Source of the DNA: a virus
Reading direction: 5' to 3' (one strand)
DNA length: 64,000 nucleotides
IMG/VR virus record: IMGVR_UViG_3300034072_000758
Location: 62,001 to 126,000 of that record
Position numbers and translations under genes: made by a program. The notes below the pieces were generated by a model that ran no database searches, was not told where the DNA came from, and was given only the letters and a program-made list of their open reading frames with translations. Shown in pieces: positions 1-64,000 of this stretch (position 1 is the stretch's first letter; the number at the start of each line of letters is the position of its first letter).

Positions 1-255
1 GAGTCGGCACGTATGACCATCAATAGTAAAAAGCTCCTTAAGGAGTTAAAGAACTTTGTAGCATCAGGCGCATCATATAAGGCGAAGCCGGGTGAGCATG
101 ATGATCTGGTCATGGGGACTGTCCTGATCGCCAGAATGTTGGACTTGGTGGTCAACTATTCGTTGAACAACATGGATGATCTTAAAGAAGCTATCAACGA
201 GGACGATGAAGAAGATGCGGGCGGCGGGGATGACCTGTTGCCGGTACTGGTGTAA
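1..255 (+). CDS. Terminase large subunit, C-terminal fragment (partial at window start)
   Basis: The frame is open from base 1, so the gene starts outside the window and only about the last 84 residues are seen. They match the end of the T4 gp17-type nuclease domain: a segment 'SKKLLKELKNFVA' followed by 'GEHDDLVMG', the conserved acidic HDDLVM motif that closes the RNase H-like nuclease active site, then a helix and an acidic tail. The protein is the ATP-driven DNA packaging motor and headful nuclease at the prohead portal. Family assignment rests on this conserved C-terminal motif; the ATPase domain is not visible here. Confidence 0.85.
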   Translation, partial: ESARMTINSKKLLKELKNFVASGASYKAKPGEHDDLVMGTVLIARMLDLVVNYSLNNMDDLKEAINEDDEEDAGGGDDLLPVLV

Positions 256-257
256 CA

Positions 258-368
258 ATGAAGCTTTCTGACTTTGAAGAGATCAACACGCATGTAAAGT
301 GGATACCACCATTCAACGGTAATACCGTGTTGTCAATAGAGACGCGGCCATGTTCCGATCTCCCTTAG
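258..368 (+). CDS. Possible 36-residue hypothetical protein
   Basis: A short frame starting two bases after the terminase stop: MKLSDFEEINTHVKW and so on, ending at TAG. Its position directly behind terminase favours a real coupled gene. There is no strong Shine-Dalgarno and its 3' end overlaps the convergent gene that follows. No family recognised. Confidence 0.3.
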   Translation: MKLSDFEEINTHVKWIPPFNGNTVLSIETRPCSDLP

Positions 369-742
369 TTTGCGCGATTACCGAAACGCATGTCGCGGAC
401 GATACCCGAAATGATTGCGAGCTTTTGAATGTCGTCGCCCGAAGCAACCTTTTGGCCGATCTTCGTACCGCTGGCCAGTTGGACCATCCATGTGAAAAGG
501 AAGTTGTTGAACTCGTCCTTGGGGACATAGGCGGCTTCACCGCGCTCGAACAGATATTCGATGATGTCCGAATAGACGCTGATCCAGAGATTGTTTTCGG
601 TAATCTGATCGAACAGACCTTGGCGAGCATCACCCGCATTCTGAGACAGTTGAGCAATAACACGTTCCGAAACCTTCGCGGTGTCGGCTTGGAGAGTAGT
701 GATGGCGGCTTTGATGTCAGCGAGCGGGATCATAACAGTCAT
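365..742 (-). CDS. Hypothetical protein, 125 aa
   Basis: Starts at ATG 742 behind a clear AGGAG ribosome binding site. The sequence is mostly helical with no recognised motif: an N-terminal amphipathic stretch about 10-35, then an aromatic-rich middle (NNLWISVYSDIIEYLFERG). It is transcribed from a strong early-type promoter just upstream (775-802). Codon composition is normal for this genome, and the overlapping plus-strand frame looks like its shadow. Function unknown. Confidence 0.75.
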   Translation of the reverse strand: MTVMIPLADIKAAITTLQADTAKVSERVIAQLSQNAGDARQGLFDQITENNLWISVYSDIIEYLFERGEAAYVPKDEFNNFLFTWMVQLASGTKIGQKVASGDDIQKLAIISGIVRDMRFGNRAN

Positions 743-774
743 AAATCAATCTCCTATATTTTATTCGATGATTT

Positions 775-802
775 ATAGTAACACAGACCGATATATTGTC
801 AA
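775..802 (-). promoter_or_regulatory. Early sigma70-type promoter
   Basis: Reverse-strand TTGACA (797-802), 16-base spacer, TACTAT (775-780). It lies just upstream of the 125-residue gene and follows the same TTGACA-N16-TANNNT layout as many promoters in this window. Confidence 0.7.
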
Positions 803-814
803 GCTATCAACAAA

Positions 815-1165
815 CTATTCTGGATAAAATTCCCAAAAATCTTCTTCGCTGTCAGTTGTGGTTACGACCTTGGAGTATTTAATGTAGTATGTTGGGTATT
901 GTTCTTCATCACACCAGAATTTGATCATTTCTGGTATCTTGGCTTTACGTTCTTCTTCCGGTAAAGCTTGTAGGTGTGGCCAGCCAGTGAAATCAGCAGC
1001 TTCAAACCTAGCTTTCATGTTAGAAAGGCGCTGACGAAGCTCCGTAACCGTTTCTACTATGTATTCCTCAGCAGACTTGCGCGTCTGAAAACTACTGACG
1101 AAAATAGGGCCGCAAACATTTGAGTGATACACGTCATACTTTATAACGGTTGTTATTTCATGCAT
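815..1165 (-). CDS. Hypothetical protein, 116 aa
   Basis: Begins MHEITTVIKYDVYHSNVCGP. Looks like a small alpha/beta protein with a charged helix (EEYIVETVTELRQRL) about residues 33-47. Its start codon lies inside the end of the upstream 57-residue gene (ATGCATGAAATAA), indicating translational coupling. No domain recognised. Confidence 0.7.
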   Translation of the reverse strand: MHEITTVIKYDVYHSNVCGPIFVSSFQTRKSAEEYIVETVTELRQRLSNMKARFEAADFTGWPHLQALPEEERKAKIPEMIKFWCDEEQYPTYYIKYSKVVTTTDSEEDFWEFYPE

Positions 1166-1326
1166 CTCAACGCAGCCTTTTTCGCTTCTTCAACGGATGA
1201 ATATATCACACCGTTGAAGCTGATACCATAGGGGGAGGACACAACTGCGCGCTGTTCAAAGGCACCGGGATGCGTATAGATGATCGCGTTGCCTTTGCGC
1301 TTTTTAGACCACTCAACTTCGGACAT
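1153..1326 (-). CDS. Hypothetical protein, 57 aa
   Basis: A short gene read from ATG 1326 with a good GGAGA site eight bases upstream: MSEVEWSKKRKGNAIIY... ending ...EEAKKAALRCMK. It overlaps the next gene by 13 bases in another frame. The sequence 'GNAIIYTHPGAF...FNGVIYSSVEEAKKAA' resembles small conserved phage proteins but no function is known. Confidence 0.65.
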   Translation of the reverse strand: MSEVEWSKKRKGNAIIYTHPGAFEQRAVVSSPYGISFNGVIYSSVEEAKKAALRCMK

Positions 1327-1456
1327 TCATATTCTCCAAAGATGATATTCATCAAAGTGAAAAGTAAGCCCAAAAAGCACGAGGGTGATTCTGACTATAT
1401 CTATGTTGTCTTCCGGGTAAATTATTCGACTGTCGGTCAGTGAGAATAGTTTCATA

Positions 1457-1984
1457 TCACAGCCCCGGAATTTTCACCCTGTAGGTATCGGCGATATGGA
1501 TCAAGGCTTCGACATTACCCTTAGCATCATCTACCGGATCATGGGTATGCTTCGTCTTGCGGAACTTCTTCCACTTGCTTGAGGCGAACCAATCTTTCTC
1601 CAACCCAGCATAGAAGTTGCCAATACGATGGCCAGAGAACCCGAACGGATTCTTGATGTCGTACAAGGCAAAATAATAGTTGGGCCACATCCAGTCATAA
1701 GCCAGATTGTCCGAGATAAACATCGGACGACCATCGCTGGTATCTTTCAGAAAAGCTTCGAGGTCTCGGATACCGATCTCAGGATCGGGGAACGCCTCAT
1801 GTTCTTCTCTTGTGATGTTTGAAATAGCCAAAGCTTCTGGAACCCATTTATCGGAAATGGGGGCGAAATCTGCGCGGAAGGTTGTTTTCATCTGACGATC
1901 AACTCGGACCAACCCGATGGAAACCATCGAATACAATCCCGGCGCAGGACCATCACCTTCAATATCTACAACATATAAACTCAT
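1457..1984 (-). CDS. DnaQ-like 3'-5' exonuclease (DEDDh family)
   Basis: Predicted exonuclease of the RNase T/DnaQ fold, 175 aa. Exo I is the D-x-E in 'VVDIEGDGP' (residues about 7-9). Exo II is the aspartate in 'FISDNLAYDWMW'. Exo III is 'HTHDPVDDAKGN', giving the H and D of a DEDDh site. The size fits a stand-alone exonuclease rather than a polymerase domain. It may process RNA or DNA ends; the substrate cannot be told. A separate exonuclease at 30.2 kb shares the DIEGDG motif. Start ATG 1984 lies downstream of a TTGACT/TAAGAT promoter. Confidence 0.8.
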   Translation of the reverse strand: MSLYVVDIEGDGPAPGLYSMVSIGLVRVDRQMKTTFRADFAPISDKWVPEALAISNITREEHEAFPDPEIGIRDLEAFLKDTSDGRPMFISDNLAYDWMWPNYYFALYDIKNPFGFSGHRIGNFYAGLEKDWFASSKWKKFRKTKHTHDPVDDAKGNVEALIHIADTYRVKIPGL

Positions 1985-1990
1985 GTGCGT

Positions 1991-2019
1991 ATCTTAGCGC
2001 AACATAATCCTACAGTCAA
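1991..2019 (-). promoter_or_regulatory. Early-type promoter for the DnaQ-like gene
   Basis: Reverse-strand TTGACT (2014-2019), 17-base spacer, TAAGAT (1991-1996), seven bases before the start codon at 1984, so the leader would be very short. Confidence 0.5.
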
Positions 2020-2304
2020 CTACATAGATGACGTTTTGAGAAGAAAGACCATCAGGTCTTCATCATTCTTGAACTCGATCCGCCAATCTTTCCCATCAAC
2101 ATTCCGTCGAATGTCGTAGTCGTGCGCCAGCATGTTGACTAAATCTGTCTTGTTAACGATGATGTCATAGACATTCGGACGGATCGCTACCATTAGATTA
2201 TTGTTACGCATGATCTTTGACGTACTGAAATACGTGTAATAATCCGGCGTTGGAGTGAGCATAACTGTCACACCATGAAAATTAAGTTTAGTAGGTTTCT
2301 TCAT
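2020..2304 (-). CDS. Hypothetical protein, 94 aa
   Basis: Begins MKKPTKLNFHGVTVML. Overlaps the upstream gene by four bases (ATGA), so the two are translationally coupled. Mixed alpha/beta composition with a C-terminal acidic stretch (FKNDEDLMVFLLK) that faintly resembles the C-terminus of the protein at 12430-12882. No family recognised. Confidence 0.7.
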   Translation of the reverse strand: MKKPTKLNFHGVTVMLTPTPDYYTYFSTSKIMRNNNLMVAIRPNVYDIIVNKTDLVNMLAHDYDIRRNVDGKDWRIEFKNDEDLMVFLLKTSSM

Positions 2305-2627
2305 GATAGCATCAATGTTAATAGCATCAGTTCATCATCATCGGCGAGAGAAAATCGAATAGGATTAAGATCACCAATGATGTGCTGGTACGCAGACGGG
2401 TATTCTTTCTTTACCACGGAATTTAAGAAGTTACCAGAGCGATCTTTCACTATACTGAAATAATTTATACTGTGGCGAACCAAGACATAACTAGCATACA
2501 TCATCCCTCGGAAATGTATACCTTCATCATGATAGTTGGGGGCTTCGATCACTAAGACTTCTTGTCCGTTCATTATTACTTTTTTGATGTCGCAATCTTT
2601 TGGCACATATGGTGTCCCATCCCACAT
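2301..2627 (-). CDS. Hypothetical protein, 108 aa
   Basis: Begins MWDGTPYVPKDCDIKKV. Its ribosome binding site GGGAG lies inside the stem of the upstream terminator hairpin (2632-2659), seven bases from ATG 2627. It is coupled to the 94-residue gene that follows. The C-terminus is acidic then hydrophobic (ADDDELMLLTLMLS). No function recognised. Confidence 0.7.
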   Translation of the reverse strand: MWDGTPYVPKDCDIKKVIMNGQEVLVIEAPNYHDEGIHFRGMMYASYVLVRHSINYFSIVKDRSGNFLNSVVKKEYPSAYQHIIGDLNPIRFSLADDDELMLLTLMLS

Positions 2628-2631
2628 ATAA

Positions 2632-2659
2632 AAACTCCCACTCTTTTGAATGGGAGTTT
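2632..2659 (-). terminator. Hairpin terminator that also carries a ribosome binding site
   Basis: AAACTCCCA (2632-2640) pairs with TGGGAGTTT (2651-2659) around a ten-base loop. Read on the minus strand it is followed by a T run. It ends transcription from the AAA ATPase gene, while its distal arm supplies GGGAG for the next start codon. A TTGACA-N16-TTTAAA sequence just upstream could restart transcription. Confidence 0.65.
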
Positions 2660-2684
2660 AAAACATTTTGTTTTTGTTTGTCAA

Positions 2685-4586
2685 TTAGAGTGATCTCGCC
2701 GCAATAGCCTTCCAGTCCTGAACCAGACGAATATCACAAACAAGCTGATACAGACGGAAATTGACTTGGCGTCTCAGTCTACCGCTAATGTGAAGCTCGC
2801 GGATATAATCAATAACCTCTTGCTTCTGTTCGTCATTCAAATTGGTATGAATGTTATCTTTGATCTTCTCGATATAGTCCAGCATTTCCATCGAAGAGAA
2901 GTTCATGTTCATGGTATAAGCGCGGGTTAAAATGGCACTGTCCCATTCATCCTGAGCCATATTCGAAATGAAAATGATACGACCCTTGAAATCGATCTTG
3001 TTTGGTAGGTGGTGAATAATAGCTTGTTGAAGCTCGTGAATGCGTCCGCTCAGATCATCGTCTTCATCGCCATCCTCAACATCAATTACGTCATCCGCAA
3101 AATCATCAACATCGTCACGCTCGACCGACTTCTTTTTCTTAGTCTTTTTCAAGAGGAAGCTAAAGCGTTCGAGATCACCTTCTTCTGGAACGTTACGTAG
3201 AATACGCGACATAGAGTCGATCATTCCATCGCGTTCTACGGTCGTCATTGTTGCCGTATTGATTGTTCCGCGAACATCATACGATATTTCACGAATGGCA
3301 TCAGTGTCCAGCGCCCCCTTGAGCATATTGACTGCATTCTTGTCTTCAACAACAGAATCACAATCGTCAAAGATGACCAAACCATCAATGCGTTCGATCA
3401 AAGTACGATACATGGCTGGGGTAGTGATACGACCCTTCTTGACCACATAGTCCTTACCTTCTTGAAGACCAAGGGCCTTGACAGCCTTCATGACTACATA
3501 TGTCTTACCCGAAGATGGCGCGCCAGTCAGCAATAGAGATTTAATCGACGCGGATTGTCCACCAGCGATCAGAGTAACCATTTTGGTCAATTCGTCATAC
3601 TGCGCTTCCATGTTGGAACGTCCATCAGCGCGTTGATTGTCGTTGAGCTTATTTTCAATCGAACGCTCTATCTGCGCCAAAACTTCTTCCATACCTTCAA
3701 CGCGGAAGAACGCGCCATTACGCTTGCGACCCATAAGGTAGAGTTTGTTGCTGGATGGTCCAGCCATCTTCTTGAGCTTCTTAACCGAAGCAAGAGTAGC
3801 AAGGTCTTGGAAGTCTTTATCGTCGGTTTCGGGTTGAGCATCGATAGTAGCCCCACCCATAGCACCTGAGAGCTTTGCGTTTGTATCTTCGGCTTCGGGA
3901 GAATCGGCGCTATCTTTACCCGTGAAATTGTATTTGAATGCACTCTTTTTATATTCCGGGGCAGTGCGGATGGCGACCGGAATCTGAACATCATTTTCTT
4001 GAGCAATACGAGTCAAATCAACGATGGAAATATCGGACAAATCTTCCCCGGACTTTTTCAAAATATCAATGAACTCGTCAGGTGAAACACGGCGGGCCAT
4101 TTCAGAAAGAACCATCATTTCGGCGATCATTGATTCCGTCACGCCTTCTGGGGCATCGAACTCAGCGATTTTACCAGACTTAGGATTGATGATCCACTTA
4201 GCTACGGCGTCCGCCATTTCATTAAAATCACCAATAGGCGGAAGCTGAATCGAATATTCTGGTTCAGAACCGAGACGATATTCTTTCCATGCGTAAATTG
4301 TTACCACACCCATTTCTGGTTGACTTTTGTTCCAAGCCAATACGAAAGCGTGACTGGTGGCATCCGTGATATACAAATAGCCTTTTTGATTTGATCCAAT
4401 GCTATATACGCGCTTCGAACCACCGATTTTTACGATCTTACCGAATTTCTTTTTCAGAACAGCAATGATGCTGGCAGGGCTGCGATTAGACTGTGGCGCA
4501 AATTCTACAAGCTTAGTGGTGCGAGCTTGGTGTGCTTCCGCAATAATGTTCTTGATTTGCTTCCCAAATTTATCATATTCGCTCAT
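2685..4586 (-). CDS. AAA-family ATPase, phage conserved
   Basis: A 633-residue ATPase. Walker A is 'GAPSSGKT' near residue 355 and Walker B 'LVIFDDCD' near residue 402; a very acidic linker with lysine clusters lies near 480-515. The C-terminal half has sensor-like 'IIFISNMA' and an arginine-rich helix. The N-terminal 330 residues look like a separate domain (VLKKKFGKIVKIGG). Such ATPases occur in T4-like phages, often near DNA metabolism or morphogenesis genes; the role is unknown. The ATG at 4586 is preferred over an upstream TTG because of its position and a weak GTGAG site. Confidence 0.8.
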   Translation of the reverse strand: MSEYDKFGKQIKNIIAEAHQARTTKLVEFAPQSNRSPASIIAVLKKKFGKIVKIGGSKRVYSIGSNQKGYLYITDATSHAFVLAWNKSQPEMGVVTIYAWKEYRLGSEPEYSIQLPPIGDFNEMADAVAKWIINPKSGKIAEFDAPEGVTESMIAEMMVLSEMARRVSPDEFIDILKKSGEDLSDISIVDLTRIAQENDVQIPVAIRTAPEYKKSAFKYNFTGKDSADSPEAEDTNAKLSGAMGGATIDAQPETDDKDFQDLATLASVKKLKKMAGPSSNKLYLMGRKRNGAFFRVEGMEEVLAQIERSIENKLNDNQRADGRSNMEAQYDELTKMVTLIAGGQSASIKSLLLTGAPSSGKTYVVMKAVKALGLQEGKDYVVKKGRITTPAMYRTLIERIDGLVIFDDCDSVVEDKNAVNMLKGALDTDAIREISYDVRGTINTATMTTVERDGMIDSMSRILRNVPEEGDLERFSFLLKKTKKKKSVERDDVDDFADDVIDVEDGDEDDDLSGRIHELQQAIIHHLPNKIDFKGRIIFISNMAQDEWDSAILTRAYTMNMNFSSMEMLDYIEKIKDNIHTNLNDEQKQEVIDYIRELHISGRLRRQVNFRLYQLVCDIRLVQDWKAIAARSL

Positions 4587-4634
4587 AATAATCTCACTTA
4601 ACGAAAAATAGCTAGTCAATGTATTTATGAGAAA

Positions 4635-4664
4635 AGGCGCAAACCAACCTAATGATTTGCGCCT
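4635..4664 (-). terminator. Rho-independent terminator
   Basis: AGGCGCAAA (4635-4643) pairs with TTTGCGCCT (4656-4664). On the minus strand it is followed by TTTTC. It lies just past the stop of the secreted-protein gene. Confidence 0.7.
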
Positions 4665-4687
4665 ATCTGTACTTGATTGAGATCAAT

Positions 4688-5131
4688 TTATTTGTCGAAA
4701 TTACAGGCCGGATAAAGGCTAAGGACAGCAATTATTACATTACCAGCTTTATCGTACTCATTTTGATAATACGCTGCGGCTGCGTTAGCTTTTTCGGCTG
4801 TAATTTGACCCGCTTGATATTGAGCTTTAAGGGTAGCAAACGACTGTTGGAGTTGTTCTCTATATGAAGTGGAAACAAGAAGCATGTAAACAGCGGCCCC
4901 AAGGCGACCGTTTCTCTCGTACACATCAGCCGCGTTAGCACTCAAAGGAGCATCGACCGGATTATTCAAGAGTTGATTATAGCAAGCTGATGATGGTTTA
5001 AACTCAGCGGCATAAGCCGCCCCTAATTTAACAAGCTGTTCATCGGTAGGAACATTCGATTGTGTTTGAGCAACCGATAATGTTGGTGTTAAGGCCAGAA
5101 GCGCGGCCATGATTACTGCGACGATCTTCAT
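4688..5131 (-). CDS. Secreted or periplasmic hypothetical protein with signal peptide
   Basis: 147 residues. The N-terminus MKIVAVIMAALLALTPTLSVAQ is a typical Sec signal peptide with likely cleavage after VAQ or SVA. The mature part is helical and alanine-rich with two cysteines, one in 'SACYNQLL' and one in the C-terminal 'YPACNFDK', that could form a disulfide. No family recognised. An exported phage protein could act in the periplasm (superinfection exclusion or lysis timing), but that is inference. Confidence 0.75.
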   Translation of the reverse strand: MKIVAVIMAALLALTPTLSVAQTQSNVPTDEQLVKLGAAYAAEFKPSSACYNQLLNNPVDAPLSANAADVYERNGRLGAAVYMLLVSTSYREQLQQSFATLKAQYQAGQITAEKANAAAAYYQNEYDKAGNVIIAVLSLYPACNFDK

Positions 5132-5149
5132 TATTATTCCCCTTTAGGA

Positions 5150-5306
5150 CTATGATTTACTCTATCATAGCCTGTGGATAAGATTCAATTTTATAATTAA
5201 TTTTTTTAGTTAATATTTAAATTGCGATTCATTTTATCCTTAGACTATGATGGAAAAATCATCTTTATTTCGGCCAATGAATACCGCTTTTAGCCGAAAA
5301 TCATAG
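5150..5306. promoter_or_regulatory. Four CTATGAT operator-like repeats between divergent genes
   Basis: The 215-base gap before nrdB holds CTATGAT at 5150-5156, its complement ATCATAG at 5164-5170, CTATGAT at 5245-5251 and ATCATAG at 5300-5306. They form two inverted pairs, the last directly abutting the late-type promoter. They look like binding sites for a regulator; none is known. Confidence 0.45.
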
Positions 5307-5314
5307 CATAAATA
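5307..5314 (+). promoter_or_regulatory. T4-type late promoter of nrdB
   Basis: CATAAATA with 32 bases to the nrdB start codon and an AAGGAAG ribosome binding site between. It matches the ATAAATA core found before many genes here. Confidence 0.55.
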
Positions 5315-5346
5315 CTACCCAAGTATTTAAAAGGAAGACAACGCAT

Positions 5347-6354
5347 ATGGCGATCTTAGACACTGGTTTCAATATTTCACTTCGCCCAATGAAGTACCCT
5401 CAATTTTACGAGGCTTTCGTAGAAGCCCAAGCAAACAACTGGTCCGTTCAGGAAATCTCTTTCTCCACTGACATCACCGATCTGAAACAAAAGCTCAGTC
5501 CAGAAGACAAGCACGTAGTCAGCCGCATCGTCGCCTTCTTCGCCAATGGGGATGCCATCGTAAACGACAATGCTTGTCTCGCTCTTTACAAGCATGTGAA
5601 CAACCCAGAAGCTCGCCTATATTACAGCCGTCAAATATTTGAAGAATCACTTCATATTCAATTCTACCTAACTCTTCTGGACAACTACGTTCCAGACATC
5701 AACGAACGTGAAGCCATGTTTAAGGCCATTGAAACCGTTCCTTCGGTGAAGAGAAAGGCAGAATGGGCGCTCAAGTGGTCGGATGAAATGAACTCGATTC
5801 CGGTTTTGGAAACGGACGAGCATCGCCGTACATTTTTGAAAAATCTCATTGCTTTCGCTACTTGTGTCGAAGGCTTGTTCTTCTTTGGCGCGTTTGCCTA
5901 TGTCTACTATCTGCGCGATAAGGGCCTTCTTCATGGTCTGGCTTCGGGAACCAATTGGGTATTCCGCGACGAATCCTGTCACATGAAGTTTGCGTTCTCG
6001 GTGATTGACGTAATCAAGGTCGAATACCCACATCTTTGGGATGCTCGTATGGAAAACGACATTCGTGAAATGATTGCTGAGGCTATCGAATGCGAAATGC
6101 AATTCGCCGAAGACACCCTCACCAGCAATGGTATCTTAGGTCTATCACCAAAGGATATGCGTCAATACTTGGAATGTACCGCCGATAGTCATTTCGTTCG
6201 TCTAGGTCTGCCAAAAGTTTACAATTCCAAGAACCCGTTTGATTTCATGATCAAGCAAGATGTTCAATCTCTGACCAATTTCTTCGAGAGAACAGTAGCG
6301 GAATACTCGGTTGGTATCGGTGGTGACATCGATCTCGATGCTGACGATTTCTAA
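5347..6354 (+). CDS. nrdB: Ribonucleotide reductase, class Ia beta subunit
   Basis: 335 residues, the radical-generating subunit that works with NrdA to make deoxyribonucleotides. The di-iron ligands are in place: D69 (NGDA), E100 and H103 (EESLH), E175 (CVEG), E209 and H212 (DESCH). The radical tyrosine is Y107, four residues after H103, as in E. coli NrdB. The C-terminus DIDLDADDF is the flexible acidic tail that docks on the alpha subunit. NrdA is not in the window, so the two genes are not adjacent here. Flanked by a late-type promoter and a strong terminator. Confidence 0.95.
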   Translation: MAILDTGFNISLRPMKYPQFYEAFVEAQANNWSVQEISFSTDITDLKQKLSPEDKHVVSRIVAFFANGDAIVNDNACLALYKHVNNPEARLYYSRQIFEESLHIQFYLTLLDNYVPDINEREAMFKAIETVPSVKRKAEWALKWSDEMNSIPVLETDEHRRTFLKNLIAFATCVEGLFFFGAFAYVYYLRDKGLLHGLASGTNWVFRDESCHMKFAFSVIDVIKVEYPHLWDARMENDIREMIAEAIECEMQFAEDTLTSNGILGLSPKDMRQYLECTADSHFVRLGLPKVYNSKNPFDFMIKQDVQSLTNFFERTVAEYSVGIGGDIDLDADDF

Positions 6355-6360
6355 TAAAAA

Positions 6361-6382
6361 AGGCGGGGATTTCCCCGCCTTT
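6361..6382. terminator. Bidirectional terminator between nrdB and the Ig/LamG gene
   Basis: AGGCGGGG (6361-6368) and CCCCGCCT (6373-6380) with an ATTT loop, an A run before and T-rich sequence after. It serves the convergent genes on both sides. Confidence 0.85.
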
Positions 6383-6386
6383 CTCT

Positions 6387-7472
6387 TTAATATGGATTGT
6401 AAATGTCATCCAAATCGTTTGGAACCGTAATTGTATTTCCAGTATACTTCGCGTAATCGTAAATACGGAAATCACAGAAGCTACCATTAGCAAACTCGAT
6501 AAAGGGAACAGTCGTCGCAATATCTATGGTATTATATGGGTGCGTGGGATACACTGGCGTCGGCCCATAGCCAGCAGAGCTACCATTTATGTAAACTCTG
6601 AATTGGTCATTATTGCGAACCATAGCAATGTGGTTATATGGCCTGTGACCGTAATTACCAACGGACGTTGTAGCGTCAGCATAGAACTCTTTCGACTTCC
6701 CGGTAGTGGTATCGTAAAAATTCCTAACGGATAGCGATCTTGAACCATAATAATCCGGCTGGCTATAATAATCATGGAAAGACCAGCGTAATTGTAAGGC
6801 GTTATTTATTTGAAAAATTGGATAGTTCGCAGCAACAGGATCGTAAGGTTGACCATACGAGCTAAAGAAAAACTCAATAGTAAAGTTCGATTCTCTCATG
6901 AAAACGAACTCTGATCCAATTTGAATTTTTGTTGTTCTATTATTATTAAGATTGCGAGTTCCAGCATTTAACATTTTCTTCGTAGAAGGACCGGATAAAT
7001 CAGCCTTGGTAAATGTCTGGTATCCACCGCTACCTATATAACCTATACCAGAACCAACAGCGGGCGTTAGGTTACCGTTCAACGGAAGGCTATAAATCAG
7101 AGAGTTTGATGCTCTGGTTACAGTGATAGTGAAAGCAATCGAGCCGCGCACCCAATGACCAAACAATTCTCTATAAGCCTCAACAGTGAAATTATACGAA
7201 GCACCTTCTGGTACATCGGGAATAGTCCCAGACAGTAAACCACTAGACGACAGCGTTACACCAGACGGTAACTCGCCGGATACTACCGCATATGTTGTCG
7301 GGTTGGGTATACCTTCGTTGTTCACGCCTTGAACTTTTGTTTGAAGCTGAACAGATATAGGCTTATTTATTGAGAACTGACCAAGGTTTGCTGGTTGTAA
7401 GAACCCCAAAGTATTCTTACTTTTGATTGGTGCGGAATACGTTCTATACGATCCGCCGACTGAAACTCCCAT
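6387..7472 (-). CDS. Virion protein with Ig-like and LamG-like domains
   Basis: 361 residues. Residues about 25-120 form one putative-Ig (He_PIG type) repeat, with the signature 'SGELPSGVTLSSSGLLSGTIPDVPEG'-like pattern. Residues about 130-355 resemble a concanavalin A/LamG-like beta sandwich (FTIEFFFSSYG; PYNHIAMVRNN; VYINGSSAGYG). The same module pair recurs in the giant adhesin at 14.3-25.6 kb, suggesting a related surface-exposed tail or head protein that may bind host glycans. It lies six bases after the upstream gene with an AAAAGGA site, so it is in an operon. Confidence 0.75.
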   Translation of the reverse strand: MGVSVGGSYRTYSAPIKSKNTLGFLQPANLGQFSINKPISVQLQTKVQGVNNEGIPNPTTYAVVSGELPSGVTLSSSGLLSGTIPDVPEGASYNFTVEAYRELFGHWVRGSIAFTITVTRASNSLIYSLPLNGNLTPAVGSGIGYIGSGGYQTFTKADLSGPSTKKMLNAGTRNLNNNRTTKIQIGSEFVFMRESNFTIEFFFSSYGQPYDPVAANYPIFQINNALQLRWSFHDYYSQPDYYGSRSLSVRNFYDTTTGKSKEFYADATTSVGNYGHRPYNHIAMVRNNDQFRVYINGSSAGYGPTPVYPTHPYNTIDIATTVPFIEFANGSFCDFRIYDYAKYTGNTITVPNDLDDIYNPY

Positions 7473-7478
7473 CCGTTA

Positions 7479-8426
7479 TTATCCTTTTTCTACGGTTGCT
7501 ATGACAACACCATTAACGTCACCGTCGCTATAGTGGTCGCCAATTCTATGATCTTCGTTTGTAACAATGGAAATTTCGCCTGTCTTTTCATCGGCATAAA
7601 CAATTCCATTATAATTACCGTGCTTGAGGATGGATTGTTCAAGTTCCTTTACCATACCATTCACGATGCGATCCATCTTCCCTTCCCATTCTCCCAACAT
7701 ATCAAAACCATAATAGATCGAAATTTTAGCAGCAATAGCGCGAGGGAACATATATACCGACAGTTTCTTCACTGTTACACCGCCTTCTGCCGGGGCAGGA
7801 ACGTGCGTCATTTCTGTTTTGATAACAGTGCCAGTATCCGGGTCGATAATACGCCAAGTATACCACCCTTCTTGCTTCTTGAGAGTCGGGGCATCATGAA
7901 GCATATTACTCAAAGCGTTTTTGAACATAGAATGGGCGTTACGCCATTTCTTAGCGTTCTCGGAAGGCAAAAATTGAAGTTGAATACGAGCGTTCGAATT
8001 GGCTGGCGAGCGGGCTGGTTGTGATTCTGCTGGTGCAGCCTCAGTCAAGTCTTTGAATACATATCCGGCTTGTTCAAGCTTATGTTTTACTTCGGACTTG
8101 AAAATGTGGTCGGCATATTGAGACATATCTTCGCCAGAATATACCGGATCGATTTCCTTCAATTCCTTTTCTAGGAAGGCTGTGATTTCTCCAATAACTT
8201 CATCTGAATACAATTCACGATCCTCGTCTGTCAGACCTTCTTGTCCCCAAAATAGACGATCATAAAACTCAACAAAATTATCGAAATCAAAATCTTCAAC
8301 AACCTGTTGAACATAATGATCATACGTACCTTCGTCGCCGAAATCTGGATAATATTCACCACGCTCATGATCATACTGTCCGGCTTCCATAATTTTATTC
8401 ATAATTTCACGAATATCACGGCTCAT
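7479..8426 (-). CDS. Hypothetical protein with capsid-targeting-like N-terminus, 315 aa
   Basis: The N-terminus 'SRDIREIMNKIMEAG' ends in I-M-E followed by A, the T4 gp21-type cleavage pattern, and resembles the N-termini of several effector-like proteins in this window. The rest is an acidic N-terminal half, a proline/alanine linker near residue 130-145 and a mixed C-terminal domain. No family recognised. A late promoter GATAAATA (8448-8455) and a GGAGA site precede ATG 8426. It may be an internal head protein, by inference. Confidence 0.7.
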   Translation of the reverse strand: MSRDIREIMNKIMEAGQYDHERGEYYPDFGDEGTYDHYVQQVVEDFDFDNFVEFYDRLFWGQEGLTDEDRELYSDEVIGEITAFLEKELKEIDPVYSGEDMSQYADHIFKSEVKHKLEQAGYVFKDLTEAAPAESQPARSPANSNARIQLQFLPSENAKKWRNAHSMFKNALSNMLHDAPTLKKQEGWYTWRIIDPDTGTVIKTEMTHVPAPAEGGVTVKKLSVYMFPRAIAAKISIYYGFDMLGEWEGKMDRIVNGMVKELEQSILKHGNYNGIVYADEKTGEISIVTNEDHRIGDHYSDGDVNGVVIATVEKG

Positions 8427-8447
8427 GTAAAAATCTCCAATAATTTA

Positions 8448-8455
8448 TATTTATC
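8448..8455 (-). promoter_or_regulatory. T4-type late promoter
   Basis: GATAAATA on the minus strand, 21 bases upstream of ATG 8426 with a separate GGAGA ribosome binding site in the leader. Confidence 0.6.
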
Positions 8456-8459
8456 TATG

Positions 8460-8487
8460 TTGACAGCATGACAAGACATGTTATAAC
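8460..8487 (+). promoter_or_regulatory. Early promoter of the RNA ligase gene
   Basis: TTGACA (8460-8465), 16-base spacer, TATAAC (8482-8487), with the ligase start 32 bases further on. It is back to back with a late promoter on the other strand. Confidence 0.75.
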
Positions 8488-8519
8488 CAAAGAATATCAA
8501 GGTTTAGGAGACAAAATAT

Positions 8520-9746
8520 ATGCGCCTCACGCTAGAACAATATCGCGCCATTGTTGGTGATCGGGAATTTTTCAACTTCTATACAAAAACCGATCACAAT
8601 GGTCGAACCTATTATGTGGGGAACTATGTCTCCATCGCTTGCCGCTTCCCTCCGCTGGACGAAGACGGTATCGATGATGCTGAACGTTTCGCTCGCCGTA
8701 AGTTGCGCGATCTTCGTGGCGTGATCTTCAATGATCAAGGCGAAATCATTTCGCTACCTCTTCACAAGTTTATGAACTTGGGTGAAGGTGACGAACATCA
8801 ATCGGACAAGCTCGACTGGTCGTCGTTCACCGTTTATGACAAGCTGGATGGTTCGATGGTCCGCCCGGTCAATTTCTATGGTGATGTGCGTTGGTGTACC
8901 AAGGCCGGTATTACCCATATGTCTCCCGACATCGAAGCCTACGTGGCTCGCCGCGACAAGAAGGACACTAGCTTCTCTCTGGACGGCTGGGTGAAGGATT
9001 TGTTGGCGGCGGGGTTAACGCCCATCTTCGAATACATGGCCCCTCAGCACCGCATCGTGGTCGATTACGGTCCCGAAGAAAACATGGTGCTTCTGGCGAT
9101 CCGCGACATCGCAACCGGCGAATATTTGGACATCCATGCTAAGGATGACCTCGTACCACCGCAAGTCGAAGTCGTGCGTCAATGGGAAGTCACGGACATG
9201 GAATCCCTTCTGGACACCGTGCGGGAACTCAAGGGTGCCGAAGGCGTCATCATTAAGTTTAAGGACGGCCCGTGGGTTAAGGTCAAGAGCCTCGACTACG
9301 TGATTCTCCACAAGAACCGCGACAGTCTCGAAAAGGAACGCTATGTGATCCTGAACTCCGTTCGGGAAACCATTGACGATCTCCTGCCTCTGCTGCCTCC
9401 GCATCTGCGCGAGAAGGTGGCTGCGTATGCCAGCAGCTTTATGGGTTACTATAACAAGCGCATCACTGAAATGGCCATCAACATCAAGACGGCCTATGAT
9501 GCGGCTCAGAGCGCCGAGAATCCGCGCAAAGAGTTCGCTCTTAATTCGGGTCTGAACGGTCGTGAAAAGAGCCTGACCTTCACCTTCTGGGGGAAGATCG
9601 GTGATAATTTCGAAAGCGATCTTCGGGACTACCTGAACGATAAGGTGGCGATCTCCTGCGATCAGTCAGAATCCAACTTCCAAAGCTTCGTGGCCGAACT
9701 CTTCCCAGATCGTCCCGAATGGAATATCTGGAAGGTCGAGGAATAG
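8520..9746 (+). CDS. rnlA: RNA ligase, T4 Rnl1 type
   Basis: 408 residues. Motif I 'YDKLDGSMV' puts the adenylated lysine near residue 109, close to K99 of T4 Rnl1. Motif IV is 'EGVIIKF' and motif V 'WVKVKSLDY'. An upstream 'RGVIF...KFMNLGE' block is also typical. T4 Rnl1 (374 aa) reseals tRNAs cut by host anticodon nucleases, so this protein likely repairs tRNA or other RNA in infection. No polynucleotide kinase/phosphatase gene is in the window, but a 2H phosphoesterase-like gene lies at 26.1 kb. GGAG ribosome binding site upstream. GC content is higher than in neighbouring fibre genes. Confidence 0.9.
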   Translation: MRLTLEQYRAIVGDREFFNFYTKTDHNGRTYYVGNYVSIACRFPPLDEDGIDDAERFARRKLRDLRGVIFNDQGEIISLPLHKFMNLGEGDEHQSDKLDWSSFTVYDKLDGSMVRPVNFYGDVRWCTKAGITHMSPDIEAYVARRDKKDTSFSLDGWVKDLLAAGLTPIFEYMAPQHRIVVDYGPEENMVLLAIRDIATGEYLDIHAKDDLVPPQVEVVRQWEVTDMESLLDTVRELKGAEGVIIKFKDGPWVKVKSLDYVILHKNRDSLEKERYVILNSVRETIDDLLPLLPPHLREKVAAYASSFMGYYNKRITEMAINIKTAYDAAQSAENPRKEFALNSGLNGREKSLTFTFWGKIGDNFESDLRDYLNDKVAISCDQSESNFQSFVAELFPDRPEWNIWKVEE

Positions 9747-10192
9747 TGTTCGGTTATAACAGATACAGGGACTATGAGTTCCCCGCTCGCCCAAGGGTCG
9801 ATGCGGGGTTCTCTATCCCTTTTCCAAAGGTACTGACGTATCAAGATCGTCGGCCTTGGCCCCCTACATACCCCAAACTGGAGGGCGAAGCGTTGAGGTT
9901 TTGGAAACGCATCGATTCCATCCTACGGGAAAAAGGTATAATTACAAACCTTGGTATTTCTTCGAATTACCTAAACGAACCATTTGCCTTAACTATCGCT
10001 AACAAAGAATTTAATTGTCGGCTAAAAGGTTGGGGGATGTCTTGGATGGTATGCGAAGACATGGCCATCCTTTTTTACTATCCAAGGGGGGAAACATACC
10101 ACAACGGTCGTCATATTGTTGAGTTGTGCGCGAAAGTAGAATTTTTCGCTGACGACGAATGTGAAATTGTTAAATTTATACTTACTTTATAA
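9746..10192 (+). CDS. Hypothetical protein, about 148 aa
   Basis: Follows the RNA ligase with a one-base overlap if it begins at GTG 9746, which has a GAGG site just before it. An ATG at 9719 in frame has no such site. Rich in aromatic and basic residues early (GYNRYRDYEFPARP). No domain recognised. Likely co-transcribed with the ligase; its end overlaps the convergent PAS gene by six bases. Confidence 0.6.
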   Translation: MFGYNRYRDYEFPARPRVDAGFSIPFPKVLTYQDRRPWPPTYPKLEGEALRFWKRIDSILREKGIITNLGISSNYLNEPFALTIANKEFNCRLKGWGMSWMVCEDMAILFYYPRGETYHNGRHIVELCAKVEFFADDECEIVKFILTL

Positions 10193-11269
10193 AATCTTAC
10201 CAATACGCTGGTACTCGATTTCACCATTGCTTTCGTTATAGTAGTCTGTCCAAACCTGCGTCTTGGCTTCATTGCTAAGACGTATAGTTCTGGAAGACTC
10301 TATGTTCGTGAGCTTGTTGATATTGATAAGCATCGCGTGTTTTTCATCATCCGGGAGGATCATGCGGATGTCATCGCCGATTTTAGCCGAATACACTTCC
10401 AAGAATGACGCATTCAGAAACGTCAGCTTGAAGTCTGCGCCGAAGCAACAAATCATGTTGCGCTTGTCTTGAATAGCCGTGGACAGATCACGGATGGTCA
10501 GGAGTAAGGCTTCTTCTCCCTGCCACATGATTTTAGTCGATGTAAATGACGTGTCGATCATGCCGCTTTCTTCGCAAATAGCAGAGTTGGTCACGTCTTC
10601 CATTCTCTTCGACAGAAGGGTTTCGATTGGGAAGCCGAGTATGCGAGCGGCTACTGAATTAGCAGCAGCGATCTTTTGATTCTTGATCACCAAAATACCA
10701 TCTGGAAAGGTCTCAAAGATACACTTATAACCGTGAGTGCGTTGGTACTCGGTCTCGAAGTCCATAAGCTTCTTGATGACCATCAGAACGATTACAGAGC
10801 CGTCCGAACGCTCTAGTATGGTGTGGTTTACGTCAATACGGAAAGTTTTTGAACCTTTTTTACCGAAGAGTTCATGTTCCTCTTGGGCGTCTTCCATTTG
10901 CTGAAATACTTCCCAAATGTCAGCGCCAGTCTTGGTAGGATGGGTCTCGCATGATAAAAGATTGCCGAGGAAAGTGTTGGTGTGTTCTTCCTTGCTCAGA
11001 CCAAACATGCGTTCGGCGGCTGGGTTGAATGCTTGAAGATTACCATCAATATCAGTGATGATCAGAGCATCATACAATATTTTTGAAGTATTTTCGAATT
11101 GTTCGATGCTGTCATCGAGCTTATTTTTAAGCGTCGTTGTGACATAGTTTGCCATTTGCGTAGTAGATGTCGCCGCTTCGATTAGCGCCAATTGACTCGC
11201 AAGGATTCGTTCATTTTGAGTTTCTTCGTTGTTCGAACGGACAGCCGATTTTTTATTGAAGAACCACAT
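10187..11269 (-). CDS. Three-PAS-domain sensor-like protein
   Basis: 360 residues with three PAS-like units. One is near residues 65-170 (ILYDALIITDIDGNLQAFN, then AAERMFGLSKEE). The second is near 180-260 (IFETFPDGILVIKN; VAARILGFP). A weaker third is near 270-345 (CCFGADFKLTFLNASFLEVYS; MILPDDEKHAM). A helical N-terminus precedes them. There is no histidine kinase, GGDEF or DNA-binding domain, so the output must be a partner protein. PAS domains sense small ligands, redox or light; they are unusual in phages. Expressed from a consensus late promoter. Confidence 0.75.
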   Translation of the reverse strand: MWFFNKKSAVRSNNEETQNERILASQLALIEAATSTTQMANYVTTTLKNKLDDSIEQFENTSKILYDALIITDIDGNLQAFNPAAERMFGLSKEEHTNTFLGNLLSCETHPTKTGADIWEVFQQMEDAQEEHELFGKKGSKTFRIDVNHTILERSDGSVIVLMVIKKLMDFETEYQRTHGYKCIFETFPDGILVIKNQKIAAANSVAARILGFPIETLLSKRMEDVTNSAICEESGMIDTSFTSTKIMWQGEEALLLTIRDLSTAIQDKRNMICCFGADFKLTFLNASFLEVYSAKIGDDIRMILPDDEKHAMLININKLTNIESSRTIRLSNEAKTQVWTDYYNESNGEIEYQRIGKIL

Positions 11270-11301
11270 ATTTTATTTCCTAAAATTAAAATGCGTAATG
11301 A

Positions 11302-11309
11302 TATTTATA
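11302..11309 (-). promoter_or_regulatory. Consensus late promoter of the PAS gene
   Basis: Perfect TATAAATA on the minus strand, about 32 bases before ATG 11269. Confidence 0.65.
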
Positions 11310-11395
11310 GGTTACGTCGAAAAATAAACATACTATATTAAAAATTGATAAAGCAATTTAACCATGTTAGGTTATCAAGGAAAAGGATGGTTAGT

Positions 11396-12055
11396 ATGGG
11401 TATTCGTATAAAGCGCGCCGTAGGTTGGGGAATTACCCCAGAAGATTTTGAAAAGCATTGTCTTTTGAACCGAGAAGACGATGACGATGACAAAAGTGAA
11501 ACTTTGTGGTCGGTGACCTCCAAAATCAAAGAGTTTGAGATACCCAAAGAAGCCCGTGATGAGCTAGAAAGCATCGGAACCTTAAGCGTTTGTCACGATC
11601 TTCTCAAAGGGGTCGGATTTGGACATCAACTGATCAATCCGTATCATCAGCTTACCAGCATGAATGATTTGTACGATTGCGTCTTGAATTACGATAATAC
11701 GTTACTCTATATGTTTTATCCTTGTGCTGGATGGGTGAGGGACTATGTGCGGCGGGATGCTGGCTTGGATTACGTATTCAGCGGTATCAATACGGATGGC
11801 TCTCTCGCCAAAGATGGTGAGTGTCGCTTAGGCTTTGCGACCCAACTAAAAGCGAATCCATATCCTTATACCAATGACATTCACGACATTGGGAATAAGA
11901 TACCATCGGGTTTGGGGGCGGTTGGGCTACGGCGTAACGACAGACTTGCCCCCACACCTCCCGTGGGGCTTCAATATTGGCTGAGAGAATTGAAGATATT
12001 GGACGAAGAAGGCATATGGAAGCTTCGTCCATACGCCGCCGAATGGTGGGGATGA
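11396..12055 (+). CDS. Conserved phage hypothetical protein, 219 aa
   Basis: Start at ATG 11396 is set by AAAAGGA eight bases upstream. N-terminus MGIRIKRAVGWGITPEDF. An acidic run 'REDDDDDK' near 30 and a tyrosine/aspartate-rich centre (VLNYDNTLLYMFYPCAGWVRDYV) follow. I do not recognise a catalytic motif. Followed at once by a strong terminator. Confidence 0.7.
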   Translation: MGIRIKRAVGWGITPEDFEKHCLLNREDDDDDKSETLWSVTSKIKEFEIPKEARDELESIGTLSVCHDLLKGVGFGHQLINPYHQLTSMNDLYDCVLNYDNTLLYMFYPCAGWVRDYVRRDAGLDYVFSGINTDGSLAKDGECRLGFATQLKANPYPYTNDIHDIGNKIPSGLGAVGLRRNDRLAPTPPVGLQYWLRELKILDEEGIWKLRPYAAEWWG

Positions 12056-12058
12056 AAA

Positions 12059-12084
12059 AAGGAGGGGTCCACAAACCCCTCCTT
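12059..12084. terminator. Bidirectional terminator
   Basis: AAGGAGGGG (12059-12067) pairs with CCCCTCCTT (12076-12084). The T run is best on the minus strand (CCTTTTTTC). Located between convergent genes. Confidence 0.8.
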
Positions 12085-12107
12085 AAAAATTTCGCTGATG
12101 CGGATCG

Positions 12108-12359
12108 TTATTTCAAACGACCCTTGATCTCGAACAGAACAAGTTTGAGGGAGTTCAAAGCTTCTGTCAATGTCATATTTCCCTTGAAATATTCATCAAC
12201 GATCTTTTCGATCTTTTCGTCTTTACGCTTTAATTCGTCAGTAAGTCTCTTGCGGTCATATAGAAGCGCCCCGATGATCAAGCAAAGGATCAACGGTATA
12301 ATGGATGCCGCGTTCTCTTGACCAGAGATATACTTCATTATGATGTCTAAGATTTCCAT
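12108..12359 (-). CDS. Small membrane-anchored coiled-coil protein
   Basis: 83 residues. One transmembrane segment near 19-36 (SIIPLILCLIIGALLY) is followed by a highly charged helix (RKRLTDELKRKDEKIEKIVDEYFKG) likely to form a coiled coil. The topology would suit a lysis accessory (spanin-like or holin-like) or a membrane anchor, but no lysis genes are next to it. AAAGGGG ribosome binding site, and a CTAAATA late-type element (12385-12391) upstream. Confidence 0.65.
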   Translation of the reverse strand: MEILDIIMKYISGQENAASIIPLILCLIIGALLYDRKRLTDELKRKDEKIEKIVDEYFKGNMTLTEALNSLKLVLFEIKGRLK

Positions 12360-12384
12360 GATTACCCCTTTTTGGTAGGCTTAA

Positions 12385-12391
12385 TATTTAG
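12385..12391 (-). promoter_or_regulatory. Possible late promoter (CTAAATA variant)
   Basis: CTAAATA on the minus strand 25 bases before ATG 12359. One base off the ATAAATA core. Confidence 0.4.
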
Positions 12392-12429
12392 GGGTTCGCT
12401 GAGATATTTTAAAACAGCATTAAATGCTC

Positions 12430-12882
12430 TCATTGAGCGAGTAACTTTAGATTCATAAGGAAATCAAGCATTTCATCGTCATCGTTCAACTCCATGATCG
12501 ATGTATGGGTGTTTTTTGACAAATATTCGATGGTTGGATAAGGCAGTTCTACACCGAACAATGTTATAGTTTCTTGACCGGATTTGACGTATTTACAACT
12601 CGGATATTCCGCATGACCGATCAGTTCGGTGAAGTCAAAATGAAATTTAAAAATGTAATCTTCATTTTTTATACAATCCAAACTCATTTGTACACTTACA
12701 AGATCGATTGGATAATTCTTACTACTAGAAATACTAGATTCATATCGCTCACTCAGACCAACGATCAATTCATATTCGCGCGATCTGAATATAGCGGTAT
12801 TCGTTTTACAGTTACCGTACTCTTGTGACAAAGTATGACCCCTTGTAAAACCTTTCCACATTTCGATGTCATAAATTATCAT
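12430..12882 (-). CDS. Hypothetical protein, 150 aa
   Basis: Begins MIIYDIEMWKGFTRGH behind a GGGGGAG site. Beta-rich, with an acidic C-terminal helix (DDDEMLDFLMNLKLL) that faintly echoes the protein at 2020-2304. It directly abuts the HAD phosphatase gene (start 12882, stop 12883), so the two are co-transcribed. No function recognised. Confidence 0.65.
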   Translation of the reverse strand: MIIYDIEMWKGFTRGHTLSQEYGNCKTNTAIFRSREYELIVGLSERYESSISSSKNYPIDLVSVQMSLDCIKNEDYIFKFHFDFTELIGHAEYPSCKYVKSGQETITLFGVELPYPTIEYLSKNTHTSIMELNDDDEMLDFLMNLKLLAQ

Positions 12883-13479
12883 TTAGCTCCCCCGGATTAC
12901 CAACGCAGCCTCAAGCAAATCTTTCACAATGAATGTCATTTCACCCGTGGAAACTTTTTCGGACGGAAGATTTACAGGATAATTGATCAGAACTTTCTTG
13001 ATGTCTGGATCAATACCGTGGAAATAATCGATGAAATCATCAATGAAATAGGCTGGCTTCATTTCGTTGATGATTTCAGCTTTGGGGCTGAAACCGCTAT
13101 TGGTTGAGCCGACGCACATAACCTTCGATATAGGATACCCCAAATCTTCCAGATTAGCGGTCCTCTCAGGGGCAAAACGAGGCGCACAGGCCGTAACAGC
13201 CACCAACTCATATCCGGCGTCTACGAGTATCTGACAGCCTTCCAGAGCACCTTGGATCGGCGGCATATTGCGCCAGAAATCCGAAGTTGAATAGTTCTCC
13301 AATTTCGCTAAGAGATCAGCGCGGGTCAGAAATGGAATATCCCAATAATCCCAAAGACGATAGGCATCCTTATTCTTCACCTTGGGGTGTTCACCAAACG
13401 CCTGTTCCCAGCGCTTCGCGTAAGCATTTCTGTAATTTACTAAGACGCCATCTACGTCAATTGCGATAATATTGGACAT
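12883..13479 (-). CDS. HAD-superfamily phosphatase, 5'-deoxyribonucleotidase-like
   Basis: About 198 residues. Motif I is 'AIDVDGVLVNYR' (nucleophile and acid Asp). Motif II 'VAVTACAPRF' and motif IV 'YFIDDFIDYF' complete a HAD site. Overall layout fits 5'(3')-deoxyribonucleotidase-like phage HAD proteins, which would dephosphorylate nucleotides, though the substrate is inferred. ATG 13479 begins 'MSNIIAIDVDG' and is favoured over an in-frame GTG 15 bases upstream. Confidence 0.75.
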   Translation of the reverse strand: MSNIIAIDVDGVLVNYRNAYAKRWEQAFGEHPKVKNKDAYRLWDYWDIPFLTRADLLAKLENYSTSDFWRNMPPIQGALEGCQILVDAGYELVAVTACAPRFAPERTANLEDLGYPISKVMCVGSTNSGFSPKAEIINEMKPAYFIDDFIDYFHGIDPDIKKVLINYPVNLPSEKVSTGEMTFIVKDLLEAALVIRGS

Positions 13480-13529
13480 ACTTATTTCTATCACATATTT
13501 GTTTTTTCCACAATTTTATTCTACATAGC

Positions 13530-13557
13530 TTGACTAGAAGGGTATTTGTGATATAAA
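13530..13557 (+). promoter_or_regulatory. Early promoter
   Basis: TTGACT (13530-13535), 16-base spacer, TATAAA (13552-13557), with the exonuclease-like start 33 bases further on. Confidence 0.7.
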
Positions 13558-13589
13558 CAAACTATACAATATAACTTGGAGTATTCACT

Positions 13590-14273
13590 ATGGACATGGA
13601 AAAATTAGAGAAGAGGGTGGTCGCAGAACTGTCCGCACTTTTCCATGCCGGTGAGATTAAAGGCGAACGGGCCGCGCGGCTGCGCGTGTTCAAGGGTAAG
13701 GTCGTTCGTCATCATCATTGGGTAAAAGCGCGCGCTAAGCTCATTGAGCGTACCAATGACATCCACAATGGAATCCACCAAGCCGCCGCTATGCTTGAGG
13801 CTGGGAAGACCCTGACCTGTATCGATGTGGAGCGCGGCGGCTGGGATCGTAAGATTCAAGAAGTCGGTATCACCAAGCTGACCAAGGATGACATGGTTTC
13901 CACAAACTATGTCATCAAGGGAGTTGTGCGTAAACGTCAATTCAACTTTGGTGAAACGAAGTTCGTGTCTGAGGATCGTATGATTCGTATACTCGACCGC
14001 GAGCTTTTAGTGGCTGATGCCATTGTTGGTCATTCCGTGTACATCGACATCGACCACATGAAGTCCTTCGGTGTAACCTTCGCTAAGGCGTTTCCGGTGT
14101 TCGATACGGGTATGTGGGCCGACACTCTTACTCTGACGGGTAAGATCAAGGATTCCACATTGAAAGGTATGCTGAACTATTACAGCATTCCCCACACGGT
14201 CCTCCATTGCGGCGGAAACGATGCCCGCTATAATATGGAACTTCTGATCAAGATGATGGAAGACTTGAAATAG
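13590..14273 (+). CDS. 3'-5' exonuclease-like protein (Gfd2/YDR514C-like)
   Basis: 227 residues. After a basic N-terminal region, an RNase H-fold exonuclease domain begins near residue 75: 'CIDVERGGWDRKIQEVGIT' (D-x-E), 'VGHSVYIDIDHMKSFG' (second acidic motif), 'FDTGMWADTLTL', and 'HCGGNDARYNMELL' (H and D of the last motif). This order matches the Gfd2/YDR514C nuclease-like family. The target nucleic acid is unknown. Ends at TAG just before a strong terminator. Confidence 0.7.
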   Translation: MDMEKLEKRVVAELSALFHAGEIKGERAARLRVFKGKVVRHHHWVKARAKLIERTNDIHNGIHQAAAMLEAGKTLTCIDVERGGWDRKIQEVGITKLTKDDMVSTNYVIKGVVRKRQFNFGETKFVSEDRMIRILDRELLVADAIVGHSVYIDIDHMKSFGVTFAKAFPVFDTGMWADTLTLTGKIKDSTLKGMLNYYSIPHTVLHCGGNDARYNMELLIKMMEDLK

Positions 14274-14275
14274 AA

Positions 14276-14303
14276 AAGCCCCCATTTCTGGGGGCTTTTT
14301 TTT
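14276..14303. terminator. Strong terminator between convergent genes
   Basis: AAGCCCCC and GGGGGCTT form the stem (about 14276-14297), followed on the plus strand by an eight-base T run. Confidence 0.9.
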
Positions 14304-14304
14304 G

Positions 14305-17300
14305 TTATCCAATTGGGTTTGGTTTGTTTCTAGGAACGAAGTTTGCGATATATCTGGCGACCCCGTTGGTAATACGAACGTCATCAATATAACCCCACCA
14401 GTTCCAAGACGCTGGGGTATTTTCATACCCACCGATAGACCAGCTTGTAGAGCGACCACCAATCGGTACTTGCCATACTGCGTTAGTAGATGTGGCTTCG
14501 AGCTTACCGTTCAAGAACATACGGGTTGTACCACCACTTCTTGTCAGCGCAATATGATACCAAGCATTAGGAATCAGCGTCGATGTGCCGATGATTTCAT
14601 TCAGCGTGTTGCCACAAACAAGATTGGAGCCTTTAACACCGAAGAAAATATCGCCACTACCAGCAGGAGAGATATAGTTAGTCAGAACCGCATTATAAGT
14701 TTGGAATGATGTAGCATTGATCCAAGCTTCCATAGTGAAATCACCCGACATAGCAACCGCGTTCTCTACCTTTAAGAATTGGTTGGTTCCAGAAGAAGTA
14801 ATGAAAATAGAATTGCCGAAACCATTATTTGTAACCGCGTTTGATACAACACCAGTTGTCGTGCTACCGTAGTTTCTGGTAATCAGATTACCCTTATTGT
14901 CCACCGGCAACGAACCCACCGCACCGGAGTCCCCATTTACATGAATAACAACGTTGGACCAATATGGGTCGATAGAAGCCGTCACGTTTGCTGTAACGGT
15001 TGTCGTATTGGTCTTAGCTCCGTTGGTTGCGGAAACCGTAAAGGTTCTTGTTGTACCCGGAACATCCGTAGTCACACCCGTCAAGATACCGTTGCTATTC
15101 AGCGTGGTTCCAGTCGGGATTGTTCCGCTTGTTACCGAGTGAATAACAGCATCATTAGACATCATCGAAGCACTTAAATTGTAAGTTTCTGTCGAACTTA
15201 CGTTGCTAGATACTACGATAGAGTTTGTATCAACAAATGACGGTGTTATGTCTAACGTTGGAGCACGATATTGGGTTGGGTTAAACGTTGTGTTATAGCG
15301 AGCCACCCCATTGGAAATACGAATGTCCGCCATGTAGCCCATGAACCCGTGGTTATTATTTAATCTATACGATCCAATACCCCACTCGTTTGTGCTAGAG
15401 CCAACTGTTCCAGTAAAGCTTGTGATTGGGTCAGAACCAACACCATCAACCCAAATACGAGTATTTGAACCTTCGCGGGTAAGAGCAACGTGGTGCCATT
15501 GGTTAAACGACATACCGCCAGCAGCAGTATAGATACGGACGCCACCGTTAGTAAAGATCACAGCGCGGGCCGAAGATGAACCCGATGGCGCATAAATGGA
15601 CATCGCCCAATTTTGAACAGCCACCGATCCGCCGACCGGATAACAAGCAAATATAATAGAGTTAGCTGTTGCTGCTACGCCTGTCGGATATACCCAAGCT
15701 TCCATAGTGAAATCACCCGACATTTGTACAATATTTCCAACAAACAAACCACGTCCGTTTCCAGAACCAGTGGAGTTTTGGAAATAAACAACATTTCCAT
15801 TATACAGCGAGTTCATATTCGACACGACCGCTGATCCGTTGCTTACTACTTCTTGTAAAACGGTTGAGCCTCTAGCGACTTCGATTGGAACAGTAGCATT
15901 AGCAGTATTCAGTCCTGTTATCAAAGCAGTAACATTAGCCCAATGTGGGTCAACGCTGTTTCTGATTTCAAATGTCACCGGACTGGATGTTACCACCGAG
16001 GCATTTGGTGCGTTGGTATACTTAGCATTTACAGTTCCAGTAAAGGTTCCAGCAACCGCATTTGCTTTCCCACCAACGACGCCATTAGATGTCATAGTTA
16101 TGCCATCTGGCAACACTGCCGAATTGGTCATACTATAAACAATGTTCTCACCATAAGATTGTGCGGAAAGAGTTGTATATGTCGGGTAAATATTAGACAA
16201 GTAAACTCTTGGCTGCGCTCCCCATGTTGGCGAAGCATCCTGACGTGGGTAGCTGGTTGTAGGTATACTCATTGTGGTGGAAGGATAACGATTTACCCCG
16301 TTGGTTACACGAACATCATAGATATACCCGTTGAAGCATTCGTTAGAATACGCCATACCACCGATGCCAGAGAACGTAATTGTTCCAGCCAATGTAGCCT
16401 GTGCTACGCGATTACCGTTCAAGAACATGCTCAATGTTGTGCCAGTTCTCGTGATAGCAAAATGATGCCATGTATTTACCGCAACCGTACCTGTACCGGA
16501 GGACATTATAAATGCTCCGTTATTATACATGTAGAGACCTCTTGGACCCGACGCATCATCACGAACACCAATGGTATAATCAGTGCCGGTAGCGGTTGCG
16601 GTAGTTCTATTACCCAATATAGTAGACCACGCCGCCAGTGTGGTTGGATAGAACCAAGCTTCCATAGTGAAATCACCAGTCATAGCGGTTGTATTACCAA
16701 CCAGATATGAGTTGGTCGCACTAGAGAATACCATAGTGTTCGAACCAAAGCGCTGAACCGTATTTGAGTTTACACCGACAGTTGTGCTGGCGGCTGTTTG
16801 TGTCAGACTATTCGCAGTCTTAACGTTCTTAGCAATTGATCCCACCACCGCATTTGAGTAAGTTAGATTTGTCACGTTAGCCCAGAATGGGTCATATGTG
16901 GAAACAGCGGTAAAGGTAAATGTACGATCTTGAGTAACAAAACCATTACCACCCGAAGCAGTGATGGTTGTATTCGTCACGCCAGTCGATACCGGTTGAC
17001 CGCTGATCATACCATTAGCCGCGACCGTCATACCACTAGGCAAAGCGGAACCATTCGCAATAGAATATGTTACCACACCGTTGGCTTTTGTATCAGCCAA
17101 CAACCCAATTTGGTTATCACCAGCGGTTGTTACATATTGATCAGCAGCCGTTATCCATCTAAGTGTAGTTTGTTCGGTCGGGAATGCCTTAGATGGGACT
17201 GCGAAGTTTTCACGATAGCGCGCGACTCCATTGGTCATACGGAACTCGTCAACATAGCCGATCCAACCCCAATCTGCCCCGTCGAATACAGAACCACCAA

Positions 17301-20300
17301 TAGTCCAAGCTGTTACGGTTGAACCTATCACGCCTGTCAATACAGCACTTGATCCAATCAGGCTACCATTCAACCACAGCTTCAAAATACCACTTTCTCT
17401 AGTTACGGCAATATGATGCCATGTATTGAGTGGCATAGAGTTGGCGGCACCAATAAATTGGTATCCCGAATTAAAATAGAGGAACAAAGCGTTTGAGCTA
17501 TGGATACCTAATACAAATTCGTTTGGCGAAGAGGCTGCTGAACCTGAACGGATCGATAACAAGTTACTTGATGTGCTATATACACCCGTTGGATAAACCC
17601 ATGTTTCAATCGTGAAATCACCAGACATTGTGGTGATATTACCGATGTTCAGATAATTGCTGGTTGTTGTCAAAGAAGTCAACAAAGACTTACCACCGAA
17701 TTTGGTTACCGCATTGGATACACAACCTGTTGTGGAAGATACAACACGTTGAGTAATAACCGCCGAGTTCTTGATGTCGGCTGGCGCAGTACCAATAGTC
17801 TGATCCATATTCATCAGAATAGTTACGTTAGACCACAATGGATCGGCGTCCGATTGAACAATCGAAACAGACTTAGATGAAGCTCTACCATAGCTATCTG
17901 TCATGGTTACGACCGCATTACTTGTTACTGTGGATGTATTTCCAATTCTACCCAGAGTACCAGTAATGACGCCATTAGAATTTATAACAAGACCGTTAGC
18001 TAGAGAACCACTTGTAACTCCAAAAGTTACAGGCAGATTAGTTCTGTTTACAACCCCCAAATCTTTGAAGAATACCATATCACTGGTGGTATAAGTAGTA
18101 ACGACATTCGTGGTCATTACCGGAGTAATAAATGAAGTGTCATTTTCTACAGTCGGAGCCGTAAAGTTAGCGGTATAGCGAGCTACGCCATTAGTAAAGC
18201 GAACATCATCAAAGTATAAACTTGCTGATGGGTTGCTCATAGCATCGGTACGGAAGGAACCAACCGCCCAATATGTGCTTGGGGAAATTGCGCCCGATGT
18301 CCAACCATTCTTGGTCAATTCAAGTACACCGTTAACGTAAACCTTAAATACGCCACTTTGTCTCACCAAAGCGATGTGCGACCAAGCATTCAAGTTAACT
18401 TTCGATACCCCAGCACCAAAGTTTTGAGTAAAGGAGTTGCTGTTGTCGTTACCATCAAGGTTTACGATACCAGTTTGACCAATCCACACGTACATTTTGT
18501 TAGCTACGTTAGACCCGGTTCTATTAGAGAAAACAGCAGTACCGGAGGATGGGAGAGTGGTTGGATAAACCCAAGTTTCAAGCGTGAAATCACCAACCAG
18601 ATCAGCAACGTTCGAAATTCTCAGAGCATTTGTTGAGTTCACGAACAATGATCCAGTTCCGAACTTAGATTGCGACGACGACACCGAAGCATTACTTGTG
18701 CTTGTAATAAATTGTGAAACAGGAAGACCGTTAGACAGTTCGTTTGGAACGTTAGCGGTGGCATATTCTGTATTCATATTCATCAATACAATGACATTAC
18801 TTCCGTATATATCCGAAGCGGTAACACCAAAACGGAAATCCTTATCAGAAAACTTAGTAGTAACAGTATCGGTCACACGGGTTGTGAAATTGAAGGTAGA
18901 TGTCGTATTTTCATTAATCTGACCAGAGAGCAAACCGGTGTTCGAAAGGGTCAACCCATTAGGAATAGAACCATTTGCCAAAGCATAACTCAGTGGGTTT
19001 GAAACTGGCGAAGTCGCTAACAATTGTGAATTTACCAACGCACCATTAATTCCTGAGAAGGTATTGGATGTGTTGGCCCAAACCGGGGCCGATGATAGGA
19101 TCGAGTAAACAACGTTAGTGACCGCCGAACTCATACCATCCGATCCCGTAACCGTGGCATTACTTACAGTCGTATATTCTGGGAGTCTACCAGAGATCAA
19201 ACCATTAGCCGAAAGTGCGAGGTTCGCGCTCAAACCATTAGCAGAATAAGTCAGAGAAGTGTTACCCCAACCATAACCAACCACGGTTTGAGAAACGTTA
19301 GCATACTCATAACCAGACAGCGTAACCGTCGCGTTCATCAACGGAGCTTTGAAGTTATTCCACGATGGTGTGAAATTAGCTGTATAACGGGTGTATCCAA
19401 CCCAAGTCATCATACCACGCATGTAACAAATCTTCGATTGTGTTGCTTGGTTATAACTTTGTGAAGCACCATTGAACGCTAAGAGACGACCTTCCCAGCT
19501 TGGATATGTCGCTTGCGCCGTAGAAGTTCCAACCAGAGTGCCACCAATAAACAAACTGAAAGTATTATTCGCATTTCTGGTGAGAGCAACGTGCGTCCAT
19601 TGATCTAATGGAATGATGCTATTTACAGTTATACAAACAGTACCAAAGTATGAGAAGGTAATAGTGTTATTGGTGTAATTCTGAATTATGTTCATTCTTT
19701 CACCAAGCGTCCCTGATCCGCCGCCACTAGATTGTTGGCTGAACAGATACCAAGAACCGGTTGTTGGCGAAGTCGGATCAAGCTTAACCCAGAACTCCAA
19801 AGTCGATGGACTTGTATATAAGAAGTTCGAAGAAGCTTCGTATGCGATACCTTGATTCAATCTCAAGACATTATTACCCATTTGTGGGTCGGCAACGATT
19901 GTTGCGCCAGATGCTACACCAACACCCCAAGCGGTAAACGTATCACTAATGCTCGTTGGTCGTGAAGGGCGCGAGCCGTTTTCTGCCAGAACATTAGACG
20001 ATCTGTTGTAACGATGATGTATATACAAATTCGATGCGTATGGCGTTGGAACAGTCTTAGCCGTTGGTGTAATCACGAAAGTACGATCACGAGATTTGTT
20101 GGCCAAACCATCCATTGAATAAACAGTCAAGCTCGTATTTTCGATATTTTCCAAATATCGTCCAGATACTAAACCATTTGAAGCCAGTGCTACGTTTGAA
20201 CCCAAAGTCGAGTTCGCAATATAAAGCATGGTTCCGGTGTTGTTAGAATCAACTGCCACCAGATTGTAGGTGAAAGTATTATCTTCCGTGCCGGTAAGAA

Positions 20301-23300
20301 TTGTTCCAGCAGGGGTAGTCCAATACGGAATTGTTGGAACTTCGTCAGTTGGAAGTGTGAACGCAGGAGTCGTGTAACGGGCTGCATTGGTCATACGGAG
20401 ATCGTCAATATATCCAACAACACCCGAAGCGCTGTCACCCATCACGAACGCCGAATTAATAGCGGTTCTAGTGATGAAGTATGTACCAATACGGTATCCG
20501 TCAACGTATGCCGAAACATTCGATCCTTGGATCACATAAGCAATGTGTGTCCAGTCACTAATAGCATTCGACGTAGCGAATACGGTGGAACCACCTGCGC
20601 CGAGATAATGAGAAATGAACTCCAATTGACCATCCGAGTTAACGCGCAGGGCAACATAATCGGTGTCGGTCGCGGTCTTCTTCGAGAAGATATAACCGTA
20701 GTTACCCGAAGACGGTAAATTAGAAACTTTCACCCAGCCATCAATGGTGTACCCAACGGTATTTGCCGTATTTGCGAGATTGAGATTATAGTTCGCATCA
20801 TACGCAACCGAAGCATACGAAGTCGTAGTAGGCAGCGAAAGTGAACCCGCGCCGAACTGAACTTCACTTGTTGCCAGAGAAGCAGAGCCACCGGCTGTAA
20901 TCGCTGTACCGAAGAAGTCCAGAGCGATAGTGTCATTGAATTGAGCCAAGAACACAACTTGTTGCGAATAAACGTCTGTCTTATCAGCACTCGGAAGAAC
21001 AGTCATGGTGAAAGTTCTGTCCGCGAAGTTACCATCTTCGTCCGTTACACGAACATCGATAGAAGGCGTCAACAGTGTTTCAATGTTTACCGGAATACCA
21101 GAAATCAGACCCGAAGAAGAAAGGGTGAGAGCGGCTGGAAGTGTTGTGCCATTAACTAGAGCGTAAGTGAGTACATCATTATCTGCATCTGTAGCCGACA
21201 ACTGAACCGAAACGTTTGCGCTGTCTTGGAATGTCCCAATGTCGCCAGCGGGAGTGACCCACACCGGTCCTACGTTCTTCTTAACATCCAAGCTGAATGA
21301 TCTGGTAGACTTGTAACGACCATCCGATGCGTCTACATCGAATGTATAAACCGTGTCTACTGATACATCTGGTAACGCACCAATCAAGTAACCGTTAGCC
21401 AAGAGACCCAACGAGGATGGGAATGGGTTGTTAACAATGTTAGCCGAGTAAGCAACTGAGCTACCTTGGAGGTCTGTTGCCGACAAATGATAGGAGAATG
21501 GCTTGTTCTCTGTGCCTGTACCGATGATGCCCGCGTTCGTATTCCATACCGGAGCGCTATCATATCGGTTCAAGAAGGTGAAGGTTCTGTTGACTTGGAT
21601 CGAGCCATCGAAAGCACCAACTGACAACGAGTAGGTGGTATTAGCACCAACAACCGGCATAGTTCCAGAGATCACCCCGGTGTTAGGGTTAAACGTGATG
21701 CTTGATGGGAAACTATTGCTCATTTCCACGAGTGTCAGAGCATCACCATCCGGGTCAGTAGCAGAGATTGTTGCCGTGAATGGATAATCCATTAATGATG
21801 ATACCAGAAGACCCGCTGGTTGATTCCATACAGGTGCTCTATTCAGAGCGATAGTATAAGAGAACTCGCGGTCGGTATACTTGGTAGTGAGAGTATCTGT
21901 GGCGCGGGCTGAGAAATTGTAGGTAGTATCTTGGGTAATAACTGGTGTAGTACCAGTGATCAAACCATTAGCATTCAATGTCAAGCCTACAGGTAAAGCC
22001 CCGTTAGCTATAGTATATTCAATAGGATCACCATTGGCCACAGCCGTTAACTGAATAGATACTGATTTTTCTTGGCCCTCTGTTCCGAGACTACCGGCTG
22101 GGGTTACCCAAGACGGTGCTGAGTTAAACAGTGTCGTACCACGAAGGAGAACCGAATTGGTGTTGACCGAAAACTCACCCGGCTGATCCTTGACTGAAAC
22201 GTAGAACGAGTAGTCAGTATCTTCCAGAACTGGCAACAGTGTACCGGTAATCAAACCAGAGGTCGAAATAGACAACCCGGCTGGCAGTGTCCCATAGAAA
22301 TAAACACTATCTTCCGACTCTGGATCATAAGCATCCACTTGATATGAAACTGAACGGCCTTCGAAATCATTAAAGACTACAGTGTTAGCAACCGTATTGA
22401 ATACAGCCGGTTCATTTTTTAATACTGTAAAGTAGAAAGCTTTATCTTCATACGTATTACCATCTGACGCTCGGAATGTGACGTGATAATCGGTGTCTTC
22501 ATCCAATGGCGGTGACTTCGGTAATGTGCTTTGTGGGATGGTTTCAACAGTTTTTGAACCCGGTAGAATACGCATCCACCCCGGAATATCCGTAGAAATT
22601 ACAGAGTAGGTCATGGTCGAGTCGGGATCGTAAGCTGTTGGTGTAAACGAACCCGGATAACCTGAACGGAACGAACCCATATAAGCGTTTGATGTCCATA
22701 CAGGAGAAACGTTGTGCTTTACTTCAAAATCGAAAGTTTTTTGAACAGTCTCAAAACCGTCCGTAACCGATGCTACAAGCGTATAAACGTTCGATGTAGG
22801 TTCAGCGCCCAATGTACCGGAAACAAGGCGTGTAGCTGGGTTAAAAGTAATACCTGCCGGGAATGTGTTAGATATTTCGGCGTAGGTAAGCGTATCCAAA
22901 TCAAGGTCCGTGGCCGCAGGAATTACATAATTAATTGTGGTGTTTTCTTGATACGAACCCAAAGAGTTTGAAACGTTCCAAACTGGACCGGTGTTCTTGA
23001 TGAACGATACTTCGAACTCACGCATGATAGGCGGATTGACTTCATCCGATACCGTTACGTTGAAATAATAAGTAGCATTGGATTCGGATGGGGCAAACTG
23101 GCCGGAAATGATACCATTCGCCAAAGTGATAGTATTCGGTAAGTTCGTGTCAATTGTATCGAACTTGAGGACGGACTCTTCATTATCATCCGCAACTAAC
23201 TGTACAGAGAATGGGTGATTAGCGCGATACGCACCTATGCTGCCAGCCGGAATGATCCAGTATGGTGGTGTATTCTCTTCAACTTCAATGCTAAATTGAC

Positions 23301-25572
23301 GTGTAGAAGACTTAATACCATTATATGCTTCAACCGTGAACAGTTCGGTTCCAAATACGGTAGGTGTGCCATGAATTAGACCATTACCTTCCATAACCAA
23401 ACCAGTTGGGAGTTCACCCGAAACAACCGAGTACGCGATGTTTCCTGTGTTAGTACCAGTAGCAACAATCTGAGCGGTGTATGGTTTATCTACCAGAACG
23501 CTAGGTAGCGTAGTAGTGACGAATACTGGCGGCGAGTCATACTTAGATTCGATGGTAAAATCACGATAGACCGGTATCGGGTTGTCCTTATTATCCATCG
23601 CGGTCAAACGGAAAGAATATACGTAATCGTCCGTCCCCGGAACTGGTGGGAGATAACCTGTCAGAGCACCGGTGTTAGCATTCAAAGAAATACCAACCGG
23701 AAGGCTAAAGGATTGAGCAACGCCGTAACGCACAGTGTCACCATCTGGGTCTGTGGCCGAAACATTAGCGGTGAAGTATGTTTGTTCAACGCCCTGTCCG
23801 AGGCTTCCAGCAGGAGTTTGCCATTCAGGTAGATTGTTACCAAGGATGGTCATAGAGAACGTTCTGTTCACATTATTGACGCCATCCGAAGCACGGAATG
23901 TGACCGTGTATGTGGTATCATCTTCAATATGCGAAGGTGTGCCGCTAATACGAATACCAGATGGTTCATAAGCATAAACCAGACCCGGAACCAGATCACC
24001 AGATACATATGCGTATGTCATTGGGCGGTTGTTTGGGTCAGTCGCCGTCAGATTAATATCAGTGATGGCATTCGAGGCAGGGAAGGAACCAAGAGAACCC
24101 GCGTTGGAAACCCAAACTGGCGGAATATCGTCAAGAACTGTGAAATTGAAAAGTTTAGAAATCGATCCGGCTGGATTCGATGCTGTTACGGTAAAGTTAT
24201 ATACCAAATCACTTATGACCGGCAAAGCCGTACCTGTCATCAAACCAGTCGAAGACAAACTAAAACCGTCTGGCATATCATCGGATGAATAAGTAATCGA
24301 ATCGCTCGGATTAGCGGTGTCCGCAACAAACTGGAACGAGAACTCGGTGCCTTCCAGAGCGGAACCAATATTTGAGTTGGAAATCCAAGTTGGCACATCA
24401 ACGAATTGAATACGGATCGCCAATGTACGGGTCGCAACTAATCCGCTCTCGTCGGTAGCTGTAAAGGTTACGTTCTGAGTGCTGGTCGATGTCACTGGCG
24501 GGAGTGTGCCAGTGATCAAGCCGGAAGATGACAAAGAAAGACCTTCTGGCAGAGGCGTCGTGTTACCAAAGGTTACTGTCTCATACTCGTCTGTGGCGAC
24601 CAACTGGAAATTAACCGAAGTACCAGCATCGGCGTCGATGATACGACCTGTTGTAACCCATACCGGAGGAATATTCTTCACGGTGGTCATGGAGAATGTA
24701 GCCGAACGCGACTTCAAGCCATCCGAAGCTGTAACTTGGAAGCTATAGTTGTCGTTGTAGTTTTTGTTCAGAGCCAGTGTACCACTCAGGTGGCCATTAT
24801 CGAAGACCAATTCTGGTGGCAGAACGCCGGACGTGTGGGTAAAAGTAATCGTATCACCATTACCATCAGTAGCCTCGATATTGAGGTCAACCACCGCATT
24901 TTCTTGGTAACGACCCAAGTAGCTATCTGTTGTGAATACCGGAGCTTTGTTCGATGTTACCGAGAAGTTGAAGGATCGGTTGACCGACAGAGCGCCATCG
25001 GTGGCACGAAGAGTGAAAAAGTAGGTGAAATCATCATTCACGGGAGCCAGACGCCCCGACAGAAGACCGGTATTCGAAAGCGTCAGACCAGCAGGAAGAG
25101 TACCTGTTACTAAAGAGAAACGAACTGTTTCACCATCCGGGTCGGTGGCGACCAGTTGGACACTTACGTCAGTGCCGTCATATTGCATTCCGAGGCTACC
25201 GGCTGGGGTAACCCAAATCGGGGCTTGGTTTGCGCCAAGGTGGGCCGAGAAGCTTCTTTCGACAAATTGCTGACCACTTTCAGCACGGATCGTCCACACA
25301 GCATCTTCGGTGACGTTATCGATAGTACCGGTCATGGCTCCGGTATTAGCATTGATCGAAAGACCTGTTGGGAGAGCACCGGAAACCACCGAGAAAGATG
25401 GTGCTGGACCATTAGTGACACGAACGTAAACTGGAATATCCACGACTTGTCCACCAAGGAAGTTACCAATATCACCAGCGGGCGGAGCGATCCACTCTAT
25501 CGATGGTGCGGAAGTATTGTAATTCTTTGTGTGAACGATCTTTTTAATATGACCATCGTATTTGATACCCAT
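14305..25572 (-). CDS. Giant modular adhesin (Ig-like and LamG-like repeats), about 3755 aa
   Basis: One uninterrupted frame of about 11.3 kb. ATG 25572 (MGIKYDGHIKK) is chosen because AAAGG sits nine bases upstream. Residues 1-1530 hold about 16 tandem Ig/cadherin-like repeats of about 95 residues with the pattern P-x-W-x-T-P-A-G-x-x-G ... ATDPDGD ... LPxGLxL ... GLISG. Seven LamG-like sandwiches follow, near residues 1536-1725, 1844-2070, 2257-2460, 2577-2794, 2894-3107, 3207-3437 and 3534-3750. They share 'GDFTMEAWVYPT' and 'NTWHHIAVTR' and alternate with single Ig repeats. This is most likely a long tail-fibre or capsid-surface adhesin binding host polysaccharide. Confidence 0.85.
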   Translation of the reverse strand: MGIKYDGHIKKIVHTKNYNTSAPSIEWIAPPAGDIGNFLGGQVVDIPVYVRVTNGPAPSFSVVSGALPTGLSINANTGAMTGTIDNVTEDAVWTIRAESGQQFVERSFSAHLGANQAPIWVTPAGSLGMQYDGTDVSVQLVATDPDGETVRFSLVTGTLPAGLTLSNTGLLSGRLAPVNDDFTYFFTLRATDGALSVNRSFNFSVTSNKAPVFTTDSYLGRYQENAVVDLNIEATDGNGDTITFTHTSGVLPPELVFDNGHLSGTLALNKNYNDNYSFQVTASDGLKSRSATFSMTTVKNIPPVWVTTGRIIDADAGTSVNFQLVATDEYETVTFGNTTPLPEGLSLSSSGLITGTLPPVTSTSTQNVTFTATDESGLVATRTLAIRIQFVDVPTWISNSNIGSALEGTEFSFQFVADTANPSDSITYSSDDMPDGFSLSSTGLMTGTALPVISDLVYNFTVTASNPAGSISKLFNFTVLDDIPPVWVSNAGSLGSFPASNAITDINLTATDPNNRPMTYAYVSGDLVPGLVYAYEPSGIRISGTPSHIEDDTTYTVTFRASDGVNNVNRTFSMTILGNNLPEWQTPAGSLGQGVEQTYFTANVSATDPDGDTVRYGVAQSFSLPVGISLNANTGALTGYLPPVPGTDDYVYSFRLTAMDNKDNPIPVYRDFTIESKYDSPPVFVTTTLPSVLVDKPYTAQIVATGTNTGNIAYSVVSGELPTGLVMEGNGLIHGTPTVFGTELFTVEAYNGIKSSTRQFSIEVEENTPPYWIIPAGSIGAYRANHPFSVQLVADDNEESVLKFDTIDTNLPNTITLANGIISGQFAPSESNATYYFNVTVSDEVNPPIMREFEVSFIKNTGPVWNVSNSLGSYQENTTINYVIPAATDLDLDTLTYAEISNTFPAGITFNPATRLVSGTLGAEPTSNVYTLVASVTDGFETVQKTFDFEVKHNVSPVWTSNAYMGSFRSGYPGSFTPTAYDPDSTMTYSVISTDIPGWMRILPGSKTVETIPQSTLPKSPPLDEDTDYHVTFRASDGNTYEDKAFYFTVLKNEPAVFNTVANTVVFNDFEGRSVSYQVDAYDPESEDSVYFYGTLPAGLSISTSGLITGTLLPVLEDTDYSFYVSVKDQPGEFSVNTNSVLLRGTTLFNSAPSWVTPAGSLGTEGQEKSVSIQLTAVANGDPIEYTIANGALPVGLTLNANGLITGTTPVITQDTTYNFSARATDTLTTKYTDREFSYTIALNRAPVWNQPAGLLVSSLMDYPFTATISATDPDGDALTLVEMSNSFPSSITFNPNTGVISGTMPVVGANTTYSLSVGAFDGSIQVNRTFTFLNRYDSAPVWNTNAGIIGTGTENKPFSYHLSATDLQGSSVAYSANIVNNPFPSSLGLLANGYLIGALPDVSVDTVYTFDVDASDGRYKSTRSFSLDVKKNVGPVWVTPAGDIGTFQDSANVSVQLSATDADNDVLTYALVNGTTLPAALTLSSSGLISGIPVNIETLLTPSIDVRVTDEDGNFADRTFTMTVLPSADKTDVYSQQVVFLAQFNDTIALDFFGTAITAGGSASLATSEVQFGAGSLSLPTTTSYASVAYDANYNLNLANTANTVGYTIDGWVKVSNLPSSGNYGYIFSKKTATDTDYVALRVNSDGQLEFISHYLGAGGSTVFATSNAISDWTHIAYVIQGSNVSAYVDGYRIGTYFITRTAINSAFVMGDSASGVVGYIDDLRMTNAARYTTPAFTLPTDEVPTIPYWTTPAGTILTGTEDNTFTYNLVAVDSNNTGTMLYIANSTLGSNVALASNGLVSGRYLENIENTSLTVYSMDGLANKSRDRTFVITPTAKTVPTPYASNLYIHHRYNRSSNVLAENGSRPSRPTSISDTFTAWGVGVASGATIVADPQMGNNVLRLNQGIAYEASSNFLYTSPSTLEFWVKLDPTSPTTGSWYLFSQQSSGGGSGTLGERMNIIQNYTNNTITFSYFGTVCITVNSIIPLDQWTHVALTRNANNTFSLFIGGTLVGTSTAQATYPSWEGRLLAFNGASQSYNQATQSKICYMRGMMTWVGYTRYTANFTPSWNNFKAPLMNATVTLSGYEYANVSQTVVGYGWGNTSLTYSANGLSANLALSANGLISGRLPEYTTVSNATVTGSDGMSSAVTNVVYSILSSAPVWANTSNTFSGINGALVNSQLLATSPVSNPLSYALANGSIPNGLTLSNTGLLSGQINENTTSTFNFTTRVTDTVTTKFSDKDFRFGVTASDIYGSNVIVLMNMNTEYATANVPNELSNGLPVSQFITSTSNASVSSSQSKFGTGSLFVNSTNALRISNVADLVGDFTLETWVYPTTLPSSGTAVFSNRTGSNVANKMYVWIGQTGIVNLDGNDNSNSFTQNFGAGVSKVNLNAWSHIALVRQSGVFKVYVNGVLELTKNGWTSGAISPSTYWAVGSFRTDAMSNPSASLYFDDVRFTNGVARYTANFTAPTVENDTSFITPVMTTNVVTTYTTSDMVFFKDLGVVNRTNLPVTFGVTSGSLANGLVINSNGVITGTLGRIGNTSTVTSNAVVTMTDSYGRASSKSVSIVQSDADPLWSNVTILMNMDQTIGTAPADIKNSAVITQRVVSSTTGCVSNAVTKFGGKSLLTSLTTTSNYLNIGNITTMSGDFTIETWVYPTGVYSTSSNLLSIRSGSAASSPNEFVLGIHSSNALFLYFNSGYQFIGAANSMPLNTWHHIAVTRESGILKLWLNGSLIGSSAVLTGVIGSTVTAWTIGGSVFDGADWGWIGYVDEFRMTNGVARYRENFAVPSKAFPTEQTTLRWITAADQYVTTAGDNQIGLLADTKANGVVTYSIANGSALPSGMTVAANGMISGQPVSTGVTNTTITASGGNGFVTQDRTFTFTAVSTYDPFWANVTNLTYSNAVVGSIAKNVKTANSLTQTAASTTVGVNSNTVQRFGSNTMVFSSATNSYLVGNTTAMTGDFTMEAWFYPTTLAAWSTILGNRTTATATGTDYTIGVRDDASGPRGLYMYNNGAFIMSSGTGTVAVNTWHHFAITRTGTTLSMFLNGNRVAQATLAGTITFSGIGGMAYSNECFNGYIYDVRVTNGVNRYPSTTMSIPTTSYPRQDASPTWGAQPRVYLSNIYPTYTTLSAQSYGENIVYSMTNSAVLPDGITMTSNGVVGGKANAVAGTFTGTVNAKYTNAPNASVVTSSPVTFEIRNSVDPHWANVTALITGLNTANATVPIEVARGSTVLQEVVSNGSAVVSNMNSLYNGNVVYFQNSTGSGNGRGLFVGNIVQMSGDFTMEAWVYPTGVAATANSIIFACYPVGGSVAVQNWAMSIYAPSGSSSARAVIFTNGGVRIYTAAGGMSFNQWHHVALTREGSNTRIWVDGVGSDPITSFTGTVGSSTNEWGIGSYRLNNNHGFMGYMADIRISNGVARYNTTFNPTQYRAPTLDITPSFVDTNSIVVSSNVSSTETYNLSASMMSNDAVIHSVTSGTIPTGTTLNSNGILTGVTTDVPGTTRTFTVSATNGAKTNTTTVTANVTASIDPYWSNVVIHVNGDSGAVGSLPVDNKGNLITRNYGSTTTGVVSNAVTNNGFGNSIFITSSGTNQFLKVENAVAMSGDFTMEAWINATSFQTYNAVLTNYISPAGSGDIFFGVKGSNLVCGNTLNEIIGTSTLIPNAWYHIALTRSGGTTRMFLNGKLEATSTNAVWQVPIGGRSTSWSIGGYENTPASWNWWGYIDDVRITNGVARYIANFVPRNKPNPIG
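14722..16677. repeat. Near-identical LamG-encoding blocks within the giant gene
   Basis: An identical 24-base block occurs at 14722-14745, 15694-15717 and 16654-16677, one per LamG module. It encodes the 'GDFTMEAW' beta strand. Spacing of about 960-972 bases equals one LamG plus one Ig module. This shows recent duplication or gene conversion between modules. Confidence 0.75.
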
Positions 25573-25604
25573 GAGTGTCAACCTTTATTAAAATATGAAC
25601 CAAG

Positions 25605-25612
25605 TATTTATC
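25605..25612 (-). promoter_or_regulatory. Late promoter of the giant adhesin gene
   Basis: GATAAATA on the minus strand, 32 bases before ATG 25572, with AAAGG in the leader. Confidence 0.65.
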
Positions 25613-25698
25613 TTAGACTTATACCCGATTTTAACTTATATTAACTATGTTTTCAATTTTTTAGTTGACTCTGAATCTATAAATGTTACGAATTAGCA

Positions 25699-26070
25699 AT
25701 GAAAAGAATCAATATAACACCCATAGTTGAACACTTCATGTTCACTATCGCACTCAATCCTAAAAATTGGAATGGGACGTTATTGACGTGGGAATTACCC
25801 ACAGGTGAAATGAGGGCTTCCCTCAACGCCTTCGATATTATTGCGTCCATCCAAAATGTTGATGGGCTTCTTTGGCGAATTGTTCCAAAGAAAAAGACGG
25901 ATCGAGACGGTAATCGTATTTACACGTTGTCTGGGGCCGAACATATCGCGGAAGAACAAATAGCAATGGCCTTGCTGTTAGCAAAGCCATTGGGAAAGAA
26001 CCCGCCATTCCAACATATATTGGAGTATGATCCCGCGAAGCTTACGCGCTTGTACGGTCCTACCCGGTAA
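25699..26070 (+). CDS. Hypothetical protein, 123 aa
   Basis: Begins MKRINITPIVEHFMF. A mixed protein with an IVPKKKTDRDGNRIYTL segment and a C-terminal helix. No ribosome binding site of note. Its end overlaps the convergent 2H phosphoesterase-like gene by 11 bases. No family recognised. Confidence 0.55.
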   Translation: MKRINITPIVEHFMFTIALNPKNWNGTLLTWELPTGEMRASLNAFDIIASIQNVDGLLWRIVPKKKTDRDGNRIYTLSGAEHIAEEQIAMALLLAKPLGKNPPFQHILEYDPAKLTRLYGPTR

Positions 26071-26428
26071 ACGGATAAAGCCGGACAGGAATGTTCAGCT
26101 TTTTCTCGTATCCGAGATCAGCAATGACTTTATTACTGTGAACGGGCTTCGCCCCAGCTTCACGGTCAATAGACCATGTGATGTGGTAGATACCTCCATC
26201 GGGGCGATGCTCAGACCCATCGATCTGAACGACCAGTGCTTGAACCTTGTCAGACTGGACCACATCAATGATCTTCCCTTCGGTGGGTTGTAGATCAAAA
26301 TCTGCCAGCACTTCACCCTTCGCCAGCATCTTGTACGTGACGTGGTGAGCCACTACGTCTGGGAACGTAGGTTCGATCTCTTGGAGAAGTTCATCCCGAT
26401 TTAAAGCCAGCCAGCCGATGTAAGCCAT
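26060..26428 (-). CDS. 2H phosphoesterase-like protein (RNA-repair SAK type)
   Basis: 122 residues starting at ATG 26428 behind AAAGGGAA. It carries two H-x-T motifs: 'HHVTYKML' near residue 26 and 'YHITWSID' near residue 83, the paired signature of the 2H phosphoesterase superfamily, with 'VVQIDGSEHRPDGGIYHITWS' between them. Related domains open 2',3'-cyclic phosphates during RNA repair. With RNA ligase in the same genome, tRNA end healing is plausible but inferred. Confidence 0.6.
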   Translation of the reverse strand: MAYIGWLALNRDELLQEIEPTFPDVVAHHVTYKMLAKGEVLADFDLQPTEGKIIDVVQSDKVQALVVQIDGSEHRPDGGIYHITWSIDREAGAKPVHSNKVIADLGYEKKLNIPVRLYPFTG

Positions 26429-26481
26429 TTTAATATTCCCTTTTTCGTATAGTATAAAAATTGGTAAGGTTAAAAGCAAGA

Positions 26482-26509
26482 AAAAACGGGCCATCGCTGA
26501 CCCGTTTTT
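26482..26509 (-). terminator. Terminator after the MucR-like gene
   Basis: AAAAACGGG (26482-26490) pairs with CCCGTTTTT (26501-26509), followed on the minus strand by a T run. Confidence 0.85.
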
Positions 26510-26530
26510 CCAATCGCCGAAATTGTAGAA

Positions 26531-26992
26531 TTAAGCCGCTGCGGTTTCGGTCTTGGCCTTGCGCGAAACTTGGCGACCGCCTTGGCCGAGGCCCATTTGC
26601 TTGGCCAGTTCCGAACGGGCCTTGGCGTAAGCCGGGGCGACCATCGGGTAGTCGGCGGGCAGACCCCACTTGGCGCGATATTCGTCCGGCGTCATGCCGA
26701 GCTTGGCGAGGTGGCGCTTGAGCGACTTGAGCTTGCGACCGTCATCCAGACAGATCAGGAAGTCATTGGTGATCGACTTCTTGACCGAGACGGCGGGTTC
26801 AGCCGGGGTCGAGGGCGTGACGGCGACGGCGGGGGAGATAGCGCTGACGAGAGCTTGGTGAACCGAGGAAATCAGGGCCGGGAGTTCGGCGGACGGCAGG
26901 GTGTTATTACCGACATAGGCAGCGACGATGCGCGAGGCGTGATCGGCGACGGATGCGGTATTCGAGGGAGCGGTTTGGGTTTCGGTAGTCAT
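26531..26992 (-). CDS. MucR/Ros-family transcriptional regulator
   Basis: 153 residues. The C-terminal half carries the family core: 'FLICLDDGRKLKSLKRHLAKLG', then 'MTPDEYRAKWGLPADYPMVAP' and 'YAKARSELAKQMGLG'. This zinc-finger-like fold binds AT-rich DNA and represses many genes in alphaproteobacteria. The second zinc His seen in some members is replaced here, as in variant MucR proteins. The N-terminus is Ala/Thr-rich. GC content is far above the window average, suggesting acquisition from the host. It could silence or redirect host transcription. Start ATG 26992 with AGGAG. Confidence 0.85.
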   Translation of the reverse strand: MTTETQTAPSNTASVADHASRIVAAYVGNNTLPSAELPALISSVHQALVSAISPAVAVTPSTPAEPAVSVKKSITNDFLICLDDGRKLKSLKRHLAKLGMTPDEYRAKWGLPADYPMVAPAYAKARSELAKQMGLGQGGRQVSRKAKTETAAA

Positions 26993-27085
26993 GGTTTGGT
27001 AGTCTCCTAAAAGTGCTGGAACGATCAGCTTGGGATAGTCACCCTAATATTGGGTAGTTCGTTTCGTCTCCGAACTAATGACTTG

Positions 27086-27113
27086 AGAATACTACAAGAA
27101 AAAATGCTGTCAA
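27086..27113 (-). promoter_or_regulatory. Early promoter of the MucR-like gene
   Basis: Reverse-strand TTGACA (27108-27113), 16-base spacer, TATTCT (27086-27091), about 94 bases upstream of the start, leaving a long leader. Confidence 0.7.
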
Positions 27114-27122
27114 CTAGATTTC

Positions 27123-27440
27123 TCAAAAAAATTTCGATTTTCTTAGATCACTTACCAAAATCCCTTGAACCGAAAAGGTTTCTTCAAACAAAACTACGTC
27201 TTCCAATGTCTCAAATAGCAAGAAAACGTCCTTTTTGTTAGGGTCAAATGGCATGATTTCAGGATAGGTACTGTAGGGCCATTCGTTCCCCATATACCAT
27301 TTTCCTTCGGTCGTATCGAATAACCAGTCGGTTACTTCTTTCTGGAAGTTAACCATGTCTATACCACGAACACAATCACCTTGGATTCGGTAGCAATAAT
27401 GCTCCGCTTCAAATCCGTAGTAATTAATGATCGGTGACAT
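27123..27440 (-). CDS. Hypothetical protein, 105 aa
   Basis: ATG 27440 (MSPIINYYGFEAEHYCY) is preferred because TTTGGAG lies upstream. Aromatic-rich, with a 'DWLFDTTEGKWYMGNEWPYSTYPEIMPF' centre and a C-terminal basic tail. No family recognised. It may be transcribed from the divergent early promoter at 27492-27519. Confidence 0.65.
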   Translation of the reverse strand: MSPIINYYGFEAEHYCYRIQGDCVRGIDMVNFQKEVTDWLFDTTEGKWYMGNEWPYSTYPEIMPFDPNKKDVFLLFETLEDVVLFEETFSVQGILVSDLRKSKFF

Positions 27441-27491
27441 GAAATTTTTATCTCCAAAGATTCGTATCAGAATCAAATACTACCACTGAAT

Positions 27492-27519
27492 ATAAAAAAA
27501 GTATAGTCATTTGAGTCAA
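27492..27519 (-). promoter_or_regulatory. Early-type promoter, leftward
   Basis: TTGACT on the minus strand (27514-27519), 16-base spacer, TTTTAT (27492-27497). Its -35 element is one arm of the palindrome at 27513-27532. Confidence 0.5.
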
Positions 27520-27532
27520 TTAAAATTGACTC
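27513..27532. promoter_or_regulatory. Perfect palindrome holding divergent -35 elements
   Basis: GAGTCAAT (27513-27520), TAAA, ATTGACTC (27525-27532). Each arm contains a TTGACT pointing outward, so one protein dimer bound here would control both directions. Confidence 0.6.
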
Positions 27533-27555
27533 TCGTAAAAATGATTCATTACACT
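27526..27555 (+). promoter_or_regulatory. Early-type promoter of the structured RNA region
   Basis: TTGACT (27526-27531), 18-base spacer, TACACT (27550-27555), pointing into the non-coding region. Confidence 0.55.
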
Positions 27556-27559
27556 GTCG

Positions 27560-28245
27560 CTTAATGGCCTCTAAATAGAAGTCATTCGGTAACTCGTGAT
27601 GGAGTTGCTGGCATAGTGATCAGATGTATACTAGCCTCTAACATCAGGCTAAAACGGCGTCCGGGGAACATGACCCGGCCTATGAGACAGGTCAGTCGAA
27701 CGGAAATGAATAGTCAGGAACGCTCCCCCGCCTGATAAAAGTTAAACCGCATATCCTTTCAAGGGATATGAAACCGTCTAAAAGGAATCCTACAAAACCT
27801 TGAAAATTAGGAATGTAGGTGTCACCTTCCACATGTATAACGCATTGTGGGAGTGGCGCTGACGCCGCGAAAGCGGTAGTCTAACCGATGTCTGATTACA
27901 AATATCATTATGAGATATTCGGCCTGTTTGATCCGCGAGGAACCTACAGGAGTGTGGCGAATAAACTAAGGGATCGATGATCCTAGTCAATGTTCTATGC
28001 CCCGTATCTCCCCTTTAACCGGCCAAATTAGGGCGTGGCACAATGTATGTAATTATGGGATGACCGTAGAGAGGGTAAGGAATACGCATCCGCCTTACCA
28101 TGTTCGGAAACATCAATCCGAACTTCGCGGCTCGTTATCAATGTGGAAATATTGCTTCATCCCCCGTGAGATAATTTTTTACTACGCCCATAGTGTAATG
28201 GGGTAAAAATATTTGTCTCGCGGGGGGAGATAAAGCTTCTATGGT
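27560..28245 (+). ncRNA. Large structured non-coding RNA candidate, about 690 nt
   Basis: No plausible gene fits here, but helices are dense on the plus strand. They include AACTC/GAGTT (27591-27606), TAGCCT/AGGCTA (27632-27651), CATATCC/GGATATG (27750-27770), and CACC-TTCCACA with TGTGGGAGTG (27822-27855). A GNRA-capped helix CCGC-GAAA-GCGG sits inside 27861-27880. Further helices are AATATC/GATATT (27901-27919), GGATC/GATCC (27971-27983), GGTAAGG/CCTTACC (28074-28099), GTTCGG/CCGAAC (28102-28123) and CCCAT/ATGGG (28187-28202). An 11-bp long-range helix joins 28161-28171 to 28216-28226. A 7-bp helix joins the ends (27575-27581 with 28236-28242). Size and complexity recall phage GOLLD or ROOL RNAs, but I cannot assign a family. 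Confidence 0.65.
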
Positions 28246-28263
28246 AATACGGAATGAATTATG

Positions 28264-28905
28264 TCATTCGTCATTATCGTGTTCATATAGAATAATGTCT
28301 TTTAGTATTGTGTTTTTCATATCAGCAAATACTTCGTCATCGCTTCCATATCCATCCCATATATCTGTTAATAATGAGTATAGTTCTCTGGCTATTGGGC
28401 TTTTTGGTGATCTCTGTAAAAAATACTTAAGTCCATTCATAGACCACAATATATTCCTTTCTGGTATTTCTACGGCATAAACAATAATTATACTTTTCAA
28501 GTCCTCTAATAGTGTTGAGCCATCATGAATGAAGTCATTTACGTCATGTACCATGTAGTGTAATTGACCTCTAATAAAATTATGAACATTATCTATGTCT
28601 GTTGTGAAACCTTGAAGACCAGTCATATCAAATCGAGAATGTTCTTTTAAATGCTTATATAATTCCGATACCGTCTGATAATTATTTTTATCTTCATCGG
28701 TGATCTCGTGAAATATCCCACGATAGTAGATACTATGGCCTTTTGTCTCTTCATATCCATGATCTCTAATTACTCTGGCTACATCATTCATATCGCCTTC
28801 GTAATTATTATCCCTTATATAATGAACCAAAATTTCTAGGGCCTCATCCAAAGACATACCAGTATGTTCTTTTAAAAGAACCTTATATTTTTTAAACCAA
28901 TCCAT
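28264..28905 (-). CDS. Possible ADP-ribosyltransferase-like late protein
   Basis: 213 residues. 'IYYRGIF' near residue 60, 'GFTTDIDNVHNFI' near 100 and 'DDEVFADM' near 195 are in the order of the R, S-T-S and E motifs of arginine-type ARTs; this is a weak pattern match. The N-terminus 'MDWFKKYKVLLKEHTG' has L-K-E at 11-13, like a capsid-targeting propeptide. TATAAATA lies five bases before ATG with no ribosome binding site, predicting a leaderless late mRNA. Unusually AT-rich. Confidence 0.6.
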   Translation of the reverse strand: MDWFKKYKVLLKEHTGMSLDEALEILVHYIRDNNYEGDMNDVARVIRDHGYEETKGHSIYYRGIFHEITDEDKNNYQTVSELYKHLKEHSRFDMTGLQGFTTDIDNVHNFIRGQLHYMVHDVNDFIHDGSTLLEDLKSIIIVYAVEIPERNILWSMNGLKYFLQRSPKSPIARELYSLLTDIWDGYGSDDEVFADMKNTILKDIILYEHDNDE

Positions 28906-28910
28906 AATTT

Positions 28911-28918
28911 TATTTATA
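28911..28918 (-). promoter_or_regulatory. Late promoter giving a leaderless mRNA
   Basis: Perfect TATAAATA on the minus strand, spacer AAATT, then ATG 28905. The predicted start site coincides with the A of ATG. Confidence 0.65.
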
Positions 28919-28973
28919 AAAAGCCTCGGTGAAAGTGGGGGACTATCATGCTAATATTCTAGTGATCAGATCA

Positions 28974-28981
28974 CATAAATA
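28974..28981 (+). promoter_or_regulatory. Late promoter giving a leaderless mRNA
   Basis: CATAAATA, spacer TGGGT, then ATG 28987. This spacing is what picks the internal ATG over the one at 28981. Confidence 0.65.
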
Positions 28982-28986
28982 TGGGT

Positions 28987-29565
28987 ATGCGTTATTTTGA
29001 GTTATTCGAATCCGAACTCCCTATGGATCAAGAGTCTCGTATGGCTAGAGCCAAGCAGATGGGATTCAACACGAGAGCTTATCATGGAACTAATTCTGAC
29101 ATAGACGAGTTCTCTCTTGATAAAACCAAAACCAATATCATGACAGGTCATGGTTTCCATTTCGCGGATAACTCTAAAGAAGCAAGTGGATATGCCAAGC
29201 AGCTTAAAGGCGCAGGGCGCAATGTTCTTCCTGTCTTACTGAGAATCAGAAAAGCATTTGTCGTAGGTATAGACGCACAGAATTACGATAATTATAAATG
29301 GATAAACAATACCTATGAGGAATTGGGTAAATCTGCTAATTTATCGGGAAGCATCTGGGATCAGAACAATCAGAAGATCATTTGGAAAATGGTTTACGAT
29401 AAGCTAGAGGGGATGGGGTACGATTGCATTTATTGGGAGAAAACCCCCGCCGATTTTATGAAGGGGCATTATAATAAGATCGTTATGTTCAACCCAAAAA
29501 ATATTCGTTCGATTTTTGCTAAGTTCGACCCATCTAAGAGTAATTCCGCGAATATCAATGATTAA
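28987..29565 (+). CDS. ADP-ribosyltransferase (polyvalent-protein ART type)
   Basis: 192 residues from ATG 28987. 'TRAYHGTNSDIDEFS' near residues 29-43 is the YHGT motif of DarT/PARP-like or ART-PolyVal domains. 'GHGFHFADNSKEASGYA' forms the following strand-helix, and 'VMFNPKNIRSIFAKFDP' is the usual C-terminal strand of this family. It would transfer ADP-ribose from NAD+ to a host target. The N-terminus 'MRYFELFESELP' contains L-F-E, like a T4 capsid-targeting peptide, so it may be packaged and injected like T4 Alt. Confidence 0.75.
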   Translation: MRYFELFESELPMDQESRMARAKQMGFNTRAYHGTNSDIDEFSLDKTKTNIMTGHGFHFADNSKEASGYAKQLKGAGRNVLPVLLRIRKAFVVGIDAQNYDNYKWINNTYEELGKSANLSGSIWDQNNQKIIWKMVYDKLEGMGYDCIYWEKTPADFMKGHYNKIVMFNPKNIRSIFAKFDPSKSNSANIND

Positions 29566-29568
29566 AAA

Positions 29569-29592
29569 AAGCCCCGGTTTTCCGGGGCTTTT
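29569..29592. terminator. Bidirectional terminator
   Basis: AAGCCCCGG (29569-29577) pairs with CCGGGGCTT (29582-29590) around TTTT, with A and T runs on the two sides, between convergent genes. Confidence 0.9.
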
Positions 29593-29594
29593 TG

Positions 29595-30044
29595 TTAGGC
29601 GACCTTGGTATTGAGGGCGACTATATAGGCTTCGAGAGCCTTAACATCATCGGGCTTGAGCTTTTTGGGTTCATGGAACCCGGTGATCATGTATTCGGTA
29701 TTGTAGGTCGTTTCGGGGATCACTCCACCATTTTCCACGACTTCGACCGTAAAGTCTGCGAAGGACTTGCGTTCCATCATTCCTTCGAGGTCCGATTGAT
29801 AGGTGTCGAAGTACAGATTTACCAGATCGAGACCACCGAAGATACTGCCGCGCGCGAACTTCTGCTTTGTGGTCAGGCCGATCTTGTAGCCTTCCTGAGC
29901 CTTGTATCGGCGTTCATCGATCACACACTCGACGGAGAAATCGATCTTTGCGCCATGACAGAAGAATTGGATAGGAACCATGAAGCGAAGATTCTTGGTT
30001 CCGTGTTCCTTAGCCAGAGCGGCGAGTTTGATGCGATCAGTCAT
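29595..30044 (-). CDS. Hypothetical protein, 149 aa
   Basis: Begins MTDRIKLAALAKEHGTKNLRF after a CGGAGATACAAT site. A beta-rich middle (FFCHGAKIDFSVECVIDERRY) and a lysine-rich C-terminus follow. Codon use is stronger and more GC-rich than in neighbouring late genes. No family recognised. Driven by an early promoter with TTGACA-N16-TAGGAT. Confidence 0.7.
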   Translation of the reverse strand: MTDRIKLAALAKEHGTKNLRFMVPIQFFCHGAKIDFSVECVIDERRYKAQEGYKIGLTTKQKFARGSIFGGLDLVNLYFDTYQSDLEGMMERKSFADFTVEVVENGGVIPETTYNTEYMITGFHEPKKLKPDDVKALEAYIVALNTKVA

Positions 30045-30076
30045 ATTGTATCTCCGTTTAAATTAAAATGTAGATC

Positions 30077-30104
30077 ATCCTACCACATACTTGGTTCCTG
30101 TCAA
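30077..30104 (-). promoter_or_regulatory. Early promoter, leftward
   Basis: Reverse-strand TTGACA (30099-30104), 16-base spacer, TAGGAT (30077-30082). Confidence 0.7.
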
Positions 30105-30115
30105 GTATATTAAAA

Positions 30116-30144
30116 TTGAAATGTGGTTAATAAAATGATAGACT
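30116..30144 (+). promoter_or_regulatory. Probable early promoter, rightward
   Basis: TTGAAA (30116-30121), 17-base spacer, TAGACT (30139-30144), divergent from the promoter at 30077-30104. Confidence 0.5.
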
Positions 30145-30168
30145 GCCTTCAATAGTGCGAGTTGTGTA

Positions 30169-30666
30169 ATGAAAGTTCTGGTTTTAGACATCGAAGGGGA
30201 TGGGCTGTATCCGTCCGAAATCCATATGCTAGGCGTATTGGATTATGTCACCGATGAATTTACCAACTATAATGGTGACGCAATAGCAGATGGTCTTTGT
30301 GAAATAGATGAATGCGATATTCTGCTGGTTTACAATAAAGACTACGACATTAAGCACATAAAACGTCTGACTGAAAATGTTGTCTCGTTCAAAGAAGTTG
30401 TCATTATTGACGTTCTTGAACTCAGCCGCAAATATGTAAAATTTTTACCTAATAACAAGTTAAAGACTTGGGGTGATTATTTTGATTTTCCTAAAGGTGA
30501 TCATAATGACTGGTCAAAATACTCTCCCGAAATGGGAGTATATTGCGAGCGTGATTGTAGATTAACCAAAAAAGTATTTGACTTCATTTGCGAAATGCTG
30601 CTACCGTCCAAAGACATTTTGTTAGAGGCAATTGAAGATGCTCAGAGAAAACGCCAAATTCTATGA
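30169..30666 (+). CDS. DEDDy-type 3'-5' exonuclease
   Basis: 165 residues. 'LVLDIEGDGLYPSEIHMLGV' is Exo I; 'LVYNKDYDIKHI' holds the second acidic motif; 'YCERDCRLTKKVFDFI' is a Y-x3-D Exo III, so the active site is DEDDy. The layout resembles the exonuclease domain of family A DNA polymerases, but no polymerase domain follows, so it acts alone or as a partner. It begins an operon with GMP reductase, whose start lies within this gene's end. Confidence 0.8.
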   Translation: MKVLVLDIEGDGLYPSEIHMLGVLDYVTDEFTNYNGDAIADGLCEIDECDILLVYNKDYDIKHIKRLTENVVSFKEVVIIDVLELSRKYVKFLPNNKLKTWGDYFDFPKGDHNDWSKYSPEMGVYCERDCRLTKKVFDFICEMLLPSKDILLEAIEDAQRKRQIL

Positions 30667-31723
30667 TTACGATGATGTGTTGATTCTTCCAAAGAAATCA
30701 AGTTTCACGTCACGTAAAGATGCTGTCGTTACCCGAAAGTTTAAAACAAAACATTCGGGTGTTACTTTCTCCGGTGTCCCAATCATCGCCGCAAATATGG
30801 ACACGACTGGCACTCTTGGGATTGCCGCCGCGCTCCAAAAAGAAAAAATGTTCACGGCACTCCACAAATATTACACCGCAGACGAAATTATCAATGCTGC
30901 TACCAAGGGTGTATCTTGGAGTTTCGATGAAGGTTATCATGGCGACAAGCTCAACAAAGACTACATTTTCTTATCCATCGGCTTTTCCGAGGACGAGTTC
31001 GATAAGATCGAAAAGGTTCAACAAACCTTGGGTTATCATCCGCACATTTGCGTCGATGTTGCCAATGGTTATACCGAAGCATATATCGAGTTCCTGACCA
31101 AGGTTCGTGAGAAGTTTTATAACTCGGTCATTATGGCTGGGAACGTTGCTACCCCCGATATTATCCCAGATTATGATGCGGCTGGGGTTGACATTATTAA
31201 GATCGGCATCGGGCCGGGAAACTTCTGTCGCACCCGCACGACTGCTGGGGTCGGTGTACCTCAATTGACAGCGGTTATGGAAACCGCCGCCAAAGCCGAT
31301 CTTCATGGGATCATGATCTGTGCTGATGGTGGGGTAAACGAATATTGCGACTTTGCTAAAGCACTGATTGGTGGTGCTGATATGGTCATGGCTGGAAGCA
31401 TGTTCGCCGCGCATGATGAGTCTGGTGGTGATGTGATTGAAGAAAATGGCGTCCGCAAAGTGCTGACATACGGAATGTCATCCGAACACGCCATGAAGAA
31501 GTACGCCGGGGAAGTGAATGCTTATCGCGCGTCCGAGGGTCGTACTGTCGCGGTTCCCCACAAAGGCCCTGTAGCCAACACAGTGCGGAACATCTTGGGT
31601 AGCTTGAGAAGCACTATGACTTACACCAACAGCCACAAAATAACTGATCTTCCACAAGCCGAAATGATCGTTGTTAATCGCACGATCAATAAGGCGCATG
31701 TCCAGAACACGGTTGGAATCTAA
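30638..31723 (+). CDS. guaC: GMP reductase
   Basis: 361 residues, an IMPDH/GMPR-family TIM barrel. The catalytic loop 'KIGIGPGNFCRTRTTAGVGVPQL' has the active-site cysteine near residue 195. 'ADGGV', 'GGADMVMAGSMF' and 'YGMSSEHAM' form the phosphate-binding and flap segments. No CBS domains are present and the C-terminus lacks IMPDH extras, favouring GMP reductase (GMP + NADPH to IMP). E. coli GuaC has 347 residues. Start ATG 30638 (MLRENAKFYDYDDVL) follows an AGAGG site. Rare in phages; it would alter the guanine nucleotide pool alongside NrdB. Confidence 0.85.
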   Translation: MLRENAKFYDYDDVLILPKKSSFTSRKDAVVTRKFKTKHSGVTFSGVPIIAANMDTTGTLGIAAALQKEKMFTALHKYYTADEIINAATKGVSWSFDEGYHGDKLNKDYIFLSIGFSEDEFDKIEKVQQTLGYHPHICVDVANGYTEAYIEFLTKVREKFYNSVIMAGNVATPDIIPDYDAAGVDIIKIGIGPGNFCRTRTTAGVGVPQLTAVMETAAKADLHGIMICADGGVNEYCDFAKALIGGADMVMAGSMFAAHDESGGDVIEENGVRKVLTYGMSSEHAMKKYAGEVNAYRASEGRTVAVPHKGPVANTVRNILGSLRSTMTYTNSHKITDLPQAEMIVVNRTINKAHVQNTVGI

Positions 31724-31989
31724 TGAAATCCAAATTCATTTCGGTTTGTAAGAACGTCATCGGAACAAACAATAAGACGATCCGAGAAGGTCTGGATCGC
31801 CCAATTATCCCGCCCATTCGTATTCAAAATGGAAAGTCGGGTGATAAGGTGACCTGTAACACCGCTGTATTGCGTGATTCTCATGGTGAGATCATTGGGA
31901 AGATACACTATCAGCCGGACAAAGCGATCATCAATTCTGGGGCCAAAGTCGTCATCGAATATTTCGGTGATATTGAGGTAGTAGATTAA
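31723..31989 (+). CDS. Hypothetical protein, 88 aa
   Basis: Starts inside the guaC stop (TAATG), so it is translationally coupled. Basic N-terminus (MKSKFISVCKNVIG), beta-rich with 'GEIIGKIHYQPDKAIINSGAK'. No family recognised. Overlaps the convergent ART gene by four bases. Confidence 0.65.
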   Translation: MKSKFISVCKNVIGTNNKTIREGLDRPIIPPIRIQNGKSGDKVTCNTAVLRDSHGEIIGKIHYQPDKAIINSGAKVVIEYFGDIEVVD

Positions 31990-32528
31990 GCTTCTGGGTT
32001 TTCTTTAGCGGCTTTTCTCGCAGCCATTTCGGCTCGCACCTCGATTTTTGATCTCATACCCAATCTCTTTCGAATCACTTCTTCATCTTGAAGCTGAATA
32101 TATGGTTGTGGATCATAACCCCATTCTTCGAGAGAATCGCCGTCCGTGTATATGTCTCTAGCAAAAACTTGCTTAGATATAATGCGGAAATTGTTATTCA
32201 AATGTGCTTCGCCATGCTCTTTGGCGTATGCTTTTGAAATAGTCACCCAATCGCCTTTATTAATAGGCGCTTTTATATCTTTGGGAATGGCGCGATAAAT
32301 TCTGATCATCTTATTCGGACGGCCTTTACAATCCATTACTAAAGAAAAAGCCCCAGCCGCGTCCTGACCATAATAGCGGTATCCGTTTGAACTATAAACA
32401 TCCGCTGGATACGTGCCGTTAGCCGTCAAATCATATAACGGTGAACCACTTATTTTGTCAGCGGCTCCATGCTCTCCACGATAATCTTCTTGGGAATTTT
32501 CGAGAATTATATTGATAATGTCACGCAT
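31986..32528 (-). CDS. ADP-ribosyltransferase-like late protein
   Basis: 180 residues. 'MIRIYRAIPKDIK' (R motif), 'KGDWVTISKAYAKEHGEAH' and 'DSLEEWGYDPQPY' (E motif) match a family of phage ARTs recognised by YRA-P, GDWVT and E-W/G-Y. The N-terminus 'MRDIINIILENSQ' has I-L-E, a likely head-targeting propeptide. It is expressed from a late promoter with leaderless geometry. By analogy with T4 Alt it may be injected with DNA and modify host proteins. Confidence 0.7.
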   Translation of the reverse strand: MRDIINIILENSQEDYRGEHGAADKISGSPLYDLTANGTYPADVYSSNGYRYYGQDAAGAFSLVMDCKGRPNKMIRIYRAIPKDIKAPINKGDWVTISKAYAKEHGEAHLNNNFRIISKQVFARDIYTDGDSLEEWGYDPQPYIQLQDEEVIRKRLGMRSKIEVRAEMAARKAAKENPEA

Positions 32529-32533
32529 GATTA

Positions 32534-32541
32534 TATTTATT
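32534..32541 (-). promoter_or_regulatory. Late promoter giving a leaderless mRNA
   Basis: AATAAATA on the minus strand, spacer TAATC, then ATG 32528. Confidence 0.6.
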
Positions 32542-32589
32542 GCGATTGACCATTATATCTGATAACGTTCTCCGAAATGGAGACACTTT

Positions 32590-32838
32590 ATGATCGAATT
32601 TCTCGATAAGTCTGGTGAATGGCAGGAGCTTTATGGTCACGGTTGTAAGACCGTTGATGACGCTCATCAGTATGTCAGTCTGTTGGGAAGAGACGGTCGT
32701 ATGCGTGTTAAGGGCGAGCAAGCCCCGTTCCCGCTCGTAGAGGCCGTAGTGCCACCGCTGTTGTCTACGGAGGCAACCCCTGAACAAAAAGCGCTCGCGC
32801 AACAATTCCTTAAAGATGTGTTGAAGGACATGAAATGA
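32590..32838 (+). CDS. Hypothetical protein, 82 aa
   Basis: Begins MIEFLDKSGEWQELYGHG after a GGAG site. Contains a short alpha/beta region, a proline-rich linker (PFPLVEAVVPP) and a C-terminal helix (ATPEQKALAQQFLKDVLKDMK). Overlaps the next gene by four bases (ATGA). No family recognised. Confidence 0.65.
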   Translation: MIEFLDKSGEWQELYGHGCKTVDDAHQYVSLLGRDGRMRVKGEQAPFPLVEAVVPPLLSTEATPEQKALAQQFLKDVLKDMK

Positions 32839-33104
32839 CTGTCGCGCATATCTACGAATATGACTCGTCTAAAACCAACCTGTCTATTAAGGTCGGTGAT
32901 CTGGAACGATTTCATTTTCACGTACTGCCCCGCGCGAATGAGGTCATTTATCTCAGGGATGATATGCGGTACTTGGTACTGGAAGTTATTCACACCGGCA
33001 TCAATGATTATCAAGAGGGTGTAACCCCACCCGACGCCTCAGTTGTTCTACTGATTTGCCGTAAGGTGGGGAGTTCTCCGCATTACGTATCGATTGGGTT
33101 TTAA
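32835..33104 (+). CDS. Hypothetical protein, 89 aa
   Basis: Begins MTVAHIYEYDSSKTNLSIKV. Small beta-rich protein; translationally coupled to the upstream gene. The end overlaps the convergent fibre gene by four bases. No family recognised. Confidence 0.65.
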   Translation: MTVAHIYEYDSSKTNLSIKVGDLERFHFHVLPRANEVIYLRDDMRYLVLEVIHTGINDYQEGVTPPDASVVLLICRKVGSSPHYVSIGF

Positions 33105-36022
33105 CCTAATCTGCGCTTGAGGTCTTCGACTTCTGCCTTAAGATCAAGCACGATGTCTTTCAACTCCTTGATCGCTTCGATAGTCAAACCGTTCATCTGG
33201 CCATAGTTGACGGCCTTTAGACCCGAAGGTGTGGTGATAACCAATTCTGGCGCTACAAGTTCAACATCTTGAGCTATTACGCCCAACTGACGTGGTTCAT
33301 TCGGAAGATCGATTCTGGTGTAAGTATAACCAGTGATCGCCGACACTTTATCCAAAGCATTTGAGATACGTTCCAGATCAGACTTGATCCGCATATCCGA
33401 CGCTTCGGTCAAAGTTCCTTTGATCCATACGTTACCGGTATCTGCTTCGATTTTAGTTACGTAGGAAGTTGAATTACCAACATAAACAGCAACGTTAGTT
33501 CTGGTATATTCATCCTGAAAACGATTAGCCATGTTTCCAGACCAACCCGGATTCAAATATAAATCCGATGCCGGTTCAATGGCAACCATGTCGGATACGC
33601 TAGTCATATCTTCGAGAAGCATGGAAACGCTATTTTGATAATAGCGAGCGTCATTGGTGGAACCGATACGCAGACATGACCATTCGTGTTGTGAAGATAA
33701 CACGGAATTTGCTTGAGCCGCTACTACGGAATAATTTGCCAAAATAGCTTGGAATGATGGAGCGTGAAGGGGCGCATAGTGGAAATTGTTGGTGTCATAG
33801 GTAATGAAACCCGCGTCACCAAAACCGTTCGCTTGGTTCGCTGGAAGCTGTTCAAAGATCAAGCTATGATTGGCGTCGATACGCATATCCGAGTTCGGAA
33901 GATTGAACGAACCACCATGAAGGTTGAAGTCACCATAGAAGTGAGCATCGCCCTGAACGCCGATATTACCCTTGGTGTCGATGTCGCCGGTCGCAGCATG
34001 GATTGTTACCACGTTTTCGATGGCATTACCTATGATGACGCGAGCATTTGCTTTAGCCGCAATTCTGGTTACCGGGTTTACTTGCTCCTGTCCGCCCCCA
34101 GAATGCCCCGGATTGAGATAGAGGCTCGCCGCTGGTTCCAAAGCCATCGAGTCGTTATTAACGCCATTTTCCGGGTCATTGGTAACGAAGATACGCAACA
34201 AACCAAATTCGATGTTTCCGAGGTTAGACGCGGCCCAAGACGTGTAGCTGTTTGCCATATGTGCTGCGTTTGCCGAAACTCTCTTACGAGCTTGAGACGG
34301 CGTGAGAGCACCGTTCGCACTCATTTCTTCGGTAATCGCATTATTAACGGCAGCATACAGAGTCGCATTCAGGAACGCATAGTCGAGATTTGTGCTTTCA
34401 AATACGATCCCGGCTCCATCATACCCACCGACTTGATTTGGAATGCCTTGGAATAGCAAGAAGTGATCAGCGTCAACAATCACGTTCGAATCTGGGAAGC
34501 GAACGATAGTGTTGGACATGTCGAAGAACCCATCCACCGTAGTTAGAATACGTGTATTAGCAAGAGAACCAAGTGTATCCAGATCGAGGAATGCTCCCTT
34601 ACCGGAAGTATTTGAAATGAACGCTATGCTGTTACCAACAGTTTGAATGCGCCAATCCCAATCCTCATTAGAAGCGTTCTTGAAATCAATAAATGGTCCT
34701 TCTACCGGATCATCGCTATAGAGATCGATACCACCAGCATTGAGGTATGTTGTTTTTCCAACACCATTGATAACCAGCCCCCCGGTCATCGTATCGCCCG
34801 CGCGCAGAATATACGCGGAACCATCCATACCAGCAAATGTTACCGACTCGAAATCACCGAGAACATCATTATAGGCATTGAACACAACGGCGTTTGGTAT
34901 AGTAGTATCCAACCAAATAGACCCGTTAGACAAGCGGATGCCATTTGATGAATCCTCAACCGGCTCGGATGGAGATATGAATGTTCTTGTATAAGTGTTA
35001 TCGATGTAATTGATGCGTAAATCTTGGCTATCAACACGTCCGGTCAACAATGAAACATTGCTCTCAGTCGCCCCAAGTCGATTATTAATCGCTATCAACG
35101 TGGCGTTCATGTAATTATCAACATTTTGGCGAGTATTTGCTTCGGCAGCAATAGCATTTGCCAGAAGCGAATAGTTCGTAACGGTCGAATTGATCTGAGC
35201 TTGAAGAATAGCATCATTCGCAATTCTTTGTGAACGCTCAGTTACCAAATCACTTGAAATGTTATTTACTGTATCGCCTAAAATGTTTACTGAGTTCTGG
35301 ACGTTCGTGATATTGATGTTCAACGCCGCATCACCGAGGACACGCGCATTAGTCTCTGCAATCAATTCGTTTGATAGGTTATTAATCGCATTCTGATAAT
35401 CAGGCCCACCGGTCGCATTAGACACCGCGTTTGACAGATCATTGATTTGAAGTTGAAGATTATTATCCCCTGAAATACGAGCTTGAACCTCAGTGTCTAA
35501 ATCAGTATCAAGTTGATTTACTGTGTTTGTAAGCGAGTTGATTTGAGTTTGAACGTTAGAGTTTACTGTGCTCAAACGAGAGTTCAGATATTCAAGATTG
35601 ACAACATCAGTATTCGCTACTGGAAGTGTAGCAACTGTAAGTTTGTTGCTTACATACAAATCCGTGAGATTAACAGAACCGTTAGCGTTATAAGATACAA
35701 CGCCTCTCCAACCAGTATTGTAATATTCAAGATTGCTGGTGGCGGAGTTGTAACGAATTAATCCAGCCCCGGTCGCAGTCGTGTTGACAGGCAGCTTGAA
35801 GCTGTTGTTTATGAACGATGTGGTAAGTTGAATCTGACCAGTAGACAGCACAGCGCTCTGGATAGACAATATAGAACTGTTACCCGTGGCAGCGACTTGT
35901 AAATTCTCAATAGCAGTCTTAATAATCGAGAAGTTGTCTCTGAATTTTTGAGACGACTGCTTGATATTAGCTACCGGATAATTCTTGTCGTAAGAGAGGC
36001 TTGAACCTGTATCAATACTCAT
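33101..36022 (-). CDS. Tail fibre with C-terminal S74 autocleavage chaperone
   Basis: 973 residues. A long N-terminal coiled-coil region (repeated 'LSN' and 'INNLSNE' heptads, residues about 120-330) leads to beta-rich modules with 'SNMRIDANHSLIF'-like repeats. The last 99 residues are an S74 intramolecular chaperone: 'SDMRIKSDLERI' with the nucleophile Ser near 875, 'GYTYTRID', 'RQLGVIAQDVELVAPELV', 'KAVNYGQMNGLTIEAIKEL', ending in a coiled coil. S74 domains fold trimeric fibres and cut themselves off. AAAGGGA site; late promoter at 36047. Confidence 0.9.
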   Translation of the reverse strand: MSIDTGSSLSYDKNYPVANIKQSSQKFRDNFSIIKTAIENLQVAATGNSSILSIQSAVLSTGQIQLTTSFINNSFKLPVNTTATGAGLIRYNSATSNLEYYNTGWRGVVSYNANGSVNLTDLYVSNKLTVATLPVANTDVVNLEYLNSRLSTVNSNVQTQINSLTNTVNQLDTDLDTEVQARISGDNNLQLQINDLSNAVSNATGGPDYQNAINNLSNELIAETNARVLGDAALNINITNVQNSVNILGDTVNNISSDLVTERSQRIANDAILQAQINSTVTNYSLLANAIAAEANTRQNVDNYMNATLIAINNRLGATESNVSLLTGRVDSQDLRINYIDNTYTRTFISPSEPVEDSSNGIRLSNGSIWLDTTIPNAVVFNAYNDVLGDFESVTFAGMDGSAYILRAGDTMTGGLVINGVGKTTYLNAGGIDLYSDDPVEGPFIDFKNASNEDWDWRIQTVGNSIAFISNTSGKGAFLDLDTLGSLANTRILTTVDGFFDMSNTIVRFPDSNVIVDADHFLLFQGIPNQVGGYDGAGIVFESTNLDYAFLNATLYAAVNNAITEEMSANGALTPSQARKRVSANAAHMANSYTSWAASNLGNIEFGLLRIFVTNDPENGVNNDSMALEPAASLYLNPGHSGGGQEQVNPVTRIAAKANARVIIGNAIENVVTIHAATGDIDTKGNIGVQGDAHFYGDFNLHGGSFNLPNSDMRIDANHSLIFEQLPANQANGFGDAGFITYDTNNFHYAPLHAPSFQAILANYSVVAAQANSVLSSQHEWSCLRIGSTNDARYYQNSVSMLLEDMTSVSDMVAIEPASDLYLNPGWSGNMANRFQDEYTRTNVAVYVGNSTSYVTKIEADTGNVWIKGTLTEASDMRIKSDLERISNALDKVSAITGYTYTRIDLPNEPRQLGVIAQDVELVAPELVITTPSGLKAVNYGQMNGLTIEAIKELKDIVLDLKAEVEDLKRRLG

Positions 36023-36041
36023 GTGTGTCCCTTTTATCGTA

Positions 36042-37985
36042 TTAATTATTTATGAATATTGTAAACCCGTTATAATACTCAATTTCGTCAAAAATGGTTT
36101 CAACTCCACCCGATTGATCATCAAATGTGGTGTCTTCATCGAACGTTGTAGCCGCCGATACTTCTTGAACTTCCAAGATGAAATTATAGGCATCAAACGA
36201 GAAGCCTCTTGATCTTGGGTTTTCATGATATGGGTCTTCCGTCGAATATGTAATATTATTGAGGACCAAATTGCCTTTATTTGGATGATAGTACCCCAGA
36301 ACGATGGCATAAGTCATCGCACCTTTGCTTCGCATCCATTGTGGAAGATTTTCGATCCCAGCTACGCCTTGAAGATATTTCAGGGACGCGGTGTCTGTTG
36401 GGAAGCCAAAATTGCGAATGGTTTCATATCGAATGTTGTTCAACGAAGTCTGATAAACACGCTGTCCATTGAAAACATTAGTAACCGCCGCTTCGCTCGG
36501 AACATCACCAATGACCGTATAACCACCGGCATCTTTATTTGGATCGATAACTTCGCGGTAAAGCACATCATAGACGTACACACCATTATGGTATACCTTT
36601 TCAACTTTATAGTCACCCAATAACAGTTTTATTGGAGCCTTATAGTTGGACGATTTTATTGTTGGGAGGAAGTTCGGACTTGGTGTCAAACCACCGACGA
36701 CATAGATATTCAAATCTTGTCTAAGGCCGAAATTACGGTCCCCCGGACGATACACATAATCAGACGGAGACAACCCAGCGATATAAGACGTAATTTTGGA
36801 AGCCGCCGACTTTAACAGAGGTACATGGAGAGACAACAGAGACGACGTGTTGTATCTTGTGATGACCGTAATTGAGAAATCTTTGTCAAGATAGCTATCT
36901 TCATTGACCAAAGCTCGAACAGTGAAGACCGTTGTTTGCGTCACACCATTGTGTGCGGCCAGTCCACGGATTTCCCCGGTGAGTTCATCTAATTCCAAAC
37001 CGGCAGGGAGAACGGAACCGTAGATCAATCTATAGCGCAGCGGTGTTCCGGTCGAGCTTGAGGCTGACAGGGAGAATGGTGATGGTTCATTTTCATTCAG
37101 GTTTCCAAGCTCACTCTGAGTATTCCAAGTGATTAGAACCAATGGAGCCAGTAGATCATCTGGTGGGCTAATTGTTATTCTAAAAATACGAACGTTATCT
37201 CCACCCACGTCATTACCGTTATAATCAAGAATGCGAAGCTTGAAATAGTAATCGCCTTTGACGTTGGTAGTTTCCACATACCCTGTCAAATTTTTACCCG
37301 ATATGACGATACCTTCTGGGAGATTGTTGAACGGAGGATCGGTATCCAAGAATGGAACAAGTTCGAGTTGAGCACTCAAACCGCTTGATTGGAAAATATC
37401 GATCTCTTTTTCATAAGGTACGCCGCGAGTAGTCTTACCCAGATCAACATACGAAAAAGAAACCGACCCATCGTTATAAATCTTTTGAGAATAATTACCC
37501 CAAGTTGGTGGCGTGACCGTTGTTGGGATAGGATTTACTTTTATTTGGAAACGACGATCTCTCGACTTCTTACCATTGCTTACGCGGACTGTAAAATCAT
37601 TCAGTAAAACGGTTGTGTTAAGATTCAACACTCGCCCACTAATTAAACCAGTGTTTGACAAACTCAAACCATTCGGGAGCACGTCATGAAGCATGGTGAA
37701 GTTCAGCGAATTGTTACTGGTCATATAGACCGCATCGTTGGCCTGAATAACGCTTTGCGCAGTTACGATACCATTGTTAACCAAGAAGGATGAGGTCTGA
37801 CCATTAATTTCTAAGCTCGCCACATTTGCGGCTTCATCAAACGGGAAGTAGGTAGAATTATCCACGCCCGTAAAAGACACGTCATCGATTGCCGTGAGTT
37901 GAATCGACACGACATCGTTTTCAGTAACGTTTGCGATTTGCCCCGCTGGGGTAATCCATTTTGGGGAGAAAAACACGGAATCCAT
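36042..37985 (-). CDS. Virion protein with Ig-like repeats, 647 aa
   Basis: ATG 37985 (MDSVFFSPKWITPAGQ) is selected because a late-type element lies five bases upstream; an earlier in-frame start has no support. At least three He_PIG-like repeats are present (ANVTENDVVSIQLTA; LPNGLSLSNTGLISG; LGNLNENEPSPFSLS). A distinct 250-residue C-terminal region carries 'VYHNGVYVYDVLYREV'. Related in style to the giant adhesin, so probably a surface or fibre component. Confidence 0.7.
   Translation of the reverse strand: MDSVFFSPKWITPAGQIANVTENDVVSIQLTAIDDVSFTGVDNSTYFPFDEAANVASLEINGQTSSFLVNNGIVTAQSVIQANDAVYMTSNNSLNFTMLHDVLPNGLSLSNTGLISGRVLNLNTTVLLNDFTVRVSNGKKSRDRRFQIKVNPIPTTVTPPTWGNYSQKIYNDGSVSFSYVDLGKTTRGVPYEKEIDIFQSSGLSAQLELVPFLDTDPPFNNLPEGIVISGKNLTGYVETTNVKGDYYFKLRILDYNGNDVGGDNVRIFRITISPPDDLLAPLVLITWNTQSELGNLNENEPSPFSLSASSSTGTPLRYRLIYGSVLPAGLELDELTGEIRGLAAHNGVTQTTVFTVRALVNEDSYLDKDFSITVITRYNTSSLLSLHVPLLKSAASKITSYIAGLSPSDYVYRPGDRNFGLRQDLNIYVVGGLTPSPNFLPTIKSSNYKAPIKLLLGDYKVEKVYHNGVYVYDVLYREVIDPNKDAGGYTVIGDVPSEAAVTNVFNGQRVYQTSLNNIRYETIRNFGFPTDTASLKYLQGVAGIENLPQWMRSKGAMTYAIVLGYYHPNKGNLVLNNITYSTEDPYHENPRSRGFSFDAYNFILEVQEVSAATTFDEDTTFDDQSGGVETIFDEIEYYNGFTIFINN
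36047..36054 (-). promoter_or_regulatory. Late promoter of the S74 fibre gene
   Basis: CATAAATA on the minus strand, inside the end of the upstream gene and 24 bases before ATG 36022, with AAAGGGA in the leader. Confidence 0.6.
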
Positions 37986-37990
37986 AGGAA

Positions 37991-37998
37991 TATTTAGG
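37991..37998 (-). promoter_or_regulatory. Late promoter variant, leaderless geometry, leftward
   Basis: CCTAAATA on the minus strand, spacer TTCCT, then ATG 37985. It is two bases from the divergent late promoter at 38001. Confidence 0.5.
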
Positions 37999-38000
37999 CA

Positions 38001-38008
38001 GATAAATA
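38001..38008 (+). promoter_or_regulatory. Late promoter giving a leaderless mRNA, rightward
   Basis: GATAAATA, spacer ACTCT, then ATG 38014. Confidence 0.65.
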
Positions 38009-38013
38009 ACTCT

Positions 38014-38700
38014 ATGAAATTCCGTGAAATCATATCAGAAGTAGACCGTGGCGGCGAAGTCGATGATGGGATGCTGTATGACTATAAAGAAAAAGAAGCA
38101 CCTAATAAGCAATTAGATTTGTTTCCAGACATTCCGTCTCTGGAACCAGATAACATGCCTAAAAATTTTCAAATAATTGGGCGCATAGGCGAATATACAA
38201 TAGTTGAAGATCATAATGAACATAAAGCCAACCCTCATTGGGAAAGACAGCATTACAATACAGTAAAAATAACTAAACAACATGCGTATGTATTATATTT
38301 TAAAACAGAGGTTGTTGGATATGTAGTCGGATATGACTGCTTTTTCCATGACAGTGCTATAGCACATAGATATGCTCATAATGGTTTTCAAATCAGCACT
38401 GTAAATATTCATGAAGATCATCGCGGAAAGAAACTAACTCTTCAACTATACCTTTGGCTCTTGAATAAAAAATATGATTATATATTACCGGATGAAACCC
38501 ATACTCACGATGGTGTGAAGCTCTGGGCTAAACTCAATAGCTCTCCGGTATTTGATTGTGTTATTTGGAATACAGAAAAATATGACTACAGTAAGAAAAA
38601 AGGTAAATTTTTCAATCAAGTATACGAAAAATATGGCTTAATTCCAGTTCTCACATTGAACGGAAAATCCCACAAATTGTTCTCGGAAGATGGGGAATAA
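38014..38700 (+). CDS. GNAT-type acetyltransferase-like protein
   Basis: 228 residues. 'VNIHEDHRGKKLTLQLYLWLL' (residues about 130-150) matches GNAT motif A, the acetyl-CoA pyrophosphate loop (R/Q-x-x-G-x-G/K). 'THDGVKLWAKL' follows, as in other phage GNAT-like proteins. The N-terminus 'MKFREIISEVDRGG' has I-S-E and resembles the T4 internal-protein leader, so it may be packaged. AT-rich, with no ribosome binding site, but correctly placed for a leaderless late transcript. Confidence 0.65.
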   Translation: MKFREIISEVDRGGEVDDGMLYDYKEKEAPNKQLDLFPDIPSLEPDNMPKNFQIIGRIGEYTIVEDHNEHKANPHWERQHYNTVKITKQHAYVLYFKTEVVGYVVGYDCFFHDSAIAHRYAHNGFQISTVNIHEDHRGKKLTLQLYLWLLNKKYDYILPDETHTHDGVKLWAKLNSSPVFDCVIWNTEKYDYSKKKGKFFNQVYEKYGLIPVLTLNGKSHKLFSEDGE

Positions 38701-38703
38701 ATA
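38696..38703 (+). promoter_or_regulatory. Late promoter giving a leaderless mRNA
   Basis: AATAAATA overlapping the stop codon of the GNAT gene, spacer ATAGC, then ATG 38709. Confidence 0.6.
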
Positions 38704-38708
38704 ATAGC

Positions 38709-39956
38709 ATGGGATACGTTGTATATTTAACTGATGGAAATCCGCTTAGTAATGATCTGGTTCTGGATGTTTCGGAAGCTGGGGATGGTAGTGTAGTAGA
38801 TAATTCTAAGGCACCATTTGCTTTGCTGCGCAGAGGTGCGCGCAATTATGCTGACGATATGTCAACGGCATTGGTTCGTATCACTGAAAATTTTAGAAAT
38901 TCAACGCCCCCGGCACATCCTCTCGAAGGACAGCTTTGGTTTAATACAGGAAGCGGGGGTGAATTAAGACTTTACCAGCCCGGTTACCAACCCGATCCTT
39001 GGCGTCAGGTCGCATTTGCTGATCAACTAGGCCAAGGTCTTCCACCAGCCGCAACGGTGACCCTGACTGGCCACGTCACCGGATCGGGTAATTTTAACAA
39101 TGGTAGCTTGACGCTTAATACCACACTTCAAACAGTTTTGGCGGGTGCTAATCCCAACCAAACATTTACCAACCCAACTATTTCGGTTGATGAGTATGGG
39201 CGTGTCCGTTCTATTGTAGCCGGTGGGGGAACGAGCGCACAAACTATCATTAATGCTTTGGGCTATACACCATTGAGAAATGATTCGGACAACATGTCTG
39301 GATCGCTGGGTGTAGCTGGGAACCTGAATGTTGGTGGAAAGGTCATGGAGGGTGGTTACGCCCTATTGCCAGCCGGTGCGATCATTATGTGGTCTGGCGC
39401 TACAAATAATATCCCCGGTGGTTGGGCGCTTTGTAATGGTCAACCCGGAACACCAAACCTAACAGATAAATTCATCATGGGGGCTGGAAGTGTACCGACA
39501 CATACTGTGGGCGGAAATAGCTTCCTATCAACTACGGGCTTCGGTGGAACTATAACCGTTTCTGCTGCTGGTGCTCACAGCCACAACATTTCGATGGGTT
39601 CGGCTGGTGGACATAGCCACGGTGGTAGCACGGGTTATCATTCGCTCTCGATAAACGAAATTCCTCCACACCAACATGCCACCGCGTTTGGTGAAAGTCC
39701 GGGTCGCGGTTATGCTGGTCGATATGGTAACACTGGAACAACTAATAATGCGGGATCGAATGGGGGTATTGACTACGACAACTACGATTTTCTCACCAGT
39801 TCCGTTGGTCTTGGATATGGTCACGCACATTCAATCAACTTAGACGGTGATCACACACACTCATTATCATTGAGTGACGCGGGTTCGCATTCTCACGATT
39901 TCTCTTTTGACAATCGCCCAGCCTTTTACGCTCTCGCCTTTATCATAAAGCTATAA
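38709..39956 (+). CDS. Phage tail-collar fibre, gp12-like
   Basis: 415 residues. The N-terminal 100 residues include 'HPLEGQLWFNTGSGGELRLYQPG', a module common in T4-like fibres. A tail-collar domain begins near 225: 'PAGAIIMWSGATNNIPGGWALCNG', then 'TPNLTDKFIMGAG'. The C-terminal third is rich in H-x-H pairs (HSHN, HSHGG, HTHS), as in T4 gp12 where such histidines bind a metal in the trimer. Probably a short tail fibre or fibre tip that fixes the baseplate to the cell. Confidence 0.85.
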   Translation: MGYVVYLTDGNPLSNDLVLDVSEAGDGSVVDNSKAPFALLRRGARNYADDMSTALVRITENFRNSTPPAHPLEGQLWFNTGSGGELRLYQPGYQPDPWRQVAFADQLGQGLPPAATVTLTGHVTGSGNFNNGSLTLNTTLQTVLAGANPNQTFTNPTISVDEYGRVRSIVAGGGTSAQTIINALGYTPLRNDSDNMSGSLGVAGNLNVGGKVMEGGYALLPAGAIIMWSGATNNIPGGWALCNGQPGTPNLTDKFIMGAGSVPTHTVGGNSFLSTTGFGGTITVSAAGAHSHNISMGSAGGHSHGGSTGYHSLSINEIPPHQHATAFGESPGRGYAGRYGNTGTTNNAGSNGGIDYDNYDFLTSSVGLGYGHAHSINLDGDHTHSLSLSDAGSHSHDFSFDNRPAFYALAFIIKL

Positions 39957-40017
39957 GTTTCAAATTGACAACGCATACATAAACAAGGTAAAACAATAAA
40001 ATAAGAAGAGAATCGGT

Positions 40018-40404
40018 ATGCGTGAAGCTGTTTGTGCGTTAATTTACTGTAATACAACTGGTCGTTTACTTTCAGTAAAAAGAAAAGATAGCGGTAAATT
40101 CTCCTTCCCCGGTGGAAAAATCGATCCCGGTGAGGGTTATAAAGAAGCACTATCCCGCGAAGTTTTAGAAGAAACTGGTCGGGTTATTGTGGTAGAGAAC
40201 AATATTGGTCAATATACTGGTATTGATGATAGTGGTTATTCTGTAACCGCATTCCTATTCATTGTTAATGCCGAAAACGAACCCACTCACCCGTTTGAAG
40301 AAAACTTGTATCCGGCATGGATTTCGATGGAAGAATTTAAAAAAGGCATGGCTTTCATCGACTACAATTCCGAAGTATTTAAACTTCTGGAAGGTAGCTT
40401 GTGA
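40018..40404 (+). CDS. NUDIX hydrolase
   Basis: 128 residues. The complete Nudix box GGKIDPGEGYKEALSREVLE followed by ETG fits G-x5-E-x7-R-E-U-x-E-E-x-G (about residues 39-61). It would hydrolyse a nucleoside diphosphate linked to another moiety, with Mg2+ held by the box glutamates. The substrate cannot be inferred. Co-transcribed with the small membrane protein whose start overlaps its stop. Confidence 0.85.
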   Translation: MREAVCALIYCNTTGRLLSVKRKDSGKFSFPGGKIDPGEGYKEALSREVLEETGRVIVVENNIGQYTGIDDSGYSVTAFLFIVNAENEPTHPFEENLYPAWISMEEFKKGMAFIDYNSEVFKLLEGSL

Positions 40405-40610
40405 TGAATGATTTTTTGCGATCTTTTTTATTTTTAGGCTTCATCGGCCCGTTGTTGATTTATGGGCTAATCAAAGATTTAACCAAATGGCAATTTTTAA
40501 TTGATAACCAATTGAATGTTCTTCGTTGGTGGTTCTTTGTGTGGATCACCGCACTTATTAGTGCTATTGTATACAAATGGATTAAATCGCTGGGTGGTAA
40601 GAAAGACTAA
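40404..40610 (+). CDS. Small two-helix membrane protein, 68 aa
   Basis: ATG 40404 overlaps the NUDIX stop (TGATG) and has GGAAGG upstream. Two transmembrane segments, near residues 4-24 (FLRSFLFLGFIGPLLIYGLI) and 42-60 (WWFFVWITALISAIVY), are joined by a short polar loop with a lysine-rich tail. Topology suits a holin or an inner-membrane accessory, without proof. Confidence 0.6.
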   Translation: MNDFLRSFLFLGFIGPLLIYGLIKDLTKWQFLIDNQLNVLRWWFFVWITALISAIVYKWIKSLGGKKD

Positions 40611-40635
40611 TCCAATAAAGTGTGTTTTAATACAG

Positions 40636-40643
40636 TATAAATA
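40636..40643 (+). promoter_or_regulatory. Consensus late promoter giving a leaderless mRNA
   Basis: Perfect TATAAATA, spacer TATGT, then ATG 40649 of the baseplate operon. Confidence 0.7.
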
Positions 40644-40648
40644 TATGT

Positions 40649-41014
40649 ATGAGCGCCACCTTTATTGGTATGAACAGTTCAAACTACTTGTCTAAGAACT
40701 GGACAGCCTACGACATTGAATTAATCAAGATTGATTTACTCAACCACTTCAATACAAGAGTGGGTGAAAGAGTAATGCGCCCTGATTATGGAAACAAAAT
40801 CTGGGATTATTTGATGGAACCAAATATTGAAGGTAATCGTAAGCTCATATATAATGAAGCGTTGAGAATTTGCGAATCTGATAGTCGAGTAGAAGTACAA
40901 GATATACAACTATTCTATCAAGGTAATGGCATTCGTATTACTTGCCAGTTGCTATACAAACCATTCAATGTAGTAGATAGCTTTTATATCGATTTCACAA
41001 ATAGACAGATTTAA
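40649..41014 (+). CDS. Baseplate wedge protein, gp25-like
   Basis: 121 residues, GPW/gp25 family: 'IKIDLLNHFNTRVGERVMRPDYGNKI' is the family core (structural, lysozyme-like fold), followed by 'WDYLMEP'. In T4, gp25 joins the sheath to the baseplate wedge next to gp53 and gp6. The gene directly precedes the gp6-like gene, as in T4. Start ATG 40649 lies five bases after a consensus late promoter. Confidence 0.85.
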   Translation: MSATFIGMNSSNYLSKNWTAYDIELIKIDLLNHFNTRVGERVMRPDYGNKIWDYLMEPNIEGNRKLIYNEALRICESDSRVEVQDIQLFYQGNGIRITCQLLYKPFNVVDSFYIDFTNRQI

Positions 41015-41022
41015 GGATAGAC

Positions 41023-44000
41023 ATGAGCCAAAGTATTAGACAATCTGAATTATTCGCAGGATCGGACTGGAAAGTTCTCTATCAAGCCTTCACGCAAGTC
41101 AATTTCAATGCGTCCGACCCCCCATCGATAGCCGCTGCGATGCGCGAATATCTGCGCACCTACTATCCTGAAAATTTCAACGACTGGATTGAATCGTCTG
41201 AGTTTATCGCCGTGCTCGAACTACTGGCTTGGCTCGGCGGCACACTGGCTTTTAAAACCGACCTTAATGCTCGTGAAAGCTTCTTGGAGACGGCTGAGAC
41301 CCGTCAATCTATCCTGCGTCTCGCTCGCTTCCTGTCGTACAACCCAACCCGTAATAACTGTGCGCAGGGTATATTAAAGCTCGTTGAAATCATGACTGAC
41401 GATGATGTCTACGATGCTTACGGTAATAACCTGATCAATACAAACATTCGCTGGGATGATGCGGACGATGTAGACTGGTTCGACAAGTTCACCTTGATCC
41501 TTAATAGCGCTTTTATATCTGCCAACAATTTCGGTGTACCGTTGAAGTCTGGAACCGTGGGTGATGTCAAGACACAGCTATATCGTTTCAATAACCTCAT
41601 GAGTGAACAGTCGCTTAACTTCACTACGTCCGTGGGTGGCTCATCCATGTTGTTCGATGTTGTGAACGTGGACTTCGATGACAATGGTGGGTTCTATGAA
41701 CGTGAACCATTACCGACTAATGCGCTCCACACAATCTATCGTAATGATGGAGCCGGAAATTCGTCAGCCGATACCGGCTTTTTCTTCATGTTCAAGCAGG
41801 GAACGCTTCAAAGCACTGTGGTGAACATTGCCACACCGCAGGAAAACCAAGTCATTGATATAGCCGCTCAGAACGTCAACGAAACAGATGTTTGGGTTCA
41901 GACGGTCACTGATGGCGGGGCCTTGTCATTCTCGTGGAGTAAAGTCCCAGCAATATTCAATCAAAACATCACTTACAACGATTATAGCCAAGACATCCGA
42001 AACATTTATTCGGTTATCACGAGAGACAATGATGCTATCAGTGTTCGTTTCTCGGATGGGCGTTTTGGTTCGGTTCCGGTTGGAAACATCCGCATATATT
42101 ATCGCGTATCAAATGGCCTTCAATACCAGATCAAGCCTACTGAAATTTCCCGCAAGAAGATTTCTGTCCCTTACTACAATCGACGCGGTGTACGAAAGAC
42201 CCTGACACTCACTCTGTCTCTTCAAAATTCGGTATCGAACTCCACTCCGAGAGAAACAGACGAACAAATTCAAGCCCGCGCCCCATCGGTTTACGCTACT
42301 CAAAATCGAATGGTTTCTGGTGAAGATTATAACGTCTTCCCGCTTCAAAGTAATTTGGCCGTCAAGCTCAAGGCCGTCAATCGCGTGTATTCGGGGCACT
42401 CCCGCTTTATTGACTTGAATGATCCTACCGGAACATATCAAGATGTAAACGTGTTCTCAGAAGACGGCTCGATATTTAAAGAAAAGTACAATCTACAAAC
42501 TGAAATTCCATTGTATTCTAATATTTCAGATGCCGAAATAGTTTCTAATTATATTCAACCATTGATCAATAAAGAAGAAGTATTGAGCTATCAACGTAGC
42601 CAACTTCTGAATCGTATGATTAACGTTTCGGGTGTTGCTTGGAAAAGATCAACAAATTCCAACTATTCTTCGACTGGATACTTTACGGCTTCAAATCAAT
42701 ATATTGCCGTAGGTGCTACTCTCCTATTCAATAATGGAGCGTGGGCGACAATTGTTTCGATTGATGGCGATCCGTATGCTGAAACGGTATCTGGTGAAAA
42801 AGGCACGGTAACTCTGTCGTATAACATCCCAGACAACGCAACCGTATCTAAAATCATTCCACCATTCCTACCATCGATCAGTACAGAATCGAGTGACGAA
42901 CTGGTTGCGGCTTTTGCGGCCAAGAACTCGTTCTCGCTCCATTATGATTACGCTGCTTTCAAGTGGACAACGACCGCTACCCAAACCACATTCAAGGTTT
43001 TGGATATTGTTTATTATGCCGGTTCTATGTGGTCGATCTCAGCCAACGGTGAACGTATGGTTTTCGAGTCCGAAAAGAATGTTCAATGGTACAATGACGG
43101 AAAGAAAGCATTCGATAGCGAAACTGGAAATTCCAAACGCGACATCATTAAGGTTTTGAAAACCAATGAAGACCTGAAAGGTGGTCAAGGACGCGGTTTC
43201 AGCACCGATCAAGTCTTTGACATAAATCGTTTGTATCTCAACCGTGACGGCACTGCTAATCCCCGCCGCGTCACCATTACGATGGCGGATGACAATTTGA
43301 ACGGATACCCGGATAACCCAGATGCTTTCAATAATGTTGCCAATATCGGGAACATTCCTTCGAACTATCTGTTCTGGGGTTATGACTCGACTTATGGCAC
43401 AGCTCCGCTGGCAAATTCGGTAATTCTGTTCCAGAACCAAGCTGATCGTGAAACTCTATCTAACGCGGTAGCCGATGGTTCGGTCACATTCCAGATCAAT
43501 GGTACGACCGCACAATACAACAACACCTTCTGGGTGAAAGATGGCTCGACTTGGAAACTTCAACGAGGTTTATACTCCTATGGTATCGGGCGTGGGACGA
43601 ATACAGCGGCTTCGTGGGTATCGACTGGAAGTTCGACATTCACAACAATCGCACCACAACAGGCGTTGTCCTTCCAGTGGAAACACTATGCGCCAACCTC
43701 CCACCGCATCGATCCATCCAAAACAAACATCATCGACATGTTTGTTCTTACGGCTCAATACGATTTCTTGATCAGACAATGGATCGCGGAAGGCGCTGAT
43801 GTGAATACACTCCCGACTCCAATTTCTGAACTTGATCTTCGTCTGACGTTCTCGGAATACGAAGATTATAAAATGTTCTCGGACTCTATCGTATGGAGAC
43901 CAGTCAAATACAAATTCCTTTTTGGTAATGGTGCTAACGAAGAATTGAAGGGTAAGTTCAAAGTTGTAAAGACACAGAGCACAACTCTATCCGATGGTGA

Positions 44001-44280
44001 AATCGCTTCTCGGTTGATAAAGGCCGTCAACAATTATTTCGATGTAACGGTTTGGGATTTCGGCGAAACATTCTATTTCACGGAGTTGTCGGCCTACATA
44101 CACCAACAACTCGCCAACATTGTTTCCTCCGTGGTATTCGTTCCAACTTCGGAAAGCTCAAATTTTGGTGATGGATATGAAGTGCGTTCAAGATCGGATG
44201 AAATTTTCATTTCCACCGCTCAAGTAGCAGATGTGATTATTATCAACTCGAATACGCCATCGGCTTTGAGAATTAGATAA
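41023..44280 (+). CDS. Baseplate wedge subunit, gp6-like
   Basis: 1085 residues, longer than T4 gp6 (660). The N-terminus matches the gp6/baseplate-J pattern: 'FNDWIESSEFIAVLELLAWLGGTLAFKTDLNARESFL', then 'ETRQSILRLARFLSYNP'. The C-terminal part contains 'FDVTVWDFGETFYFTELSAYIHQQL', also typical. It forms the core of the wedge ring that changes shape on contraction. AAGGATAG site eight bases before ATG. Extra internal domains probably account for the added length. Confidence 0.85.
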   Translation: MSQSIRQSELFAGSDWKVLYQAFTQVNFNASDPPSIAAAMREYLRTYYPENFNDWIESSEFIAVLELLAWLGGTLAFKTDLNARESFLETAETRQSILRLARFLSYNPTRNNCAQGILKLVEIMTDDDVYDAYGNNLINTNIRWDDADDVDWFDKFTLILNSAFISANNFGVPLKSGTVGDVKTQLYRFNNLMSEQSLNFTTSVGGSSMLFDVVNVDFDDNGGFYEREPLPTNALHTIYRNDGAGNSSADTGFFFMFKQGTLQSTVVNIATPQENQVIDIAAQNVNETDVWVQTVTDGGALSFSWSKVPAIFNQNITYNDYSQDIRNIYSVITRDNDAISVRFSDGRFGSVPVGNIRIYYRVSNGLQYQIKPTEISRKKISVPYYNRRGVRKTLTLTLSLQNSVSNSTPRETDEQIQARAPSVYATQNRMVSGEDYNVFPLQSNLAVKLKAVNRVYSGHSRFIDLNDPTGTYQDVNVFSEDGSIFKEKYNLQTEIPLYSNISDAEIVSNYIQPLINKEEVLSYQRSQLLNRMINVSGVAWKRSTNSNYSSTGYFTASNQYIAVGATLLFNNGAWATIVSIDGDPYAETVSGEKGTVTLSYNIPDNATVSKIIPPFLPSISTESSDELVAAFAAKNSFSLHYDYAAFKWTTTATQTTFKVLDIVYYAGSMWSISANGERMVFESEKNVQWYNDGKKAFDSETGNSKRDIIKVLKTNEDLKGGQGRGFSTDQVFDINRLYLNRDGTANPRRVTITMADDNLNGYPDNPDAFNNVANIGNIPSNYLFWGYDSTYGTAPLANSVILFQNQADRETLSNAVADGSVTFQINGTTAQYNNTFWVKDGSTWKLQRGLYSYGIGRGTNTAASWVSTGSSTFTTIAPQQALSFQWKHYAPTSHRIDPSKTNIIDMFVLTAQYDFLIRQWIAEGADVNTLPTPISELDLRLTFSEYEDYKMFSDSIVWRPVKYKFLFGNGANEELKGKFKVVKTQSTTLSDGEIASRLIKAVNNYFDVTVWDFGETFYFTELSAYIHQQLANIVSSVVFVPTSESSNFGDGYEVRSRSDEIFISTAQVADVIIINSNTPSALRIR

Positions 44281-45629
44281 TGGCGACATATACGGTCTTT
44301 CACGGAACGGATGGTTTGTTCCGTGATTTTTCGAATAAGAGTTTGGGGTCCGCCAACGGCACGGCCCCAATCAACATGGTTGGGTTCAATTTTACGGACT
44401 CGATTGATGTTGCTCGCACGTTCGGAAAGCGTATCATTCAAGCTCAAGTGACGATAGATAGACCTTTGGTAATCAACGCTAAGAGCGCATCGTATAGTGA
44501 TTTCAAGCATGTATTGAACGCCAAATTAAGTCGTGTCAGTAAAACAAAGTACGATGGCGTGATAATAAAAAATTATCTTGATGCTGGTAAATATGGTGAT
44601 GATTATATTAAAAGTAATCATTACATTCCATTTGATCTTTCTCAAATAAAAGTAACCGATAGTCTTCTTGAAGGTCTTATTAAGACGCCAACGGTCGAAG
44701 TAGACGACATCATGAAATACACAATGAAAGTTCTTTTAGGATTCTTTTATTGCGCTTTTCTTTATGAAACTGATGTCGAACAAGAAAAAAGAAACCAATT
44801 CTTATCAACTATTTTGCGCTATGGTAGCAAGTATAGTATCTACGAGGATGAATTAAAGCACATCACTAAAGATATTTCGGCTGAGGATTATATTCATCGT
44901 CGGGTAAATCGTATGCTCCAATCCAGATCATACAAAATGAAGACCGATAAAGGTGATGTTACTTATTTTGCTAAGATTACTGCTGGTGGGTTACAACCAC
45001 ACTATAATGTTATGGATCAACAAATATTAATTGATGTTATGTGGGCGCTGGAACAGCAAACCGATCCAGACTATGTATGGCGTGATAAAGACGTTCGGTT
45101 TTGCTATTTCCGCTCGCAAGAGATAAATGAACTCATTGTCATATTGAAATCGACAATACGTCATGAAATGATGCATTGTGTTCAGCACTTGACATTCGGT
45201 AGTAAAGACAGTCGCCAAGTTTCTATGGGGAATGGCTATAGCGACAAAGAAGATAAATCTGGATACTATACAAGTAATGTTGAGTTTTATCCTCAAATCG
45301 AAACATCTTTAGCCAAGTTTGAGACATATGTTTCTGATGCTTTGCTTTATCAACTATCCTTAAACGATCCCAAGACCCTACGTGACATGATTGAGTTCTT
45401 CGTGTCTGATAAGGATGGAGAAATGGTGAAGTCATTCAATACGAGTATGGGTAAAATAAACATTACGCGAAATGCGTTCTTCAATCATCAGAAACGCGCT
45501 TTCCTTTCACAAAAGGATACGAAGAAGCGCAATCTGGCTCAGTTTACATATCAACGCGCCATTCGTGAATTTTACAAAGAGATCATGGCTAAAATTCAAA
45601 AGGTAAAATCACGAAACGCTTTACAATAA
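44280..45629 (+). CDS. ART and HExxH metalloprotease-like fusion protein
   Basis: 449 residues, starting within the gp6 stop (TAATG). The N-terminal domain has 'YTVFHGTDGLFRDFS' (FHGT, ART-PolyVal-like) and 'GFNFTDSIDVARTFG', with 'KYDGVIIKN' and 'YIPFDLSQIKV' completing the fold. Near residue 295 'STIRHEMMHCVQHLTFG' is a clear HExxH zinc-protease motif. The fusion resembles polyvalent effector proteins carried in virions. AT-rich. It could act on host proteins after entry; both activities are predictions. Confidence 0.65.
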   Translation: MATYTVFHGTDGLFRDFSNKSLGSANGTAPINMVGFNFTDSIDVARTFGKRIIQAQVTIDRPLVINAKSASYSDFKHVLNAKLSRVSKTKYDGVIIKNYLDAGKYGDDYIKSNHYIPFDLSQIKVTDSLLEGLIKTPTVEVDDIMKYTMKVLLGFFYCAFLYETDVEQEKRNQFLSTILRYGSKYSIYEDELKHITKDISAEDYIHRRVNRMLQSRSYKMKTDKGDVTYFAKITAGGLQPHYNVMDQQILIDVMWALEQQTDPDYVWRDKDVRFCYFRSQEINELIVILKSTIRHEMMHCVQHLTFGSKDSRQVSMGNGYSDKEDKSGYYTSNVEFYPQIETSLAKFETYVSDALLYQLSLNDPKTLRDMIEFFVSDKDGEMVKSFNTSMGKINITRNAFFNHQKRAFLSQKDTKKRNLAQFTYQRAIREFYKEIMAKIQKVKSRNALQ

Positions 45630-45655
45630 ACCGGTCATTTGTGTAAGCTTATGGA

Positions 45656-46042
45656 ATGAGCATTACACATACCTATTCACCCGATCAAAACCTCCATCGG
45701 TTTCATATAAATTGGCAAAGCGGTCTTAAGAATGAAGATCGTTATATTCAATTTTACGATGAACTCGATGAGATCGGCGTAAGTCATTATTACCCCAATC
45801 CTACAGCGGATATTCGCGTAGCAAAAGATAACGATGAAGTTTTATCTCTGATCATAAAGTATTCAGACATAATACAGCGTCAACCGAACTGTGGTATTTG
45901 TTTGCTTAATCATATTGATTTGGGAAATTTCAGAGGCGTTCGTGAATTTAATAAATTTATTCAAGATACTTTCGCGGCAACATTACAACAGGAAATAGAC
46001 AAAGAAGTTATCGCATCGCTTAACACCGTCGCGGGTAAATAA
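45656..46042 (+). CDS. Hypothetical protein, 128 aa
   Basis: Begins MSITHTYSPDQNLHRFH. Contains 'PNPTADIRVAKDNDEVLSLIIKY' and a C-terminal helix (QEIDKEVIASLNTV). No family recognised. Likely continues the upstream late operon; an early promoter starts right after it. Confidence 0.65.
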   Translation: MSITHTYSPDQNLHRFHINWQSGLKNEDRYIQFYDELDEIGVSHYYPNPTADIRVAKDNDEVLSLIIKYSDIIQRQPNCGICLLNHIDLGNFRGVREFNKFIQDTFAATLQQEIDKEVIASLNTVAGK

Positions 46043-46046
46043 AAAG

Positions 46047-46075
46047 TTGACAGGGTGTAGACCTTTTGATAATGT
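46047..46075 (+). promoter_or_regulatory. Early-type promoter of the ygiB-ygiC-like cassette
   Basis: TTGACA (46047-46052) with TAATGT 17 bases on (46070-46075). Confidence 0.6.
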
Positions 46076-46104
46076 TAAATCCTGTCTTTAACAGGGTATC
46101 ATCA

Positions 46105-46244
46105 ATGTCCTTCTTCAAAAATCTGTTTGGCGCTCACGGCAAGAAAATCATCCGCGAAGTGACCGATCAAGTCGTCGCCCCGCGCTGGCCAAGGTCACTG
46201 ATCAGCCCACCAAATCGGCGGCTGACCGTATCGCTTCTCTGTAA
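46105..46244 (+). CDS. Small protein interrupted by a frameshift
   Basis: ATG 46105 has AGGG eight bases upstream and reads MSFFKNLFGAHGKKIIREV TDQVVA. At the GCCCCGC run (46177-46183) a -1 shift continues as 'LAKVTDQPTKSAADRIASL' to TAA 46242-46244, just before the ribosome binding site of the next gene. Without the shift the frame runs into that gene instead. Either one C was lost from a C run (mutation or sequence error) or the shift is programmed. About 46 residues if joined; function unknown. Confidence 0.5.
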
Positions 46245-46260
46245 GGGACATACACGCCAA

Positions 46261-46860
46261 ATGGCAAGAAAATCCAATAGCATCAGGTTGGTCGCGGCGG
46301 TTTCATCGCTGTCCGTGATCATGGCGGGTTGTTCCGACCCATCCTCCACTCCCGCCGCCGCGCAGGAGACGCCCAAGAATGACGCGCTTTTGGCCTGTGT
46401 ATCTAATCCGAAGAACACTGTACAAGAGTGCGAGAAGTATTTCGGTGAGAATGCCAAGAAGTCGGCCTTCTCAGCGAAAAGCCAGTGTGAAGCGGAATAC
46501 GGCGTCGGTAACTGCGAAAGCCGCAAAGCTGACGATGGTAGCGATGTCTTCATGCCTCTGGTTGTCGGCTACATGCTCGGCAACATGATGTCTGGTGGTG
46601 GCAACTACAATCGTTATGCGCCGCCGCCATCCGGCTACTACAACGATGATGACTACTATAACCGTAAACGCGAGCGCGAACGCCGCGAATATGGCACCGT
46701 AGGCGGATCGTCTTCCGGCTATAAGTCGAATACCCGAAACTATAATTCGGATACTTCGAGCTACAAGTCATCTTCGTACTCAAAGCCGTCTTCAACCACC
46801 AGCTACAAGTCTGGCGGATTCGGAGCCTCGGCGGGTTCCAAGGGTTCCTGCTGCTCGTAA
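46261..46860 (+). CDS. YgiB-like lipoprotein (DUF1190)
   Basis: 199 residues from ATG 46261. The signal sequence ends in the lipobox 'VIMAGC', so the protein is lipidated at that Cys. The core 'CVSNPKNTVQECEKYFGENAKK' and 'QCEAEYGVGNCES' with 'FMPLVVGYMLGNMM' matches the DUF1190 (YgiB/YjfM) family. The C-terminal third is low-complexity Tyr/Ser/Gly. In bacteria ygiB lies next to ygiC, as here. It likely sits at the cell envelope. Confidence 0.8.
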   Translation: MARKSNSIRLVAAVSSLSVIMAGCSDPSSTPAAAQETPKNDALLACVSNPKNTVQECEKYFGENAKKSAFSAKSQCEAEYGVGNCESRKADDGSDVFMPLVVGYMLGNMMSGGGNYNRYAPPPSGYYNDDDYYNRKRERERREYGTVGGSSSGYKSNTRNYNSDTSSYKSSSYSKPSSTTSYKSGGFGASAGSKGSCCS

Positions 46861-46867
46861 TATACAG

Positions 46868-46895
46868 TCCCCAACCTTGAAATACAGGTTGGGGA
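46868..46895 (+). promoter_or_regulatory. Intercistronic hairpin between ygiB-like and ygiC-like genes
   Basis: TCCCCAACCT (46868-46877) pairs perfectly with AGGTTGGGGA (46886-46895). There is no T run, so it is more likely an mRNA processing or stability element than a terminator. Confidence 0.5.
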
Positions 46896-46915
46896 TTACC
46901 CATTAGGAGAAATAA

Positions 46916-48115
46916 ATGGCCATTCGTGTCAAATCGGAACCACGTCCCGACTACAAGGCAAAGCTGGAAGAACAAGGCTTGACTTGGCACACAACGGAAA
47001 CAGGTGTTCCGTATTGGGATGAAACCGCTCATTGGGTCTTCACTTCCGATGAAATTGATCGCCTCGAACAGGCAACGAACGATGCCTACGCGATGGTTCT
47101 GGATGCTGTCGGTCACGTGATCGACAATAAGCTTCTTCAACTGTTTGGCTATGACGATCTGGCTATCAAGCTGATCGAAAAAAGCTGGAAGGACGAGAAG
47201 AACTTCACCATGTATGGTCGTTTCGATCTGGCCTATTCGAATGGTCAGATCAAGGTTCTTGAGTTCAACGGTAACACCCCAACCTCGTTGCTGGAAGCAT
47301 CGGTGAACCAATGGTTCTGGCTGGAAGAAATGTTCCCAGAAGGTGATCAATTCAACAGCATTCACGACCGTCTTGTCAATGTGATGCGTAAGATCAACTT
47401 CGCCCAGCGCTCCAAGGTTCGCAACGGCCACAATTACAACAGTGATCTTCACCTGACCTGTGTGGTTCCGAACGACGAAGATCAAGGCACGGTCGCTTAT
47501 TTCGAATCGGTCATCCGCGAAGCGGATGCCAATCCAAAATTCATTCCTATTACCGACATCACGGTCAAAGAAGAACACTATAATGGTGTCTCACAAGGTC
47601 AAGTGTTCATCGATCAGGACCGTCAACCCATCCAAACGCTTCTAGCGCTATACCCGTGGGAATGGCTACTGGCCGACGATTTCGGTACTAAGCTGGCTCA
47701 GGATGTTCTCGCCAACCGTGTATCCGTCATGGAACCGGCATGGAAGATGGTTGCCTCCAACAAGCGCCTTCTGGCTACGCTGTGGGAACTATATCCGTAT
47801 AACCCGCTCCTTCTTCCAACCTTCACTACCCCGGACGAACTGACCGGCGACTATGTGAAGAAGCCTATCTTCGGTCGTGAAGGTCAGAACGTTACCATCG
47901 TGGAAAATGGTAAGACTGCTGAGTCGTCCACTGGCTTCTACGACGACGATCCGTTCGTCTTCCAAGAGAAGACTGAACTTCTTCAAGCGGACGGCAACTT
48001 CGCAGTCATCGGTAGCTGGATCGTTGAAGGCGAATCGGCTGGGATGGGTATCCGCGAGTGTAACAAGCTGATCACCGACAATACCGCCCGCTTTGTTCCT
48101 CACAGGTTTGAATAA
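46916..48115 (+). CDS. YgiC-like ATP-grasp ligase (glutathionylspermidine synthase family)
   Basis: 399 residues. Family motifs: 'KVLEFNGNTPTSLLEASVNQWFW', 'EPAWKMVASNKRLLATLWELYPYNPLLLP', 'YVKKPIFGREGQNVTIVENG' (ATP-grasp nucleotide site) and 'FAVIGSWIVEGESAGMGIRE'. The amidase half of full GspS is absent, as in YgiC/YjfC. Members ligate a peptide or amine to a carboxylate; the substrate of this subfamily is unknown. AGGAG ribosome binding site. Higher GC than neighbours, suggesting bacterial origin. Confidence 0.85.
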   Translation: MAIRVKSEPRPDYKAKLEEQGLTWHTTETGVPYWDETAHWVFTSDEIDRLEQATNDAYAMVLDAVGHVIDNKLLQLFGYDDLAIKLIEKSWKDEKNFTMYGRFDLAYSNGQIKVLEFNGNTPTSLLEASVNQWFWLEEMFPEGDQFNSIHDRLVNVMRKINFAQRSKVRNGHNYNSDLHLTCVVPNDEDQGTVAYFESVIREADANPKFIPITDITVKEEHYNGVSQGQVFIDQDRQPIQTLLALYPWEWLLADDFGTKLAQDVLANRVSVMEPAWKMVASNKRLLATLWELYPYNPLLLPTFTTPDELTGDYVKKPIFGREGQNVTIVENGKTAESSTGFYDDDPFVFQEKTELLQADGNFAVIGSWIVEGESAGMGIRECNKLITDNTARFVPHRFE

Positions 48116-48116
48116 C

Positions 48117-48377
48117 ATGACCAGCAAAACTGAGTACATTGTCATCGTTTCGGTCGATAGCGATGATAGTAGCGATTCCTTTGGGATCATCACTAAGAAA
48201 AACTACGACCTCTGGAACACTGGCGAGCTTGATGCTGAATCTGATCATGATGATTTGTTCGGCGTCAAAGTTGGTTCGCCCTACGTTACCAATGTGAACG
48301 GGTGGGCCAATGTTACCAAATTCCTCGAAGAAAATAATGGCGTGATCGCAAACGTCGAAGCCTGTATCGGTTATTAA
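48117..48377 (+). CDS. Hypothetical protein, 86 aa
   Basis: ATG 48117 lies two bases after the ygiC-like stop, so the genes are in one operon. Very acidic (VDSDDSSDSF; ELDAESDHDD). No family recognised; a small acidic partner of the ATP-grasp enzyme is possible. Confidence 0.6.
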   Translation: MTSKTEYIVIVSVDSDDSSDSFGIITKKNYDLWNTGELDAESDHDDLFGVKVGSPYVTNVNGWANVTKFLEENNGVIANVEACIGY

Positions 48378-48391
48378 GGCAGTGGAAAGAA

Positions 48392-48499
48392 ATGGCTTCC
48401 ATTTCCACTCGGACAGATTTTCCATTGGAAAACACTTTGGTTCTGGAAGTTGCTGTGGGTTTAGATAGACTTATCGCTGTCGAAGAAGCCAATCTATAA
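48392..48499 (+). CDS. Small hypothetical protein, 35 aa
   Basis: Reads MASISTRTDFPLENTLVLEV and so on to TAA, after GGAAAG, in line with the operon and just before its terminator. Good codon use but very short. Confidence 0.45.
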   Translation: MASISTRTDFPLENTLVLEVAVGLDRLIAVEEANL

Positions 48500-48502
48500 A
48501 AG

Positions 48503-48529
48503 AAAAGTCCGCTTCGGCGGACTTTTTTT
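48503..48529 (+). terminator. Strong terminator with UUCG loop
   Basis: GTCCGC (48507-48512), TTCG loop, GCGGAC (48517-48522), then a seven-base T run. Confidence 0.95.
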
Positions 48530-48625
48530 ATTGTTTACCATATTATTTACATTGACAAAGTAAATTCAAACTATATTTTGTCATTATTCCGAAAGTTTCG
48601 GAACATCATCCAATGGAGAAAAAAC

Positions 48626-49468
48626 TTGAGTAAACGAATTTTTGGTCTGGCTGGCGCTGCCGTCCTCGTACTGGTCGCCCTCGGCTCCCTCGTATCGTGT
48701 GGTCAAACCGTTCAACCCGGCAATGTCGGCGTGAAGATCAAGACCCTCGGCCCATCGGCGGGTGTGGACAAGACACCTCTCACGTCTGGCTGGCACTTCA
48801 ATCTCCCCGGCGAACGCATCGTGGAATTTCCGTCGATCCAGCGCACCTACACCTATACCCGCGAAGTCGATGAACGCGGCGGCGAGAACGAAGAAATCAA
48901 TTTCTCGGACAACAACGCCCTGCCGATGACGGCGGATGTCCAGTTGGTCATGAAGATCAATCCGGCCAAGGCCCCGGCCATCTATACCAAGTATCGTCTG
49001 ACCTTCGACCAACTTTTCGAAGGCCCGATCCGCAATGACGTTCGTTCGGCGGTTGCTGCTGAAACCGAACTGGTCAGCGTCGAATATCTATACACTGGCG
49101 GTCGCCAACAAGTGATCCAACGTGCTCTGGCCCGCGTCAACAAGAAGTGGTCGCAAGAAGGCGTCGAAATCGGTCAACTCGACTGGATCGGCACCATTCG
49201 TTACCCACAAGTGATCCTCGACTCGATCCAAGCCAAGACCAAGGCCGACGCCGATGCCGCCGCCGCTCAGGCACAAGTCGCGGTCGCCAAGGCCCAAGCC
49301 GCTGCCAAGATCGAAGAAGCCCGTGGTCAGGCGGAATCGAACCGTCTGCTGGCCGAATCCATCGCCTCAACGCCCCAAGTCGTCCAACTCAAGGCCATCG
49401 AAAAGTGGGACGGTAAGCTCCCCGACACCGTGGCTGGTACGGCTATGCCGTTCGTCAACTTGAAGTAA
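48626..49468 (+). CDS. SPFH/Band-7 (prohibitin-like) lipoprotein
   Basis: 280 residues. TTG 48626 is chosen as start because GGAG lies eight bases upstream and it gives a lipoprotein signal: 'GAAVLVLVALGSLVSCGQ' with the lipobox Cys near residue 25. An SPFH domain spans about 30-200 (GNVGVKIKTLGPSAGVDK; ADVQLVMKINP; VEYLYTGGRQQVIQRALARV). An Ala-rich coiled coil (AAAQAQVAVAKAQAAAKIEEA) follows. SPFH proteins form membrane rings that guard proteases or organise membranes. Its position after the ygiB-ygiC cassette mirrors bacterial clusters joining these families. GC-rich. Confidence 0.85.
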   Translation: MSKRIFGLAGAAVLVLVALGSLVSCGQTVQPGNVGVKIKTLGPSAGVDKTPLTSGWHFNLPGERIVEFPSIQRTYTYTREVDERGGENEEINFSDNNALPMTADVQLVMKINPAKAPAIYTKYRLTFDQLFEGPIRNDVRSAVAAETELVSVEYLYTGGRQQVIQRALARVNKKWSQEGVEIGQLDWIGTIRYPQVILDSIQAKTKADADAAAAQAQVAVAKAQAAAKIEEARGQAESNRLLAESIASTPQVVQLKAIEKWDGKLPDTVAGTAMPFVNLK

Positions 49469-49488
49469 CCCTTCAAGACAATAAAACG

Positions 49489-49518
49489 AAAAGGGAGCCA
49501 GTAATGGCTCCCTTTTTT
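49489..49518 (+). terminator. Terminator after the SPFH gene
   Basis: GGGAGCCA (49493-49500) pairs with TGGCTCCC (49505-49512), followed by TTTTTT. Confidence 0.9.
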
Positions 49519-49527
49519 GTTGATAGC

Positions 49528-49555
49528 TTGACAATATAAACTTTTGTGCTACACT
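49528..49555 (+). promoter_or_regulatory. Early promoter
   Basis: TTGACA (49528-49533), 16-base spacer, TACACT (49550-49555). Confidence 0.75.
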
Positions 49556-49587
49556 CTCTATATATCGAATATATCAGGAGATAAAAT

Positions 49588-49875
49588 ATGTCCGACCTTC
49601 GTACCCTTTCTGTTACTGTTCAAGACCTCAAGCGCAAACTTGAGCAAGCCCAACAGGTGCGTTGGGATGCCGTTGTGGGGGCGGACATCAATGAAATGGA
49701 GCGACAGATCGCCATCCTGACCAATCAGCTTTTTGATGCCGTGGGCGATCTTCACGACTTCATCAAGGCTGAAACCGGCATTTCAGCCAATCAGTTTTAC
49801 AACAACTTCCATTCGTCCGGTTATGTGTCGCGCGGCGATGTCGAGCTTCCGAAGCGCATTCAAGCCCATATGTAA
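49588..49875 (+). CDS. Hypothetical coiled-coil protein, 95 aa
   Basis: Starts behind a GGAGATAAAAT site. Residues 10-60 form a heptad-like helix (VQDLKRKLEQAQQVRW; EMERQIAILTNQLFDAV). No family recognised. Confidence 0.7.
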   Translation: MSDLRTLSVTVQDLKRKLEQAQQVRWDAVVGADINEMERQIAILTNQLFDAVGDLHDFIKAETGISANQFYNNFHSSGYVSRGDVELPKRIQAHM

Positions 49876-49891
49876 GGAGCCGAAAGGTTCC

Positions 49892-50353
49892 TTATTTCCA
49901 TTGGGTCTTACGATAACGTTTCCAATTCTTGTGGTCGTGAACCGAGATAGGAAGATCGTCGTAGCTTGAAGGAAGAAAACGAGTGATGTGTTTGATGCGG
50001 TAATCATCAAACTCGTCTGTAGCCTCCATATAAGCCTTGTAGCGACGTTCCGCCAGTGTGCGAGGGTAGCGGTAGTAATGCCCGCCAGAACGTCTCCCCG
50101 TGCCGGATACAGGCCCTTGACGATAAACGTAAGGCTTGGATTTGCGGCGAATGATGTAGCGATTGGGGAGATTGTCGTAGACTTGCTTGACAACAGTGCG
50201 GTCGATGTATAGATCGAGATCGTCTCGCACGTTAATAAATTCACCATAGCGTCGGCCATAGCAAAAACGCGCCGCATCCGCGAGCGTATGGAACTGTGCC
50301 TTATCGACGTAAAGATGGTCGCGCCCATAGGACAGAAATTCAACTGTGAACAT
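49892..50353 (-). CDS. Basic hypothetical protein, 153 aa
   Basis: Begins MFTVEFLSYGRDHLYVDKAQF after GGAG. Very rich in Arg and Tyr, with a basic C-terminus (WKRYRKTQWK) that could bind nucleic acid. No family recognised. Confidence 0.65.
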   Translation of the reverse strand: MFTVEFLSYGRDHLYVDKAQFHTLADAARFCYGRRYGEFINVRDDLDLYIDRTVVKQVYDNLPNRYIIRRKSKPYVYRQGPVSGTGRRSGGHYYRYPRTLAERRYKAYMEATDEFDDYRIKHITRFLPSSYDDLPISVHDHKNWKRYRKTQWK

Positions 50354-50501
50354 TGTTAACTCCGTTAAGTGAAAATCACCTAACGAAATTCATAATCACG
50401 GCTCATGGCCAGACCTCCCATTGAAGTTTCCATAGAAACATATTTATAAGTTACCTGTCAATTAAATTGCCATTCCCCAATCTTTTTGTTAATGTATACG
50501 C

Positions 50502-51731
50502 ATGGAATTAGTATTCTCAGATCAGCCGTTTCCAAAGTCTATTCGCCAATCTATTTTCTTGGCAGGACCGTCGCCTCGTAACAATTGGGACGATAGTTGG
50601 CGTTATGAAGCGATCCGAATTTTGGAAGACCGTGGGTTTGACGGGACGGTGTTTATTCCCGTTCCGTTTGATAAATGGAATGAGCATTCTACGGATGAAG
50701 AGAAGATCACCGCAGCGCTGGTGAATGACAGCCCACCCTTCAATTATGATCATCAAATTTGGTGGGAACTCCAAGGCCGACGAATGGCCGATGTTATTCT
50801 GTTTTGGGTCGATAGAGACGTAAGCGCGGGAAGACTGGCGCTGACCACGAATATCGAGTTCGGCGAAGACCTGTCATCCGGTAAAATGATCTACGGTCGC
50901 CCAAAAGAAGCAAAGCATTGTCGCTACATGGATTTGCGGTATATGAACGCAACAGGACATCCGTTGACCGACGATCTTGGTGACCTGATCGAACAAGCGA
51001 TGTTTTATTCGTCGTCTCCGACCGGCAAGCGTCAAGATGCTCAACGTACTGGTGGCGAAGTTTACGTTCCGGTTATGATATGGGCCAGTCCTCAGTTTCA
51101 GTCTTGGTATAAGGCTCAACTTGCCGTGGGTAATCGACTGGAAGATGCTGATGTGAAATATGTTCACCACACGAGAAATCATGGTGATCTGTTCGCCTTT
51201 ATTATTCAAGTATCGGTCTACGTTGCTGCTGAGGATCGCATTAAAGACAACGAGTTCGTGTTCTCTCGTAAGGACATTAGTTCGATAATTCCGTATTATC
51301 AAACCAATACCGGCGAAACATTCGTCGTATTGGTGAAGGAGTTCCGTAGCCCGGTTCGAAATGCGTCTGGTTATGTCTATGAGTTAGCCGGTGGATCGAG
51401 CGTTGATCCAGTCGGTGCTAAAGAGAACGCCGCGCTCGAACTAAAGGAAGAACTTGGTATAACCATCGATGATCATGATCGTTTTGAATTTGTTTCGGAG
51501 CGACAACTATGTGCGACATTATGCTCGCACACTTCGTCGGTATACGCCATTCGGCTTGATTGGAAAGAGTACACATCCATCATTCAATCGGCTTATGAAA
51601 AGAAATCGTTTGGTATCCAAGATGACAGCGAGATTACTTACGCTGAAATAATCGAACTCAAGGATATTACTAAACTTGATCTCGACTATTCTATGCTTGG
51701 GATGATCTTAAGCTATTTTCACAACAAATAG
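50502..51731 (+). CDS. Nucleoside 2-deoxyribosyltransferase-like and NUDIX-like fusion
   Basis: 409 residues. The N-terminal domain 'SIFLAGPSPRNNWDDSWRYEAIRIL' with 'WWELQGRRMADVILFWV' and 'TNIEFGEDLSSGKMIYG' fits the deoxyribosyltransferase-like fold, which cleaves or exchanges N-glycosidic bonds. The C-terminal domain carries a degenerate Nudix box ('AGGSSVDPVGAKENAALEL' then 'KEELGI'): the E-E-x-G end is kept but the box arginine is Leu. Such fusions may salvage or clean nucleotides, or act on NAD-derived metabolites; the second site may have changed specificity. Confidence 0.75.
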   Translation: MELVFSDQPFPKSIRQSIFLAGPSPRNNWDDSWRYEAIRILEDRGFDGTVFIPVPFDKWNEHSTDEEKITAALVNDSPPFNYDHQIWWELQGRRMADVILFWVDRDVSAGRLALTTNIEFGEDLSSGKMIYGRPKEAKHCRYMDLRYMNATGHPLTDDLGDLIEQAMFYSSSPTGKRQDAQRTGGEVYVPVMIWASPQFQSWYKAQLAVGNRLEDADVKYVHHTRNHGDLFAFIIQVSVYVAAEDRIKDNEFVFSRKDISSIIPYYQTNTGETFVVLVKEFRSPVRNASGYVYELAGGSSVDPVGAKENAALELKEELGITIDDHDRFEFVSERQLCATLCSHTSSVYAIRLDWKEYTSIIQSAYEKKSFGIQDDSEITYAEIIELKDITKLDLDYSMLGMILSYFHNK

Positions 51732-51732
51732 G

Positions 51733-51760
51733 TTGACAGCCCCACAACATATGCTATGAT
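51733..51760 (+). promoter_or_regulatory. Early promoter
   Basis: TTGACA (51733-51738), 16-base spacer, TATGAT (51755-51760). Confidence 0.8.
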
Positions 51761-51792
51761 CTCTGTATTGAATATCAATCAGGAGATAAAAT

Positions 51793-52119
51793 ATGTCGGT
51801 CGCAGATACCATTCTTCAACAACTCGGTGGCAAGCGCTTCGTGGCTATGACCGGAGCAAAGAATCTCGTTGGTGGCGACAACTATCTCCGGTTCGGTCTT
51901 CCCGGTAATGCTAAGGACGGCATCAATATGGTCAAGATCACGTTGAACGGCAATGATCTGTATGACGTGTCGTTCATGAAGATGCCTCGCCTGACCCAAA
52001 AGGCTTTGATGGCCGAAACCCTCCCGTCACCCAAGGTTGTCACTTCGTCGGAAGATGTGTTCTGTGACATGCTTCAAGAAGTCTTCACGCGCCATACCGG
52101 CCTCTATACCCGCTTATAA
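51793..52119 (+). CDS. Conserved phage hypothetical protein, 108 aa
   Basis: Behind AGGAGATAAAAT. 'MTGAKNLVGGDNYLRFGLP' and 'INMVKITLNGNDLYDVSFMK' resemble a small conserved protein found in many phages of unrelated hosts, of unknown function. Confidence 0.7.
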   Translation: MSVADTILQQLGGKRFVAMTGAKNLVGGDNYLRFGLPGNAKDGINMVKITLNGNDLYDVSFMKMPRLTQKALMAETLPSPKVVTSSEDVFCDMLQEVFTRHTGLYTRL

Positions 52120-52144
52120 TTCATTATAACCGTATATAACTAGC

Positions 52145-52151
52145 CTAAATA
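52145..52151 (+). promoter_or_regulatory. Possible late promoter (CTAAATA variant)
   Basis: CTAAATA 21 bases before the glycosyltransferase-like start, followed by the near-palindrome ATATCTCAGATAT. Confidence 0.35.
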
Positions 52152-52172
52152 TCTCAGATATTGAGGTGTAGT

Positions 52173-52877
52173 ATGAGAGTTGCGGTCGTTCTTACGGGCC
52201 ATATGCGGGATTGGCAAACGGTCTTCCCTAATTTTAAAGAGAAGGTGATCGACCGTTATTCCCCGGATATTTTTATCCATACATGGGATGATGTTGGATA
52301 CTGGATCAATAGCGGTACGGTAAGCGTACATCCTGAATCGCCTAAGTTGGATGTGACCGGGGTGACCACGGCATACAAGCCTAAGATGATCGCTGTCGAA
52401 GCTCAAAGCAAATACTCCGATATTTTTCAGGCCAGAGCCTCTAAGTTCGAGGTCGTGAAACATAAGCCTCAGAACATCGTTTCCATGTATTTCTCCCTTT
52501 ATAGTGGGGTGAACTTGGTTGAGAGATATTCTACTTTGTTTGGTGTGAAATACGATCTGGTCATTCGCTTACGCCCCGATATGATCCTACATCAGGATTT
52601 ACCTGATCTTTCCCCACACAAATTTTATACGATCTATCATCCGAGTGGATATGGTAAAGGAACTGGTGACATGTTCCACGCGGGTTCTCAGGAAAATATG
52701 TCGCGCTTCGCCAAAGCCGGTCAAATGCTAGAGGAAGTATATGCGGACGTGGGTGAGCTATGTCCGCACATAGTAGGTCAGGTGGTCATCCAGAAGCTTG
52801 GCTTGGATCATGAAGAACTACACATAGCCAAGACTTTACAGCATACACCCAGCGGACAGTATCAAGACTGGAAATAA
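52173..52877 (+). CDS. Glycosyltransferase-like protein
   Basis: 234 residues from ATG 52173 after GAGG. 'RVAVVLTGHMRDWQTVFPNF' and 'DIFIHTWDDVGYW' at the start, and 'DLVIRLRPDMIL' near 130, match a group of glycosyltransferase-like proteins found in capsule loci and phages; R-L-R-P-D-M replaces a classic DxD. It might glycosylate virion proteins or DNA, but no acceptor is evident. Confidence 0.65.
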   Translation: MRVAVVLTGHMRDWQTVFPNFKEKVIDRYSPDIFIHTWDDVGYWINSGTVSVHPESPKLDVTGVTTAYKPKMIAVEAQSKYSDIFQARASKFEVVKHKPQNIVSMYFSLYSGVNLVERYSTLFGVKYDLVIRLRPDMILHQDLPDLSPHKFYTIYHPSGYGKGTGDMFHAGSQENMSRFAKAGQMLEEVYADVGELCPHIVGQVVIQKLGLDHEELHIAKTLQHTPSGQYQDWK

Positions 52878-52923
52878 ATAAATTGCGTCTACGAACGCAT
52901 CCTGCTATTACTATCTCTTGTAT

Positions 52924-52995
52924 GGGCCGTTAGCTCAACGGTAGAGCGTCAAACTCATAATTTGGGGGTTACTGGTTCGAATCCAGTACGGCCTA
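52924..52995 (+). tRNA. tRNA with anticodon CAT (Met, or Ile if lysidine-modified)
   Basis: Full cloverleaf: acceptor GGGCCGT/ACGGCCT with a G1-U72 wobble, D arm GCTC/GAGC, anticodon stem TCAAA/TTTGG with loop CTCATAA, variable loop GGGTT, T arm ACTGG/CCAGT with loop TTCGAAT, discriminator A. CCA is not encoded. Confidence 0.95.
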
Positions 52996-53009
52996 CAGCG
53001 GATAGTAAC

Positions 53010-53312
53010 ATGTTCCATTTCTCTCTTGGTGTCCGAAATCCTTTTCGATTGAAGAAATTCAACGAGACCTTGTTCCAAAAATATGGAAAATTGCCTATTA
53101 AAAACAAGGCTTGGGAAACTGAACTTAAGCTCGATACGGCAACCAAGATTTTTGACATTTATTTCGATTGGTCAATTAAGCAATCTCATGCGGGAATATA
53201 TTTTTCCGTATCAGTTCTTTGGCTCGATTTTAGTATCGAACTTTATGATATTCGACATTGGGATTATGACGCAGACCGTTGGGCGGACGATGATGCCAAA
53301 AGTCCTCAATAA
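53010..53312 (+). CDS. Hypothetical protein, 100 aa
   Basis: ATG 53010 begins just after the tRNA (MFHFSLGVRNPFRLKKF). Aromatic-rich and acidic at the end (DYDADRWADDDAKSPQ). No family recognised. Overlaps the next gene by 23 bases. Confidence 0.6.
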   Translation: MFHFSLGVRNPFRLKKFNETLFQKYGKLPIKNKAWETELKLDTATKIFDIYFDWSIKQSHAGIYFSVSVLWLDFSIELYDIRHWDYDADRWADDDAKSPQ

Positions 53313-53604
53313 ATACACTGACAAGGTTATCATCACTTCGGACGATGTTTATTGCGGTCGCCCTTCAAAGTGGGGTAATCCATTCGTTATTGGGAAAGAT
53401 GGTAGCCGTGATGATGTATGTGAAAAATTCGAAGATTGGTTCATCCAACAACGTCATTTATTGCGCGCCCTCCCCGAAATCCGTGGAAAGAACCTTATTT
53501 GTTTCTGTGCTCCCCAGCGCTGCCATTGTCATACGCTGATTAAATACGCGAACCTCCCACAGTACGAGTTCGATGAGTTGATGAGTGCTTTAGATGTTGC
53601 TTAG
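53290..53604 (+). CDS. DUF4326-domain protein
   Basis: About 104 residues from ATG 53290 or the following ATG. 'VYCGRPSKWGNPFVIGKDGSRD' and 'GKNLICFCAPQRCHCHTLI' are the family hallmarks, with paired Cys/His that could bind metal. Function unknown; common in phages. Overlaps genes on both sides. Confidence 0.8.
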   Translation: MMPKVLNKYTDKVIITSDDVYCGRPSKWGNPFVIGKDGSRDDVCEKFEDWFIQQRHLLRALPEIRGKNLICFCAPQRCHCHTLIKYANLPQYEFDELMSALDVA

Positions 53605-54088
53605 TGATTACGCTGAATATCAAAAACTCAAGAATGCCTACGAAATATTATTTCGAGAACACACTGAAAGGGGTCAATATTATACATTTATATCGTTTGA
53701 TCTATGGTCTAAATCTAAAAAACGCAATAACGTGTCTTTAAAACTTGTTATAAAATTGTTTAGTTCTTTGCGGTATGAAAATAATACCGACGAAACAAAT
53801 AATGTTTGGCATGGTCAGAATACGGAGTACGGTTTTTCAATTTTGACTCATAACGTCGAATTTGTGTCAAAACCACCACCCCGTCCCATCGTTTCTTCAC
53901 ATATAACAAATGGTATATTAGGCATCATCGGAGATACTTGGACCGTTTCTTTCAGCGCCTATATTGTTAATAGCGTAATAAATTTGGGACACAGTGATGT
54001 TACAATTTATGACGAATGCGTTTTCGTATCTGGCGATTATGAAAAGTTCGAAAACGACCTGACACATTTGGTCGTGGCATTATCTTGA
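53594..54088 (+). CDS. Hypothetical protein, 164 aa
   Basis: Begins MLLSDYAEYQKLKNAYEIL, overlapping the DUF4326 gene by 11 bases. Beta-rich, with 'GIIGDTWTVSFSAYIV' and an acidic C-terminus. AT-rich. No family recognised. Confidence 0.65.
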   Translation: MLLSDYAEYQKLKNAYEILFREHTERGQYYTFISFDLWSKSKKRNNVSLKLVIKLFSSLRYENNTDETNNVWHGQNTEYGFSILTHNVEFVSKPPPRPIVSSHITNGILGIIGDTWTVSFSAYIVNSVINLGHSDVTIYDECVFVSGDYEKFENDLTHLVVALS

Positions 54089-54112
54089 CAACTTGTCAAT
54101 ATATGATATGCT
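54085..54112 (+). promoter_or_regulatory. Early promoter
   Basis: TTGACA (54085-54090), 16-base spacer, TATGCT (54107-54112), overlapping the upstream gene's stop codon. Confidence 0.75.
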
Positions 54113-54142
54113 GATCCTCCATAAAATATTTTAGGAGATCGT

Positions 54143-54352
54143 ATGTCTGAGGATATGAAGGCACTTCTTAAAAACTTCTACCTCAATGACATGCTGTCAC
54201 TTAGGGTAGAGACGGAGTTTGTCATGAACAATTTTGAAATGTTTATGGCAGCGCTCAAGGATCATTACATCTTTCTGGTCAAGGAAGAAGGCGAGCGATC
54301 CTACTATCGCCTGACACCACAAGGCACAAAGCGCATCCACGAGATCATGTAA
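54143..54352 (+). CDS. Hypothetical protein, 69 aa
   Basis: Behind TTAGGAGA. Helical, ending 'SYYRLTPQGTKRIHEIM', reminiscent of a winged-helix wing (YRLTPQG), so DNA binding is possible but unproven. Confidence 0.65.
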   Translation: MSEDMKALLKNFYLNDMLSLRVETEFVMNNFEMFMAALKDHYIFLVKEEGERSYYRLTPQGTKRIHEIM

Positions 54353-54356
54353 AAAG

Positions 54357-54376
54357 AGGCGGGAACATTCCCGCCT
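54357..54376. terminator. Bidirectional terminator
   Basis: AGGCGGGA (54357-54364), ACAT loop, TCCCGCCT (54369-54376), between convergent genes; T run on the minus side. Confidence 0.75.
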
Positions 54377-54393
54377 TAGTTCTCCCGTCAACC

Positions 54394-54675
54394 TCAGCCA
54401 CGAGCGGCTTGAGGTTCCTCTTCGTCATCATCGACTTCAATGTCCGATGCGACGGTTCGATCCACGGTTTCGGTATTCGACCGCGAGATTTGTTCAGTGG
54501 TGATACGTTGGTTGAAAGCGGTGAGAGCGTTCAGATCGCTCTCTTGGTCGGGCTGTTCGCTGATGCTCGTGATCTCTTGGATTTTCTCGTCAATCTCTTC
54601 ATGGAGATTTTCAAGCGTTTCGTCCGAGAGATATTGGAGGGCGATGTCGGTGGAGTCGGTTTCGATGTCGGTCAT
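54394..54675 (-). CDS. Acidic hypothetical protein, 93 aa
   Basis: ATG 54675 (MTDIETDSTDIALQYLSDE) follows CAGGAAA. Strongly acidic with a helical core 'ETLENLHEEIDEKIQEI' and tail 'DIEVDDDEEEPQAARG'. Could mimic DNA or bind a basic partner; no family recognised. Early promoter at 54709. Confidence 0.65.
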   Translation of the reverse strand: MTDIETDSTDIALQYLSDETLENLHEEIDEKIQEITSISEQPDQESDLNALTAFNQRITTEQISRSNTETVDRTVASDIEVDDDEEEPQAARG

Positions 54676-54708
54676 TGAAGTTTCCTGAATGATCCCTGCC
54701 CGATGGTT

Positions 54709-54736
54709 AACGTACTCCAACCCGGTCGCCTGTCAA
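54709..54736 (-). promoter_or_regulatory. Early promoter
   Basis: Reverse-strand TTGACA (54731-54736), 16-base spacer, TACGTT (54709-54714). Confidence 0.7.
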
Positions 54737-54747
54737 GCACCCAACAA

Positions 54748-54775
54748 AAAAGGCGAGGACTTATCCCCGCCTTTT
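54748..54775 (-). terminator. Terminator of the small virion-like gene
   Basis: AAAAGGCG with one mismatch then AGGA (54748-54759) pairs with TCCCCGCCTTTT (54764-54775), followed on the minus strand by a T run. Confidence 0.8.
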
Positions 54776-54805
54776 CATTAACCAAGGGCTAATCCCGGTC
54801 GTGAG

Positions 54806-55108
54806 TTAGAGGCCCTTTACGACTGTTGCGTTCGCAAATTCTGCCGAAGCTGTGATAGCATTCTGGAAGAACGAAGCTGGCAGATTGTGGTCCGCACCGA
54901 ACTTAACAACAGTGTTGCTGATCTTGTTCAAAACAACTGGTTGAGCGGCATTGTTGATCAAAGTCACAACGCGGTCATACGAAGTTGTCAGGTTGCTGTC
55001 AACTGTCGCATTCGAGAAGTTAACAGTGTTAGCAACAGTTACGGTATAGAATGTCATACCGCCTAGAGTCGCCGAAGAAGCAGCGTGAGTATTATTTGGT
55101 AAAGCCAT
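54806..55108 (-). CDS. Putative small virion protein, 100 aa
   Basis: Begins MALPNNTHAASSATLGG after GGGAGG. Rich in Asn, Thr, Val and Ala like the fibre proteins of this phage ('ANTVNFSNATVDSNLTTSY'), with late-type promoter elements upstream. Decoration or minor structural role is inferred; no family recognised. Confidence 0.65.
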   Translation of the reverse strand: MALPNNTHAASSATLGGMTFYTVTVANTVNFSNATVDSNLTTSYDRVVTLINNAAQPVVLNKISNTVVKFGADHNLPASFFQNAITASAEFANATVVKGL

Positions 55109-55143
55109 GTGGATACACCTCCCTATTTTGTTGTATCTAATAA

Positions 55144-55164
55144 TATTTAGACGTTGTATTTATT
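55144..55164 (-). promoter_or_regulatory. Tandem late promoter elements
   Basis: CTAAATA (55144-55150) and AATAAATA (55157-55164) on the minus strand, both upstream of ATG 55108. Confidence 0.5.
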
Positions 55165-55222
55165 CATTTTGTCCTGTTATTACGAAATAATAGATTTTTT
55201 GAAAAAAAGTTCAAATTAGCTA

Positions 55223-55251
55223 TTGCGTTCGAAAAAGAGTGCCACTATAGT
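55223..55251 (+). promoter_or_regulatory. Putative promoter of the tRNA and minihelix array
   Basis: TTGCGT (55223-55228), 17-base spacer, TATAGT (55246-55251). The expected start is at the first hairpin. Confidence 0.5.
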
Positions 55252-55256
55252 ATGTA

Positions 55257-55285
55257 TATCGGAAGGCGGTAACGCTTCTTCGATA
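55257..55285 (+). ncRNA. GTAA-capped 5' hairpin of the array
   Basis: TATCGGAAGGCG pairs with 55273-55285 (12 base pairs, one bulged C at 55278) around a GTAA tetraloop at 55269-55272. It is followed by GCTAAG rather than CCA, then by the suppressor tRNA. Confidence 0.65.
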
Positions 55286-55290
55286 GCTAA

Positions 55291-55363
55291 GGGCTTTTAG
55301 CTCAGTGGTTAGAGCGGGAGACTCTAAATCTCCGCGTCGTGGGTTCGAATCCCACATTGCCCG
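55291..55363 (+). tRNA. Amber suppressor tRNA, anticodon CTA
   Basis: Cloverleaf with D arm GCTC/GAGC, anticodon stem GGAGA/TCTCC, loop CTCTAAA with the invariant T33, so the anticodon (55324-55326) is CTA and reads UAG. Variable loop GCGTC; T arm GTGGG/CCCAC with TTCGAAT. The acceptor stem GGGC/GCCC is interrupted by two U-U mismatches at pairs 5-68 and 6-67 before a final U-A. Discriminator is G. CCA is not encoded. The charged amino acid cannot be read from sequence. Confidence 0.9.
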
Positions 55364-55364
55364 C

Positions 55365-55399
55365 GTGGGGAGATTGTGGTAACGCAACTCCCCGCACCA
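55365..55399 (+). ncRNA. Acceptor-minihelix-like hairpin 1, ending ACCA
   Basis: GTGGGGAG (55365-55372), a bulged A, TTGTG (55374-55378), GTAA loop, CGCAA, CTCCCCGC: 13 base pairs. A396 and CCA 397-399 follow as a tRNA-like 3' end. It begins one base after the suppressor tRNA. Confidence 0.7.
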
Positions 55400-55406
55400 T
55401 ACTTAT

Positions 55407-55442
55407 GCTGAGGGGCGGGCGTAAGCCGGTCTCTCGGCACCA
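55407..55442 (+). ncRNA. Acceptor-minihelix-like hairpin 2, ending ACCA
   Basis: 55407-55420 pairs with 55425-55438 (14 positions, one G-G mismatch) around GTAA, then A and CCA (55439-55442). Confidence 0.7.
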
Positions 55443-55459
55443 AGTATATCGTTCTCTAT

Positions 55460-55494
55460 GCGGATGGTTGGGGTAATCCCGGCCACCCGCGCCA
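55460..55494 (+). ncRNA. Acceptor-minihelix-like hairpin 3, ending GCCA
   Basis: 55460-55472 pairs with 55478-55490 (12 base pairs and one A-C mismatch) around a GTAAT loop, then G and CCA (55491-55494). Confidence 0.7.
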
Positions 55495-55505
55495 GAGATT
55501 TTCAT

Positions 55506-55539
55506 GATGGGGGTAGGGTTAAACCTGCCCCTGTCGCCA
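55506..55539 (+). ncRNA. Acceptor-minihelix-like hairpin 4, ending GCCA
   Basis: GATGGGGGTAGG (55506-55517) pairs over all 12 positions, counting G-U, with CCTGCCCCTGTC (55524-55535) around GTTAAA, then G and CCA (55536-55539). Confidence 0.7.
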
Positions 55540-55571
55540 AAAAGCACAATGGAGATTTTCTAGTGCGTTAG

Positions 55572-55961
55572 ATGCCTGAATGGTATATCCGTGGTAAGCA
55601 AGAAGCTGAACCACACACTTGGGTTTATGTGTTCGTCCGAACAGACATGCCCGTCCCCCAGATTGCCGTGCAATCGGGTCATGCCGCGCTTGAAGCCGGT
55701 CATGCGTTTGATAAGCCTTCCATCGACCCTTCGTCGCTGATTATTCTGGCTGTCAAGAATAAAGAACAACTCACCAAAGCTTTGGAACACGTCAAATCCC
55801 TTGGCCTGAGAACCGTCGAGTTCTTCGAGCCTGATTGGGATTATGGGTTCACTTCGTTCGCTACTGAACCGCTCCAAGAGGATCAGCGCCGTCTTCTGCG
55901 CAAGTATCAACTCTGGAAGGGCCAGTCTACGTTCGTTCCCGAACTCATTGCGGCGGAGTAA
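55572..55961 (+). CDS. Peptidyl-tRNA hydrolase, type 2 (PTH2-like)
   Basis: 129 residues. 'WVYVFVRTDMPVPQIAVQSGHAALEAGHAF' matches the PTH2 N-terminal strand and the conserved AQ-x-x-HA helix (here VQSGHA). 'GLRTVEFFEPDWDYGFTSFATEP' follows the usual strand order. PTH2 frees tRNA from stalled peptidyl-tRNA; bacteria mostly use the unrelated Pth. It lies directly after the suppressor tRNA and minihelices, so a tRNA-recycling role in this island is likely. Confidence 0.8.
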   Translation: MPEWYIRGKQEAEPHTWVYVFVRTDMPVPQIAVQSGHAALEAGHAFDKPSIDPSSLIILAVKNKEQLTKALEHVKSLGLRTVEFFEPDWDYGFTSFATEPLQEDQRRLLRKYQLWKGQSTFVPELIAAE

Positions 55962-55966
55962 AGCTC

Positions 55967-56368
55967 GTGTCCATCACCCTCACACAAGATCAAGCACAGG
56001 AAATCGTGGAGCAACTTGAATTGCTCCACGGCATTCACCCCCTGATCGATCTTCTCCAAAACAAAATCGACGGTAATCATACCGACGATGTTGGAGAGCG
56101 GCTGTCCCGATACCAAGCGGATCATTGGGAATTGGCCGAAGCGGTCGATAAGGTTTTTACGGCCTATATCGAGGTGTACGACATTCACCGAGCATATGGG
56201 ATTGAGCGTTGGGAAATCACGGACACTATTGAAATCCGTCAAGATACCTCGGCATGTTCCTGCTACAATTATGACATGCATTACCTGCCCGTCGAATGGC
56301 TGGAACTCGAAGGCGAAGCTCTTATCGCGGCTATCAAGAAAGCCAAAGCAGAAGGGAAGAAGTTCTAA
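55967..56368 (+). CDS. Hypothetical protein, 133 aa
   Basis: GTG 55967 start after GGAG. Begins MSITLTQDQAQEIVEQLELLHG, helical, with 'RQDTSACSCYNYDMHYLPVEWLEL' (a C-x-C) and a lysine-rich end. Sits in an operon with PTH2. No family recognised. Confidence 0.65.
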   Translation: MSITLTQDQAQEIVEQLELLHGIHPLIDLLQNKIDGNHTDDVGERLSRYQADHWELAEAVDKVFTAYIEVYDIHRAYGIERWEITDTIEIRQDTSACSCYNYDMHYLPVEWLELEGEALIAAIKKAKAEGKKF

Positions 56369-56369
56369 A

Positions 56370-56636
56370 ATGTCTGGTTGGATTTTAGCGTCGGAAAGAC
56401 TTCCGACAAAAGAAGACCTCGGCGATTTCAGCATCGCTCAAGTCGTCCTCCAATGTAACGGGAAATTCGGTGACTTGAAAGCTATTCAACGTCTGGAATA
56501 TTCGTCATTGGTTTTCATCGGCGGTAACAAGGATCGTCCTATGTGGATGGACCCGGAGCGTAATCGCTTCCTCGAAAACTCGGCATGGTTCGTCTCACAT
56601 TGGCGTCCCATTGATCCTCTGCCTCAAGCTGTCTAA
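56370..56636 (+). CDS. DUF551-like protein
   Basis: 88 residues from ATG 56370. 'GWILASERLPTKED' at the start and 'WFVSHWRPIDPLP' at the end match the DUF551 pattern W...E.LP...VTHW.PLP. Function unknown; common in phages and prophages. Confidence 0.75.
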   Translation: MSGWILASERLPTKEDLGDFSIAQVVLQCNGKFGDLKAIQRLEYSSLVFIGGNKDRPMWMDPERNRFLENSAWFVSHWRPIDPLPQAV

Positions 56637-56651
56637 CGAAAGAGCATTACA

Positions 56652-57209
56652 ATGAAAATCGCTGAACTCGAAGAAAAAATGTCGAACTGTTATCAATTCC
56701 AAGGCATCAACATGCTGGATCATGGTAAAATGGTTAATGAGGAATACCATAATCTCATCGAACAACTGAAAGGTGGACAAGAACACTACGATTTGCCTCC
56801 TTAGATGTATGAGCTTTTCACCAAGCTGCGTTCGTCTCTTCTCCCTGAGAAGATTATCGATACCTATCAGATTTATCATGATTGTGGTAAGCCGTTCTGT
56901 CTGGAAATCGATGAAAATGGCAAGCGTCACTATCCCGATCATGCCAACATTTCGGCAAATATCTGGCTGTCTCTGGAAGAAAAATCCAAGCACGATGACA
57001 TAATCGCCGATCTGATGCGTCATGATATGGACTTCCATACTTTGCGCGGCGACGAACTCACCGAACTCTGGAAGAACTATCTCGCTCCCACCCTGTACTT
57101 CACCGCATGGGCCGAACTGTTCGCAAACTCCAAAATGTTCGGTGGCACGGAAAGCGATAGTTTCAAGATCAAGAAGAAGCGCTTGATCCAAGCTGGTAAG
57201 AAACTCTAA
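56652..57209 (+). CDS. HD-domain protein interrupted by an in-frame amber codon
   Basis: ATG 56652 reads 50 codons to TAG at 56802-56804, then the same frame continues with ATG 56805 for 134 codons. The upstream part holds 'QGINMLDHGKMV' (first metal His); the downstream part holds 'QIYHDCGKPFC' (HD) and 'YPDHANIS'. A working HD phosphohydrolase-like site therefore needs both halves. The downstream ATG has no ribosome binding site. Readthrough by the CTA tRNA at 55291 would give about 185 residues. From memory of related proteins, the TAG replaces a Trp, which I cannot verify here. Confidence 0.65.
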
Positions 57210-57220
57210 GGAGAATGGTG

Positions 57221-57595
57221 ATGAAGATCACTCGTGGAAAAGTCATGCTGTTTGATCGACTGAAAGATCAACTCAAACAACACGTTAAAGAGGTCTATGA
57301 AGACTATGCCCGCGCATATCCAGAACACGCAGGTTGGGGAGTTGAAAGCTGGAACATCTACGGGTCTAACCTCAGTTTGACCTTGTGCTGGTCCCGACGC
57401 GGTTGTGTCAATCATGATAGTGTGAACATCCCGGTCGCTTGGATGTATATGTCCGAAGCCGAACGAAAAGAAGAAGTGGTTAGAATCAAGGCTGAAACCA
57501 AGATCAAGGAAGATGCCGAACAAGCCGCATTAGAAAAAGCCAGACTGGCTGCTGAACTGGCGGAGTTTAAAAGACTAAAAGAAAAATTCGGATAA
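57221..57595 (+). CDS. Hypothetical protein with charged coiled-coil tail, 124 aa
   Basis: ATG 57221 has AGGAG seven bases upstream; an earlier ATG at 57215 is too close to it. 'LFDRLKDQLKQHVKEVYEDY' then 'SLTLCWSRRGCVNHDSVNIP', ending in a Lys/Glu/Ala-rich helix. No family recognised. A terminator follows. Confidence 0.7.
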   Translation: MKITRGKVMLFDRLKDQLKQHVKEVYEDYARAYPEHAGWGVESWNIYGSNLSLTLCWSRRGCVNHDSVNIPVAWMYMSEAERKEEVVRIKAETKIKEDAEQAALEKARLAAELAEFKRLKEKFG

Positions 57596-57603
57596 GTATT
57601 GAG

Positions 57604-57626
57604 CCTCCCCCTTCGGGGAGGTTTTT
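57604..57626 (+). terminator. Strong terminator
   Basis: CCTCCCC (57604-57610), CTTC loop, GGGGAGG (57615-57621), TTTTT. Confidence 0.95.
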
Positions 57627-57638
57627 ATTAAAATAAAA

Positions 57639-57668
57639 TTGAAATGAAAAATCCCTTCGTGATAATGT
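57639..57668 (+). promoter_or_regulatory. Promoter inside a translation-blocking hairpin
   Basis: TTGAAA (57639-57644), 18-base spacer, TAATGT (57663-57668). Its predicted start (about 57675) lies past the 5' arm of the hairpin at 57649-57685. Confidence 0.45.
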
Positions 57669-57685
57669 ATTTCACGAAGGGATTT
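57649..57685 (+). promoter_or_regulatory. 14-bp hairpin sequestering a ribosome binding site
   Basis: 57649-57662 pairs perfectly with 57672-57685 around nine bases. The AAGGGA that serves ATG 57690 is within the 3' arm, so upstream read-through transcripts would be translationally silent. Confidence 0.65.
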
Positions 57686-57689
57686 GTTT

Positions 57690-57974
57690 ATGACTACGAA
57701 GAATTGGGATTGGAAAGAAATACAGCGAACCAATCTAAACAGTAAAAACCAGTGTGGTATTACCGTGGAAGTGGTTATTTGTATTAATAAAAATTGTAAT
57801 GGTAAAGGCTATACTCTCGAAGAGGAATGTGTTGACTACCATAAGCGAGATTACGAATACATAAAACGTCCTTGTGGATATTGTGCTGGCACTGGTCGTC
57901 TCTATAAAAGAACCGTTGTCGAATATCAACCTATAGAGAATTATGAGCTTCCACCGGTCGGTCCCGCCGACTGA
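57690..57974 (+). CDS. Zinc-ribbon-like hypothetical protein, 94 aa
   Basis: ATG 57690 (MTTKNWDWKEIQRTN). Two knuckles, 'CINKNCNGKGY' and 'CGYCAGTGR', resemble the CxxCxGxG repeats of DnaJ-type zinc ribbons. Function unknown. Overlaps the convergent fibre gene by 34 bases. Confidence 0.7.
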   Translation: MTTKNWDWKEIQRTNLNSKNQCGITVEVVICINKNCNGKGYTLEEECVDYHKRDYEYIKRPCGYCAGTGRLYKRTVVEYQPIENYELPPVGPAD

Positions 57975-60163
57975 TAAGCGAACTCGATATAACCATTAGC
58001 CCCATCGCCCCCAGCCCAATAAGTACCATTAGCTAAACCCGGTGGACGGTCATAGCTACCGCCTCCGCCACCGCCTGAACCATATCCAACACCCGGCTGG
58101 CCAGCAACATTACCACCCCAGCTATAATTGCCGCGAGCAACACCACCAGTACCACCTACAGAACCAACTTTAGGGCCAGCCGCTCCACGGCCACCAGAGC
58201 TACTGGCGTAGTCATTAGTTCCAACACCACCATCAGTCCCAGCAACGCTTCCGGGGCCATTAGCAGCGCCGCCAGCACCCACCAGATAGCCAGAGCCTCT
58301 GTTAGGTGATGTCTGTCCACCAAAGCCTCCACCGGCCTGTATGACCACTACACCGTTCTTTCTAATGAACGTATCGCCACCGTTACCGCCATAATTCAAT
58401 AATGGATTAGGCGGAATAGAAATGGTCCCCAAATCAGGGTCACTTAATCCCCCACCACCAATTATAAATTCAAGAACATCACCCGGAGCGACTGTTAGCT
58501 GCGTATAGCGATAATAGCCACCTGACGCACCCCCACCGCCCCCACCGCCATTTCCGGTTTCGTGACCCCATCCACCAGCACCCCCACCACCAATAATCCA
58601 ATTGATCATTATCTTAGTAATGTTCGCAGGTACGGTCCAAACACGGTTAGCAGTCACTTGTTCTATGATCAGCGGGAGAGGTAAAGTCGTTATTGTGAAT
58701 TGTCGATCCGTGCTAAAAACGCCATCGGATGCTCTCACCGTAAATGTGCTGGATTGCTCTAAACCAGCGCCGGTACTCGAATTTGGATCATACGAAATTA
58801 TCGGCAAAACGCCTGTTATCAATCCTGAAATATCCATACTAACGCCGGATGGGAGTGACCCGCTGACCACACTGTATGATATGGAATTGCCTTCGGGATC
58901 GGTCGCACTCAATTGGAAATTCATATCATAGTTTGAATAGAATGTTCCCAATGACCCGGCTGGTGTGTTCCAGAACGGGGCTTGGTTTGGGACAGCAATA
59001 ACCGTGATAGTAAAATCTCTATTGATGGTATACTCACCATCAGTCAATGCGACCGTGAAATTATAATCACCCAATTGTGCTGGCGCAGTCCCGGTAATCA
59101 ATCCACTCGAAGACATGGACATTCCAGAAGGTAATACCCCGGCAACTAAGGAAAATGAGAACGGTGTATCGGGGTCGGTTGCCACCAATTGATAATTATA
59201 ACTATCACCGGTTATAACAGCCGGGAGATAGCCAGCAGGAGTTGTCCATACGGGTGGCTGATTAGTCCCAGCCACAGTCAATGTGAAGGTTCTAGGGGTA
59301 GTAAATGAACCGTCATAAGCGTTGATTGTGAATGAGAAATTTTGCGCCGCAAGAGTAGCTGTCGCGGTTCCACTCAAAATGTTTCCACTGATTGACAACC
59401 AACCCGGAAGGTTGCCAGAAGAATACGAAATGCTCCCACCATCGGGATCGGTCGCTACCAAGGTCCATGATCTGAAACCAGCCTGAACAATACCCAAGCT
59501 GGACGCTGGGGAAACCCAAACCGGGGCCTGACTGTTTACGAACAAAACGTTGAGGGTACAATTCACGGTAATTACGCTGGAACCATAAGTAGCTACGACC
59601 GTGAATGAATCTGATCTTCCAGATGGTCCAACATCGGGTGTCGTGCCAGTCACGATACCATTGTTAAAGGAAGCGTAATTTGGGAGGCCCGTGACGGTGT
59701 ATGTAATCGTCGGTGGATTATTCCCAACATCATATATGTCAGGATCAGCCTCGGCAATCTTGATATTGAACATTTCAACAAAGTTCAAAGTGAAGGCCGT
59801 ATTCTCATTGATATTTTGAGTGGTAGTGTGTGAAGCACTTGGCATACCAATAAAGATGTGTTTCACTGTAATACCAACCGAACGCACCGGAGACGTTATG
59901 TTCACACCATCAGTCGCCACAACACCAAATACCCAAGTATAATCATTTGGGTATTTTTTACCGGTCGCCAAATTTACCAGTGATGTTGTTCCGTAAAATT
60001 CACCGGTAGATGGATTGAATTTGATCCCAACAGGTATGCTTCCGCTTACGATACGGTATGTAACATCACCACCTTCCGGGTCAATGGCTTCTATAGCCCC
60101 CATGAAATCTTCACCTTCATAAACGTCGCCCGAAGGATCATTCAAGTTTTTTATAATTTCCAT
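57941..60163 (-). CDS. Ig-repeat adhesin with glycine-rich tip
   Basis: 740 residues. About five Ig/cadherin-like repeats (residues 1-490) share 'LVATDPDGG', 'LPSGMSMSSSGLITG' and 'WNTPAGSLG' with the giant adhesin. The C-terminal 240 residues start 'VWTVPANITKIMINWIIGGG' and run into long Gly-rich strings, the glycine-rich tip domain type found at phage fibre ends, where such regions bind receptors. The gene begins within the end of the upstream structural gene (13-base overlap). Confidence 0.8.
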   Translation of the reverse strand: MEIIKNLNDPSGDVYEGEDFMGAIEAIDPEGGDVTYRIVSGSIPVGIKFNPSTGEFYGTTSLVNLATGKKYPNDYTWVFGVVATDGVNITSPVRSVGITVKHIFIGMPSASHTTTQNINENTAFTLNFVEMFNIKIAEADPDIYDVGNNPPTITYTVTGLPNYASFNNGIVTGTTPDVGPSGRSDSFTVVATYGSSVITVNCTLNVLFVNSQAPVWVSPASSLGIVQAGFRSWTLVATDPDGGSISYSSGNLPGWLSISGNILSGTATATLAAQNFSFTINAYDGSFTTPRTFTLTVAGTNQPPVWTTPAGYLPAVITGDSYNYQLVATDPDTPFSFSLVAGVLPSGMSMSSSGLITGTAPAQLGDYNFTVALTDGEYTINRDFTITVIAVPNQAPFWNTPAGSLGTFYSNYDMNFQLSATDPEGNSISYSVVSGSLPSGVSMDISGLITGVLPIISYDPNSSTGAGLEQSSTFTVRASDGVFSTDRQFTITTLPLPLIIEQVTANRVWTVPANITKIMINWIIGGGGAGGWGHETGNGGGGGGGASGGYYRYTQLTVAPGDVLEFIIGGGGLSDPDLGTISIPPNPLLNYGGNGGDTFIRKNGVVVIQAGGGFGGQTSPNRGSGYLVGAGGAANGPGSVAGTDGGVGTNDYASSSGGRGAAGPKVGSVGGTGGVARGNYSWGGNVAGQPGVGYGSGGGGGGSYDRPPGLANGTYWAGGDGANGYIEFAYQSAGPTGGSS

Positions 60164-63100
60164 ATCGGGGCCTCGTTATCTTGTGGATCAATAGTTGGCG
60201 GAACAATCGGAGCCGGAACTTGTGTTTGCTTATCGTCAAAGCCTACCAAGTTATCTCTCAAAGCGTCCCACAACCAATCGGGTATCTGGTCCTTTTGATC
60301 GTATTCCTTCAATAGAAGCCATTCTTCATGGACAACTCCGTCATAGTCATAATCGTGCTCAATCTGAATAATTGTTCCAGAATTGGAATCGAAAGCATCA
60401 TCGAGATACTGACGAATACCGCCGATAACAAACGAATTTTTAGTCAGTGGCGCGATCCAAGGATAATCTTGCGACAATGGATTAGCAATTAGATTGGCTA
60501 CAGTATAAACCGACAATAGACGATCATGCGTCATAGGAACAGTTCTTACGTTCTTTACCCAGAAGTAGTAAACTGTCTTTTGAACGTTATTTACAAACTC
60601 AGTTCCTTTAACATACTGAGTATAATCGTAGCGAAGCTCACCATCGCCAGTATAATCTTCTGGCAACTCATAGCTCTTAACCCATTCGTAGATGTCAACG
60701 CTCGTACCCGGAGCAACCTTTGCTAAAGCATTCTTGCGATAATTCAATTCTTCGAGATAGCGGGAAGTTTCAGTGATACCAAACGTGACATTATCGGTTT
60801 CATTTTCCAAGAAGCGAACCGTGGACAAATCCCACCAGACATACCCAACTTGTTTTTCGCCCCATAGATTGATTGTGTTGGTTTCGTCCTGAATGGTGTC
60901 ATCCATTCGTCCGGTAGTCGAATAGACCGCTGGATCAACATCGGTCGCAAAATCGATCTCATTGTTGGCACGACCCAGCAGGAAACCAGTGATCGGCGAC
61001 AAGACATTGAAGCGATTGACGACCAGTGGTTCGGGCGCAAGCTCGCGCGAATTGAGCTTTGTTTGGCGATCATAAACAAGAGCCGACTTCAAACGTTCGG
61101 CGCTAATTCTCTTAGGCTGAACGCGAATCACGTTCCATACATCCTGATGAACGGTGATCGCATCCCCCGGAACATAATCATCCTGAGTATATACAACTCC
61201 ACCAACTTCAAATTGATAGACTTTCCAAGGATGGGTATCGTCACCGTCAACATAAGCAATATCTCCGCTCACCCACTTATATGTGCTGTTCAAAAGCTCG
61301 TTTGAGTTCTTGAAACGAATTGGCTTAAGAACGGTCACTGTCGGCACAGGAACACGAACTTCACCAAAGAAGTCATAACCCTTACTTCCGATAGACAGAA
61401 TTTCAAACGAATGAGTCCCACTCACGCCCATGATCTGTTGGAACCCTTCAAGTGAAGGTTCTGTTTGAGTATCACCGTCGATGTAAATGTATCGACCAAT
61501 GTCATTGTTGTTGAGACCGTGTGGGTTGACCATATTAAAACGAATGGTCGATACGGTCGGTTCCTCGGCAGTTGTGACAATATTCGATATAGAGTTTACA
61601 GCCCCATTAGCATCAGCATTGAATGCTTTGAATACATTCCAGTACACACTCTTATCTTCTTCAAAAGTCGTTTGCGCAGATATTTCGTACATCGCTGTAG
61701 ACCACGGCCCCGTATCAGCTAAATTACGGTTTACGCGAATACGTGGAATGATGGTCGATGCTTCATCTTGGATAACTGGTGCTACCCAAGTCGCCCCAAC
61801 AGTATAATACTCCCCTATAGTCCAATTCGCTGTATTGATCATATCCGTAGATTGCTCATACCCGAAGCCATAGCGATCACCTTGAGTGTTCACGTTGGTC
61901 AACACACCGTTGGAGTCATAGACATCGAAGGCGGGACGCAGATAGCTTCCCAGCGCATTGGTATCCGCCGCAATCTTACGAACACGGAACTCTGTGCGAT
62001 AGGTCTTCCCGGCCTCTGGGATCAATCCCGTAGAGGTGGTTATGAATGGAGCTAATGCCGAAGGTGATCTGAATACAATATCGTTGTCCATATTCTCAAC
62101 AACGTAAGAACTATTTGTGGTCAGAACGAGGTTAGCCGTGTTCCAATATGTTGTGGAGTTATTGTATACGCCGACGAAATACCACTGTGTATCCAATGGT
62201 GTAAGCCCACGACTAGCATCAACGGAGTGGACCCAAACGGTGTCCCCAGCCGATATATGTGTCAGCGTTTGAATGTCTTCATACGAGAAAACGATGTTGT
62301 TGACTTCGTTTGTTCGAACATATCCGCTGACCGGGAGATCGGTATCTCTCGGAGCGTAAGTCGTGCGAGTTTGGAAGACGTTCAGTGGATCGTCTGCGCG
62401 TTCGACCCAACGTGTATCAACCGTCGTGTTGTCGTATATTTCAATCATGTCGTTTCCGATGGTATTACCCACCGAGAAATGAACGATCTCGGAATCACTA
62501 GACATATCCGATTGTTGAATGAGGAACGATGCCGTTTTATTGCGGGCTACCCCGCCATATTGATCTATCTTGAAGGCCCATTCTTCACGGAAGGCAAGCT
62601 CTCGGTTTTGATCCACATAATCGCTTCTCAGCAGTTTATCGAATGTTCCAACAGAACCCTTTTGCTGGATCATGCCCTGATAGAACTCGAACTGTTGAAT
62701 TTCGTTGATGGCGAGGTTGCTCAAATAGTCGCGCTTGCTATAGCCGATATTATGACGAGCTTGTGTTGCGAATGTTGCGTTATTGTGGTCTTCGATGTCA
62801 TACATGTTCAAGAAATCATCTGTTGATTTCATGAAGTTTGGCACGATTTCATTATTGGCGATTACGTAACCCGGAGCATCCAGACGCCCCGTCCAGTCCA
62901 CCGAACGCTTACCCAAAATACGAATGCGAGGTTGTCTCAGATTGAACAGTGGGTTGTAAATCAAATTACCAAAGATAGTTTGATTACTGAACAAAATTGC
63001 GTGTTCGATTTCACGAACTTTAACTCGGATACCGTAGATGTCGCCATCGGTCGATTGGAATACAGTTTCGTCTTCACGTCTTGAAACAGCGACTTGTTCG

Positions 63101-64000
63101 GATGTCTTGGATACACCGGTATATCCGACAATGTTCTTTTTGCCGTTCACCGAAGTCATGACGCTGGATACGAGGCCGTGATCGGTCTTGTACTTCGCTT
63201 TATATGTTGATGGTGAGAAAAATATAGATTCGCCAGCTTCATATTCGACACTGGACCATTCCAAGAACTCTTTTACCGAGAGTTTCCAGTTGATTACGAG
63301 TTCATTTTCAACTTCATCAAACAACCATCCACGACTTTCAAGGTAACGCTCATAACCAAGGATAAAGTCGGTGACTTCTTGTGGTGTATAGAAAGTTGTA
63401 CCATATGGAATTTTAATAACTTCATCTTCGCCCTGACTGTAAACAAGAACACTTACGTTGTCGGATGCTGTAACCGTTCCAACTTCATCCCAGAATGCTG
63501 ATTCGAACACAGCCGAAGATAAATGGCTTCTCAGGGCCACATAAATCTTTCCGTTGTAAGAAATCTTGGTGTTGATCGCATAGTTGGTCGAAGCTCTCCA
63601 ATCATTATATGTGATTTCTTCCGAAGTCCCGGTTGTAATTTTATAACGAGGGCTTGTTATCATTGGTGGAATAATATTGAACCAAGGCTGGCTATCATCG
63701 TAACCGCTCATGGTCCAACCAGAACCATTCCAAGTGACAATGATCCCGCTATAGAAATCACTTTTTATTGGAGCCGATTGATACAAAACAAGGTTCACAT
63801 CGTCCGATGGGATGATGCCAAAATTGTCAGTTGTTGTGACCATATCAGAAACGGACGTGAACCCGCCCATCTTGTGACCGAGCATAACATTCAAACCGCG
63901 AACGGCATTACCAAAGATCGCCGGATCAGCACCAAGCGAAATAATATATTCACCGATGAATTGCTGAATACCACAGGCGTAAACCCGTTCACGATCCAAG
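60151..64000 (-). CDS. Very large virion structural protein (partial at window end)
   Basis: At least 1282 residues; the frame is open to the window edge, so the true start lies outside. Near residue 120 'WRASTNYAINTKISYNGKIYVAL' resembles a carbohydrate-binding fold. 'GEKQVGYVWWDLSTVRFLEN', 'VDIYEWVKSYELP' and 'VYYFWVKNVRT' recall large structural proteins conserved in T4-like phages near baseplate genes, possibly gp7-like. The last residues 'APIW' look like the start of an Ig repeat continued by the next gene. Confidence 0.65.
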   Translation of the reverse strand, partial: LDRERVYACGIQQFIGEYIISLGADPAIFGNAVRGLNVMLGHKMGGFTSVSDMVTTTDNFGIIPSDDVNLVLYQSAPIKSDFYSGIIVTWNGSGWTMSGYDDSQPWFNIIPPMITSPRYKITTGTSEEITYNDWRASTNYAINTKISYNGKIYVALRSHLSSAVFESAFWDEVGTVTASDNVSVLVYSQGEDEVIKIPYGTTFYTPQEVTDFILGYERYLESRGWLFDEVENELVINWKLSVKEFLEWSSVEYEAGESIFFSPSTYKAKYKTDHGLVSSVMTSVNGKKNIVGYTGVSKTSEQVAVSRREDETVFQSTDGDIYGIRVKVREIEHAILFSNQTIFGNLIYNPLFNLRQPRIRILGKRSVDWTGRLDAPGYVIANNEIVPNFMKSTDDFLNMYDIEDHNNATFATQARHNIGYSKRDYLSNLAINEIQQFEFYQGMIQQKGSVGTFDKLLRSDYVDQNRELAFREEWAFKIDQYGGVARNKTASFLIQQSDMSSDSEIVHFSVGNTIGNDMIEIYDNTTVDTRWVERADDPLNVFQTRTTYAPRDTDLPVSGYVRTNEVNNIVFSYEDIQTLTHISAGDTVWVHSVDASRGLTPLDTQWYFVGVYNNSTTYWNTANLVLTTNSSYVVENMDNDIVFRSPSALAPFITTSTGLIPEAGKTYRTEFRVRKIAADTNALGSYLRPAFDVYDSNGVLTNVNTQGDRYGFGYEQSTDMINTANWTIGEYYTVGATWVAPVIQDEASTIIPRIRVNRNLADTGPWSTAMYEISAQTTFEEDKSVYWNVFKAFNADANGAVNSISNIVTTAEEPTVSTIRFNMVNPHGLNNNDIGRYIYIDGDTQTEPSLEGFQQIMGVSGTHSFEILSIGSKGYDFFGEVRVPVPTVTVLKPIRFKNSNELLNSTYKWVSGDIAYVDGDDTHPWKVYQFEVGGVVYTQDDYVPGDAITVHQDVWNVIRVQPKRISAERLKSALVYDRQTKLNSRELAPEPLVVNRFNVLSPITGFLLGRANNEIDFATDVDPAVYSTTGRMDDTIQDETNTINLWGEKQVGYVWWDLSTVRFLENETDNVTFGITETSRYLEELNYRKNALAKVAPGTSVDIYEWVKSYELPEDYTGDGELRYDYTQYVKGTEFVNNVQKTVYYFWVKNVRTVPMTHDRLLSVYTVANLIANPLSQDYPWIAPLTKNSFVIGGIRQYLDDAFDSNSGTIIQIEHDYDYDGVVHEEWLLLKEYDQKDQIPDWLWDALRDNLVGFDDKQTQVPAPIVPPTIDPQDNEAPIWKL

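Follow-up and report, generated by a model that had tools for sequence, protein, structure and literature searches.

The window analysed here, a stretch of 64,000 nucleotides, belongs to a 516,805-bp (516.8-kb) phage record with 59 tRNA matches. It contains an array of four hairpins with an amber suppressor tRNA gene on the 5' side and a PTH2-like gene on the 3' side:

55223-55251, + strand: weak sigma-70-like promoter, TTGCGT-17-TATAGT, picked out by eye (8/12 matches, below the scanner threshold)
55257-55285, + strand: GUAA-capped hairpin without CCA (MFE -12.8, z -3.5)
55291-55364, + strand: amber suppressor tRNA, anticodon CUA (63 bits against the Rfam tRNA model)
55365-55399, + strand: minihelix 1 (h1), 13 bp plus a bulged A, loop GUAA, ACCA; abuts the tRNA
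55407-55442, + strand: minihelix 2 (h2), 14 positions including one G.G, loop GUAA, ACCA
55460-55494, + strand: minihelix 3 (h3), 13 positions including one A.C, loop GUAAU, GCCA
55506-55539, + strand: minihelix 4 (h4), 12 bp, loop GUUAAA, GCCA; 34 nt
55563-55961, + strand: PTH2-like gene with amber leader, GTG-CGT-TAG(55569-55571)-ATG-CCT...; GGAG 8 nt before the GTG; alternative ATG at 55572

Near the locus lies a gene for a DUF4326 protein (53083-53604; Pfam E 1.6e-24). For the neighbouring ORF at 54806-55108, a search for relatives returned none.

The hairpin array and the suppressor tRNA

An initial annotation of this DNA described four hairpins, each with purine-CCA directly behind the helix, and this was confirmed for all four (ACCA, ACCA, GCCA and GCCA). 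The stem lengths it gave, 12-14 positions, also stand, while the details needed correction: there is a bulged A in h1, a G.G mismatch in h2 and an A.C mismatch in h3, and only the stem of h4 is free of mismatches and bulges. As 34-36-mers the hairpins fold with MFEs of -21.8 to -25.5 kcal/mol (z -3.2 to -5.3), and the whole 206-nt stretch reaches -108.5, against -70.5 in shuffles (z -8.5). The arrangement is not a product of chance: a descriptor for a hairpin of at least 11 bp and 28-33 nt, at -18 kcal/mol or below and followed by N-CCA, matched four times at the array, against a mean of 0.001 in 1000 dinucleotide shuffles of the same stretch (never two). Over 1.33 Mb of phage DNA, the same descriptor gave only scattered matches outside related loci. 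A covariance model built from h1-h4 had no other match in the 516.8-kb genome (E up to 5), and the remaining tRNA clusters, in this genome as in its relatives G004 and G006, contained single hairpins only, with no second array. Two conventional identities were considered and rejected, namely a dispersed palindromic repeat of the REP/MITE type, as the array holds the sole four copies in 516.8 kb, and an intrinsic terminator, as no T run lies 3' of the hairpins and the terminator scan reported no site on the + strand.

The minihelices are not recognised as tRNAs, since neither the RF00005 covariance model nor ARAGORN matches any of them; the tRNA matches of these programs in the window are confined to 52924-52996 and 55291-55364. 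In h1-h4 the helix spans 12-14 positions and is followed at once by a 3' RCCA, and a minimal RNase P substrate is defined by a continuous helix of about 12 bp with G1-C72 and by RCCA in this position. Bacterial RNase P (in vitro), some synthetases and EF-Tu accept minihelices of such size as substrates (PMC11221534).

The tRNA fold and CUA anticodon at 55291-55364, also called in the initial annotation, proved correct, and it is the only such tRNA that the CUA pattern found in the genome. It has a weak acceptor stem with two U.U mismatches and ends in G73-C74 with no encoded CCA. Many tRNA genes of the phage abut one another and end in the discriminator plus C only (for example the Phe/Ile/Ile genes, L122); the suppressor tRNA likewise ends G-C, and h1 starts at the very next base. 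Because h1 adjoins a CCA-less tRNA in the same way as the phage's abutting tRNA genes, it takes the place of a downstream tRNA, which supports the RNase P site proposed earlier at 55364/55365. A cut there would leave a 3' end that the CCA enzyme could complete. A fifth hairpin had been reported ahead of the tRNA; the GUAA-capped hairpin at 55257-55285 does exist, but it lacks CCA and is of another kind. As it starts just past the promoter-like element, it probably forms the stem-loop at the 5' end of the transcript rather than being a minihelix.

The PTH2-like gene and its amber leader

The PTH2-like ORF matches Pfam PTH2 (PF01981) with E=2.7e-4 and 21.6 bits, just under the cut-off of 23, and a profile made from 13 relatives of the protein matches solved archaeal Pth2 with E=2.9e-6. 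The Gly-Lys motif before AQ..HA, whose lysine is the catalytic lysine of cellular PTH2, is not present in the phage group, which has DLPxEQQxVQxxHA as against DLGMGKGKMVAQGGHA in 2zv3.

The leader begins GTG-CGT-TAG in the window, ATG/GTG-TAG-GTG in mycobacteriophages and ATG-GCT-CAC-TAG, ATG-ACG-TAG or ATG-CTG-TAG elsewhere. An in-frame TAG within codons 2-13 of PTH2-like genes was seen in the window (55563-55571), in L004, L006, L108-L115, L118, L183-L203 and L281-L284, and in others. When the proteins were clustered at 70% identity, 37 of 58 clusters had such a codon, and a CUA tRNA lay within the fetched flanks in 31 of these 37 (eight loci set by hand), compared with 9 of the 21 clusters without an amber codon. 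We also looked, at 104 PTH2 loci that include some duplicate records, for the closest in-frame stop on the upstream side that has an ATG or GTG no more than five codons before it: this was TAG in 63 cases, TGA in one and TAA in none. No start codon follows the TAG in 49 of the 63 amber loci. In the window and the mycobacteriophages, an ATG or GTG directly after the TAG could start translation, so that read-through is not proven necessary there.

The PTH2-like ORF of phage XacN1 starts ATG-AAG-TAG (L118), and the authors who described this phage found no target for its suppressor tRNAs (PMC5852040). Judged from sequence, the amber leader of the PTH2-like gene is a candidate target of such orphan phage suppressor tRNAs. 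In L006, the gene after PTH2 (3319 onward) also begins with an in-frame ATG-TAT-GCA-TAG, so that genes other than PTH2 may have amber leaders as well. A PTH2-like gene at L160:11700 has an in-frame TAG inside the domain and a CUA tRNA 200 bp downstream.

Minihelices and tRNA-like RNAs in other phages

At the DNA level, a search for near-identical relatives found nothing beyond tRNA bodies, and a covariance model of h1-h4 (R1) had no match in 20 related records. A suppressor-tRNA pattern run on IMG/VR returned 30 contigs, among them L153, which carries two 34-nt minihelices (12 bp, loop GUCAAA, NCCA). The order in L153 is PTH2-like gene, tRNA-like RNA, suppressor tRNA, minihelix, tRNA-like RNA, minihelix and suppressor tRNA, with 1-nt spacers. 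A broader search of PTH2 loci revealed two minihelices each in Myrna (with 1-nt spacers) and Phabba and three in L233, and ScoobyDoobyDoo has one, with loop CUAAA, beside a CUA tRNA and PTH2. Myrna, Phabba and ScoobyDoobyDoo are mycobacteriophages; the further carriers are two metagenomic phages. The element thus recurs, 34-35 nt long, with a 12-bp stem, NCCA and a T-loop-like GUCAAA/GUUAAA loop, and is spaced like tRNA genes. Its 3' end is ACCA in most relatives and UCCA in one L153 copy, and h4 aligns without gaps with the minihelices of Myrna, L153 and L233. In all five carriers named above the PTH2-like gene precedes the minihelices, and in the window it follows them. The view that the hairpins are acceptor/T-arm minihelices with RCCA is therefore supported both by their structure and by the CCA-ended minihelices at equivalent loci.

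The neighbours of the minihelices vary. L233 has two CCA-less tRNA-like RNAs, each with a minihelix directly behind it, and the tRNAs and tRNA-like RNAs next to the minihelices of Myrna and L153 have, for the most part, a CCA and a predicted RNase P site of their own. Cane17 and other relatives have, at the corresponding place, CCA-ended tRNA-like RNAs with abnormal or missing D or anticodon arms; some of these are labelled tRNA-Ser or tRNA-OTHER in GenBank. RNAs of this sort, in which the D or anticodon arm is missing or the middle part is very long, and many of which carry CCA, adjoin the suppressor tRNA and PTH2-like gene at the following places:

L006:2353-2480, tRNA-like RNA
L150:2536-2815, tRNA-like RNA
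L153:1290-1226 and 1111-986, two tRNA-like RNAs
L226:4382-4435, tRNA-like RNA
L248:4345-4404, tRNA-like RNA
L265:4333-4408, tRNA-like RNA
L282:2867-3071, tRNA-like RNA

A 12-bp minihelix is missing from many amber-PTH2 loci and is therefore not essential to the module. The nearest large relatives, G004 and G006, have no minihelices, no CUA tRNA by pattern and no full match to the PTH2-like gene (G004 has a weak 36-residue match), in records that may be incomplete; this joint absence suggests that the three behave as a unit. In a phage family of about 100 kb, which has no PTH2-like match, L173:1535-1568, L177:4862-4895 and L178:1746-1779 are each a lone, perfect 12-bp GUCAAA minihelix with GCCA, ahead of a gene and without an adjoining tRNA. 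A hairpin of XacN1, CCCACGGA...GCCA (L118:1850-1885), upstream of its PTH2-like gene, was not counted, as it stands alone and has 12 bp with an internal bulge.

Eight 34-mers align without gaps and show two-sided changes at 9 of 12 pairs. With h1-h3 and the ScoobyDoobyDoo hairpin added (gaps hand-padded with N), 96% of cells in the 12-member alignment are paired, two-sided change occurs at 13 of 14 pairs and G1:C is invariant in 12/12 members, although part of this covariation is built in, because most members came from a search demanding pairing. Shuffled controls were 68% paired (0/500 attained the observed value) and slid controls 40-52%. We also ran a pairing-free pattern, G-N9-GGGTCAAA-NCY-N7-RCACCA, on IMG/VR. 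Of 45 viral matches, 41 form at most 8 of 12 pairs and four form 11; these four are the minihelices of Myrna and Phabba, all at the PTH2/suppressor-tRNA locus. A similar pattern found 79 places in 84,980 bacterial and archaeal genomes, with a mode of 6 pairs and a maximum of 10 of 12; the bacterial matches, topped by 10/12 pairs in one MAG contig, were set aside as chance. Over about 90 phage records, model R2 matched strongly only at PTH2/tRNA-Sup loci and in the three L173-type phages, with one weak place in L266's record (E 0.011). The initial annotation had named stems without compensatory change in relatives as grounds for abandoning its proposal, and the stems of independent phages do carry compensatory changes. 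The loops in the window are mostly GUAA as against GUCAAA elsewhere, and h4 (GUUAAA, 34 nt) bridges both types; an independent origin of the GUAA-loop and GUCAAA-type hairpins is possible.

Possible function of the minihelices

The reading we favour, tentatively and with slightly less than even confidence, is that the four hairpins are discrete minimal tRNA mimics from a tRNA operon, probably acting as decoys for an acceptor-arm-binding factor. The hairpins would be co-transcribed with the suppressor tRNA and the PTH2-like gene, and the tRNA-processing machinery would excise 34-36-nt RNAs made up solely of an acceptor/T-stem helix and its encoded CCA, with an RNase P cut at each G1. Taken by itself, such discrete processing seems to us more probable than decoy function, and the anatomy of the array supports it. 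The freed CCA-ended helices may then occupy either a host effector that attacks tRNA or a housekeeping protein, for which EF-Tu, RNase P, the CCA enzyme and peptidyl-tRNA hydrolase are candidates. Growth inhibition of cells by minihelix RNAs has been reported (Hipps and Schimmel 1995, cited in PMC9976931). We prefer the decoy reading because it makes use of the traits that are conserved (helix length, G1:C and CCA) and not of those that vary (sequence and loop). The suppressor tRNA may be needed for the PTH2-like protein, or boost it, by reading the amber codon of its leader, and the whole locus could then work as a single module directed at tRNA 3' ends or peptidyl-tRNA. That this is a widespread phage module, in which the suppressor tRNA unlocks the amber-leader PTH2-like protein and acceptor-arm decoys shield the phage tRNAs from a host 3'-end factor, is a more doubtful extension.

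The placement of h1 directly 3' of the CCA-less suppressor tRNA, where a cut leaves an end in G-C like the phage's tRNA-tRNA junctions, would equally be expected if the hairpins only marked RNase P cuts between tRNA and PTH2 mRNA and shaped 3' ends, the freed hairpins being waste; the paired arrangement in L233 fits this too. A single cut, however, needs no four tandem copies, and the linkers of h1-h4 contain no product, so that mere punctuation becomes less likely. In Myrna and L153, moreover, the neighbours are tRNAs or tRNA-like RNAs offering cleavage sites of their own. The initial annotation's suggestion of RNase P punctuation is thereby weakened as a main role, as h2-h4 separate nothing, and we regard it as unlikely. 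Less likely again is autoregulation, in which the PTH2-like protein would control its synthesis or stability by binding acceptor mimics in the transcript that encodes it. The PTH2 family binds tRNA acceptor arms, minihelices and PTH2 always share strand and neighbourhood, and in the window the gene directly follows the array. Yet the position of the array relative to PTH2 is reversed in the five other carriers and actinophage PTH2 genes look leaderless, so an operator in the 5' leader is not conserved.

GC-rich hairpins with GNRA caps are common RNA stabilisers, and the L173-type phages have one lone hairpin of this kind in a 5' region; the array could accordingly consist of ordinary stable mRNA hairpins or terminators with CCA nearby by coincidence. 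We consider this improbable given the fixed place of CCA behind every hairpin in independent phages, the constant length of 34-35 nt, the missing T-run behind each of h1-h4 and the shuffle and pattern controls. The least probable reading, to which we give very little weight, is that the minihelices are charged by a synthetase and function as carriers of amino acids or as non-ribosomal substrates. Some synthetases do charge minihelices (PMC9976931), but h1-h4 show no G3.U70 (Ala) and no apparent G-1:C73 (His), and discriminators and acceptor pairs vary freely among copies.

Our searches of the open-access literature on phage minihelices, tRNA-like decoys and suppressor/PTH2 links, with subscription papers and preprints largely outside reach, found no description of stand-alone acceptor-arm minihelix genes; such RNAs have until now been laboratory tools. 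This agrees with the initial statement that no such phage family had been described, except that other phages do carry the element, unannotated or misannotated as tRNA-Ser or tRNA-OTHER. The recurrence in unrelated phages suggests that these viral tRNA mimics form a class not described before. If made, the minihelices would be natural RNase P substrates and tRNA-end decoys, pointing to a baited host factor, and the amber PTH2 leader would offer a concrete, testable candidate target for phage suppressor tRNAs. Myrna, Phabba, ScoobyDoobyDoo and XacN1 are cultured phages, which makes the module experimentally accessible in laboratory strains.

The closest known counterparts are the model minihelix substrates (pATSer, MD1, Francklyn-Schimmel; PMC11221534), which share the 12-bp acceptor/T helix, G1-C72 and 3' RCCA; those are laboratory constructs, whereas the phage ones are natural genes that occur in tandem in phage genomes. 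With the tRNA clusters of this phage and of XacN1 (PMC5852040) the minihelices have in common a single strand, 0-1-nt spacing, CCA/C74 ends and tRNA neighbours, but unlike phage tRNA genes they have no D or anticodon arm and are unmatched by ARAGORN and Rfam RF00005. Viral mimicry of the acceptor end is also known from the tRNA-like structures of plant RNA viruses (PMC5723415), which are single 3'-terminal genome domains, in contrast to the short tandem elements of these DNA phages. Finally, the suppressor tRNA of the window resembles those of jumbo phages without a known target, as in XacN1 (PMC5852040), in being a CUA tRNA of a large phage; here, however, a candidate target can be named, the PTH2-like amber leader, and XacN1 has it too.
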